Shown piece after piece: positions 1 to 40,814 of a DNA stretch of 40,814 bases (positions are counted from its first letter, which is position 1; each line of letters opens with the position of its first letter). A model generated the notes under the pieces. The model had not been told where the DNA came from. It worked only from the letters and a program-made list of their open reading frames with translations, and searched no databases. Source of the DNA: Acidimicrobiaceae bacterium (GTDB lineage: Bacteria; Actinomycetota; Acidimicrobiia; Acidimicrobiales; RAAP-2); NCBI GenBank assembly GCA_947456095.1, contig CANGPX010000004.1, positions 1 to 40,814 on the forward strand. Reading direction: 5' to 3'. The position numbers and the translations under genes are program-made.

Positions 1-1815
1 GAACGACCCGACTTGGACGCAACCTTCATGGCTGCAACTCAGGCTCAACACGGCCACGGCGGCTGGCCAAACTCAGTCTTTGCCACACCAGATGGCCGAC
101 CGTTTTACACCGGCACCTACTTCCCACCAAATGACCGGCCAGGGGTCCCTTCGTTTACTCGAGTCATCACCTCGCTCGCCGATGCGTGGACCACGAGTCG
201 TGAAGAAATTGAAGAGCGAGCCGATACCTTCTACAAGGCCGTCGCGACCGAGGCCAACTTCTCTGAAGACTTGGCCGAAAAAGCAGCATCACACGACGAC
301 ATTCAACCCCGTGCGCTGTTAACCCATGCCATGGAGGAATTGGCTGAGCGCTTTGATGGAACCTGGGGCGGCTTCAGTCCTGCACCAAAGTTCCCAAGGC
401 CTTCGCTCATTGAACTCTGTCTCGTTGCTGCGGTCACGCTGGACGACAACCAAGCGCTGTCAATGGCAATGGTCTCACTTGACGCCATGGCCGCTGGTGG
501 ACTCTATGACCACTTGGCCGGCGGCTTCGCCCGCTACTCAACCGATGAAGAGTGGCTCGTGCCGCACTTTGAGAAGATGCTGACTGATCAAGCCATGTTG
601 GCAGTTGCCTATCTCCACGGCTTTGTCCTCACGGGCAACGAGGACTACGCCCAAATTGCTCGAGAGACCCTTGACTATGTCTTAGGCGAACTGTGGGCAG
701 ACGAAGACGCCTGTTATGGCTCACACGACGCAGATGCCGATGGCAGAGAAGGCTCGCATGCGGTGTTCACCGAGACAACCGTTCGTGCAGCCCTCACCGC
801 AACTGGTGATGAAGCCCTCTTAGAAGATGCCCTCGAGTACTACTGCCTTGGTGGCACTTCGAACTTTGAAGGTGCCTCCATTGTGCACCGACCGCTCGGT
901 GCTTCACTCAAGCGCAGCCCACAAATCGAGCGTGTTCGACTCTCGCTGTTGGCTGCCCGCCGGAAACGCATTCAACCCGAGATTGACACCAAGATCATTC
1001 TCGAGTGGAACGCCATGTTCGCCTCAGCCCTGGTCCAAGCAGCCCAGATTCTCGGCGATGAGCGTTTTGGTGAAGCAGCTGAGCGAATTGTCCGCTCTTG
1101 TCTTCATCTGCACACGAGAGCAGATGGACGACTGCTGCGCAGTTACGCCGCTGGTCAAGCAGACGGTCTCGCTGGAGCCGCAGACTATGCCTGGCTGGTT
1201 GATGCCTGCACCCGACTCTATGAACTGAACGCGAAGCCCGAATGGCTTGGACAAGCTGTTGAAGTGGGCAACGCGCTGCTGCGAGGCTTTTGGGATGGCG
1301 ACGTTGACGAGACCAATATTGATGTGGTTCGAGGTGGCCTGTTCACGACGGGGCACGATGCGCCAACCGTGCTTGTTCGCGTGAAAGATGTCTTTGACTC
1401 AGCAACACCTTCAGCCAACTCGGTAGCCATGCGCGCCTTTTCTCGCCTTGGCGCACTCAGTGAAGACCGCCGGTTCACGAAAGCTGCAGAGCGCCTCGTT
1501 GAGCGTGCTCGAGCGATTGTTTCCGTCCAGCCAACCAGTGTTGCCGACATGACCCTTGGCGTCATTGACGCAGCACTGCGCAGTGAACTCGTTGTTCCAG
1601 GACCTCGGGGAGACCTGCTCAGCGCAGCAGAGGCCACCTTCACGCCAGGTCTCGTCATTGCCCATGGCGAACCTCTGGCGACCTCGCTGTTTGCCGGCCG
1701 CGAACAAGGTCTGGCGTATGTGTGTCGCGGTGGCACCTGCTCGCTCCCGCTCACCTCTCCAGATGAACTCAAAAAGATGCTTCGCGAGGGTCTTGGCCTG
1801 AGGGCTGCCCACTAG
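1..1815 (+). CDS. DUF255/YyaL-type thioredoxin-domain protein (5' partial)
   Basis: The reading frame is open from base 1, so the gene begins outside the window. The first visible residues, ERPDLDATFM, then GHGGWPNSVF and GTYFPP, match the end of the thioredoxin-like domain of the YyaL/SPATA20 family (DUF255). The CxxC-type region of that domain would lie in the missing ~60-70 residues. The rest is the long alpha-helical, six-hairpin glycosidase-like (N-acylglucosamine 2-epimerase-like) part, with GGLYDHLAGGFARYSTD and VPHFEKMLTDQAML as family hallmarks. The family is widespread and its biochemical role is not settled; a redox or sugar-related function is only inferred from the folds. The stop at 1815 is followed 14 bases later by the next gene on the same strand, so the two are probably cotranscribed. 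Confidence 0.9.
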   Translation, partial: ERPDLDATFMAATQAQHGHGGWPNSVFATPDGRPFYTGTYFPPNDRPGVPSFTRVITSLADAWTTSREEIEERADTFYKAVATEANFSEDLAEKAASHDDIQPRALLTHAMEELAERFDGTWGGFSPAPKFPRPSLIELCLVAAVTLDDNQALSMAMVSLDAMAAGGLYDHLAGGFARYSTDEEWLVPHFEKMLTDQAMLAVAYLHGFVLTGNEDYAQIARETLDYVLGELWADEDACYGSHDADADGREGSHAVFTETTVRAALTATGDEALLEDALEYYCLGGTSNFEGASIVHRPLGASLKRSPQIERVRLSLLAARRKRIQPEIDTKIILEWNAMFASALVQAAQILGDERFGEAAERIVRSCLHLHTRADGRLLRSYAAGQADGLAGAADYAWLVDACTRLYELNAKPEWLGQAVEVGNALLRGFWDGDVDETNIDVVRGGLFTTGHDAPTVLVRVKDVFDSATPSANSVAMRAFSRLGALSEDRRFTKAAERLVERARAIVSVQPTSVADMTLGVIDAALRSELVVPGPRGDLLSAAEATFTPGLVIAHGEPLATSLFAGREQGLAYVCRGGTCSLPLTSPDELKKMLREGLGLRAAH

Positions 1816-1829
1816 GGCAGAATGCACAC

Positions 1830-2561
1830 GTGGAGTTGAACCTGAGCCAACCAACCAAACGTTTCACCGAACTCGTGGGGGGACGTTCTTCCAACACGCA
1901 TCGGCGATCTGGACATCTTCACGTGTCCGGCGGCGAACACTTGACCATGGTGGTTCTCGCCGCAACCCATGACGACACCATCGTGGTTGACCTCGACTCT
2001 GGCGCACTGGCGCGCCTTCGGGTTCCGTGGCCAGGTGACTACGAGCCAGACCTTGAAGCCTTCGACATTGTTGAGGTTGACGTCGCAGAGGATCCAGAGC
2101 GAAACGACCCGGCGCACCCAGAAGCCATCACGGTCACTGATCTGCCCCGCAAAGTTGGGACGTTTCGCGGACGACCAGTGCGACCGCTGTTGGCCGAGTT
2201 GGCCGTTCCCCACGATGGCTCACTCTTTGGTTTTCGTGGCACCTCGGCCCCCTACTGGGAACTGCGGGGCGACTACCCATCGGTGACACTCATTACGCCA
2301 AACCGTGGACCGCAGTTGCTTCGTCGTCGAGGTGACGACTCAACGTGGGTGCGCTTTGGTTGGGGTTCAGAAGACGTCTGGATGCCCATGGATGGGCCCA
2401 TTGGCCGCAGAGTCTTAGACGCTGCGCGTCGAGAACGCTTGGCCGGAAAAGAACTCGCTACCGCTCTTGGGTTTCGACCGTGGTATCTGTTGACCGGCCT
2501 CAGCAAGCCTCGCGACGGTCACTGCTACAAAGTGGTCAGTGCACTGCTTCCTCGCAACTAG
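1830..2561 (+). CDS. conserved hypothetical protein, 243 aa
   Basis: I do not recognise the family. The frame runs from a GTG at 1830, 14 bases after the preceding stop, to 2561. A later ATG at about residue 39 (LTMVVLAA) is an alternative start because no clear Shine-Dalgarno precedes the GTG. The protein is soluble, rich in Asp, Arg, Gly and Trp, with no signal peptide or membrane segment. Its middle carries LRGDYPSVTLITPNRGPQLL and WVRFGWGSEDVWMPMDGPIG, which look like a compact beta-rich domain, and it ends in a basic helical tail. Codon use resembles the neighbours. It likely shares a transcript with the YyaL-type gene. It converges on the minus-strand gene ending at 2572 with only 10 bases between the stops. 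Confidence 0.75.
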   Translation: MELNLSQPTKRFTELVGGRSSNTHRRSGHLHVSGGEHLTMVVLAATHDDTIVVDLDSGALARLRVPWPGDYEPDLEAFDIVEVDVAEDPERNDPAHPEAITVTDLPRKVGTFRGRPVRPLLAELAVPHDGSLFGFRGTSAPYWELRGDYPSVTLITPNRGPQLLRRRGDDSTWVRFGWGSEDVWMPMDGPIGRRVLDAARRERLAGKELATALGFRPWYLLTGLSKPRDGHCYKVVSALLPRN

Positions 2562-2571
2562 CGAGAAGGAG

Positions 2572-3246
2572 TTACTTCGCGACTTTGCCTGAAGCTAAAT
2601 CTTCAGCCATGGCCCAGCCAAAGGCCACGAGGCGCTTTTGGGAACCTTCAGCTAACTCAGCAAAAAATTCTGCAAAAGCAGGATCAACCTTGGCTTTTGG
2701 AAACACGAAGTCAATGCCGCCAACGGGTCCAGAACCAGAAGGCTGGACCACAAAGGTGCGATCATCAAGACCCTTTTCATTTCCAAAACGCTTGGCCAAC
2801 CGCCGAGCCCAGGCACGCTCTTCACCCGATGGCTTGTGGCCAGGACGCGGCACGACGTCAGTCAGTGGGTTAAAGACCCGGAAGCCGTCAATGGACAAAA
2901 GCCGTGTGCCGAGCAACACATCTTCATCAGGGAATGCGAGTAGTGCACGACGGTACTGGTCAGCCATGATGGCCCGGATGGTCGATTCAGCCTTGGCTGT
3001 TCGGTCAACAAGGGCAAGTCCAACGAGCAGCGATGGCGTTCCACCAATGCGCTCCAAGGTGCAAAACGAGTAGCCGCGCAACTTCGTGCCTTCACGAGCG
3101 AGCGAGACGAGAACCCATTTGTCGCGTTCGAGCGTCAGATGCTCGACATCGTAGGCAGGGACACGATCGACGCAGAGATTTGCCAGTTCACCGAGCTCTT
3201 CTTCAGAGAGCGACGAGGCATCCTTCGTAGTCACGACAATTGGCAT
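2572..3246 (-). CDS. conserved hypothetical protein, 224 aa (possibly GNAT-like)
   Basis: The gene runs from ATG 3246 to a stop at 2572. No family is recognised with confidence. Residues ~35-95 (HLTLERDKWVLVSLAR, then KLRGYSFCTLERIG and LLVGLALVDRTAKAESTIRAI) have the alternating strand and helix pattern of a GNAT-type acetyltransferase core, but I cannot see a convincing acetyl-CoA loop, so this is a weak inference. The second half has a basic RAWARRLAKRFG helix and a GPVGGIDFVFPKAKVDP segment. No membrane segments or signal peptide are visible. No Shine-Dalgarno precedes the ATG; instead a TAGAAT hexamer ends exactly 6 bases upstream, which suggests a leaderless mRNA. The gene stands alone between a convergent gene and the end of dnaE. 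Confidence 0.8.
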   Translation of the reverse strand: MPIVVTTKDASSLSEEELGELANLCVDRVPAYDVEHLTLERDKWVLVSLAREGTKLRGYSFCTLERIGGTPSLLVGLALVDRTAKAESTIRAIMADQYRRALLAFPDEDVLLGTRLLSIDGFRVFNPLTDVVPRPGHKPSGEERAWARRLAKRFGNEKGLDDRTFVVQPSGSGPVGGIDFVFPKAKVDPAFAEFFAELAEGSQKRLVAFGWAMAEDLASGKVAK

Positions 3247-3252
3247 GGTTAC

Positions 3253-3258
3253 ATTCTA
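3253..3258 (-). promoter_or_regulatory. leaderless -10 box TAGAAT
   Basis: TAGAAT on the minus strand is separated by 6 bases from the ATG at 3246. In Actinomycetota a TANNNT -10 box with about 6 bases to the transcription start places the start at the A of the ATG, giving a leaderless transcript. No -35 hexamer is evident. This fits the missing ribosome-binding site. Confidence 0.5.
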
Positions 3259-3296
3259 GAGCCACGAGCGAGGCCTGCTCTCCGAGGGCCGTGAGA

Positions 3297-6200
3297 CTAG
3301 TGCACAAGGGCGTTTGGACCGAGGAGGGTCCGCACCTCGCCAATGACCGCTCGGGGGTCAACATTGAACTCTGGAGGCAACTGAATCACCTTGTCACCAA
3401 CGACGAGTTGCACTGGGGTGCTTCCAGGACATTCGCCAAACATTGCCTTCAACCTCAACACTAAGTCATTGCTCATCTGACTGAGCGGCAGGGCAATCTT
3501 CAACAAATTGAGCGTTGATCCCTCAAGTTCTGGCCGGCTGACCGACATGACCATGAGCTTCGGGGAATCCTCTCGAAAGTCCGCTCGGACCTTCATGACC
3601 ACAATGGCGTCGTCTTCAATGAGGTGACCGAACTCCTCCATCATCTTTGGAAAACACATCACCTCCATTGAGGCATTCAGGTCTTCCAACACAAACGAAC
3701 ACATGAGATCACCGCGTTTGGTGAAGCGACGGTCAAGGTTGGTGACGACCCCACCCACCACCTTCACAAAGGCCTGCTCTTGGTGGCCAGGTTCAGCCGC
3801 CATGTCTTTGAGGTCACCAAGGGTGATCTCGACGTGACGAGCAAGCGCACCTTCAAGACCACGAAGTGGGTGATCTGAGACATAGAGGCCGAGCATCTCT
3901 TTTTCAAACTTGAGCCGTTGGGTTTTTTCAAACTCCGTGTCGGGAATAGGAAGAACCGTCCCCGCCCATTTCGCCTCGTCGGCGGCATCGCCGCGCTCTT
4001 CTGCCGCTGCGGCAAACAGCGTCACAATGCCGACGTCTAAGTTGCGACGCACTTCCAAAGTCCGCTCAATGATCTCGTTGATGACGAGGGCGAGTCCTTG
4101 ACGAGGGTGCCCAATGGTGTCAAAGGCACCCGCCTTGATGAGGCTTTCCATTGCCCTGCGGTTGAGCACCATGGGATCAACTCGACGACAAAAGTCAAAG
4201 ACGTCAACAAAGGGGCCATTTGCCGATCGTTCAGCCACAATGCGCTCAACGAGGTTCTCGCCAACATTTCGAATCGCTGCAGCACCAAAGACAATCGAAT
4301 GCAAGATGTTGCCGTTTTCATCTTTTGCTGGAGCAAAATCAGACAACGAGCGATTGACGTCAGGGACCAACACATCAATGCCCATGGCTCGACATTCAGC
4401 CAAATAGACCGCCGTCTTGTCCTTGTCATCTCGGACACTGGTCAACAACGCAGCGAAATACTGCACGGGATAATTGGCCTTCAACCACGCTGTCTGGTAG
4501 GTGACGAGGCCGTAACCATACGAGTGGGATTTGTTGAAGGCGTAGTCGGCAAAGGGCTCAATCTCATCGAACAACTGCTCGCCAATTTTCGCTCCGTACC
4601 CTTGGGTTTCAGAGCCATGGACAAATTTTTCACGGTGTGAGGCGAGAAGGACTCGGTCCTTCTTCGAGCACGCTTTGCGGAGGTTGTCCGCTTCTTCCAA
4701 GGTGTAGCCAGCAAATTTTTGCGCAACACGCATCATGGACTCTTGGTAGATCATGAGCCCTTGGTTGCCACCCAAGATTTCACCGAGGTCAGGGTGGAGA
4801 TACTTGATCTCCTTGCGACCATTTTTCCGGTCGGCATATTCGTAGTGCATGTTCGACGACATTGGGCCAGGCCGGTAGAGGGCAATGAGGGCGGCAATGT
4901 CATCAAAGTCAGTTGGAGCCAGTGCGCGAATGAGCGCTCGCATGGGTGGTGATTCAAGCTGGAACACGCCAATGGAGTCACCTCGACGAAGCATCTCGTA
5001 GACCTTTTCGTCATCGAGCTCAACCCGGTCGATGTCTGGTCGCGTGTTCGTGTCCATTTCAATCATGTCGAGTGCTCGTTCAATCACCGACAAGTTGCGA
5101 AGGCCAAGGAAGTCCATCTTGAGCAGGCCAAGTTCTGCCACCCCGCCCATTTCATATTGGGTGACAATGGGTGAATTCTCGTGATTGCCTGACGAATCTG
5201 GCTTGCGCTGAATGGGCAAGTACTCCGTCAGTGGTTCGTTTGTAATCACGACCGCTGCTGCGTGGATGCCATCTTGTCGACGCAAACCCTCAAGGCCTTT
5301 TGCCACGTCAATGATCTGGCGAGCAATGGGGTCGTTGTCATACATCGCCCGAAGCTCACCTGAGCTTCGGTAGCCATCCATATGTTCTTCAGTTGGCTCT
5401 AAACAGGCCTGAAGTGGCGTTGAGCGCCCCATCACCACTGGCGGCATTGCCTTGGCTACTCGGTCGCCATCTTGGGGGCTGAAACCGAGCACCCGAGCAC
5501 CATCTCGAACGGCTGCTCTTGCGCCCATGGTGGAGAAGGTCACAATTTGGGCCACGTGGTCAGCGCCGTATCGCTCGGCCGCGTACTTGATCATTTGACC
5601 GCGGTAGCGCTCGTCAAAGTCCATGTCGATATCGGGCATCTCTTTTCGGCCCGGGTTCAAGAATCGCTCAAACAGCAAGTCGTAGCGAATCGGGTCAAGA
5701 TCGACAATGTTCAAGCAATACGCCACGCAACACCCAGCAGCAGAACCACGACCTGGTCCCACGCGGATCTTGGCTCGCTTGGCAAAGCAGATCAGGTCCC
5801 ACACCACGAGAAAATAGGCAGCAAAGCCCATATCGGAGATGACCTTCAACTCGAAGTCGAGGCGGTCAATCACCACTGCCGGGAGCTCTACGCCGTAGCG
5901 AACATGTGCACCTTCGTAGGTGAGGTGGCGCAAGTACTTCGCCGCTTGCTCTTCGTAGGTGTCGCCAGTGAATTCATCTGGCACTGGGAATTCGGGCAGT
6001 GAAGGCTTGCCCAGTTCCAATTCAACATTGGCACGCTCAGCAATCCACAGCGTGTTGTCACACGCTTCTGGGAGTTCAGAGAACATGGCCCGCATCTCTT
6101 GAGCGGTCTTTAAATAGTGCTCATGGCCATCGAACTTGAAGCGATTGGGATCAGACAGCAGCGCTCCGGTTTGGACACACAGCAGGACGTCGTGGGCAAC

Positions 6201-6887
6201 GTGGTCGGCTTCATCGGTGTAGTGGCTGTCGTTGGTCGCAAGCAGCGGCGCTCCAATGGACCGGGCGAGTTCAACCAGCATGGGGTTGGTCTTTTTCTGC
6301 TCGGCGAGTCCATGGTCTTGGAGTTCAACAAACAGATTGTCTCGGCCAAAAATATCTTGGAGCCGAGCTGCTCTGCGCTTGGCTTCTTCCATGTCGTCGT
6401 TCAAGAGGGCTTGCAGCACGACGCCTCCGAGACAACCAGTGGTGGCAATGATGCCTTCGTGGTGCTGTTCAAGCAGTTCCCAGTCAAGTCTTGGCTTGTA
6501 GTAGTAGCCCTCAAGGTAAGCCTTTGACGACAACTTGAGCAGGTTGCGATAGCCCTGCGTCGACTCAGCCAACAACGTCAGGTGGTAGTAAAGCTTTTCT
6601 CCGCCATCAGCGTTGCCACCACCATCGTCGACCTTGCCCCGGCGAACCGGGCGCTCATGGCGTGATTCGAGCGCCATATAGGCCTCGGTGCCAATGATGG
6701 GGTTGATGCCACCTTTGCGACAAGCTTTGTAGAAGTCCAAGACGCCGTACATGTTGCCGTGATCGGTGATGCCAAGAGCGGGCATTCCATCAGCCACTGC
6801 CTTTGCCACGAGTGCATCGACTCGAGCTGCCCCGTCGAGCATCGAGAACTCGGTGTGGGTATGCAGGTGGGTAAAACTCGACGGCAC
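3297..6887 (-). CDS. dnaE: DNA polymerase III subunit alpha
   Basis: This 1196-residue protein is the replicative polymerase of the C family. The N-terminal PHP domain shows HLHTHTEFSMLDG and GITDHGNMYGVLDFYKACR, with its metal-binding His and Asp residues. The palm domain has GPGRGSAAGC and the catalytic acidic motif PDIDMDFDERYRGQ. Later come the fingers with YQESMMRVAQKFAGY and FNKSHSYGYGLVTYQTAWLK, then a C-terminal OB-fold and tail. Length is normal for actinobacterial DnaE1, and it appears intact. The start is GTG 6887, preceded by AAAGGGAG with 5 bases to the start codon. It lies ~100 bp downstream of bpa on the same strand and has its own candidate -10 box. Intact PHP metal ligands suggest retained 3'-5' proofreading, as described for mycobacterial DnaE1; that activity is inferred here. 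Confidence 0.98.
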   Translation of the reverse strand: MPSSFTHLHTHTEFSMLDGAARVDALVAKAVADGMPALGITDHGNMYGVLDFYKACRKGGINPIIGTEAYMALESRHERPVRRGKVDDGGGNADGGEKLYYHLTLLAESTQGYRNLLKLSSKAYLEGYYYKPRLDWELLEQHHEGIIATTGCLGGVVLQALLNDDMEEAKRRAARLQDIFGRDNLFVELQDHGLAEQKKTNPMLVELARSIGAPLLATNDSHYTDEADHVAHDVLLCVQTGALLSDPNRFKFDGHEHYLKTAQEMRAMFSELPEACDNTLWIAERANVELELGKPSLPEFPVPDEFTGDTYEEQAAKYLRHLTYEGAHVRYGVELPAVVIDRLDFELKVISDMGFAAYFLVVWDLICFAKRAKIRVGPGRGSAAGCCVAYCLNIVDLDPIRYDLLFERFLNPGRKEMPDIDMDFDERYRGQMIKYAAERYGADHVAQIVTFSTMGARAAVRDGARVLGFSPQDGDRVAKAMPPVVMGRSTPLQACLEPTEEHMDGYRSSGELRAMYDNDPIARQIIDVAKGLEGLRRQDGIHAAAVVITNEPLTEYLPIQRKPDSSGNHENSPIVTQYEMGGVAELGLLKMDFLGLRNLSVIERALDMIEMDTNTRPDIDRVELDDEKVYEMLRRGDSIGVFQLESPPMRALIRALAPTDFDDIAALIALYRPGPMSSNMHYEYADRKNGRKEIKYLHPDLGEILGGNQGLMIYQESMMRVAQKFAGYTLEEADNLRKACSKKDRVLLASHREKFVHGSETQGYGAKIGEQLFDEIEPFADYAFNKSHSYGYGLVTYQTAWLKANYPVQYFAALLTSVRDDKDKTAVYLAECRAMGIDVLVPDVNRSLSDFAPAKDENGNILHSIVFGAAAIRNVGENLVERIVAERSANGPFVDVFDFCRRVDPMVLNRRAMESLIKAGAFDTIGHPRQGLALVINEIIERTLEVRRNLDVGIVTLFAAAAEERGDAADEAKWAGTVLPIPDTEFEKTQRLKFEKEMLGLYVSDHPLRGLEGALARHVEITLGDLKDMAAEPGHQEQAFVKVVGGVVTNLDRRFTKRGDLMCSFVLEDLNASMEVMCFPKMMEEFGHLIEDDAIVVMKVRADFREDSPKLMVMSVSRPELEGSTLNLLKIALPLSQMSNDLVLRLKAMFGECPGSTPVQLVVGDKVIQLPPEFNVDPRAVIGEVRTLLGPNALVH

Positions 6888-6944
6888 TGCCGCTCCCTTT
6901 GGGGTTGAATTTGGTCGCTGGCTGAGTTGCAGCCAAGTGATTCG

Positions 6945-6971
6945 ACCATAGCGCGACCTTGCGCGGTCGCG
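6945..6971 (-). promoter_or_regulatory. dnaE upstream region: hairpin and candidate -10 TATGGT
   Basis: Between bpa and dnaE lies a perfect 7-bp inverted repeat, CGCGACC at 6952-6958 and GGTCGCG at 6965-6971 with a 6-base loop. Just downstream in the direction of transcription is TATGGT (6950-6945 on the minus strand), a candidate -10 for dnaE with a leader of about 50 bases. The hairpin has no T-run after it, so it is not a classic intrinsic terminator for bpa. It may attenuate or simply punctuate. No good -35 is visible. Confidence 0.35.
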
Positions 6972-6988
6972 GCGGGGGCCTCCAAGAA

Positions 6989-7477
6989 CTACAGGTAATT
7001 CCCGGGTCGACCGGGGGCGTCAGCGTCGCCTTGCGGCAAGGTCCGCGAACGAAGCTGGTCAAGTTGTGCCCGGGCAGCCATTTGCTGCGCCACGAGGGTT
7101 GCCTGGATGCCGTGGAACAGGCCCTCAAGCCAGCCAACGAGTTGGGCTTGGGCAATGCGCAGTTCAGCGTCAGACGGGGTCTCTTGCCCAAATGGCGACA
7201 CCATGCGGTCAAGTTCAGCAACGAGGTCATCGCTGATGGCAGAGCGCAGCTCAGCGAGCGACTGCTCGTAGATTTCTTTCAACCGCACTCGTCCACTCTC
7301 ATCAAGCGGCGCCCCTCGAACTTCATCGAGCAACACCTTCACCATTGAGCCAATGCGCATGACCTTGGCCGGTTCAGAGATTGTTTCGGTTGTGGGGTCG
7401 CCATCTGCAATTTGCTCCGAGGCGGCTAAGACTTCGTCAGGAGCGATCACCACGGGTTCAGCTTCAAAATTCACCAT
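6989..7477 (-). CDS. bpa: bacterial proteasome activator Bpa (PafE)
   Basis: The 162-residue protein closely resembles the mycobacterial proteasome activator (DUF2587). The core has EPAKVMRIGSMVKVLLDEVR, then APLDESGRVRLKEIYE, then PSDAELRIAQAQLVGWLEG and LFHGIQATLVAQQMAARAQL, which form the four-helix bundle of the dodecameric ring. The last residues are GNYL; the family ends in a GQYL-like tail that docks into 20S proteasome alpha-ring pockets and opens the gate without ATP. It degrades unfolded proteins independently of Pup tagging. Its presence implies that the genome encodes a 20S proteasome elsewhere. The start ATG 7477 lacks a Shine-Dalgarno; a weak -10 (CAAACT) ends 6 bases upstream. 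It is divergent from the Rrf2 gene. Confidence 0.95.
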   Translation of the reverse strand: MVNFEAEPVVIAPDEVLAASEQIADGDPTTETISEPAKVMRIGSMVKVLLDEVRGAPLDESGRVRLKEIYEQSLAELRSAISDDLVAELDRMVSPFGQETPSDAELRIAQAQLVGWLEGLFHGIQATLVAQQMAARAQLDQLRSRTLPQGDADAPGRPGNYL

Positions 7478-7483
7478 GGAAGC

Positions 7484-7489
7484 AGTTTG
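7484..7489 (-). promoter_or_regulatory. weak leaderless -10 candidate CAAACT for bpa
   Basis: CAAACT on the minus strand keeps the two best-conserved -10 positions (A2 and T6) and ends exactly 6 bases before the bpa ATG. There is no Shine-Dalgarno. The call rests mainly on the spacing, which is shared with other genes in the window. Confidence 0.3.
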
Positions 7490-7536
7490 CCATCTCGCTT
7501 GGCAATCATGGTCGGGTTAAAACCTGACTCATTTGG

Positions 7537-7542
7537 TAGGCT
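7537..7542 (+). promoter_or_regulatory. leaderless -10 box TAGGCT for the Rrf2 gene
   Basis: TAGGCT matches TANNNT and ends exactly 6 bases before the GTG at 7549. No ribosome-binding site is present, so transcription and translation likely begin at the same base. The 71-bp region shared with the divergent bpa gene is also where an Rrf2 operator would be expected, but I see no clear dyad. Confidence 0.5.
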
Positions 7543-7548
7543 ATTGCC

Positions 7549-7986
7549 GTGAAGGTTTCGACCCGAGGTGACTACGCCAGCCGAGCCCTTCTTTCTCTCG
7601 CACTCCATGCCAACGGCTCAGTGCCAACGTCCGTTCGCGATATTGCCGAGCGGACCGCACTCCCCCAGCCATATTTGGAGCAGATTTTGCTTGCGTTGAA
7701 AGGTGCCGGCATCGTGCGGTCAAAGCGCGGCGTTGGCGGTGGCTACGTCTTGGCGAGAAGCCCAAGCGAGATCACGATGGCCCAGATTGTCTCAGCTGTC
7801 GATGGTCCTATTGCGGCTGGCGACTTCGGCGAACCACACCAAGATGGAGCGTGTGACCATGAGGGTCAATGCGCACTGCTTGCGTTGTGGTCTGAAGTTG
7901 GCGAACTGCTCCGCACCCGACTTTCGTCCTACACCTTGGCCGACATGGTGCTTCGAGCCAGCGGTTCCCAAATTTCTGCTCAATAA
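7549..7986 (+). CDS. Rrf2-family transcriptional regulator
   Basis: This 145-residue protein starts at GTG 7549 with VSTRGDYASRALLSLALHAN, the typical Rrf2 N-terminus. The winged helix follows, with VRDIAERTALPQPYLEQILL and the wing SKRGVGGGYVLAR. Rrf2 proteins such as IscR and NsrR sense iron-sulfur or nitric oxide status through a cluster held by three Cys. Here only two Cys are present in GACDHEGQCALLALW; the first Cys of the triad and the His/Cys after it are missing, so cluster binding is uncertain. It is immediately upstream of the sigma factor gene, whose stress-type promoter begins 5 bases after this stop codon. What it controls cannot be read from the sequence. Confidence 0.92.
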   Translation: MKVSTRGDYASRALLSLALHANGSVPTSVRDIAERTALPQPYLEQILLALKGAGIVRSKRGVGGGYVLARSPSEITMAQIVSAVDGPIAAGDFGEPHQDGACDHEGQCALLALWSEVGELLRTRLSSYTLADMVLRASGSQISAQ

Positions 7987-7991
7987 TTTTT

Positions 7992-8018
7992 GGGAATAGC
8001 CCTCTCTCGGTTGGCGTT
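7992..8018 (+). promoter_or_regulatory. SigR/SigH-type promoter for the downstream sigma factor gene
   Basis: GGGAATA at 7992-7998 is followed by 16 bases and then CGTT at 8015-8018. This matches the published consensus for promoters of the redox/heat ECF factors SigR (Streptomyces) and SigH (Mycobacterium), GGGAAY-N16-17-cGTT. The transcription start would fall near 8025, giving a leader of about 48 bases before the ATG at 8073. In those organisms group-2 sigma genes (sigB, hrdD) are known targets, which matches the gene found here. Confidence 0.55.
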
Positions 8019-8072
8019 ATACCTAGTGCGCAACCATTGAGGGCAGAAGCGCCTGTCCGAGGAGGAACACCC

Positions 8073-8936
8073 ATGTCCCGTGCTTCATGGTCGTCTTCAA
8101 CCGATGCACTTGGTCTGTTGATGCGGGATCTCGACCAGTACCCCATGCCGAACTACGACGAGCAAGTCGAATTGGCCAAATTGGTGGCCAAGGGTGATGA
8201 AGAAGCAAAGCAGCAAATGGTCGCAGCGAACCTGCGCTTGGTCCTTCACTGGGCCCGTCGCTACGCCGACCGTGGCGTTGAAATGGTTGACCTGGTTCAA
8301 GAGGGAACCTTCGGCCTCATGCGAGCAGTCGAGAAGTTCGACTGGGAGCGTGGTTTCCGGTTCTCGACCTACGCGACCTGGTGGATCCGCCAGTCCCTGC
8401 AGCGTGCTGTTCAGCAGCACGGCCGCACCATTCGCATCCCGCTCGAAGTCGGCGAGCAGTTGCAGCGCCTCGAAGCCGCGACTGCTGAGTTGACTGGTCT
8501 GTTTGGTCGTCCACCGACCGATGATGAGTTAACCGAAGCGACCGGCATGAATGCGGCAACTCGAAAGAACTTAGAAGGTTTGGCTGGCGTCACCGCGAGC
8601 CTCGACCAGCCGGCAAATTCGGACAGTTCAACTGTGCTTGGTGACCTTGTTGCCCCTGAGACCACCAACTTCTACGATGCCGTCGACCAGCAAATGCTCG
8701 ATGACCGCTTAGGCGTCGCGCTTGGTCGTCTGTCTGATCTCCAGCGCCAAGTCATTCGCATGCGCTTTGGCTTAGATGGTCAAGACCCAACGTCACTGCA
8801 GGCAACAGCCGAGAGCCTTGGTGTTGGCGTTCGTCGAGTTCGCCGGGCCGAAGAAGAAGCTCTCGCAACCTTGGCGGTTGACAACGAAGTGCTCGGGGTC
8901 TACCGCCCAGACGAGTTCGAAACCTCCTACAACTGA
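8073..8936 (+). CDS. RNA polymerase sigma-70 family factor (primary-like, group 2)
   Basis: The start is ATG 8073, placed by a strong Shine-Dalgarno AGGAGG 7 bases upstream, giving 287 residues. Region 1.2 is DALGLLMRDLDQYPMPNYDE. Region 2 contains NLRLVLHWARRYADRGVEMV, DLVQEGTFGLMRAVEKFDW and the -10 recognition helix RGFRFSTYATWWIRQSLQRA. Region 3 follows. Region 4 has LSDLQRQVIRMRFGLDG and a degenerate helix-turn-helix TSLQATAESLGVGVRRVRRA. There is no long region 1.1, and the size fits group-2 alternative factors such as SigB or HrdD rather than the housekeeping factor. The candidate SigR/SigH-type promoter in front of it suggests induction by oxidative or heat stress. It converges on rluD with 7 bases between the stops. 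Confidence 0.93.
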   Translation: MSRASWSSSTDALGLLMRDLDQYPMPNYDEQVELAKLVAKGDEEAKQQMVAANLRLVLHWARRYADRGVEMVDLVQEGTFGLMRAVEKFDWERGFRFSTYATWWIRQSLQRAVQQHGRTIRIPLEVGEQLQRLEAATAELTGLFGRPPTDDELTEATGMNAATRKNLEGLAGVTASLDQPANSDSSTVLGDLVAPETTNFYDAVDQQMLDDRLGVALGRLSDLQRQVIRMRFGLDGQDPTSLQATAESLGVGVRRVRRAEEEALATLAVDNEVLGVYRPDEFETSYN

Positions 8937-8943
8937 GCAGCGC

Positions 8944-9912
8944 TCAGCGATCGAGGTCGATTCCGGTTCCAACGAGCCGTGAGAGGTCTTCGGGAAGCTC
9001 TGCAGCGAACGAAACGTACTCTTGCGTCACTGGGTGCTCAAAGCCAAGTCGATACGCGTGTAAAAAGAACCGGTCGCGCCCTAAGTCTTTGTCGATCAGT
9101 CGTCCATATCTGGCGTCACCCACGACTGGGTGACCAATGGCGGCTAAGTGCACGCGGATCTGGTGGGTTCGGCCGGTTTCGAGCTTGCAGCGCACAAGGG
9201 TGCGAGGAGATGAACCCTCATAGCGTTCGACCACTTCATAGGAGGTGCGCGCTGGTCGGCCGTCTCGTGACACCGCCATCATGGTCGGGCTGCGCAGCGA
9301 GCGACCAATAGGAGCGTCGACAACTCCTCGCTCATCTACTACGAGGCCGCGAACAAGTGCCAAGTACCAGCGGTCAACGTCTCGAGCTGAGAGCTGTCCA
9401 ACGAGCGACTGATACGCCGCCTCGGTGCGAGCAACGACGAGGAGGCCGGAAGTGCCTCGGTCCAGGCGGTGGACAATACCGGGGCGGTCAGGGTGGCCGC
9501 CGGACAAAAATCCCACCTCAGCAATATCTGGATAGCGTGCCAGCAGACCCGCCACCATTGTTCCGGTGCGATGTCCTGCTCCTGGGTGAACAATGAGGTG
9601 TGCTGCTTTGTTGATGACGAGAAAACTCGGGTCTTCAAACATCACCTCGACTTCGACGTCTGGTTCAGCTTCAACACCAAGGGGCGCAGATGAAGTCACG
9701 ACTGCTTCAACGCGATCGCCTTCAGATAAGACAAAACTGCGGAGCCGGTCATTTCTGCCGTTGACCGAGACCACCCCTTGTTTGATGAGTCCAGCGATCT
9801 CATTGCGAGAGATACCAGTGAGCATCGAAAGCGCCCGGTCGAGTCGCACGCCACCGAGCAGCGGCGGCACTTCAACGTCAACGGTTTCTTGTTCTGGTTC
9901 TTCAATGGCCAT
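8944..9912 (-). CDS. rluD: 23S rRNA pseudouridine synthase, RluD/RluA family
   Basis: ATG 9912 is chosen because GAGGAG lies 7 bases upstream; the product has 322 residues. An S4 RNA-binding domain (RLDRALSMLTGISRNEIAGLI) spans about residues 23-70. The pseudouridine synthase domain contains the catalytic motif HRLDRGTSGLLVV with Asp151, then the family motifs GRTHQIRVHLAAIGHPVVGD and YGR. It isomerises uridines in large-subunit rRNA (the RluD sites in helix 69 by homology; exact targets unproven). It overlaps the end of lspA by 11 bases, the usual lspA-rluD pairing, so the two are cotranscribed and probably translationally coupled. Confidence 0.95.
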   Translation of the reverse strand: MAIEEPEQETVDVEVPPLLGGVRLDRALSMLTGISRNEIAGLIKQGVVSVNGRNDRLRSFVLSEGDRVEAVVTSSAPLGVEAEPDVEVEVMFEDPSFLVINKAAHLIVHPGAGHRTGTMVAGLLARYPDIAEVGFLSGGHPDRPGIVHRLDRGTSGLLVVARTEAAYQSLVGQLSARDVDRWYLALVRGLVVDERGVVDAPIGRSLRSPTMMAVSRDGRPARTSYEVVERYEGSSPRTLVRCKLETGRTHQIRVHLAAIGHPVVGDARYGRLIDKDLGRDRFFLHAYRLGFEHPVTQEYVSFAAELPEDLSRLVGTGIDLDR

Positions 9913-10372
9913 GGTCACTCCTCGGTCGGAAAACCAGGTTGAGCCCCAGCCACACACACCCGACCGTAATGGCCGCATCGGCAACGTTGAACACTGGCCA
10001 AATATGTGGGTCGAGAAAATCGACCACGCCATGGTCCGCGCGCATTGCTCTGCCAATGGCATTCCCAATTGCCCCACCGGTTAACAGCGCCAACGGTAAC
10101 GCAACGCTGTACTTGTGCGTCTTCCACAACACAATGAGCAAAACGAACACGATGACCGCAGCACCAATGAGCAACCACCGCCCAGACCCTTGCAGCGTTG
10201 AAAAAGCGGCGCCCTGATTCACCGCAAACACCAAGCGGACTTTCCAAAAAAGATCAACAGGAGACGACCACCGCTGCTCGGCAACAGCTTTCGTCCAAAG
10301 ATCAAAGCCCACCACGCCGCACAAGACCATCAGCGACACCGCACGAAGTCGAACCTGTTGGCTGACAGCCAA
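9902..10372 (-). CDS. lspA: lipoprotein signal peptidase
   Basis: The integral membrane aspartic protease removes signal peptides from prolipoproteins. Visible are four hydrophobic segments, the conserved FDLWTK near the end of TM1, the NQGAAFS motif, GGAIGNAIGR, and the two catalytic Asp residues in VVDFLDPHIWPVFNVADAAI. The frame continues upstream into the preceding gene, so the start needs a choice. TTG 10372, 4 bases after the traR/dksA stop, gives 156 residues and a normal first helix. GTG 10339 or ATG 10330 would shorten TM1. No clear Shine-Dalgarno supports any of these, and the start is the uncertain part of this call. It overlaps rluD by 11 bases. Confidence 0.93.
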   Translation of the reverse strand: MAVSQQVRLRAVSLMVLCGVVGFDLWTKAVAEQRWSSPVDLFWKVRLVFAVNQGAAFSTLQGSGRWLLIGAAVIVFVLLIVLWKTHKYSVALPLALLTGGAIGNAIGRAMRADHGVVDFLDPHIWPVFNVADAAITVGCVWLGLNLVFRPRSDHGH

Positions 10373-10376
10373 TCGA

Positions 10377-11495
10377 CTAGCGCTGGAACAAGCCAGAGCG
10401 CAGAATGCCTCCACGCTTACACGGGGCACACATCGGTGATGCGGGAACTGCCCTCAACCGGTCCTTGATGATGGGGTCACCACAACTCGAGCACATTCCC
10501 CACGTACCGCGGTCGAGGCGCCACAGCGCTTCGTTGATCTCATCAATTGCGTCACCGAGCAACTGCACCTGATAGAGCATGTCGGATCGGTCAACCGCGA
10601 TGGTTGATCCTTCGCCGCCAGCAGACTCGTCCGAGGTGTCATCGCCTGACTCACGTGATTCCCGCAGGGTTTCAGCTTGACCCATGAGGATGTCGATGAG
10701 CCGTTGTTCTTCAACCTTTTTCTCTTCGAGCATTGCGCGGATCTCATCTAAGAATTTCTGTTGCTTCAAATACGGGTTGACCTTTGGCTTCGGTGGAACC
10801 ACTGGTGCAGCCTTTTTTGGGGCTGGAGCAGCAGCCTTTTCTGGAGCGACAACTGGAGTCTTCTCTGCAGCCTTTTTGGCCGGAGCAGCCTTGGCCGGAG
10901 CAACGCTCTTCGCCGGTGCAGTCTTCTTTGTTGGGGCAGTCTTCTTTGCTGGGGCCGCAGCAACAGTCTTCTTCGCTGGACTGGCCTTGCTGGCGACAGG
11001 AGTTGTTTTCTTTGCGGGGGTCACAGCGACAGCCTTCTTCGCTGGCCTGGCCTTGCTGGCGACGGGAGTTGCCTTCTTCGCAGGTGCAGAAGCAACAGTC
11101 TTCTTCGCTGGTGCGGTCTTGCTTGCGACGGGAGTTGCCTTCTTCGCTGGTGCGGTCTTGCTTGCGACGGGAGTTGCCTTCTTTGCCTTGGTCACAGCGA
11201 CAATCTTCTTCGCTGGTGCGGCCTTGCTTGCGGCGGGAGTTGCCTTCTTTGCTGGGGCAGGTTTCGTGACGACAACTTTCTTAGATGGAGTGGGTGTTGC
11301 CGAAGAAGCCTTTTTCGCAGGCGTCTTCTTCACTACTGGAGCCGCCTTCGCAGGGGCAACTTTCTTCACTTCGGCCGACGTTGCGGTCGCAGCCTTTTTC
11401 GCCGAGACCGACTTCGTCGGTGCGGACTTCTTAACTGGTGCGGCTTTTTTTACTGCCTTGACAGTAGCTGCGGCTTGTTTCGATGCTTTGGGCAT
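10377..11495 (-). CDS. TraR/DksA-type zinc-finger protein with a histone-H1-like N-terminal tail
   Basis: ATG 11495 follows a strong AGGAGG. The 372-residue product has two unlike parts. Residues ~1-225 are almost entirely Lys, Ala, Pro, Thr, Val and Ser, with PAKK and TPVASK repeats, resembling eukaryotic histone H1 tails and the AlgP/HU-tail proteins. The C-terminal ~140 residues are a DksA-type module: a coiled-coil region (LKQQKFLDEIRAMLEEKKVE onward) and a CX2C-X17-CX2C zinc finger with Cys335, 338, 356 and 359. DksA-like proteins act in the RNA polymerase secondary channel; the tail would be expected to bind nucleic acid non-specifically. Combined function is inference. The position, between divIVA and lspA, is usual for actinobacterial TraR/DksA genes, though typical members are far shorter. 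Confidence 0.9.
   Translation of the reverse strand: MPKASKQAAATVKAVKKAAPVKKSAPTKSVSAKKAATATSAEVKKVAPAKAAPVVKKTPAKKASSATPTPSKKVVVTKPAPAKKATPAASKAAPAKKIVAVTKAKKATPVASKTAPAKKATPVASKTAPAKKTVASAPAKKATPVASKARPAKKAVAVTPAKKTTPVASKASPAKKTVAAAPAKKTAPTKKTAPAKSVAPAKAAPAKKAAEKTPVVAPEKAAAPAPKKAAPVVPPKPKVNPYLKQQKFLDEIRAMLEEKKVEEQRLIDILMGQAETLRESRESGDDTSDESAGGEGSTIAVDRSDMLYQVQLLGDAIDEINEALWRLDRGTWGMCSSCGDPIIKDRLRAVPASPMCAPCKRGGILRSGLFQR
11101..11178 (-). repeat. exact 39-bp tandem duplication within the H1-like tail
   Basis: Bases 11101-11139 and 11140-11178 are identical. Each copy encodes 13 residues of the ATPVASKTAPAKK type. Degenerate relatives of the same unit extend over roughly 10970-11250. The unit length is a multiple of three, so copy-number change would lengthen or shorten the tail without breaking the frame. 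Confidence 0.9.
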
Positions 11496-11556
11496 CTTTC
11501 CTCCTCGTCACGAAGCGCTGCGGTGCTTGTGCGGCTTGCACCCACGCAGACGAAGC

Positions 11557-11562
11557 AGGTTA
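11557..11562 (-). promoter_or_regulatory. candidate -10 TAACCT for the traR/dksA-like gene
   Basis: TAACCT on the minus strand matches TANNNT and would start transcription near 11550, giving a leader of about 55 bases. That leader contains a GGTGC/GCACC inverted repeat (11522-11542) before the AGGAGG site. No -35 match was found. Confidence 0.35.
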
Positions 11563-11587
11563 GCGGACGCGGACCGCCCCGTGCACG

Positions 11588-12316
11588 TCAGAGTGTTTCG
11601 CTGTCACCCTCGTTCACGTCAAGTGGGAAGATTGCCGCCTCGGGAGATGGCTCAATGGCGGGCACCTGCGAAGCCTGACGGATCTCTCGCACGGCCTCGC
11701 TTGGCTGAACGTGCACATCAATCCAGCGAAGCACCTCTTGCAACTGGCCAGTCAGGCGACTGCGCTCAGCGTCAAGTTGGTTGGCCAGGCCTTCAATCTC
11801 TGAGGTCAGGTTCACCTTGACGCTTTCAAGACGATTCACTTCATCACGCACTCGAAGCTCTGCTTCCACCGTGATTTGACGCGCCATGGCCTCTGCTTCG
11901 GCAATCTTTCTGGCCGCGTTCTCCGTTGCTTCACGTTCGGTCTGATCAACAAAGCGCTGGGCAAGCACCAAGGTGCGCTGGGTTTCTGCGGCAATGGCCT
12001 CAGCCGAAGGGCTGACTGCAACAGCAGGTGCTTCAACCACCGAGACAGGGCTGAGCGCAGCAACTGCAGGAGCAGATGCGGCAGCGTCGGTGAGTTCACG
12101 GTTCTTTGCCTCAAGTTGAGCAATGTGCTCAGCGGCCTGTCGAAGACGGTCTGAGGTTTGACGGTGCTGTTCACGAAGGGCGTCAACTTCAATAGCGACA
12201 CGCTCCAAGAACTCATCAACTTCATCAGCGACGTAAGAGTTGCGCTTGGCAGTGAATTCAACGGTGCGAATGTTCTCGAGCGCAGAGCCAGACTTTGAAG
12301 GTGCAGGAAGGGTCAT
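11588..12316 (-). CDS. divIVA: DivIVA-domain cell-polarity protein (Wag31-like)
   Basis: ATG 12316 gives 242 residues beginning MTLPAPSKSGSALENIR. The DivIVA N-terminal domain is seen in RTVEFTAKRNSYVADEVDEF and LERVAIEVDALREQHRQ. An Ala/Val/Pro-rich linker (about residues 75-115) follows, then a second long coiled coil (about 115-210). DivIVA/Wag31 proteins bind curved membrane at poles and septa and recruit wall-synthesis machinery. The gene lies downstream of ftsZ, yggS, sepF and yggT, its standard actinobacterial position. No Shine-Dalgarno is evident. A TACACT box 8 bases upstream suggests its own promoter with a very short or absent leader. Longer in-frame starts upstream lack support. 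Confidence 0.93.
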   Translation of the reverse strand: MTLPAPSKSGSALENIRTVEFTAKRNSYVADEVDEFLERVAIEVDALREQHRQTSDRLRQAAEHIAQLEAKNRELTDAAASAPAVAALSPVSVVEAPAVAVSPSAEAIAAETQRTLVLAQRFVDQTEREATENAARKIAEAEAMARQITVEAELRVRDEVNRLESVKVNLTSEIEGLANQLDAERSRLTGQLQEVLRWIDVHVQPSEAVREIRQASQVPAIEPSPEAAIFPLDVNEGDSETL

Positions 12317-12324
12317 GACCCGAA

Positions 12325-12330
12325 AGTGTA
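12325..12330 (-). promoter_or_regulatory. candidate -10 TACACT for divIVA
   Basis: TACACT on the minus strand lies 8 bases before the divIVA ATG, in the short gap after yggT. The spacing allows transcription to start at or within 2 bases of the ATG. It would give divIVA expression independent of the ftsZ-sepF transcript. Confidence 0.4.
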
Positions 12331-12356
12331 GCGATGAAAAGCGATCGAAGCCGGGA

Positions 12357-12590
12357 TCAGATGCTGCGAGCGACGAACAGCAGCACAATCGTGACGAGCA
12401 TCACGGAAAAATCAACGCCACCGGTCGATGGCAGTGCTTTGCGAACCGGAGCAATCACCGGTTCGGTGATCGTTCGGAGCACGCTTTTGACTGCATCAAG
12501 CGGTCCACCATTTGACGGGAACCAACTGAGCAGCGCCGTCGCAACCAAGATATAGACGTAGATCATTAACGCCGTGCGGATGAGTCCCAT
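12357..12590 (-). CDS. yggT: YggT family membrane protein
   Basis: The 77-residue protein has two hydrophobic helices, at residues ~5-23 (TALMIYVYILVATALLSWF) and ~57-75 (VDFSVMLVTIVLLFVARSI), joined by the conserved loop with LRTITEPVIAPVRKALP. This is the YggT/YlmG signature. The family is linked by genetics to Z-ring or nucleoid organisation and osmotic response, with no defined activity. It starts 2 bases after the sepF stop, so the two are translated from one mRNA. The order ftsZ, yggS, sepF, yggT, divIVA is conserved in Gram-positive bacteria. Confidence 0.93.
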   Translation of the reverse strand: MGLIRTALMIYVYILVATALLSWFPSNGGPLDAVKSVLRTITEPVIAPVRKALPSTGGVDFSVMLVTIVLLFVARSI

Positions 12591-12592
12591 GA

Positions 12593-13174
12593 TCAGATGA
12601 GATCCCGTCGCTTCATCTTGGCGCGGTCTTCATCTGAGACCGAGGCCTGCGTCATCAAAAACACGCCTTCAGAGATCTTTTCCATCTTGCCGCCAAGACC
12701 GTGGGCCACACCGCTGCAAAAGTCAATGCAGCGACGCCTTGGCTCTTCTGGGGCGTCGGTGAGCGAAACAATGACCGAGCGGCCATTCTTAAACGCATCC
12801 GAGACATCTTTTGAGTCGCGGAACTCAACCACGTTGATCACCAGTGGCGGCTGTGGTTCGGGGGCAATGGGGCGAACGGTTGCAGCTTGAGGGGAAGTCA
12901 CAAGGGTAGGACCAGAGGTATAGGGATCGCGATTTGACCGTAGTTTGCCGAGTGGTGTCACAGGAGCGAGTCGGTCACCTGAACGTGAACGAGTAGGTCG
13001 CTCCATCTCTTGCTCGCCATCATCATCAACTTCTTCAAAACCCCGCTGGCGACTTGGTTGAGCACTGCGTGATGGCGACCGGCGTGGGGACGTCTCGATG
13101 TATTCCTCGTCCTCAAATCCTTCGTCAGTCAAACCCACGTAGGACAGTAATTTCTGCATCATTGAATTTGCCAT
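12593..13174 (-). CDS. sepF: cell division protein SepF
   Basis: The 193-residue protein begins with a short amphipathic membrane-binding helix (NSMMQKLLSYVGL). A charged, Arg/Pro/Ser-rich disordered linker covers about residues 18-105. The SepF core follows: NVVEFRDSKDVSDAFKNGRS, VIVSLTDAPEEP, RRCIDFCSGVAHGLGG and KISEGVFLM. SepF polymerises and tethers FtsZ to the membrane. Because Actinomycetota lack FtsA, and no ftsA is seen here, SepF is the expected anchor. The start ATG 13174 has AGGGGAA upstream. About 107 bp of non-coding DNA separates it from yggS and may hold a promoter; TAGATT at 13240-13245 is a candidate -10. Confidence 0.95.
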   Translation of the reverse strand: MANSMMQKLLSYVGLTDEGFEDEEYIETSPRRSPSRSAQPSRQRGFEEVDDDGEQEMERPTRSRSGDRLAPVTPLGKLRSNRDPYTSGPTLVTSPQAATVRPIAPEPQPPLVINVVEFRDSKDVSDAFKNGRSVIVSLTDAPEEPRRRCIDFCSGVAHGLGGKMEKISEGVFLMTQASVSDEDRAKMKRRDLI

Positions 13175-13239
13175 GGACGGTTCCCCTACTCTCCTGCACT
13201 CACTGGTTCATCAGAATTTGACCAATGAGTAGTCCCATG

Positions 13240-13245
13240 AATCTA
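13240..13245 (-). promoter_or_regulatory. weak candidate -10 TAGATT upstream of sepF
   Basis: TAGATT on the minus strand lies in the 107-bp gap between yggS and sepF and would give a leader of about 60 bases. No -35 hexamer is seen. Confidence 0.25.
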
Positions 13246-13281
13246 GAACACCTGACGCACCATTGTCGTCGGAGCGAATTC

Positions 13282-13887
13282 CTACCCTCGTGGACCAAAC
13301 AGTGCATGGCCGACGCGCACCATGGTTGAACCGGCCGCAACCGCATCTTGGAGGTCTGAAGACATCCCCATTGAGCAGACCGAAAACTGAAAATCATCCG
13401 CTATTCTTCGCACCGACGCAAAGCATGCCTTGGCTTCGTCGCGACTTGGTGGCGCCACCGTCATCACCCCAACAACTTCAACGTCAATTGTTTGGAGTTG
13501 GGCGAAAAAGTCGGGGAACGCCTCTGGGCTCAAGCCACTTCGCTGCGAGAATCCGGTGGTGTCAATTTGCACGAGGACCTTGGCCCCTGGTTGCACTTTG
13601 GCAATCGCGGCTGCTTCTTCCACGCGGCACAGACCCTGGAACAGGTCAACAACGGGGGCGAGCTTTGCCACTTTTTTGCGCTGAATTGCCCCGAGGTAAT
13701 GCCACTGAAACGGGTCGCCACTGTGGGCTTTGTCGAGCAACTCGCCGGCGTAGTTCTCGCCAAAGATCTTGAGTCCAACCCTGCAGGCGAGATCAACCAA
13801 CTCGCGTGGATGGGTCTTGGTCACCGCACACAGTTGCACAGAGGCTTCGGAGCCTCCAGCCGAAGAGATCTCAGCCCACAGCCGCAC
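13282..13887 (-). CDS. yggS: YggS/PROSC family PLP-binding protein
   Basis: The family carries pyridoxal phosphate on the lysine of LCAVTKTHPRELV and helps vitamin B6 homeostasis. Other motifs are IFGENYAGELLDKA, WHYLGAIQRKKVAKLAP, VLVQIDTTG, GVMTVAPPS and CSMGMSSDLQDAVAAGSTMVRVG. GTG 13887 is the only canonical start left in the frame and yields 201 residues. The frame stays open for about 27 codons further upstream, reaching into the ftsZ end, and those codons (for example LSAALLEDRLVRLWAEI) would supply the N-terminal helix that family members normally have. Either the protein is slightly short or a rare codon such as CTG is used. It is downstream of ftsZ, probably on the same transcript. 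The multicopper YfiH-like gene often found between them is absent. Confidence 0.93.
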   Translation of the reverse strand: MRLWAEISSAGGSEASVQLCAVTKTHPRELVDLACRVGLKIFGENYAGELLDKAHSGDPFQWHYLGAIQRKKVAKLAPVVDLFQGLCRVEEAAAIAKVQPGAKVLVQIDTTGFSQRSGLSPEAFPDFFAQLQTIDVEVVGVMTVAPPSRDEAKACFASVRRIADDFQFSVCSMGMSSDLQDAVAAGSTMVRVGHALFGPRG

Positions 13888-13940
13888 TAAGCGATCTTCG
13901 AGGAGTGCTGCGGAAAGACCGCTTGGAAGGTGAGGTTGAC

Positions 13941-15026
13941 TCAGCGCAGGAACGACGGGACGTCGAAGTCATCGTCGCCGAGATCGAGGTCATCGGCGCC
14001 TGAGGTGTCAGCGAAGATGTCGGTCGTGTCACTCAGGCCAATGCCAGCGCGAGGGCGAGTTGCCCCTTCAGCGAGTGCATCAAAGCCAGCAGCGATGACG
14101 GTCACCCGCACTGCTTCGCCCATGGTTTCATCAATGGTTGCCCCGAAGATGATGTTGGCGTCAGGATGCGCAACCGAGTGAATAATTTCAGCAGCTTCGT
14201 TGACCTCAAAGAGTCCGAGGCTTGGTCCGCCAACAATGTTGAACAGCACGCCACGTGCGCCTTCAATCGAGGTCTCAAGCAGTGGTGAGGTGATCGCGGC
14301 ACGAGCAGCATTGATTGCTCGGCTGTCGCCAATTGCCGAACCAATACCCATTGCCGCAGAGCCAGCATTCGACATGATCATCTTGACGTCAGCAAAGTCG
14401 ACGTTGATGAGACCAGGAACCGAGATGAGGTCAGTGATTCCGCTCACACCTTGGTGCAGCACATCATCAGCCCGAGCAAAGGCTTCAACCATTGAAGTGT
14501 TCTTGTCCGAGATCGACAGCAAGCGGTCGTTCGGAATGACGATCAAGGTGTCGACCTTTTCCTTCAAGGTCTGAATACCCTTTTCGGCCTGAGCGGCACG
14601 ACGGCGTCCTTCGAAGGCGAAGGGACGGGTCACGATGCCAATGGTGAGCGCACCAACGCTCTTGGCAATCTCCGCCACCACAGGAGCGGCACCAGTTCCC
14701 GTTCCGCCACCTTTGCCAGCAGTGATGAAGACCAAGTCAGCGCCAGCAAGTGCGGCTTCGATTTCGTCACGGTGTTCTTCGGCTGCTTGACGACCAATGT
14801 CGGGGTCAGATCCAGCACCGAGGCCACGAGTGAGCTGACGACCAATATCAATCTTCAAGTCTGCATCTGAGGCAAGCAGCGCCTGTGCATCGGTGTTCGC
14901 CGCAATGAACTCAACGTGGCGAAGGCCAGCGTCAATCATTCGGTTCACAGCATTCACACCACCGCCACCAACACCAATGACCTTGATCACAGCGAGGTAG
15001 TTGTTTTGCAGGGAGTTCGTCATCAC
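13941..15026 (-). CDS. ftsZ: cell division protein FtsZ
   Basis: This 361-residue tubulin homologue assembles the division ring. It shows [16 protein letters not shown], the NTDAQAL loop, the GTP signature GGGTGTG at residues 106-112, and the T7-loop residues [10 protein letters not shown]. The disordered linker is short, and the C-terminal peptide DFDVPSFLR binds SepF. The frame opens GTG ATG (15026 and 15023). AGGAGG ends directly before the GTG, too close for a normal Shine-Dalgarno start there and short (3 bases) for the ATG. A TACGAT box exactly 6 bases before the GTG suggests a leaderless transcript from GTG 15026. It follows ftsQ after a 118-bp gap, so it can be expressed separately from the dcw operon. 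Confidence 0.98.
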
Positions 15027-15032
15027 CCTCCT

Positions 15033-15038
15033 ATCGTA
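15033..15038 (-). promoter_or_regulatory. ftsZ promoter -10 TACGAT
   Basis: TACGAT on the minus strand matches TANNNT and ends 6 bases before GTG 15026. The 6-base spacer is itself AGGAGG, so a Shine-Dalgarno-like sequence and a leaderless arrangement coincide. No -35 is visible. The box sits in the 118-bp gap after ftsQ. Confidence 0.45.
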
Positions 15039-15144
15039 GATCGGCCGAGCACCTTCTGGGGAGATAGTGCGTCAACGCGTTTGTCTGCACCGTAGCCGAC
15101 AGCATTTCGTCGCGCCGACGATGCTGATGAAGTCCCGGCTCCAC

Positions 15145-15912
15145 TCATGCGTGTGGCTGGGGCGTAATGGTCACATTCGCCGGGTTTGAAACATCAACGG
15201 TGTCGTAGCTATGAAACGTCACTTTCGAAATCATGGAAGCAATCGCCACATACTTCTTCCGAAGATCGGTTGGAAGACTGAGTTCAAAGGCGACTGGGCC
15301 GGGAAACACCAACTGCAGGTGGGCTCTGATGCACACAATGGCTTGCACTTGGGTTGAAAACGCACTCGGCAGTGATGAGGCAACGCTCAAACACGGCGCG
15401 GCACTTGCTGGCAACTTCGATCCAACTTGGCCAGCTTTGCCAAGAATCGCCAACCCGGGAAGTCCGAGGCGACTTTGTGTTGCTCCGAGGATGCGCCCTG
15501 AGGCGTCAACGGCAACCACCTTGCCTTGTTTGTTCACCGTGGTCGCTACGGGTTTGCGCTCGGAAACAACAATGGCGAGTGTCGTTGGCCACTGCCGCTC
15601 AACGCTTGCCCGTTCGATCCAGGGCAACTCTTCCACCCTGGCAGCAATGGCACCGGTATCGAGAAGCACCATTGAAGACCCAAGACCGACGTGGGCGGCT
15701 TCAAGGATTTCAGCGGCAGTGGTGCGGGTGCCACCGACAGCTTTTACCGAATCAACGCGAAGAATTGGACTGGCCAAGACGCCAACGATGATGAAGGTGG
15801 CAAGAACTGAAGAGGCAATGGCATATTTGCCTGACGATGACGCGAAGAGCGCTCCGAGCCGTGACGGCCGTGTCCTAACCGGTTGCTTCTTGGAACCATG
15901 CTTTGGCGTCAT
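15145..15912 (-). CDS. ftsQ: cell division protein FtsQ
   Basis: The 255-residue protein has a basic cytoplasmic N-terminus, one membrane helix (about residues 32-52, YAIASSVLATFIIVGVLASP), and the POTRA domain with ILRVDSVKAVGGTRTTAAEI and AAHVGLGSSMVLLD. The FtsQ beta domain follows, with LPWIERASVERQWPTTLAIV and SERKPVA. FtsQ bridges cytoplasmic Z-ring events and the septal synthase FtsW-FtsI through FtsL. It is the last gene of the overlapping dcw run; its ATG overlaps the murB stop as ATGA (15909-15912). Confidence 0.94.
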   Translation of the reverse strand: MTPKHGSKKQPVRTRPSRLGALFASSSGKYAIASSVLATFIIVGVLASPILRVDSVKAVGGTRTTAAEILEAAHVGLGSSMVLLDTGAIAARVEELPWIERASVERQWPTTLAIVVSERKPVATTVNKQGKVVAVDASGRILGATQSRLGLPGLAILGKAGQVGSKLPASAAPCLSVASSLPSAFSTQVQAIVCIRAHLQLVFPGPVAFELSLPTDLRKKYVAIASMISKVTFHSYDTVDVSNPANVTITPQPHA

Positions 15913-16856
15913 GGCGTCACTAATCGCAGAAGCAAAGGGAAGCGCTCAGCGTGGTCGCCGAGCACTTTGAGTTCTGTTGTGAGGACCAGATTGCTTTGGC
16001 TTTTCACTTCTGCTGCGACTTCGCTAATGAGTGAGATGACGTCGCGAGCTGTGCCGTCTGGGTCGGCTTGAATGAAGTTGGCGTGTTTTTCGGACACTGA
16101 CGCGGTGCCAGAGCGACGACCACGAAGACCACACGCATCAATCGCCGCTCCAGCAGCAACCGTTGAGGGATTGATGAAGACCGAGCCGCAATTTTGCCCA
16201 CCGGGTTGATGCGCTCTGCGCCACGCCACGATGTCTCGCAGTTGAGCAAGGCCATCTTCCCGGTTGCCCTCACGAAGGGCAAAGGTCGCACTCAGCACGA
16301 GTTCGTGGCTTTTGAGGTTTGAGTGGCGATAGCCAAACGAGAACTCCTCGCAGTAGCGCAAGCAAGTCGCTCCAGTCGAAAGGTCGAGCACCGATGCGAC
16401 GAGCAGCGACTCGGCGGTTGATGATCCATGTCCTCCAGCGTTCATGGCGATTGCCCCGCCAACCGTTCCTGGCACCCCAACTGCCCATTCAAAACCGCTG
16501 AGGCCTGCTTCAACTGAGCGTCGGGCCACGCGGGGCAGATCCGCTCCCCCGCCGCAGGTGACGAGTTCACCTTCAACCAAAATCTCGTCGAACTCGCCGG
16601 CGAGATGGACAGTGATTCCAGAGAATCCTTCATCGGCGACAAGGACATTCGAACCGTTGCCAAGAACGGCAACCCGGACGCCACTTGGAAGCCAGGCCGC
16701 AAGTGCATTCGCCGCCTCAGCTGTGAGCAAAGTAACGAAGAGTGCCCCCGCACCTCCCACCCGGTAGGTCGTTCGACGTCCAAGGTCCACGTCATGCTCG
16801 ACGATTCCCCCGTCTCCGAGAAGCTCAGCCAACTCGTCAAAGCGCAACGACGTCAT
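15909..16856 (-). CDS. murB: UDP-N-acetylmuramate dehydrogenase
   Basis: This 315-residue flavoenzyme reduces UDP-GlcNAc-enolpyruvate to UDP-MurNAc with NADPH. The FAD-binding domain has TTYRVGGAGALFVT, VLGNGSNVLVADEGF, FEWAVGVPGTVGGAIAMNAG and RYSTD-like YRHSNLK. The catalytic region shows GQNCGSVFINP and AAIDACGLRGRRSG with VSEKHANFI. The ATG overlaps the murC stop as ATGA (16853-16856), and its own stop overlaps ftsQ. The murC-murB-ftsQ order is the usual one. Confidence 0.97.
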   Translation of the reverse strand: MTSLRFDELAELLGDGGIVEHDVDLGRRTTYRVGGAGALFVTLLTAEAANALAAWLPSGVRVAVLGNGSNVLVADEGFSGITVHLAGEFDEILVEGELVTCGGGADLPRVARRSVEAGLSGFEWAVGVPGTVGGAIAMNAGGHGSSTAESLLVASVLDLSTGATCLRYCEEFSFGYRHSNLKSHELVLSATFALREGNREDGLAQLRDIVAWRRAHQPGGQNCGSVFINPSTVAAGAAIDACGLRGRRSGTASVSEKHANFIQADPDGTARDVISLISEVAAEVKSQSNLVLTTELKVLGDHAERFPLLLRLVTP

Positions 16857-18232
16857 TGCCGCTCCAAACGATGCGCAATGAGGTCGGGCAAGGTGGTTGA
16901 GTCACCAGCACCGAGGCTCAACACCACTGAACCAGCAGTGGCAAGCGAAACGGCAAGATCCGCAGCCTCAGCCAGACTGCTCGCGTCAACAACCTGTTCA
17001 ACTGAACCGTGATCTCGAATGGCATTGCTCACGAGCAGGCTCGAGATTCCAGAAATCGGATCCTCACCTGCTGCATAGAGCGGAACCACAATGACCGCAT
17101 CGGCCCCGATGAAGCTGTCAGCGAAGTACTTCCCGACATTGGAAATTCGGGTGTAGCGATGAGGCTGGAAGATGACAATGAGCGACTGAAATCCACTTGC
17201 TGCTGCAGCAGAAACGGTCGCAGCCACTTCAGTTGGCAAATGGGCGTAATCGTCAATCAAGCAAATTCCAGCGATTTCACCTCGCAGTTCGTAGCGTCGA
17301 GCAACACCGACAAATCCAGCGAGACCTTGTACAATGGCGTGAGAGGAAAATCCAGCCAGATCAGCCATCGCTGCAGCAACAGCGGCATTGGCAATGTTGT
17401 GCATCCCGCCAACTGAAAGTGAGAGCGAAAGCACTTCACCTTCTCGGCGACGAAAGGTGAAACTCACTCCTTGTTGGGTCAGCGAAACTTCGCCAACAAC
17501 ATAGGTGCACGACAATGCCGTACCAACAGTGAGTGCACCGCTTTGCTCTCCAACGGCTGCGGCCTGAGGGTCATTCGCCCACACGACTGCTGCTTCGGTT
17601 GCTCGAGTGGCAAGAGCGCCAAATGCTTGGCGCAATGCTTCTTCAGTTCCGTAGTAGTCGAGGTGATCGGCTTCAATATTGGTGATGCCAACAATGGCTG
17701 GTGACAACGAGGTGAAGGTGCCGTAACTTTCGTCAGCCTCCATCACCAACAGATCATCGCTTCCGTAATGGGCATTTACCCCCGTTGCCTCCAAGGGTTC
17801 ACCAATCAGATAGCTCGGATCTTCAAGCGCCTCGAGCGCAATAGCGGCCAACATTGACGACGTTGTGGTCTTGCCATGGGTTCCAGCAACACCAAGGGTG
17901 CGTCGGCTCGCCACAACAGCGCCGAGGACTTCACCTCGACGGGCAACAACGCCGCCAGCGTTTCGTGCCGCTTCGAGTTCCACGTTTGACGCTCGCACTG
18001 CGGGCGAATACGTGACCAGGTCGGCTCCTTCAACGTGTTGAGCCTCGTGGCCAATGACAATGGTGAGCCCAACTGCGGCCAAGTGTTCGGTCATTGGTGT
18101 CACTCGCACATCACTGCCAGAAACAAGGTGGCCTCGCTCGTGCAACAACAGCGCCAGCGCGCTCATGCCCGATCCGCCCACGCCAATGACGTGAATACGG
18201 TCTACGCCATCGAGCAGCGTTTTAGTTGACAT
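16853..18232 (-). CDS. murC: UDP-N-acetylmuramate-L-alanine ligase
   Basis: MurC adds L-Ala to UDP-MurNAc using ATP. The N-terminal Rossmann domain has RIHVIGVGGSGMSALALLL. The ATP site is GVAGTHGKTTTSSMLAAI, followed by EADESYGTFTSLSP, NIEADHLDYYG and the C-terminal DDYAHLPTEV and FQPHRYTR motifs. ATG 18232 starts the canonical N-terminus (MSTKTLLDGVDRIHVIG) and gives 459 residues, overlapping murG by 11 bases. An earlier in-frame ATG at 18253 would add 7 residues and is less likely. No strong ribosome-binding site is seen, which fits translational coupling to murG. Confidence 0.97.
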   Translation of the reverse strand: MSTKTLLDGVDRIHVIGVGGSGMSALALLLHERGHLVSGSDVRVTPMTEHLAAVGLTIVIGHEAQHVEGADLVTYSPAVRASNVELEAARNAGGVVARRGEVLGAVVASRRTLGVAGTHGKTTTSSMLAAIALEALEDPSYLIGEPLEATGVNAHYGSDDLLVMEADESYGTFTSLSPAIVGITNIEADHLDYYGTEEALRQAFGALATRATEAAVVWANDPQAAAVGEQSGALTVGTALSCTYVVGEVSLTQQGVSFTFRRREGEVLSLSLSVGGMHNIANAAVAAAMADLAGFSSHAIVQGLAGFVGVARRYELRGEIAGICLIDDYAHLPTEVAATVSAAAASGFQSLIVIFQPHRYTRISNVGKYFADSFIGADAVIVVPLYAAGEDPISGISSLLVSNAIRDHGSVEQVVDASSLAEAADLAVSLATAGSVVLSLGAGDSTTLPDLIAHRLERQ

Positions 18233-19328
18233 AGCGAGCAACCACCGATGCAATCATCGCAGCAGAATCGGGCGTATGGAGGGTCGCGCTTGCTGTTGCC
18301 ATTTCATCGAGGCGATCTTCGCTTAACTCAGCGAGAAGTTGGCTGAGTTTTTCTCCAGTCAGCTCGCGATCGTTCACCAGAACTGCCCCGCCGACGTCAA
18401 CGAGGGCTCGGGCATTTTTCGTTTGATGATCGCCCGGAGCACCTGGAAGCGGAATGAGAATGGCGGGGACACCAACTGCTGCGAGTTCAGCCACGGTCAT
18501 GGCTCCCGCTCGAGCGACAATGACATCGGCAGCCAGATACAGCTCAGCCATGGACAGCTCAAAAGGAACCAAGTGATAGCCAGCAGGAGCACCAAGACTG
18601 CGGCGCTCAACTTCGAGCGCGTCAAAGTCTCGCCGCCCGGCCACGTGGTACACCTCGACGTCGCCCAAACCTGCTGCAACAAACTCCATCGTTGCTCGAT
18701 TGATCGATCGAGCCCCAAGAGAACCCCCGACGACGCCCAGGACTCGCCCCTCTCCAAGGCCAAAGTGCTCTCGCGCTGCGCGCCTTGTTGAAGCGTTGCG
18801 CTCCGCACCCGTGATGCTGGCCGACAATGGCGCGCCGGTGACCACAGCATTTGGCAGGTCGGTCCCAGGAAATCCCACGCACGAGGCAGAGGCGAATTTG
18901 CCAAAGATCCGGTGAACCGCTCCCGGTACGGCATCAATGTTGACCAAAACGAGCGGGATGCGAAGGATCACCGCAGCCACCACACCAGGAAATGCTGCAT
19001 ACCCACCTGCAGACACCATCACCTTTGGTTTCCAGCGTGCAACGCGAAACAACGTTGCACCAACGGCCCCGAGTAGCCCAAATGCGGCCACGACGTTGTC
19101 ACAGATTGCTCGAGGCTTGAGGGAGCGCTGAATACCTCGACCCGAGACGTACGTGGCGCCAAAGGGCAACGGCTCAAGCAGCGTTCGATCAGGGCCCCTT
19201 GCTGAAGCAATGAAGTGAATGGCCTCTTCACTCACACCTTCAGCGACAAGGGCTTGGGCAATCGCCACGATGGGCAGCACGTGGCCACCGGTGCCACCAC
19301 CAGCCAAAATGACCGACTTCGAGGTCAC
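18222..19328 (-). CDS. murG: UDP-GlcNAc:lipid I N-acetylglucosaminyltransferase
   Basis: The 368-residue GT28 glycosyltransferase makes lipid II from lipid I on the inner face of the membrane. Motifs are VILAGGGTGGHVLPIVAIAQ near the N-terminus, SAGGYAAFPGV, GVVGGSLGARSIN, VARAGAMTVAELAAVGVPAI and PLPGAPGDHQTKNA for donor binding. GTG 19328 overlaps the ftsW stop as GTGA, and the 3' end overlaps murC. The murG-murC order is typical of Actinomycetota. Confidence 0.97.
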   Translation of the reverse strand: MTSKSVILAGGGTGGHVLPIVAIAQALVAEGVSEEAIHFIASARGPDRTLLEPLPFGATYVSGRGIQRSLKPRAICDNVVAAFGLLGAVGATLFRVARWKPKVMVSAGGYAAFPGVVAAVILRIPLVLVNIDAVPGAVHRIFGKFASASCVGFPGTDLPNAVVTGAPLSASITGAERNASTRRAAREHFGLGEGRVLGVVGGSLGARSINRATMEFVAAGLGDVEVYHVAGRRDFDALEVERRSLGAPAGYHLVPFELSMAELYLAADVIVARAGAMTVAELAAVGVPAILIPLPGAPGDHQTKNARALVDVGGAVLVNDRELTGEKLSQLLAELSEDRLDEMATASATLHTPDSAAMIASVVARYVN

Positions 19329-20707
19329 CGCGGACGACGTGATTGGCCCTGAGCTGGTCGTGCTGCACCGCTCGTGACGAGCTGATGAGTTGAGCGACCA
19401 CTACGCACCGAGCGTTGGTCGGCACGTGGCTTTGGTTTTGGCCGATGAGCAGTGGTTCGACGAACAGGTCGTTCGCTCTTGGCCACGCTGATCAAGAGGC
19501 CTACGGCAATCAGGTCAGCAATCATTGCAGTTCCGCCATAAGAGATGAACGGCAGTGGAACTCCAGTGACGGGGAAAACACCAACGATTGAGGCAATGTT
19601 GATGAAGGTCTGCAACCCAAGCCACGTCGTCACCGTGAGGGCAAGCAAGGTTCCCGCCACATCGCCTGCTCGCATGGCCGTGCGAATACCGAACCAGATA
19701 AACAAACCAAACAGTGCAAGCACCGTTATCGTGCCGAAAAGTCCAAATTCCTCGCCAAGAATTGAGAAGATGAAGTCGGTGTGCGGGTTGGGCAGCGCTC
19801 CATATTTGAGCGTCGACCCACCAAATCCCTTACCCGAGAGTCCACCTGAACCAATAGCAATCTTGCTTTGGTGCAACTGGTAATTCTTGCCAAGCAGGTC
19901 GCTTCCTTGGTTAAACAGTCCACTGAAACGGGCCACTGCATACGGGTTGTACAGGGCGTAACAAAGACCGGCGAGACCAAGAGTGAGAACTGATTTCACC
20001 ATGGTTGTCCCCGAGGTGCCAACGGCATAGAGGCCTGCGAGTCCAATGACCACAATGATCGATGCGGTGCCAAAGTCCGGCTCAATGACGACGAAGAACG
20101 CACAAGGCAACGCAATCACCGCGGCGGCAATGACCTTTGGTTTGTCGCCACGATGATCTGCGCTGATCTTTGCCAGTGAGGTTGAGATGGCAACTGCGAC
20201 GGCTAATTTTGCGAATTCTGATGGCTGAAACGGAATTCCAGACACGGAGACCCACCGCTGCGAGCCGCTGATCGTTACGCCATTGACTTTGACATACATC
20301 AACAGCAAGAGGGCAGACAAGATCCCAAATGCTGCGATCTTTGGCGACAAGACCCGGTGGTAGTCAAACGACGACGCCACGAGTGCGCCAAGGAGTCCAA
20401 GAACCAAGAACATCGCTTGCTGCTGAAAGAAGTGCCACGTTGTTCCTGAAACCTGAAGTGAAGGAACAATGGAAGCTGAACTCACCATGTAGAGACCAAT
20501 GCCAAGCAGTGCCAAGGTCAGTCCAGCAATCATGCGGGCCGATCCTGCGAGATCCACCGCTTCATGCGCCTTGATCATCAGGCCAGAGCGAAGGGTTTTG
20601 TTCTTTGCCTGCTCTTTGCCGTTGACGACTCGCAGCACTGGCTGGTCGGCGAGTTTGTTCTTGGCCACGCTTCGATGCGTGGTTGTTGCGTGTCGACGAA
20701 ATCTCAT
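19325..20707 (-). CDS. ftsW: septal peptidoglycan polymerase FtsW (SEDS family)
   Basis: FtsW polymerises lipid II into glycan strands with FtsI. ATG 20707 overlaps the mraY stop by one base (TGATG) and gives 460 residues; an upstream extension within mraY is not needed. A basic N-terminal tail of ~60 residues is followed by about ten membrane helices. SEDS signatures are SGSQRWVSVSGIPFQPSEFAK split across the third periplasmic/cytoplasmic loop, FSILGEEFGLFGT, and GVFPVTGVPLPFISYGGTAM. The tail after the last helix is basic and disordered. Downstream it overlaps murG. murD, which commonly lies between mraY and ftsW, is absent. Confidence 0.96.
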   Translation of the reverse strand: MRFRRHATTTHRSVAKNKLADQPVLRVVNGKEQAKNKTLRSGLMIKAHEAVDLAGSARMIAGLTLALLGIGLYMVSSASIVPSLQVSGTTWHFFQQQAMFLVLGLLGALVASSFDYHRVLSPKIAAFGILSALLLLMYVKVNGVTISGSQRWVSVSGIPFQPSEFAKLAVAVAISTSLAKISADHRGDKPKVIAAAVIALPCAFFVVIEPDFGTASIIVVIGLAGLYAVGTSGTTMVKSVLTLGLAGLCYALYNPYAVARFSGLFNQGSDLLGKNYQLHQSKIAIGSGGLSGKGFGGSTLKYGALPNPHTDFIFSILGEEFGLFGTITVLALFGLFIWFGIRTAMRAGDVAGTLLALTVTTWLGLQTFINIASIVGVFPVTGVPLPFISYGGTAMIADLIAVGLLISVAKSERPVRRTTAHRPKPKPRADQRSVRSGRSTHQLVTSGAARPAQGQSRRPR

Positions 20708-21741
20708 CAGACCACCTTCGCTACTTTCAAAAAGTCGGCGTAAAAGATGCCGAGTCCAAGTGCTGCGAGCAGTGCCGCCAAAATCCAGAACCGAACAATG
20801 ACGGTGGTTTCTGGCCAACCTTTGAGTTCAAAGTGGTGATGGATCGGCGCCATCTTGAACACCCGTCGGTGAAACAGACGAAAACTTGCAACTTGAAGAA
20901 TCACCGACAGCGTCTCGATCACAAAGAGACCGCCCAGAATCACGAGCAACAACGTCACGTTCATGGTGAGACACAACACCGCTAACGCAGCCCCAAGGGC
21001 CAGTGATCCCGTGTCACCCATGTAAATCCGAGCTGGTGCCGCGTTCCACCACAAGAATCCAAGTGCCGCCCCAGCCATTGCAACAGCAACTAGGGCAAGA
21101 TCGAGAGCTGCCTGCAAGTGGTAGATCGGAAAGTGGCGAAACTGCCAGTAGCCAATGATGGCCAACACGGCAAAACTTTGCGTCGAGGATCCAGCGGCGA
21201 GTCCGTCAAGGCCATCGGTGAGGTTCACCGCATTAGATGATCCAATGACGATCACGATTGCGAGCAGTGCCCACACAACTGGTCCAAGGTGCCAGCCGGG
21301 CAAGTCAAAGCGCGTGAACGACAGGGTCGACGAAGTTTTTGCCCAAGTGAGCGCTGCTACCGCAAAGCCTGAAGCAAAAAGGATCTGGCCAGCAAACTTT
21401 GCTCGTTTGTTGAGTCCGAGGTTCCGCTTGTTGCGAACCTTGAGCCCGTCATCTAAGAGTCCAACGCAACCAAAGCCAACAATGGTGATCATGGCCAAGG
21501 CGCCAGGCTTAGAGAATTCGACCGCTGTGTTGATGTGACCGGCGAGGTAACCAATCACTGCAGCAATGATGAGGACAATTCCGCCCATCGTCGGTGTTCC
21601 CGCTTTCGCTGCATGGGTGGCGGGACCGTCATCTCGAATGTGTTGGCCAATGTCATTGCGAACAAGCCAGTGAATGAGCGCAGGCATCGCAAGAGCGGCA
21701 AACAGCAATGCCACTCCCCCAGCGCTCATGAGCGCGAGCAT
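20707..21741 (-). CDS. mraY: phospho-N-acetylmuramoyl-pentapeptide-transferase
   Basis: MraY transfers phospho-MurNAc-pentapeptide to undecaprenyl phosphate to form lipid I. The 344-residue protein has about ten membrane helices and the family motifs GTPTMGGIVLIIAAVIGYL, CVGLLDDGLKVRNKRNLGL, NLTDGLDGLAAGS and the C-terminal APIHHHFELKGWPE loop. ATG 21741 overlaps the murE stop by one base (TAATG), and its stop overlaps the ftsW ATG. Normally murF lies immediately upstream and murD downstream; neither is present. Confidence 0.98.
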   Translation of the reverse strand: MLALMSAGGVALLFAALAMPALIHWLVRNDIGQHIRDDGPATHAAKAGTPTMGGIVLIIAAVIGYLAGHINTAVEFSKPGALAMITIVGFGCVGLLDDGLKVRNKRNLGLNKRAKFAGQILFASGFAVAALTWAKTSSTLSFTRFDLPGWHLGPVVWALLAIVIVIGSSNAVNLTDGLDGLAAGSSTQSFAVLAIIGYWQFRHFPIYHLQAALDLALVAVAMAGAALGFLWWNAAPARIYMGDTGSLALGAALAVLCLTMNVTLLLVILGGLFVIETLSVILQVASFRLFHRRVFKMAPIHHHFELKGWPETTVIVRFWILAALLAALGLGIFYADFLKVAKVV

Positions 21742-23189
21742 TACGCTTCGCCTCGAAGCGACGCGAAAGCTTCGCGGGCAACAGCTGCGTCGTCGAACTC
21801 GGTGGTCGCAGTTCCAATCACTTGCGCACTCTCGTGACCTTTTCCTGCAATCACGACGACATCTTGCGCTCTGGCATTTTTGATGGCTGTGAAGATTGCC
21901 TGCCGACGATCGAGTTCGACTGCAACTTTGGACTGGTCAGCCGAATTGACTCCAGCCACGATGGAGTCTGCAATTGCACTTGGATCTTCGCTTCGTGGGT
22001 TATCTGACGTCACCACCACAACGTCGGCAAGTTGGCCGGCGATCTCGCCCATGAGGCCGCGCTTGTCTCGATCGCGATCCCCACCGCAGCCAAACACCAC
22101 ATGCAGTGCTCCGCTCCCGCTCATCAAATTCCGAACATCAGTGAGGACGGTTTTCAGACCAGCTGGCGTGTGGGCATAGTCAACAAATACCGTCGCTTGT
22201 GAACCACCAGAGCCAGTCACTCGCTCAAGTCTTCCCGGAACGAGAGTCATTGCACCAATTCCACTCGCGCAAACATCAGGCTTCACCAACAGCGCAACGG
22301 CTGCTTCGAGCGCCATGAGCGCGTTGGCCACATTCACCAGTCCAGGCATTGGCACGTTCACCCGAACTCCACGCCAGGTGAACCAGGTCCCCGTGAGCCC
22401 AAGGTCAATTTGTTCAGCCAAGTCCATGCTGACTCGAACAACAGGAATCTCAACTGCATCAGCGAGGCGAGCACCGTAAGCATCATCGACGAAGATGACA
22501 GCGCGCTTGGCCCGATCAGCAGTGAAGAGTTGAGCCTTGGCAGCGAAGTACTCCTCCATTGAGCCATGGAAATCAAGGTGATCGTGACTCAAATTGGTGA
22601 ACAGGGCAAGGTCAAAAACCACGCCATCGACTCGGTGAAGTGCCAGCGCATGACTCGAGACTTCCATTGCGACGAGGCCAACTTCTGAAATGGCTTTCGC
22701 TTCATCTCGCGCATCGCCGAAGTACTCAGCCAACTCCGGTGCTTCCGGGGTCGTGCGAGCACCAGTCAAGGTGCCAATCACCGTCACCTGTTTTCCCGCG
22801 ACTCTCATGATGGCGCCCAGCATCTGCGTCACCGTGGTCTTCCCGTTGGTTCCCGTCACGCCACACATCGTCAGCGCTGTTGCTGGACTCCCCTGCAAGA
22901 ACTGTGCCGCAAGCGCCATGGCCCGGCGCATTGCCGTTCGGTCAACAATGAGCTGCGGGACTACGAGATCAAGAGGGTGATCAACAAGGAGTGCGCTTGC
23001 GCCGAGAGCAACTGCCTCTTGGGCAAAGTTGTGACCATCGGCGCTGCTTCCGACAATGCAGCAATAGAGGTCGCCTGGCTCAACGCGACGCGAATCTGCC
23101 GTTGCCCGAGTAAGAGCAACGTTCTCCAAAGTGCCAACGGTTTGAACGACACCGAGGTGCTTGGCCAAGGTCGTGAGTGCGGTTGTCAC
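21741..23189 (-). CDS. murE: UDP-MurNAc-tripeptide synthetase (meso-DAP adding)
   Basis: MurE adds the third residue to UDP-MurNAc-L-Ala-D-Glu. The 482-residue protein shows TADSRRVEPGDLYCCIVG, the ATP loop CGVTGTNGKTTVTQML, SSHALALHRVDG, NLSHDHLDFHGSMEEY, FVDYAHTPAGLKTVL and FGCGGDRDRDKRGLMG. The substrate-selecting motif SDNPRSEDP is the DNPR type, which in characterised enzymes selects meso-diaminopimelate, so DAP-type peptidoglycan is inferred. GTG 23189 overlaps the ftsI stop as GTGA. The 3' end passes directly into mraY with no murF. Confidence 0.96.
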   Translation of the reverse strand: MTTALTTLAKHLGVVQTVGTLENVALTRATADSRRVEPGDLYCCIVGSSADGHNFAQEAVALGASALLVDHPLDLVVPQLIVDRTAMRRAMALAAQFLQGSPATALTMCGVTGTNGKTTVTQMLGAIMRVAGKQVTVIGTLTGARTTPEAPELAEYFGDARDEAKAISEVGLVAMEVSSHALALHRVDGVVFDLALFTNLSHDHLDFHGSMEEYFAAKAQLFTADRAKRAVIFVDDAYGARLADAVEIPVVRVSMDLAEQIDLGLTGTWFTWRGVRVNVPMPGLVNVANALMALEAAVALLVKPDVCASGIGAMTLVPGRLERVTGSGGSQATVFVDYAHTPAGLKTVLTDVRNLMSGSGALHVVFGCGGDRDRDKRGLMGEIAGQLADVVVVTSDNPRSEDPSAIADSIVAGVNSADQSKVAVELDRRQAIFTAIKNARAQDVVVIAGKGHESAQVIGTATTEFDDAAVAREAFASLRGEA

Positions 23190-25132
23190 AGACCACCCGT
23201 CACGTCGCCATTGGCTTTCCCGATTTTCACAATCTTGGTTGGGGCGCCAACGGTTGAAGGAATGTTGTAGCGGTGGAGGGCGTAACTCATGATTGAAGAG
23301 AACACTGGTGCCGCGACTTCTCCACCGAAATACTGCGGAGTTGGGCGGTTGATGACCACGATGGTGGTGAGTACCGGGTTCGACGCTGGGGCAAAGCCAA
23401 CAAAGCTTGCGTTGTAGGCGCCGGGAATGTAGCCACGGATGTTTGAATACGGGATCTGCGAAGTTCCCGTCTTTCCCGCCACTGAGTATCCGGGCACAAC
23501 GGCATTGGTTCCCGTTCCAGCAAGAACGACTTCTTTGAGCATGTCCGTGAGTTGTGAGGCTACTTGGCCAGAGAGCACTCGGTGTTTTGCCGACGGCGGC
23601 GTTGGCGTCACGCTCAAGTCTTGGCCAACGAGACCACGAACAAGCCGTGGAGCCACAAAGACGCCATTGTTGGCTATTGCGTTATACGCATCGAGCATTT
23701 GCTGGGGGGTCACAGAGTCGGTTTGACCAATTGCCATGCTGACGTAGTCCGTGTCTGACCAAGTTGATGACGTCACGGTAAGACCCTGGGATTCACCGGG
23801 AAACTTGAGACCAGTCGGCACGCCAAAGCCCATGCGCTGGGCCCAAGACAACATGCCAGCCGCTCCAACACGCTTTGCGATTTGATACGTCCCCAAGTTC
23901 GAAGACTGCGCAAGGATCTGGGTCGCGCTCATGGTGATGAGTCCGTGTTGCTCGGCATCATGGAACGTGTACTTGTCGATTTTGACTTGGTCAGGAACTG
24001 AGAACTTTGACTGCGGGGTAATTTTCCCACCCTGCAGGGCTCCAGAGAACGCAACAATCTTGAACACCGAGCCCGGCTCGTATGCCTGCGTCACGGCCAA
24101 GTTATTCATGGCTTGTTGAATGCCTGGAAATACCGGGGACTTTGAAGTGAGAAATGGCGGCACTGGTACTGCGCCGGCATAGGGAATTTGGGTGGTGTTG
24201 ACCAAATTGGCCTGAGCCAAAATATCGCCGGTTCGAGTGTCCATCACAATGGCGGTGCCGGAAATGGCGTTGCTCTTGCGCAGTTCTTCACCAAGAGCGC
24301 GTTCTGCTTGGAACTGCAGGGGTAAGTCAATCGTGAGCTCAATGCCTTGACCAGGTACTGCCTTGGTCACCTCAACTGGGGTGGTTTGCGGCAACTCCAT
24401 CCCATTTGGAGATTGCAGCACTCTGGTTTGGCCGACTTTTCCCGCCAACGAGGAGTTGTATGCATACTCGAGGCCCCCATTGCCTTTGCCTTCCCAATCA
24501 AGCGTGCCGATCACTGATTCAGCAAGTGAAAGGTTCGGCGAAGAACGTGGGTACTGCGTTGTGACGGCAATGCCATCAAGAAACATGATTTTGGTTGCTT
24601 TGCGAGCAACTTCTTCGCTGATGTCTGTTGCGAGAATGACTTGTCCACTTCCAGGGCCTGTCCGAGACAACTTCGCAGCAAGGTCAGCAATTGCGGCTTC
24701 ACCCTTGATGCCCAAAAGTGGGGCCAAGGCATGAGCTTCTTTCACCGGGTGCTTGATCTGCGAACAGTCCGCCTGGAGGACAAGTCGAGGTGACGACAAC
24801 TTGATGATTTGGGCGTTGCGGTCGAAGATTCCCCCACGCAGAGCCGGAATGTCTACCGTCCGCAACAATTCGGCTTGAGCAGCTTGAGACAACTGAGGGG
24901 AACGAGCAACTTGAAGGTGCACCATCCGCGCAGCAAGGAGAAGCAGTGACCCAAGAAGAAGAAGTCGGATTATGGCCAGACGGCGTGGCGAGCTCGCTTG
25001 GGCCGTCATCTTCAATGGAGGTCCTTGACGTCGACCAGCGGTTCCTAGGGACTTCGGTGACCTTTCGCCATGGCGCGTCCGCGAAGGCGACGGGACCTTC
25101 TTGATCACCGGCTCAGGACGGCGCGACGTCAT
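23186..25132 (-). CDS. ftsI: septal penicillin-binding protein FtsI (PBP3-like transpeptidase)
   Basis: This 648-residue class B PBP cross-links septal peptidoglycan with FtsW. A basic cytoplasmic tail (1-50) precedes the single membrane helix (~51-72). The pedestal domain carries RGGIFDRNAQ. The transpeptidase domain has the active-site serine in GSVFK (Ser355, Lys358), the SSN motif at 410-412 and GKTGTSQIP with KTG at 554-556. No PASTA domains are present, consistent with mycobacterial PbpB. ATG 25132 overlaps the ftsL stop as ATGA. The N-terminal ~45 residues, rich in Arg, Ser and Pro, are longer than in E. coli but usual for actinobacteria. Confidence 0.97.
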   Translation of the reverse strand: MTSRRPEPVIKKVPSPSRTRHGERSPKSLGTAGRRQGPPLKMTAQASSPRRLAIIRLLLLGSLLLLAARMVHLQVARSPQLSQAAQAELLRTVDIPALRGGIFDRNAQIIKLSSPRLVLQADCSQIKHPVKEAHALAPLLGIKGEAAIADLAAKLSRTGPGSGQVILATDISEEVARKATKIMFLDGIAVTTQYPRSSPNLSLAESVIGTLDWEGKGNGGLEYAYNSSLAGKVGQTRVLQSPNGMELPQTTPVEVTKAVPGQGIELTIDLPLQFQAERALGEELRKSNAISGTAIVMDTRTGDILAQANLVNTTQIPYAGAVPVPPFLTSKSPVFPGIQQAMNNLAVTQAYEPGSVFKIVAFSGALQGGKITPQSKFSVPDQVKIDKYTFHDAEQHGLITMSATQILAQSSNLGTYQIAKRVGAAGMLSWAQRMGFGVPTGLKFPGESQGLTVTSSTWSDTDYVSMAIGQTDSVTPQQMLDAYNAIANNGVFVAPRLVRGLVGQDLSVTPTPPSAKHRVLSGQVASQLTDMLKEVVLAGTGTNAVVPGYSVAGKTGTSQIPYSNIRGYIPGAYNASFVGFAPASNPVLTTIVVINRPTPQYFGGEVAAPVFSSIMSYALHRYNIPSTVGAPTKIVKIGKANGDVTGGL

Positions 25133-25725
25133 TGCCCTACCGTTGGAGGAAGAGCGCCACTTGCTGGAGGAACCGGAGGCGTCACGACAGTTGGGACTTG
25201 GGTGAGCGGAGTTTGCGTCGACGGCACTGCACCGACGGTCGCAGTGGAGATCCCCACAGGTTGTGTTGTCGCAGGTGCCCGAGGGACGGCAATTTGAGGA
25301 ACGAACTTCGCCTCGTAGACAAACGAAATTGGGCGCACCAAAGCATTGAGCGAAACCGCTCTGACTTCCACAATTGCCACTGGTGGAACCAGTCGATTCG
25401 CTGCGACTTGCTCGCTCGTGATGCGAAGTGGCGACTGCATGGTTTCAACCTTGATCAATGCTTTGTCATGCATCAGGCTTTCAGAGCGCACCTCGGCATT
25501 GATGCTGGTGAGCGTCATTTGGCGCTGAGTTAAGACGCCATATCCCACAATGATGAACGCGAGTGTCGCCGCCAAGATCATTGGCCCAAGCACGAGCGGG
25601 CTCGTGAGCCATGAAGGTGTTGACGTAGGTCGTGGCACAACCGTGAAGCGACGTCGCTGTGGCGATTCATGTCGGACGCGCTTTTGTGCGGGAACGCGAA
25701 CTTGTGTGGGAGCTGCTGGACTCAT
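25129..25725 (-). CDS. ftsL: FtsL-like septum formation protein
   Basis: Identification rests on position and architecture: a basic cytoplasmic tail (1-38), one membrane helix (about 42-66, LVLGPMILAATLAFIIVGYG), then a short coiled region (QRQMTLTSINAEVRSESLMH) and a proline-rich extracytoplasmic tail. It lies between rsmH and ftsI, as ftsL does in other dcw clusters. The ~55-residue Pro/Thr/Val-rich C-terminus is an unusual extension. FtsL scaffolds FtsQ and activates FtsWI. The ATG overlaps the rsmH stop as ATGA (25722-25725). Sequence similarity in this family is low, so the name depends on context. Confidence 0.85.
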   Translation of the reverse strand: MSPAAPTQVRVPAQKRVRHESPQRRRFTVVPRPTSTPSWLTSPLVLGPMILAATLAFIIVGYGVLTQRQMTLTSINAEVRSESLMHDKALIKVETMQSPLRITSEQVAANRLVPPVAIVEVRAVSLNALVRPISFVYEAKFVPQIAVPRAPATTQPVGISTATVGAVPSTQTPLTQVPTVVTPPVPPASGALPPTVGQ

Positions 25726-26864
25726 GCGCTTTGCCCTTCTTCCAACTTGACTACTGCTCGAAGTCGAACGCTCTCGGCCCGAGGATTGACGGCGATTTCT
25801 TCATCAGTTGCCCCAAGAGAACCGCCGTGGAGCTTGGCGACAACTGGCGTAGCGCCACAGACACACGGCAGTTGCGCTGGACAGGTGCACCCACCAGTCA
25901 TGGCGACTTGGAAGGCTCGCTTCACTAAACGGTCTTCCCCAGAGTGGTAACTGAGCACGACGCAACGCCCGCCAGGCACCAACACCTCGAGTGCAGCATC
26001 GAGGCCAAGAGAGAGTTGATCGAGTTCGGCGTTGACGGCGATGCGAAGTGCTTGGAAGGTGCGCTTTGCTGGGTGTCCTCGCCGACGCACTGCTGCGGGA
26101 ACGGCACCAGCAACGATTTCAGCCAATTCGCCCGTTGTTGCAATGGGACGGGCAGCAACAATTGCCTTGGCGATTCTCCTGGCAAGGCGGTCTTCCCCGT
26201 TCTCACGGAGAAGATCTGTTAGCGCATCGAGATCAATGCTGTTGACAAGTTCTGAAGCGGTTTGTCCTTCGCGCTGATCCATCCGCATATCGAGCGGCGC
26301 ATCAGCGCGGTAACTAAACCCACGCTCAGGGTCATCAAGTTGCGGTGAGGAAACTCCGAGATCGAACAAGATGCCAACAACGAGGAGTGGCTCTCCTTCG
26401 CTGTTCTTCGGCCACGGACCTCGTCCAGCAAGGCCGGCTTCGACCACATCTGCCAAAGCATCAAAGCGCGTGGAGATCACAACGGCACGACTGCCAAATG
26501 GCTGAAGCCGCTTCGTTGCCGCAGCAAGTGCCACTGGGTCTCGATCGAGGCCAACGACGCTCAGGTCTGGTCGAGCTTCAAGGAGCGCAACTGCATGACC
26601 CGCCCCTCCGAGGGTGCAGTCCACAATCACCCCGGCCGGAACCGGGGAGAACAGGTCCAAAACCTCTGCGAGTTGGACGGAGCGGTGGTTGAACGTTGGG
26701 GCCATCTGCAGCCCCTCGACCGATGATGACGATTCGACGAATCGAATGCGCCACTCGGGGAAGAGGGCGGAGGAGAGATCTTCAACCGGGACGGTCGAAA
26801 GGCTGCGCATGGTCTCAGCGTTGACGGGGTGATTCATGGTGAGCGTGGACCCGAAGATGGTCAC
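25722..26864 (-). CDS. rsmH: 16S rRNA (cytosine-1402-N4)-methyltransferase
   Basis: RsmH (MraW) methylates C1402 of 16S rRNA using S-adenosylmethionine. Typical motifs are VDCTLGGAGHAVALLEA, VVGLDRDPVALAAATKRL, LFDLGVSSPQLDDPERGFSY, DAPLDMRMDQREG, FQALRIAVNAEL and VLSYHSGEDRLVKRAF. GTG 26864 overlaps the mraZ stop as GTGA and has AGGAGG 9 bases upstream, giving 380 residues with a ~53-residue extension before the usual N-terminus. ATG 26705 (MAPTFNHRSVQLAEVLDL) would give the family length of 327 residues and has GAGGGG 6 bases upstream. Both starts may be used; I report the longer because of the coupled overlap. Confidence 0.95.
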   Translation of the reverse strand: MTIFGSTLTMNHPVNAETMRSLSTVPVEDLSSALFPEWRIRFVESSSSVEGLQMAPTFNHRSVQLAEVLDLFSPVPAGVIVDCTLGGAGHAVALLEARPDLSVVGLDRDPVALAAATKRLQPFGSRAVVISTRFDALADVVEAGLAGRGPWPKNSEGEPLLVVGILFDLGVSSPQLDDPERGFSYRADAPLDMRMDQREGQTASELVNSIDLDALTDLLRENGEDRLARRIAKAIVAARPIATTGELAEIVAGAVPAAVRRRGHPAKRTFQALRIAVNAELDQLSLGLDAALEVLVPGGRCVVLSYHSGEDRLVKRAFQVAMTGGCTCPAQLPCVCGATPVVAKLHGGSLGATDEEIAVNPRAESVRLRAVVKLEEGQSA

Positions 26865-27280
26865 GCTGGTGCACCTCCTGGTGTTTCATCAATCATCAGG
26901 ACTCGACGCTCGAAGTCCTTGGGATTCCAGAGCTCAATGGCGGTGTACACGCCCGAGATGACGACGCGTTGGCCGACCTTCAAATTGGCGAGATCACGCA
27001 ACCGAGCCGGGATGGCAATTCGCCCCTGACTTGGTTCGACTTCAACATCAGAAGAGTTTGCGCTCAGGCGTCGGAATCGCCGCATTTGCTCTTCGTCGGC
27101 ATCGAGGTCCGGTTGAAGCGCTTTCATTCGACGATGGAACTCGGCGTCGGTCCACAACTGCAAGACGTCATCGGTGGAAAACGTCAGATAAGCGCGAGCA
27201 CCGAGTTCTTCACGGAACTTGGCGGGCAGCACGAGGCGGCCCTTTGCATCCAAGTTGTGCTCACTGCTGCCTACGAACAC
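26861..27280 (-). CDS. mraZ: transcriptional regulator MraZ
   Basis: GTG 27280 is chosen because the family begins MF.G..EH..D.KGR, here VFVGSSEHNLDAKGR; an upstream frame of 26 codons lacks family similarity and runs into the operator. The 139-residue protein has two SpoVT/AbrB-like MraZ repeats: LDAKGRLVLPAKFREEL and EPSQGRIAIPARLRDLA. The second normally reads DxxxR; here the Asp position is Pro. MraZ forms an octameric or dodecameric ring that binds spaced repeats in front of its own operon and regulates it. Six such repeats lie directly upstream. It is the first gene of the dcw operon. Confidence 0.95.
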   Translation of the reverse strand: MFVGSSEHNLDAKGRLVLPAKFREELGARAYLTFSTDDVLQLWTDAEFHRRMKALQPDLDADEEQMRRFRRLSANSSDVEVEPSQGRIAIPARLRDLANLKVGQRVVISGVYTAIELWNPKDFERRVLMIDETPGGAPA

Positions 27281-27333
27281 TTCGTCCGCCCCTGTCCCCA
27301 CATCCCGGGATTCTCCGCCCCTGGACTTGTGGT

Positions 27334-27389
27334 GACACCTTACCCCACTTTCCCCCACTCTTCAACACTTTTGTTCCACTTTGCCCCAC
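27334..27389 (-). promoter_or_regulatory. MraZ operator: six GTGGG-type boxes at ~10 bp phasing
   Basis: On the minus strand the boxes read GTGGG (27389), GTGGA (27379), GTGTT (27368), GTGGG (27358), GTGGG (27348) and GTGTC (27338), positions being first bases. Spacings are 10, 11, 10, 10 and 10. Known MraZ boxes are short GTGG-type direct repeats separated by about 10 bp, recognised by successive subunits of the ring. Two of the boxes are preceded by AAA, as in the AAAGTGG boxes reported for mycoplasma MraZ. A further outlying GTGGG is at 27410. Confidence 0.8.
27337..27365 (-). promoter_or_regulatory. mraZ/dcw promoter TTGAAG-N17-TAAGGT
   Basis: On the minus strand, TTGAAG (27365-27360) is followed by 17 bases and TAAGGT (27342-27337), which is a good sigma-70 promoter. 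Two complete GTGGG boxes lie in the spacer and others abut both hexamers, so MraZ bound here would block RNA polymerase. Transcription would start near 27330, giving a leader of about 50 bases. A second possible -10, TACCCT, is at 27399-27394. Confidence 0.6.
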
Positions 27390-27572
27390 CTTTAGGGTAA
27401 ATCCCCCCACTAGCCAGTCATTTCGAGGATTTTTGGGGTGCCTCCGGGCGCGCAAAGTGCAGCAATGGCAGGTAGGCGGGGGCCGAGAGGGCGGACATCG
27501 CGCTCAAGCGATGCGTCAGTCACGGGTGTGAAGAAAGGTTCGCAGTTTCACCAACAGGTGAGCCAAGGAGTG
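27390..27572. other. intergenic DNA between the HNH gene and the mraZ operator
   Basis: No convincing gene is seen in these ~180 bases. A GTGCC/GGCGC short hairpin next to an AT-rich run is near 27430, but its T-run lies on the wrong side to act as a terminator for the HNH gene. I looked for tRNA, SRP RNA and RNase P RNA signatures and found none. Confidence 0.5.
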
Positions 27573-28076
27573 CTACGAAGCGCTGAGGTATGGCTCCCAA
27601 AGAGGATGCACGGGACGGTCGCCGCGGACAAAGCGGTGCGTTGGGCTCGGCGCTTGAGGGGTGATTCGCAATGACCAACCAAGTTCATGGAGAAGGCGGT
27701 CGCCTTTTTCGGCATTGTGAGGACGACACGCGGCGACAAGGTTTGACCACGAAGATGCCCCTCCCCTGCTTCTCGGCACAATGTGGTCGACCGTCTCTGC
27801 CGACTCGCCGCAGTAGCCACATTTGTGTCGATCACGACGCAAGACCCCGAGGCGAGATGGTGGTGGTGTTCGCGGACGGCCGGTCTTGACCATGGTGTGC
27901 AGTCTGAGGATGGAGGGGATCTCAATCACGATGGACGCGCTGCGAAACACTGGAGGCGCCTCTTCGGCTGCGACTGATTCAGCTCGCCCAGCAAGCAGCA
28001 AGGTGACCGCACGCCGATCACCAACGACAGCCAACGGTTGGTACGACGCATTGAGCACGAGCACCTCGTTGGCCAT
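27573..28076 (-). CDS. HNH endonuclease family protein
   Basis: ATG 28076 begins MANEVLVLNASYQPLAVVG, the usual start of this actinobacterial HNH family, and gives 167 residues. The HNH module is at about residues 84-135: RRDRHKCGYCGESAETVDHI, VPRSRGGASSWSNLVAACRP, HNAEKGDR. The DH, N and H residues of the ββα-metal fold are present. The structural zinc site is normally two CxxC pairs; here the second is CRPH, a Cys-to-His change that could still bind zinc. The family is common near dcw genes in Actinomycetota, with no known substrate. It starts 5 bases after the stop of the gene upstream, so it is in the same operon. Confidence 0.88.
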   Translation of the reverse strand: MANEVLVLNASYQPLAVVGDRRAVTLLLAGRAESVAAEEAPPVFRSASIVIEIPSILRLHTMVKTGRPRTPPPSRLGVLRRDRHKCGYCGESAETVDHIVPRSRGGASSWSNLVAACRPHNAEKGDRLLHELGWSLRITPQAPSPTHRFVRGDRPVHPLWEPYLSAS

Positions 28077-28081
28077 GAGAA

Positions 28082-28372
28082 CTAGGGCCTCGGCTTCATG
28101 TGCTTTGACCACCGGAGATAACCAAGCACTTGGTCATCATCTAATTGCCCGGTGCCATCACCCCCAAAGACGGTGACTTTGCGAAAGTTCCAGTAGTGCT
28201 CGCCTGGGAGAGGGAGAAATGGCGGGGTGCGCCACCAACCATTCTTCGCTAGTCGAAAGGCTGAGCGAAGACCTTCACTCCAAAGGCTTGGGTGCACCAC
28301 GACCACTCGGGCAATTTGCACGACGTCTTTTTGCATCCTGGCTCTGTCCACGTTCATCAAACTAGAGGCCAT
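28082..28372 (-). CDS. conserved hypothetical protein, 96 aa
   Basis: This small protein has VVQIARVVVVHPSLWSEGLR, SAFRLAKNGWWRTPPFLPLP and DDQVLGYLRWSKHMKP, a pattern I know from small actinobacterial proteins of unknown function encoded next to this HNH type. No signal peptide or membrane helix is seen. ATG 28372 is the longest start; ATG 28357 (MNVDRARMQKD) is equally possible, and neither has a clear ribosome-binding site. It lies 15 bases downstream of the DUF3040 gene and 5 bases upstream of the HNH gene. The three are probably one operon. Confidence 0.78.
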   Translation of the reverse strand: MASSLMNVDRARMQKDVVQIARVVVVHPSLWSEGLRSAFRLAKNGWWRTPPFLPLPGEHYWNFRKVTVFGGDGTGQLDDDQVLGYLRWSKHMKPRP

Positions 28373-28387
28373 CTGCGCTTGAGTGGT

Positions 28388-28786
28388 CTACTCGGTCTCA
28401 TCTCGACGGAACCGATCTTTCAACCAGTCCCGTGCGTCATGAATTCGGTCTTCAACCCCAGCTGCACCAGAAGGAGTGTCTTCTGTCAGTGACCTGGTGA
28501 GGTCATGCCAACTTGCTCGACCCATTGAGCGAAGACTCTGGTGGATGAGCAGCGCTGAGGCGAACATGATGCCAACGCCGACAAAACCAAGTGCAGGCGA
28601 GATGGTAAAGCAGACAAGCAGGACAATGAGTCCCCCAACAAAGCCAAGTGCCCCCCATTTGAGGCGACGTCCAGCATGGCGGTAGACGGTCTCGTTGCGA
28701 ACCTTTTCGGCAAAGCCGGGGTCCTGCGCCGACAGCGATGCCTCAAGTTCTTGCAAGATGCGCTGTTCGTGCTCTGACAGTGGCAT
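28388..28786 (-). CDS. DUF3040 membrane protein
   Basis: The 132-residue protein begins MPLSEHEQRILQELEASLSA, the hallmark of DUF3040, followed by a cytoplasmic helix and two membrane helices (about 46-62 and 66-84) and an acidic/basic tail. DUF3040 proteins are restricted to Actinomycetota and are often encoded beside mraZ; their role is unknown, perhaps at the division site by association. ATG 28786 has an AGGAGG 7 bases upstream, and a candidate -10 TAGGGT lies ~40 bases ahead. It is divergent from the membrane protein gene at 28901. Confidence 0.9.
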   Translation of the reverse strand: MPLSEHEQRILQELEASLSAQDPGFAEKVRNETVYRHAGRRLKWGALGFVGGLIVLLVCFTISPALGFVGVGIMFASALLIHQSLRSMGRASWHDLTRSLTEDTPSGAAGVEDRIHDARDWLKDRFRRDETE

Positions 28787-28825
28787 TGCTCATCCTCCTA
28801 CAGCGCCAAGTTCTGGCTCTCTCCC

Positions 28826-28831
28826 ACCCTA
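28826..28831 (-). promoter_or_regulatory. candidate -10 TAGGGT for the DUF3040 operon
   Basis: TAGGGT on the minus strand would start transcription near 28819, leaving a leader of about 33 bases that carries the AGGAGG site. No strong -35 is seen. Confidence 0.4.
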
Positions 28832-28888
28832 GCCATCAATGGTCCTTGTTCGCAGCGCAGTGTCCCAAGTTCATCGAAGGCCGAGGGC

Positions 28889-28894
28889 TATCCT
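28889..28894 (+). promoter_or_regulatory. leaderless -10 box TATCCT
   Basis: TATCCT matches TANNNT and ends exactly 6 bases before the ATG at 28901. There is no Shine-Dalgarno, so a leaderless transcript is likely. It shares the 114-bp divergent region with the DUF3040 operon. Confidence 0.55.
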
Positions 28895-28900
28895 CAGTTC

Positions 28901-30094
28901 ATGTCAACTGCACAACTCACTGCCGGCGCACCACGCCACCACCGCATTCGCTCGATCACGACGTGGGTGCTCATTGTGGCAACGGGTCTCATCGTGCCGC
29001 TCGTTGCCACCGGCACTTGGGCGCTTCGCACCGTCACCAATACTGATCACTACGTGGCAACCCTTGCTCCACTCGTTGAGAATCCAGCGATACAAGACGC
29101 GATGACCACCACCGTGGTCAACAGTTTGTTTACCGCAGTGAATGTAGAAGAAAAGGTTGCATCGCACCTACCTGGACCTTCAAAGGCGTTAGCTGGAGCC
29201 ATTACGTCAAGCATTCGCCGAGAAGCCGAAAAAGTCGTGCACACCGTCATTGCTTCGCCTGCTTTTGTCAAAATTTGGAATGTCGAGAATCGCTTGACCC
29301 ATCATTTGGCCGTTTCAATTCTGACCGGAGACAGCTCCACAAGCGCCAACAAGTTGACGGTCTCGGTTCAAGCGCTCGCACTCAAAGTCATTGCCGAACT
29401 CGACAAGCGCGGCATCACCTTGTTTGATCCCCTCGTCATCACCATCAATAAGTTGGGCGAAAACGGCATTGTGTTGTCGACAACCGAGCAACTTCACACC
29501 GCTCAAACCGTGTTTCACTATGGAATTACCTTGCGGGGAATCCTTCCTCTTGCTCTCCTCGCTGTCGTCGCACTCGCTCTTGTTGTTGGCGTCAATAAGC
29601 GACGCACTGGACTACGCCTTGGCGCTGCTGCGCTCATTGGTGTCGTCACCTTGAGTGTTGTGCTGAGTTTTGGTCGCTCAACCTTTGTCGGCGCCGTGCC
29701 AGAAAATTCTCGAGGCGTTGCTGACGCAGTATGGACAACGCTGCTTCGAGGCCTCAAAACAGAAATTCGCCTTTTGTCCGTGCTCTTCGCTCTCATTGTC
29801 TTGGTCGCGTGGCTGTTTGGCACCTCGCCAACCGCGCAAAAGCTCCGTGGCCAGCTTCGACGGGGCCTTGCTTGGGGACGCACTCACGCCATTGAGGCAA
29901 GCCACAGTGACCTCGTGGTTCAAGCCCGCAAAGAGGTGGCTGACCGTCGTGGGCTTGTTGCCGGAATCATTGGCGGCATTGCCGGCTGCATCTTGGTCTT
30001 CTCTTCGTCAACCACTGTTGCCTGGTGGACCATTGGTCTTGCCGCCATCGCCATTGTTGCGCTGTGTGCACCACTGCTCAAAAAAGCGGCGTAA
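28901..30094 (+). CDS. multi-pass membrane protein of unknown function, 397 aa
   Basis: The protein has a membrane helix at about residues 20-42 (TTWVLIVATGLIVPLVATGT), then an extracytoplasmic domain of ~165 residues that is helical and Thr/Val/Ala-rich (NTDHYVATLAPLVENPAIQD), then five more helices between about 212 and the C-terminus. The start of that outer domain (alternating TDHYV.TV.PL..NPAVQ) is shared with a group of actinobacterial integral membrane proteins I recognise only as uncharacterised. No enzyme motif is seen. A basic loop (KLRGQLRRGLAWGRTHAIEA) lies between helices 4 and 5. ATG 28901 is fixed by the -10 box 6 bases upstream. It converges on the LapA-domain gene with one base between the stops. 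Confidence 0.82.
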   Translation: MSTAQLTAGAPRHHRIRSITTWVLIVATGLIVPLVATGTWALRTVTNTDHYVATLAPLVENPAIQDAMTTTVVNSLFTAVNVEEKVASHLPGPSKALAGAITSSIRREAEKVVHTVIASPAFVKIWNVENRLTHHLAVSILTGDSSTSANKLTVSVQALALKVIAELDKRGITLFDPLVITINKLGENGIVLSTTEQLHTAQTVFHYGITLRGILPLALLAVVALALVVGVNKRRTGLRLGAAALIGVVTLSVVLSFGRSTFVGAVPENSRGVADAVWTTLLRGLKTEIRLLSVLFALIVLVAWLFGTSPTAQKLRGQLRRGLAWGRTHAIEASHSDLVVQARKEVADRRGLVAGIIGGIAGCILVFSSSTTVAWWTIGLAAIAIVALCAPLLKKAA

Positions 30095-30095
30095 C

Positions 30096-30356
30096 TCAGT
30101 CCCTTCGTGGACGCTTCTTGCTCCGTCGACCAAGGACAAATCCAACCACGCCGCCGAGCACCGCACACAGTAAAATCACCGTGATCACCTTGGTGTGGCT
30201 GTGATATCCCCAAAAGGAAATCGTGACCGCAGTGGAATTCGCTACCGCGAACCACACGAGCAGGATCACTGCGCCACCGAGCCCAATGAGGCCAAGGTCG
30301 GCTACTCGCCGCGGACGATGACGTTGACTGCCGTGCTCGTTGGTGTTTTCAGACAT
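30096..30356 (-). CDS. LapA-domain (DUF1049) small membrane protein
   Basis: The 86-residue protein has two membrane helices: residues ~23-41 (GLIGLGGAVILLVWFAVANS) and ~57-77 (VITVILLCAVLGGVVGFVLG), joined by the short STAVTISFWGY loop that marks the LapA/DUF1049 family. The tail is Arg/Lys-rich. LapA in E. coli helps coordinate lipopolysaccharide assembly; in Gram-positive bacteria the role of homologues is unknown. ATG 30356 has GAGAGG 7 bases upstream. It is divergent from the acyl-CoA ligase gene. Confidence 0.85.
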   Translation of the reverse strand: MSENTNEHGSQRHRPRRVADLGLIGLGGAVILLVWFAVANSTAVTISFWGYHSHTKVITVILLCAVLGGVVGFVLGRRSKKRPRRD

Positions 30357-30471
30357 GGTTCAACCTCTCTGTTGAGTCATGGTTATCACGAGACCTTCTC
30401 GCAAGGGTGGAGCCAGCCGGAGTTGGGGGCTGTTGCGTGGTAGAGAAGTGGCGCAAGAACAAGGGGGCAAC

Positions 30472-32010
30472 ATGGAACCAATTCGAGGAACTGAGACCAT
30501 CTGGGATCTCGTCGCTGAGCGAGGAGCTGCATCAACAAGTCAGCCCATGCTGTTTGACCAAAGCGGGCGAAGCATCACCTTCGGCGAATTCACCGCACTG
30601 TGCGAGCGGGTCGCCGCCGGCCTCGCTGACCTCGGAATCACTTCCGGGTCAACGGTGTCGTGGCAACTGCCCACTCGCATTGATGCCGTGGTCTTGTCCA
30701 TGGCTCTTGCCCGCTTAGGGGTGATCCAAAACCCAATCCTCCACCTCTACAGAGAGCGTGAAGTTGGCTTTGCCCTTCGCCAAACTGGCTCATCACACTT
30801 CTTTACCGTTGGCACTTTCCGGGGAACAGACTTTCTTGAGGTTGCCGAAAAGGCGACCGACGCCCTCGAGAACAAGCCGGTCATTATCAATATCGACAAT
30901 GGCCTGCCTGAAGGCGACCCAGCCACCTTGCCTGCTCCCCCAGCAAGTGGAACAACGGTTCGCTGGATCTACTACACCTCTGGCTCAACTGCTGACCCCA
31001 AGGGCGTCCAACACACTGATCAGTCGCTGATGGCTGGCGGATGGGGCCTGGCTAAGGCGCTTGATATGTCGCCAAACGACGTTGGTTCAATTGCCTTCCC
31101 GTATGCCCATATTGGCGGACCGGACTATCTCGTCACGATGCTCACCTGGGGCTTTCCTGCTGTGCTGTTAGAAGCGTTCGTTCTTGACGATGCCTTGCCA
31201 CTGTTTCGTGAGCGAGGCGCGACCATGGTTGGTGGCGCAAGTGCGTTCTACATTGCTTACTTGGCCGAACAGCGGAAAAACCCAGAAACACCAATCTTGC
31301 CAACACTGCGACTCATGTCAGGTGGTGGATCAGCCAAGCCACCAGAACTCCACTACGAGGTGCGTGACGAAATTGGTGGCCGTGGCGTCGTCCATGGCTA
31401 TGGCATGACTGAAGTGCCCATGATTGCGAACGGTTCTCCACACGACACTGATGAACAACTCGCCAACACCGATGGTGCTCCAATTGATGGTGCTGACGTT
31501 CGCATTGTCACCTTGGATGGTCGCGTGGCAAACCCAGGTGAAGAGGGTGAGATTCGCGTGAAGGGTCCCATGGTGTTTGCCGGCTACACCGACCCTTCAC
31601 TCAACGCTGATGCCTTTGATGACCACGGCTACTTCAAAACCGGAGACCTCGGAAAGCTGAGAAGCGATGGGCACTTGGCCATCACCGGACGCTTGAAAGA
31701 CATCATTGTGCGAAAAGGCGAGAACATCTCGGCAACGGAAATTGAGAACCTGCTCTACACCCATGCAAAAGTTGCCGAAGTGGCCGTTATTGGCCTTCCC
31801 GATGCCGAGCGTGGCGAGCGAGTGTGCGCGGTTGTCTTGTTGGCAGATGGCGCAGAGCCGCTCACCTTGGATGAGGTTCGCAGCTTTTGCCAAGAGGCAG
31901 GACTCATGAGGCAAAAGACTCCAGAGCAAATTGAAATCGTCGATGACATGCCAAGGGCAGGCACGGGCAAGATCGTCAAGCGAACCTTGCAGGAACGCTT
32001 CAGCAATTAG
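30472..32010 (+). CDS. acyl-CoA synthetase / AMP-dependent ligase (ANL superfamily)
   Basis: ATG 30472 follows AGGGGG and gives 512 residues; a longer frame upstream lacks support. The enzyme activates a carboxylic acid as an acyl-adenylate and joins it to CoA. Signatures are the P-loop YYTSGSTADPKGVQHT, the aromatic-gate and adenine region VVHGYGMTEVPM, the KTGDLGKL ribose-binding Asp, the hinge GRLKDIIVRKGENISATEIE and the C-terminal catalytic Lys in PRAGTGKIVKRTL. It resembles cyclohexanecarboxylate/medium-chain acyl-CoA ligases, but the substrate cannot be read from sequence. Neighbours do not form a degradation pathway. It converges on the MFS gene with one base between the stops. Confidence 0.92.
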   Translation: MEPIRGTETIWDLVAERGAASTSQPMLFDQSGRSITFGEFTALCERVAAGLADLGITSGSTVSWQLPTRIDAVVLSMALARLGVIQNPILHLYREREVGFALRQTGSSHFFTVGTFRGTDFLEVAEKATDALENKPVIINIDNGLPEGDPATLPAPPASGTTVRWIYYTSGSTADPKGVQHTDQSLMAGGWGLAKALDMSPNDVGSIAFPYAHIGGPDYLVTMLTWGFPAVLLEAFVLDDALPLFRERGATMVGGASAFYIAYLAEQRKNPETPILPTLRLMSGGGSAKPPELHYEVRDEIGGRGVVHGYGMTEVPMIANGSPHDTDEQLANTDGAPIDGADVRIVTLDGRVANPGEEGEIRVKGPMVFAGYTDPSLNADAFDDHGYFKTGDLGKLRSDGHLAITGRLKDIIVRKGENISATEIENLLYTHAKVAEVAVIGLPDAERGERVCAVVLLADGAEPLTLDEVRSFCQEAGLMRQKTPEQIEIVDDMPRAGTGKIVKRTLQERFSN

Positions 32011-32011
32011 C

Positions 32012-35904
<3,893 letters not shown>

Positions 35905-35914
35905 AACAATTTCC

Positions 35915-36403
35915 TCATTCGTTCATTTCTTCAGGGTGGCTAAGTTCTTCGGCCAATGCGTCAAGGACTTCGACCATCATGGCCATCTGTTTCGGAGAGA
36001 AACGCTCGTAGACCCTTCGCAAGGGCAAAAGTCGCTGCTCAAGAATTGCTTCTGCTTCGGCCCGGTATGACGGGTGGACCGAAAGCCAAATTCTGCGTCG
36101 ATCACTGAGGTCTTCGCGACGCACGACGAGGCCTGCATCGACGAGTTTCGTCACGAGCAGTGATGCTGTTGACACGGCAATGCCTTCAGAATCAGCCAGT
36201 TCTGAAACCGTCAGTTCTCCGGCAATGGAAATCACCGCAATGGCAACGAGATGGCGAGGGGCCAACGTGTTGTTGGAGCGAACCGCTTGAATCAGCGAGT
36301 TCTCGGGAAGATCTTCAGGTGTCGATTTGCGCACGCGCAGTGACCACAGCAAAAAGTGTCGGGCGAATGCATCAGCCTCGGTGGATAAAAGGTTTTGTTT
36401 CAC
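35915..36403 (-). CDS. MarR-family transcriptional regulator
   Basis: GTG 36403 is the best start because the frame further upstream enters the divergent nhaA gene; it gives 162 residues. The winged helix spans about residues 45-100: LAPRHLVAIAVISIAGELTV, SELADSEGIAVSTASLLVTK, LVDAGLVVRREDLSDRRRIW. The C-terminal dimer helix carries RFSPKQMAMMVEVLDALAEE. MarR proteins repress nearby genes and release DNA on binding a small aromatic or lipophilic ligand. It heads the operon with the MMPL and MFS exporters, which it likely represses along with itself. A -10 candidate, TATCAT, lies 9 bases upstream and is overlapped by a direct repeat. Confidence 0.93.
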   Translation of the reverse strand: MKQNLLSTEADAFARHFLLWSLRVRKSTPEDLPENSLIQAVRSNNTLAPRHLVAIAVISIAGELTVSELADSEGIAVSTASLLVTKLVDAGLVVRREDLSDRRRIWLSVHPSYRAEAEAILEQRLLPLRRVYERFSPKQMAMMVEVLDALAEELSHPEEMNE

Positions 36404-36425
36404 AACAGTTTGATGATAAAGGTTT
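36384..36425. promoter_or_regulatory. direct repeat and -10 at the marR start (candidate operator)
   Basis: GATAAAAGGTTTT (36384-36396) and GATAAAGGTTT (36415-36425) are near-identical direct repeats 31 bp apart, about three helical turns. The second overlaps the minus-strand TATCAT (36418-36413), a good -10 for the marR operon. The arrangement could be an autoregulatory site, though MarR sites are more often palindromic. Confidence 0.3.
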
Positions 36426-36447
36426 CGCCCATCGTTCGTGACGCGGC

Positions 36448-36453
36448 GATACT
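36448..36453 (+). promoter_or_regulatory. leaderless -10 candidate GATACT for nhaA
   Basis: GATACT ends exactly 6 bases before the GTG at 36460, and no Shine-Dalgarno is present. The hexamer differs from TANNNT only at the first base. It lies in the 56-bp divergent region shared with marR. Confidence 0.4.
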
Positions 36454-36459
36454 GATCGA

Positions 36460-37650
36460 GTGGAAGAACTCGCAACAGAGCAAAGTGACGCCACCTCACT
36501 TGCGAGGTGGCCAAGTGTCGTCCTCGCTTTCGCACTGTTGGCCGCGCTTGTTTGGGCGAATCTCGCGCCACATAGCTATCACCAGATCTTTGGCACTCAC
36601 CTCAGCAATTTCCTTTCACTCGCGAACCTCGCAAGTGTTGAGGATTGGTTGAATAACGGCCTCATGGTGGTGTTCTTCTTGGCCGTTGGCCTCGAAGTTG
36701 GCCACGAGCGACGCCACGGAGCGTTGGCAGAGAATCGCTCAGCACTCGCACCAGTTCTCGCCGCTCTCGGCGGGATGGTGGTTGCCGCGCTCAGTTACCT
36801 GCTCGTTGCCGCCTCCTGGCACGGTGACGCCACGGTACTCAGCGGTTGGGGAATACCAATGGCCACCGACATTGCCTTTGCCCTCGGCGGTTTGCAACTC
36901 TTGGGAGCCAAAGTTCCCTCTTCGCTTCGCGTCTTTGTGCTCGCGCTCGCCGTTGCTGACGACGTGTTTTCGGTGATTGCTCTGGGGGTGACCTCAGCTG
37001 CCGCAGTTTCTTATCTCTGGGCACTCGCCGCAGTTGGGGTTGTGGTGGTGGTGCTGTTCATGCGTCAGTCAGTGACGAGCCGCTCCCCCTACCTCGCCGC
37101 CACGTTTCTGCTGTGGTTGGCTATGGCCAAAGCTGGCATTGAACCGATCTTGGCTGGAGCCATTGTTGGCGTGTTGGTGCCGACAACAGAAGTTGGAAGT
37201 GCACCAAGCACGTCGACGAAGCTGCTCAGACCAGTGGCACTCATCTCAAGTGCCGTGGTGTTGCCACTGTTTGTCTTGGCCAATGCAGGGGTTTCGCTGA
37301 GTGGCTCGGCCTTCCAAGCAACACAGACCTCTGCGGTGGTGATGGCACTGTTGTTCGCGAGAACCGCTGGCAAGGTCGTGGGTATTGCAGGCACAGTGTT
37401 TGTCCTTCGCTCCATGGGGATCTTTCGCTTCGAAAAAGGCGTCTCGATGGGCAACATGATTGGGGCGTCGCTGCTGTGTGGGGTTGGCTTCACCGTGCCC
37501 CTGCTCTACGCAAGTGTTGCTTTTTCCCACAACGATGCACTCTTTGCGGCAACGCAACTCGGCCTGCTCCTCGCATCGTTGCTCGGCCTCACGAGCGGAA
37601 TTGTGGTGTTGCTCATCACGGCGCGCAAAGCAAAACTCACAACCGCTTAA
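36460..37650 (+). CDS. nhaA: Na+/H+ antiporter NhaA
   Basis: The 396-residue protein has about 11-12 membrane helices. NhaA signatures are LNNGLMVVFFLAVGLEVGHE, the half-helix region GIPMATDIAFALGGLQLLGA, and the ion-binding Asp pair in FVLALAVADDVFSVIALGV. Near the C-terminus is GASLLCGVGFTVPLLYASVA. NhaA exchanges sodium for protons and supports pH and salt tolerance; sodium specificity is assumed from the family. GTG 36460 is supported by a -10 box 6 bases upstream rather than a ribosome-binding site. It is divergent from the MarR operon and lies 43 bases before the nitronate monooxygenase-like gene. Confidence 0.93.
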   Translation: MEELATEQSDATSLARWPSVVLAFALLAALVWANLAPHSYHQIFGTHLSNFLSLANLASVEDWLNNGLMVVFFLAVGLEVGHERRHGALAENRSALAPVLAALGGMVVAALSYLLVAASWHGDATVLSGWGIPMATDIAFALGGLQLLGAKVPSSLRVFVLALAVADDVFSVIALGVTSAAAVSYLWALAAVGVVVVVLFMRQSVTSRSPYLAATFLLWLAMAKAGIEPILAGAIVGVLVPTTEVGSAPSTSTKLLRPVALISSAVVLPLFVLANAGVSLSGSAFQATQTSAVVMALLFARTAGKVVGIAGTVFVLRSMGIFRFEKGVSMGNMIGASLLCGVGFTVPLLYASVAFSHNDALFAATQLGLLLASLLGLTSGIVVLLITARKAKLTTA

Positions 37651-37693
37651 GACAAAGTGATTAAGTTTGTGTTCCACACGATCGGAGCACACC

Positions 37694-38656
37694 ATGAACA
37701 CTGCCCTCACCGAACTCTTAGGCGTTGAACACCCCGTGATGCTGGCTGGCATGGGTGGCGTCTCCTACGCAGAGCTCGCCGCAGCAGTCAGTGAAGCTGG
37801 TGGCTATGGCTGCCTCGGTGCTTCAACCATGGGCAACGACACCATGGTTGAACAGATTGCTGCCACCAGAGCCCTGACGAACAAGCCCTTCGGCGTTGAC
37901 CTGTTGACCGCCATGCCCGGCAGCATGGTTGCCCAAACCGAACTCATCATTGAAGGTGGGGCAAAGATGTTTGTCGCTGGACTCGGCGTCCCAGCAGAAG
38001 TAATTGATCTCTGCCATCAACACGGCGTCCTCGTGGGCTCCATGTGCGGAAAAGTCGACCACGCTCGACGCGCTGTTGATGCAGGAGTTGACCTCGTCAT
38101 TGTTCAAGGCACCGAAGCTGGTGGTCATACTGGCCTCGTTGCCACCATGCCGCTTGTTCCAATGGTCGTCGACGTCGTGGCTGGTCGTGTTCCTGTTGTC
38201 GCTGCTGGTGGCATCTTTGATGGTCGAGGCCTTGCCGCTGCACTCGCGCTTGGTGCAGACGGCGTGTGGATGGGCACTCGCTTCATTGGCACCCCAGAAG
38301 CTCGCGGGCTTCCGCACTACAAAGAACGCCTCCTGGCAACAAAAGAAGATGGCACCGTGATCTCTCGGGCATTTTCTGGCAAGACCATGCGGGTCATCAA
38401 GAACGAAACGACTGCATATTTCGAAGCCCACCCAGAAGAGTTGAAGCCCTTCCCCGAGCAGCTTGGCATTACCTTCAACAAGACCTTCCACTTAGGTGGT
38501 GGACCAGAGACCGAAGGTGTTGACCCAGACCGTGAGGGATACCCTGCTGGCCAAGCCGCTGGAGCGATGGATTCACTCATTGGCGCTGGTGACCTTGTTC
38601 GCCAAATCGTGGCTGAAGCCGAAGCAACGCTCAAGAGGCTCTCAACGCTTTCTTAA
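37694..38656 (+). CDS. nitronate monooxygenase / 2-nitropropane dioxygenase-like FMN protein
   Basis: ATG 37694 follows GGAG at 7 bases and yields 320 residues; a longer frame from 37667 lacks support. The TIM-barrel flavoprotein shows ELLGVEHPVMLAGMGGVSYA, VIVQGTEAGGHTGLVATMPL with the catalytic-type His, and the FMN phosphate site VPVVAAGGIFDGRGLAAALA followed by GADGVWMGTRFIGTPEA. The family oxidises alkyl nitronates; related enzymes reduce enoyl chains (FabK). Without structural tests the true substrate is uncertain. Only 43 bases separate it from nhaA, so readthrough is possible, but no functional link is evident. Confidence 0.9.
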   Translation: MNTALTELLGVEHPVMLAGMGGVSYAELAAAVSEAGGYGCLGASTMGNDTMVEQIAATRALTNKPFGVDLLTAMPGSMVAQTELIIEGGAKMFVAGLGVPAEVIDLCHQHGVLVGSMCGKVDHARRAVDAGVDLVIVQGTEAGGHTGLVATMPLVPMVVDVVAGRVPVVAAGGIFDGRGLAAALALGADGVWMGTRFIGTPEARGLPHYKERLLATKEDGTVISRAFSGKTMRVIKNETTAYFEAHPEELKPFPEQLGITFNKTFHLGGGPETEGVDPDREGYPAGQAAGAMDSLIGAGDLVRQIVAEAEATLKRLSTLS

Positions 38657-38995
38657 CGCCTGAGTCCGCTTGGACCTACCGGTCAGCCACACCACCGAAG
38701 CCATCGAGCACAGCAGTGTTTCGCCCGCAAATCGCCTACACAACGAACCAGGCTTCGCCGAACTTCGTCACCGTGGGCGAAGGCATCCACATTCGCTGTC
38801 AGTAAAGTGGCGCCTTGCAAAAGTAACCGCAAACGAATTCGCCCATTGTGGGCTGAAACGTCGCCTCATCTGATGGTGGGCAGCCTTCATGGGAGGTGAG
38901 CGGAGTTGAGATCAGACTTTCTCGGTGTTCTCTCGTGAGCACCACAGACGATGTCAGCAGTGAAGCGCCGAGTCGGCTGCGAGGGCCAAGAGTAA
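38657..38995. other. 339-bp intergenic region without a supported gene
   Basis: No convincing coding sequence is found; a 67-codon plus-strand frame at 38670 has no recognisable similarity. A perfect 7-bp inverted repeat (CTTCGCC at 38753-38759 and GGCGAAG at 38776-38782, loop 16) and a 5-bp hairpin GCCCA-TTG-TGGGC (38841-38853) are present, neither followed by a T-run. It separates the nitronate monooxygenase-like gene from the toxin-antitoxin locus and could be the scar of an insertion. Confidence 0.5.
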
Positions 38996-39331
38996 TCAGC
39001 GAGTGAACTCACTGTGGCCAAGGTGGACTGGAACTCGTCGGTGATCGTCATCGTCGAAGACGGCAACAAGTTCAAGTCGGGCTCCCATGGCCTCGAGGTA
39101 TTGGCGCAAGGTCGAGACCCTGACATCGTCTGCATGTTCGAGCTTGGACACCGCCCCTTGGGTGATCTCGAGCCGTCCTGCGAGCTCTGCTTGACTCATG
39201 GCTTCGCCATGGCGCAACTCGAAGAGGCGAAGTTCTTCCAAGGTCTCTGACCGGAGTGCAGCGAGTCGCTGGCTGGCACCAGGACGTTCCTCGACTTCCG
39301 TGCGCAAGGTTTGAAACTTGGTTCGAGCCAT
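38996..39331 (-). CDS. XRE-family antitoxin (HigA-like)
   Basis: The 111-residue protein has a charged helical N-terminus (FQTLRTEVEERPGASQRLAA, LRSETLEELRLFELR) and a Cro/C1-type helix-turn-helix at about residues 45-65 (MSQAELAGRLEITQGAVSKL), followed by VSTLRQYLEAMGARLELVAV. This is the layout of antitoxins paired with HigB/RelE-type toxins. ATG 39331 overlaps the toxin stop by one base (TGATG), so it depends on toxin translation for coupling. It should bind the palindromes upstream of the toxin gene and repress the operon. Antitoxin and helix-turn-helix look intact although the toxin is broken. Confidence 0.9.
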   Translation of the reverse strand: MARTKFQTLRTEVEERPGASQRLAALRSETLEELRLFELRHGEAMSQAELAGRLEITQGAVSKLEHADDVRVSTLRQYLEAMGARLELVAVFDDDDHRRVPVHLGHSEFTR

Positions 39332-39688
39332 CAGATCAACCCCTCGGTTCGCAATTCATCTAGATACACTTCATACAGCTTGTCGGCCGCTGGTATCGCT
39401 TCGAGATACCACTGCTCCCATGCACCACTCTTGTTGCCACCCACGAGCAAGATCACCTGCCTGCGAGGATCGAACATGAACAGGACCCGAAGCGCGCCCC
39501 CCTTGTGCAGCACGTAACTCCTTCATGTTGTGGTGCCGAGACGAGTGGATCCGCTCGACGACCGGCCGCCCAAGATCTGGGCCTCGATCAGCAAGAAGAT
39601 CAACTCGGTCAGTGACGGACTCTTGCTGGTTGTGACTCAACTCATGCCACCACTCGAGGAATTCATCGGTGACTTCTACTTTCCACAC
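39331..39688 (-). pseudogene. RelE/HigB-type toxin gene, frameshifted
   Basis: The N-terminal half, read from GTG 39688, is VWKVEVTDEFLEWWHELS followed by LLADRGPDLGRPVVERI and HNMKELR, which match this mRNA-interferase family (M-W-x-V-E-x-TDEF, NMKELR). After KELRAAQGG that frame continues to nonsense ending at 39371. The family C-terminus, ALRVLFMFDPRRQVILLVGG and KSGAWEQWYLEAIPAADKLY, lies in another frame ending at 39331. The shift falls at 39491-39513, which contains a run of six C (39497-39502) and a CGCGC stretch. One base fewer in the run, or one more CG pair, would restore a ~119-residue toxin. It may be a real mutation, a sequencing error, or slippage. Confidence 0.8.
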
Positions 39689-39694
39689 CATCAC

Positions 39695-39723
39695 AGTATG
39701 ACTTATTACTCATTATGAGTCAA
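39695..39723 (-). promoter_or_regulatory. toxin-antitoxin promoter TTGACT-N17-CATACT
   Basis: On the minus strand TTGACT (39723-39718), 17 bases, then CATACT (39700-39695) form the best sigma-70 promoter in this part of the window. CATACT ends exactly 6 bases before GTG 39688, so a leaderless start fits; in-frame GTG 39694 and ATG 39691 precede it but would be untranscribed. Confidence 0.6.
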
Positions 39724-39730
39724 GACTCAT
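39708..39730. promoter_or_regulatory. overlapping palindromic operators for the antitoxin
   Basis: ACTCATTATGAGT (39708-39720) and ATGAGTCAAGACTCAT (39715-39730) are two perfect inverted repeats that share an ATGAGT arm. They cover the -35 hexamer and the upstream half of the spacer. Helix-turn-helix antitoxins of this kind autorepress by binding such sites. Confidence 0.6.
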
Positions 39731-39869
39731 CATCAAGATTCATAGTCAAGTCTCAGCGCCAAGTTCGACGATCGCTTCGCCGTGGTTGAGATCCATCTTT
39801 CAATGGCCCGTTCACTGCTGGCGAAAATCCCAGTTGCGGAGAGAACTTGGCGGGAGCGAAGACTTGAGG

Positions 39870-40721
39870 TCACTGCACCAGACCTCCCCCGCCGGCGACG
39901 AACACTGCAAGACAGCCAGCGGCCCCGGCCATGGCGAGGTTCCACGCCAGCCGAGGTCGCTTCGTTGCGCCAGCCAAGACCACCAGAAGATCCACGAAAG
40001 AGACGACGCCAACGAGCCCAAAGGCAAGTCCATGGCGTTTCGAATGAAGGCCAACCAGCACTGCGGCTCCTAAGAGCAGGAACGATCCGAGTTCGAGGGC
40101 TCGTTGAGCACCAAGTCGTTGCGGCAATCCTTTGACGCCCGTTGCCGCATCGTCATCAAGATCAGCAGCCGCATTGACCATATGCGCGCCGACCCCGAGT
40201 AACGCGGTCGCAATCATGACGAGGGGCTGCGGCCACTGTCGCGAGGCAAGTCCGAGGGTGACAAATGCAGGGAGCAGTCCAAAAGAAAGCGCATAGGGAA
40301 GCCAACTCAACCAGGTCGACTTCAGCCAAAGGTTGTAACAAACAGCGGAACCAATGGCGATGAGATGAACAATCGCAGCGCGCCAACCCGAGGTAAATGA
40401 AAGTGGGATCGATAAAGCGAACGCCGAAAGTGCCGCGACGATCAGTTCTCGTCGGGTGACCAGCCCAGCAACGACTGGCTTACTCCTTCGCTGAACTTTC
40501 AGATCTCGATTGGCATCGATTGCATCGTTCGACCAACCAACCGTGCACTGGCCAGTGAGCACCGCGGCAAAGACCCAAGCCGATCCCACTCCCCTTCCCG
40601 CCGCTATCGCAAGTGCTGTCGTGGCAACAGTGACCACGAGTGTTGGTCCGAAGTGCGTCGCTCGGGCAAAGCCAACCACGCGCTGGGTAAACGCAACGCG
40701 AGACGGTGGGTCAGACGGCAC
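39870..40721 (-). CDS. UbiA-family prenyltransferase
   Basis: The 283-residue membrane protein has about eight or nine helices and both Asp-rich motifs of the UbiA superfamily: WSNDAIDANRDLKVQRRSKP (NDxxDxxxD) and AADLDDDAATGVKGLPQRLG. Mg2+ held by these binds the prenyl diphosphate; an aromatic or quinone ring is the usual acceptor. Members serve in menaquinone, heme O, chlorophyll or secondary metabolite synthesis; this one is not clearly MenA or CtaB, so the substrate is left open. GTG 40721 has no Shine-Dalgarno; TAGAGA lies 6 bases upstream. No partner genes are visible: upstream is the window edge, downstream the toxin-antitoxin locus. Confidence 0.9.
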   Translation of the reverse strand: MPSDPPSRVAFTQRVVGFARATHFGPTLVVTVATTALAIAAGRGVGSAWVFAAVLTGQCTVGWSNDAIDANRDLKVQRRSKPVVAGLVTRRELIVAALSAFALSIPLSFTSGWRAAIVHLIAIGSAVCYNLWLKSTWLSWLPYALSFGLLPAFVTLGLASRQWPQPLVMIATALLGVGAHMVNAAADLDDDAATGVKGLPQRLGAQRALELGSFLLLGAAVLVGLHSKRHGLAFGLVGVVSFVDLLVVLAGATKRPRLAWNLAMAGAAGCLAVFVAGGGGLVQ

Positions 40722-40727
40722 GATGTG

Positions 40728-40733
40728 TCTCTA
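40728..40733 (-). promoter_or_regulatory. weak leaderless -10 candidate TAGAGA
   Basis: TAGAGA on the minus strand ends exactly 6 bases before GTG 40721. It lacks the usual final T, so support comes mainly from the spacing shared with other genes here and from the absent ribosome-binding site. The remaining bases to 40814 show no gene. Confidence 0.3.
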
Positions 40734-40814
40734 ACTTCCTGGTCAACTCAACCAAACACTGGACGGTCAACGAAAGATCACAACGTTCACCGTGGCGTTG
40801 GTCTGTCAAGGCAA

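Follow-up and report, generated by a model that had tools for sequence, protein, structure and literature searches.

The minus strand of the window, a stretch of 40,814 nucleotides from an Acidimicrobiaceae bacterium (contig CANGPX010000004.1), carries a real and conserved gene for a protein of two parts, a long histone-H1-like tail at the N terminus and a DksA/TraR-type module at the C terminus, and this architecture is conserved at one locus among relatives (Table 1). It is already known from DdbA of Streptomyces, of which the present protein is a widespread relative. We consider it fairly probable that we are dealing with an acidimicrobial DdbA-type protein, whose tail would lie on DNA and tether a polymerase modulator to the nucleoid.

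Table 1. Features of the ddbA-like gene and of its neighbourhood, in window coordinates.
Feature	Position	Strand	Basis
ddbA-like gene, 372 aa	10377..11495	-	ORF; module dN/dS 0.072, tail 0.24 vs G001
Shine-Dalgarno GAGGAGG, 4 nt 5' of ATG	11500..11506	-	sequence reading
N-terminal H1-like low-complexity tail, residues 1-235	10791..11495	-	composition, AF2, repeats; predicted disordered
C-terminal DksA/TraR-type module, residues 236-372	10380..10790	-	PF01258; Foldseek DksA2 4ijj, DksA 7khi/1tjl
Coiled-coil helix 1, residues 246-282	10650..10760	-	AF2, pLDDT mostly 90-97
Coiled-coil tip loop, residues 283-295, acidic; E295 at E. coli DksA D74 position	10611..10649	-	AF2; gapless register, 40 residues to first Cys
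Coiled-coil helix 2, residues 296-329; E319 at E. coli K98 position	10509..10610	-	AF2; gapless register
C4 zinc finger C335-X2-C338-X17-C356-X2-C359	10419..10493	-	sequence, PF01258
sepF	12593..13174	-	PF04472
yggT	12357..12590	-	PF02325
divIVA/wag31-like, upstream neighbour	11588..12316	-	PF05103 E 6e-12
lspA, signal peptidase II, downstream neighbour	9902..10366	-	PF01252 E 4.6e-28
rluD-type pseudouridine synthase	8944..9909	-	PF00849 E 1.5e-28
Sigma-70-family-like factor, convergent with rluD at end of gene row	8037..8936	+	sequence reading only

The Shine-Dalgarno sequence, the gene order and a module dN/dS of 0.072 against a sister species (G001) establish the reading frame as genuine, and the position of the Shine-Dalgarno sequence also favours a start at 11495, with the tail translated. 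For the tail, the same comparison gave a dN/dS of 0.24 over ~74 synonymous differences, a rough figure obtained from a gapped alignment of repeats. Purifying selection acts on both tail and module. An antisense open reading frame of 378 aa (10684-11820, plus strand) encodes hydrophobic FFAGA-type repeats that mirror the repetitive tail; it was rejected as an artefact because the ribosome-binding site, the Pfam domain, the gene order and the low dN/dS all belong to the minus-strand frame. It is a frame that an annotation pipeline could call wrongly.

The tail is built almost solely of A (31%), K (24%), P (14%), V (11%), T (10%) and S; it contains one R, has a net charge of +54 and shows 20 KK steps. 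AlphaFold2, run with 35 alignment rows, gave residues 1-220 a pLDDT of mostly 41-58 without secondary structure, and Pfam returned no match to the tail alone even at E 10. An earlier note on this DNA had described a tail of about 225 residues carrying TPVASK and PAKK low-complexity repeats; exact counting indeed found four copies of TPVASK and eleven of PAKK, and the long basic tail stands, with its extent corrected to 235 residues. The underlying DNA is tandemly repetitive, with a 39-bp unit that is 100% identical and 66- and 105-bp units that are 82-85% identical. Such repeats appear to break or collapse short-read assemblies, since the contig ends inside the ddbA-like frame in 12 of the 58 relatives, every one of the four same-genus members among them (L063-L065 and L120 among the loci), compared with a roughly estimated expectation of ~4%. 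Short-read assemblies, the present one among them, may therefore show a collapsed repeat number.

A search of the bacterium's own genome (~80% complete) for a second copy of the tail returned no match up to E 10. This uniqueness, together with the recurrence of the architecture at the corresponding locus of relatives, argues that the fusion of tail and module is not due to chance. The gene row reads sepF-yggT-divIVA, the ddbA-like gene, lspA and rluD, all on the minus strand. All 58 relatives have rluD after the module on the same strand, and all but L073, which is cut at a contig end, have a recognisable lspA in between. Of the same-family contigs that are long enough, most show sepF, yggT and divIVA on the upstream side.

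The C-terminal module bears the features of the DksA/TraR superfamily, namely a C4 zinc finger (C-SS-C-17-C-AP-C; PF01258, E 6.9e-7, above the curated cut-off) and a predicted coiled-coil fold. AlphaFold2 placed two long helices, the tip and the zinc finger with high confidence, and Foldseek ranked DksA2 of Pseudomonas (4ijj) and DksA of E. coli (7khi, 1tjl) at the top with probability 1.00, showing that the predicted fold is of the DksA type. Together with the tail composition and the CX2C-X17-CX2C spacing, these data bear out the earlier claim of a DksA/TraR zinc finger fused to an H1-like tail. The module misses the NCBIfam cut-offs for DksA equivalogs, with 41 of 105 bits for NF033459 and 38 of 115.5 for TIGR02420.

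We further compared the residues that contact the polymerase and ppGpp, counting back without gaps from the first zinc cysteine and taking E. coli DksA as reference. In this register the tip aspartate D74 corresponds to E295, which keeps the carboxylate charge, and the site-2 ppGpp lysine K98 corresponds to E319. Both replacements are typical of the class: among 56 Acidimicrobiia modules, the D74 position is E in 51, and the K98 position is E in 48 and D in 5 (53 together). In other actinobacteria, the former position is D in 43 of 52 and the latter is mostly K, Q or R. In E. coli, D74 of DksA is required for promoter control (PMC6488371; PMC7461557), a carboxylate at the tip position is said to be critical (PMC7461557), and the K98A substitution abolishes ppGpp binding to DksA (PMC10746185). 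Given Glu in place of both the ppGpp-contact lysine and the tip aspartate, any effect of the protein on polymerase is probably not potentiated by ppGpp in the E. coli manner, and a ppGpp-dependent DksA action in Acidimicrobiia is doubtful. The polymerase half is thus of the DksA type, as first supposed, but less DksA-like than was assumed.

Some ten members of the order, belonging to other families, have also lost one or more zinc ligands. The ligands are lost and the basic tail is mostly kept in L100, L107, L109, L111, L112, L114, L115, L117 and L118, and loss is partial in L101 and L108. Such zinc-ligand-poor modules with a basic tail recall cysteine-poor DksA2-type proteins.

Within Acidimicrobiia, nearly every copy uncut by a contig end carries a lysine-rich tail, the weakly basic tail of L096 being the exception; tail lengths span ~64-270 aa, depending on the chosen start codon. 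Across ~45 genera the lysine-rich composition is kept and the sequence drifts. The tail, which the earlier note had left to an orthologue survey, is therefore the rule in this class rather than missing from all orthologues. The nearest named relative, the Acidimicrobiaceae metagenome assembly Jr-11may16-13, has a module that is 91% identical. In the wider phylum, a match to the module profile was found in 112 of 158 sampled genomes, and a K-rich stretch precedes the module in 17 of 52 lspA- or rluD-linked copies and is absent from the other 35, counts that do not represent a frequency because the linked copies were partly picked for long frames. Many other Actinomycetota have a tail-less orthologue at this locus, so a coupling of the two parts is not a universal function of this gene. 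On a module tree of 131 columns with many unresolved forks, the minimum number of changes in tail state is six, which puts the gains and losses of the tail at about six or more; the modules of the window's genus sit on long branches. A plasmid search with a streptomycete-like module retrieved a Nonomuraea gerenzanensis copy at the rluD locus without a tail, and a phage search yielded one unannotated record (34%).

DdbA (SCO2075) of Streptomyces was reportedly described by Aldridge et al. (2013, NAR 41:4813, doi 10.1093/nar/gkt180), and DNA binding and condensation are said to have been published for the Streptomyces protein only. DdbA has an N-terminal H1-like and a C-terminal DksA-like domain and is reported to influence both the compaction of the spore nucleoid and stress resistance and to modulate polymerase with ppGpp (PMC9043899; PMC11942623; PMC11229371); its loss alters nucleoid compaction (PMC11942623; PMC11229371). 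The present protein shares with it the lysine-rich N-terminal domain, the DksA-like C-terminal domain and the C4 zinc finger. The locus may also be alike: the tailed module followed by lspA and/or rluD occurs in four genomes of 8-9.7 Mb (L152, L153, L155 and L157, genus g78), which we infer from genome size and sequence to be Streptomyces, and these genes follow the module in all 58 relatives too. In contrast, the D74 position is Asp in the streptomycete-like copies and Glu in Acidimicrobiia, which also have Glu at the K98 position; the acidimicrobial genome is small and its tail richer in PAKK. The acidimicrobial tail may have been acquired independently of that of DdbA.

Compared with DksA, DksA2 and TraR, the protein has the same predicted fold and PF01258 zinc finger but adds the long N-terminal tail and differs in its ppGpp and tip residues. 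HupS/HupB are HU proteins with an H1-like C-terminal tail; their PAKK/KAAK tail is of the same kind, whereas the present protein lacks the HU fold (PF00216 not matched), carries its tail at the N terminus and has a DksA module as partner domain. The likeness to eukaryotic linker histone H1 and to the H1-like proteins of Chlamydia and Burkholderia is confined to basic-tail composition, as the Pfam-negative, predicted disordered tail comes without the globular winged-helix domain of H1. The Chlamydia protein CTL0322, also named DdbA (PMC8343073), seems to share the name without being related.

Other actinobacteria put an H1-like tail on HU. The HU found in the bacterium's own genome is a single separate protein of 94 aa without a tail, and the HU of the three same-genus genomes that have one is likewise tail-less, leaving the ddbA-like protein as the bearer of the only such tail found. 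Among 30 HU proteins examined from Acidimicrobiales, 10 have a basic tail; L294, L296, L299, L301, L302, L310 and L320 are HU proteins with PAKK/KKTA tails of their own.

It is likely by analogy that the tail works on DNA and the module on polymerase. The disordered, highly basic tail would bind DNA without sequence specificity and help to compact or constrain it, as suggested by its composition and by the published Streptomyces protein. The DksA-type module would act on polymerase, so that a polymerase modulator tethered to the nucleoid would link the state of the DNA to transcription. DNA binding, polymerase binding and their coupling are each what we infer from these comparisons. The earlier note had raised this coupling, or else a nucleoid protein that kept the zinc finger, which in essence matches what has been published for DdbA/SCO2075 (PMC9043899; PMC11942623); that the architecture was a known one had escaped notice there. 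Against a DdbA-type reading we counted the replacements at D74 and K98, the zinc-ligand losses, the long branches, the missed equivalog cut-offs and the many orthologues that have no tail.

The change of the ppGpp-contact lysine to Glu and of the tip Asp to Glu, combined with the H1-like tail, opens a more specific and more tentative view, that in Acidimicrobiia the protein would act in the secondary channel independently of ppGpp while anchored to DNA, joining nucleoid packing to polymerase control without the alarmone. It is unlikely, though worth weighing, that we are instead looking at a nucleoid protein in which the tail compacts DNA and the DksA module, vestigial or put to a new use, provides a fold, an oligomer or a zinc element and has no part in polymerase regulation. 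The same two replacements, the retention of the tail in several families that have lost zinc ligands, and the lack of a tail on HU in the window's genus all fit such a protein. However, constraint is stronger on the module than on the tail (dN/dS 0.072 vs 0.24), the tip region GDVQFDEESGEGGT and DRERDLALS rank with the best-conserved stretches across the class, and Glu retains the carboxylate said to be critical (PMC7461557).

Still less probable is a polymerase factor in the first place, whose basic tail only tethers it electrostatically to DNA, RNA or polymerase, increasing its local concentration without compaction. The tail-less orthologues that occupy this locus in many Actinomycetota, the wide range of tail lengths with no conserved sequence, and the repeated gain or loss of the tail would suit it, but a tail of more than 200 aa seems longer than a simple tether requires, and published Streptomyces DdbA affects nucleoid compaction (PMC11229371; PMC11942623). 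That the tail is functionless padding from replication slippage, as its near-perfect repeats and the assembly breaks might suggest, is very improbable, given a lysine-rich composition maintained despite sequence drift and a tail dN/dS of 0.24.

Most of what is known of the class Acidimicrobiia comes from metagenome assemblies. Nearly all sampled members of this class have the DdbA architecture, which was described for sporulating Streptomyces, so its role is unlikely to be confined to spores. The tailed and tail-less forms of one syntenic gene across the phylum further offer a natural experiment on the contribution of an H1-like tail to a polymerase factor, and a possible action of the acidimicrobial protein independent of ppGpp deserves attention. 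Matches to a RelA/SpoT protein and to GreA-type and CarD-type factors are present in the bacterium's own genome, indicating that other players of polymerase and ppGpp control exist there. The genome also encodes a second, short and tail-less DksA/TraR-like protein (L001 269-514, contig C33) with only three cysteines in the zinc-finger region, and short DksA/TraR-like paralogues are present in most relatives.
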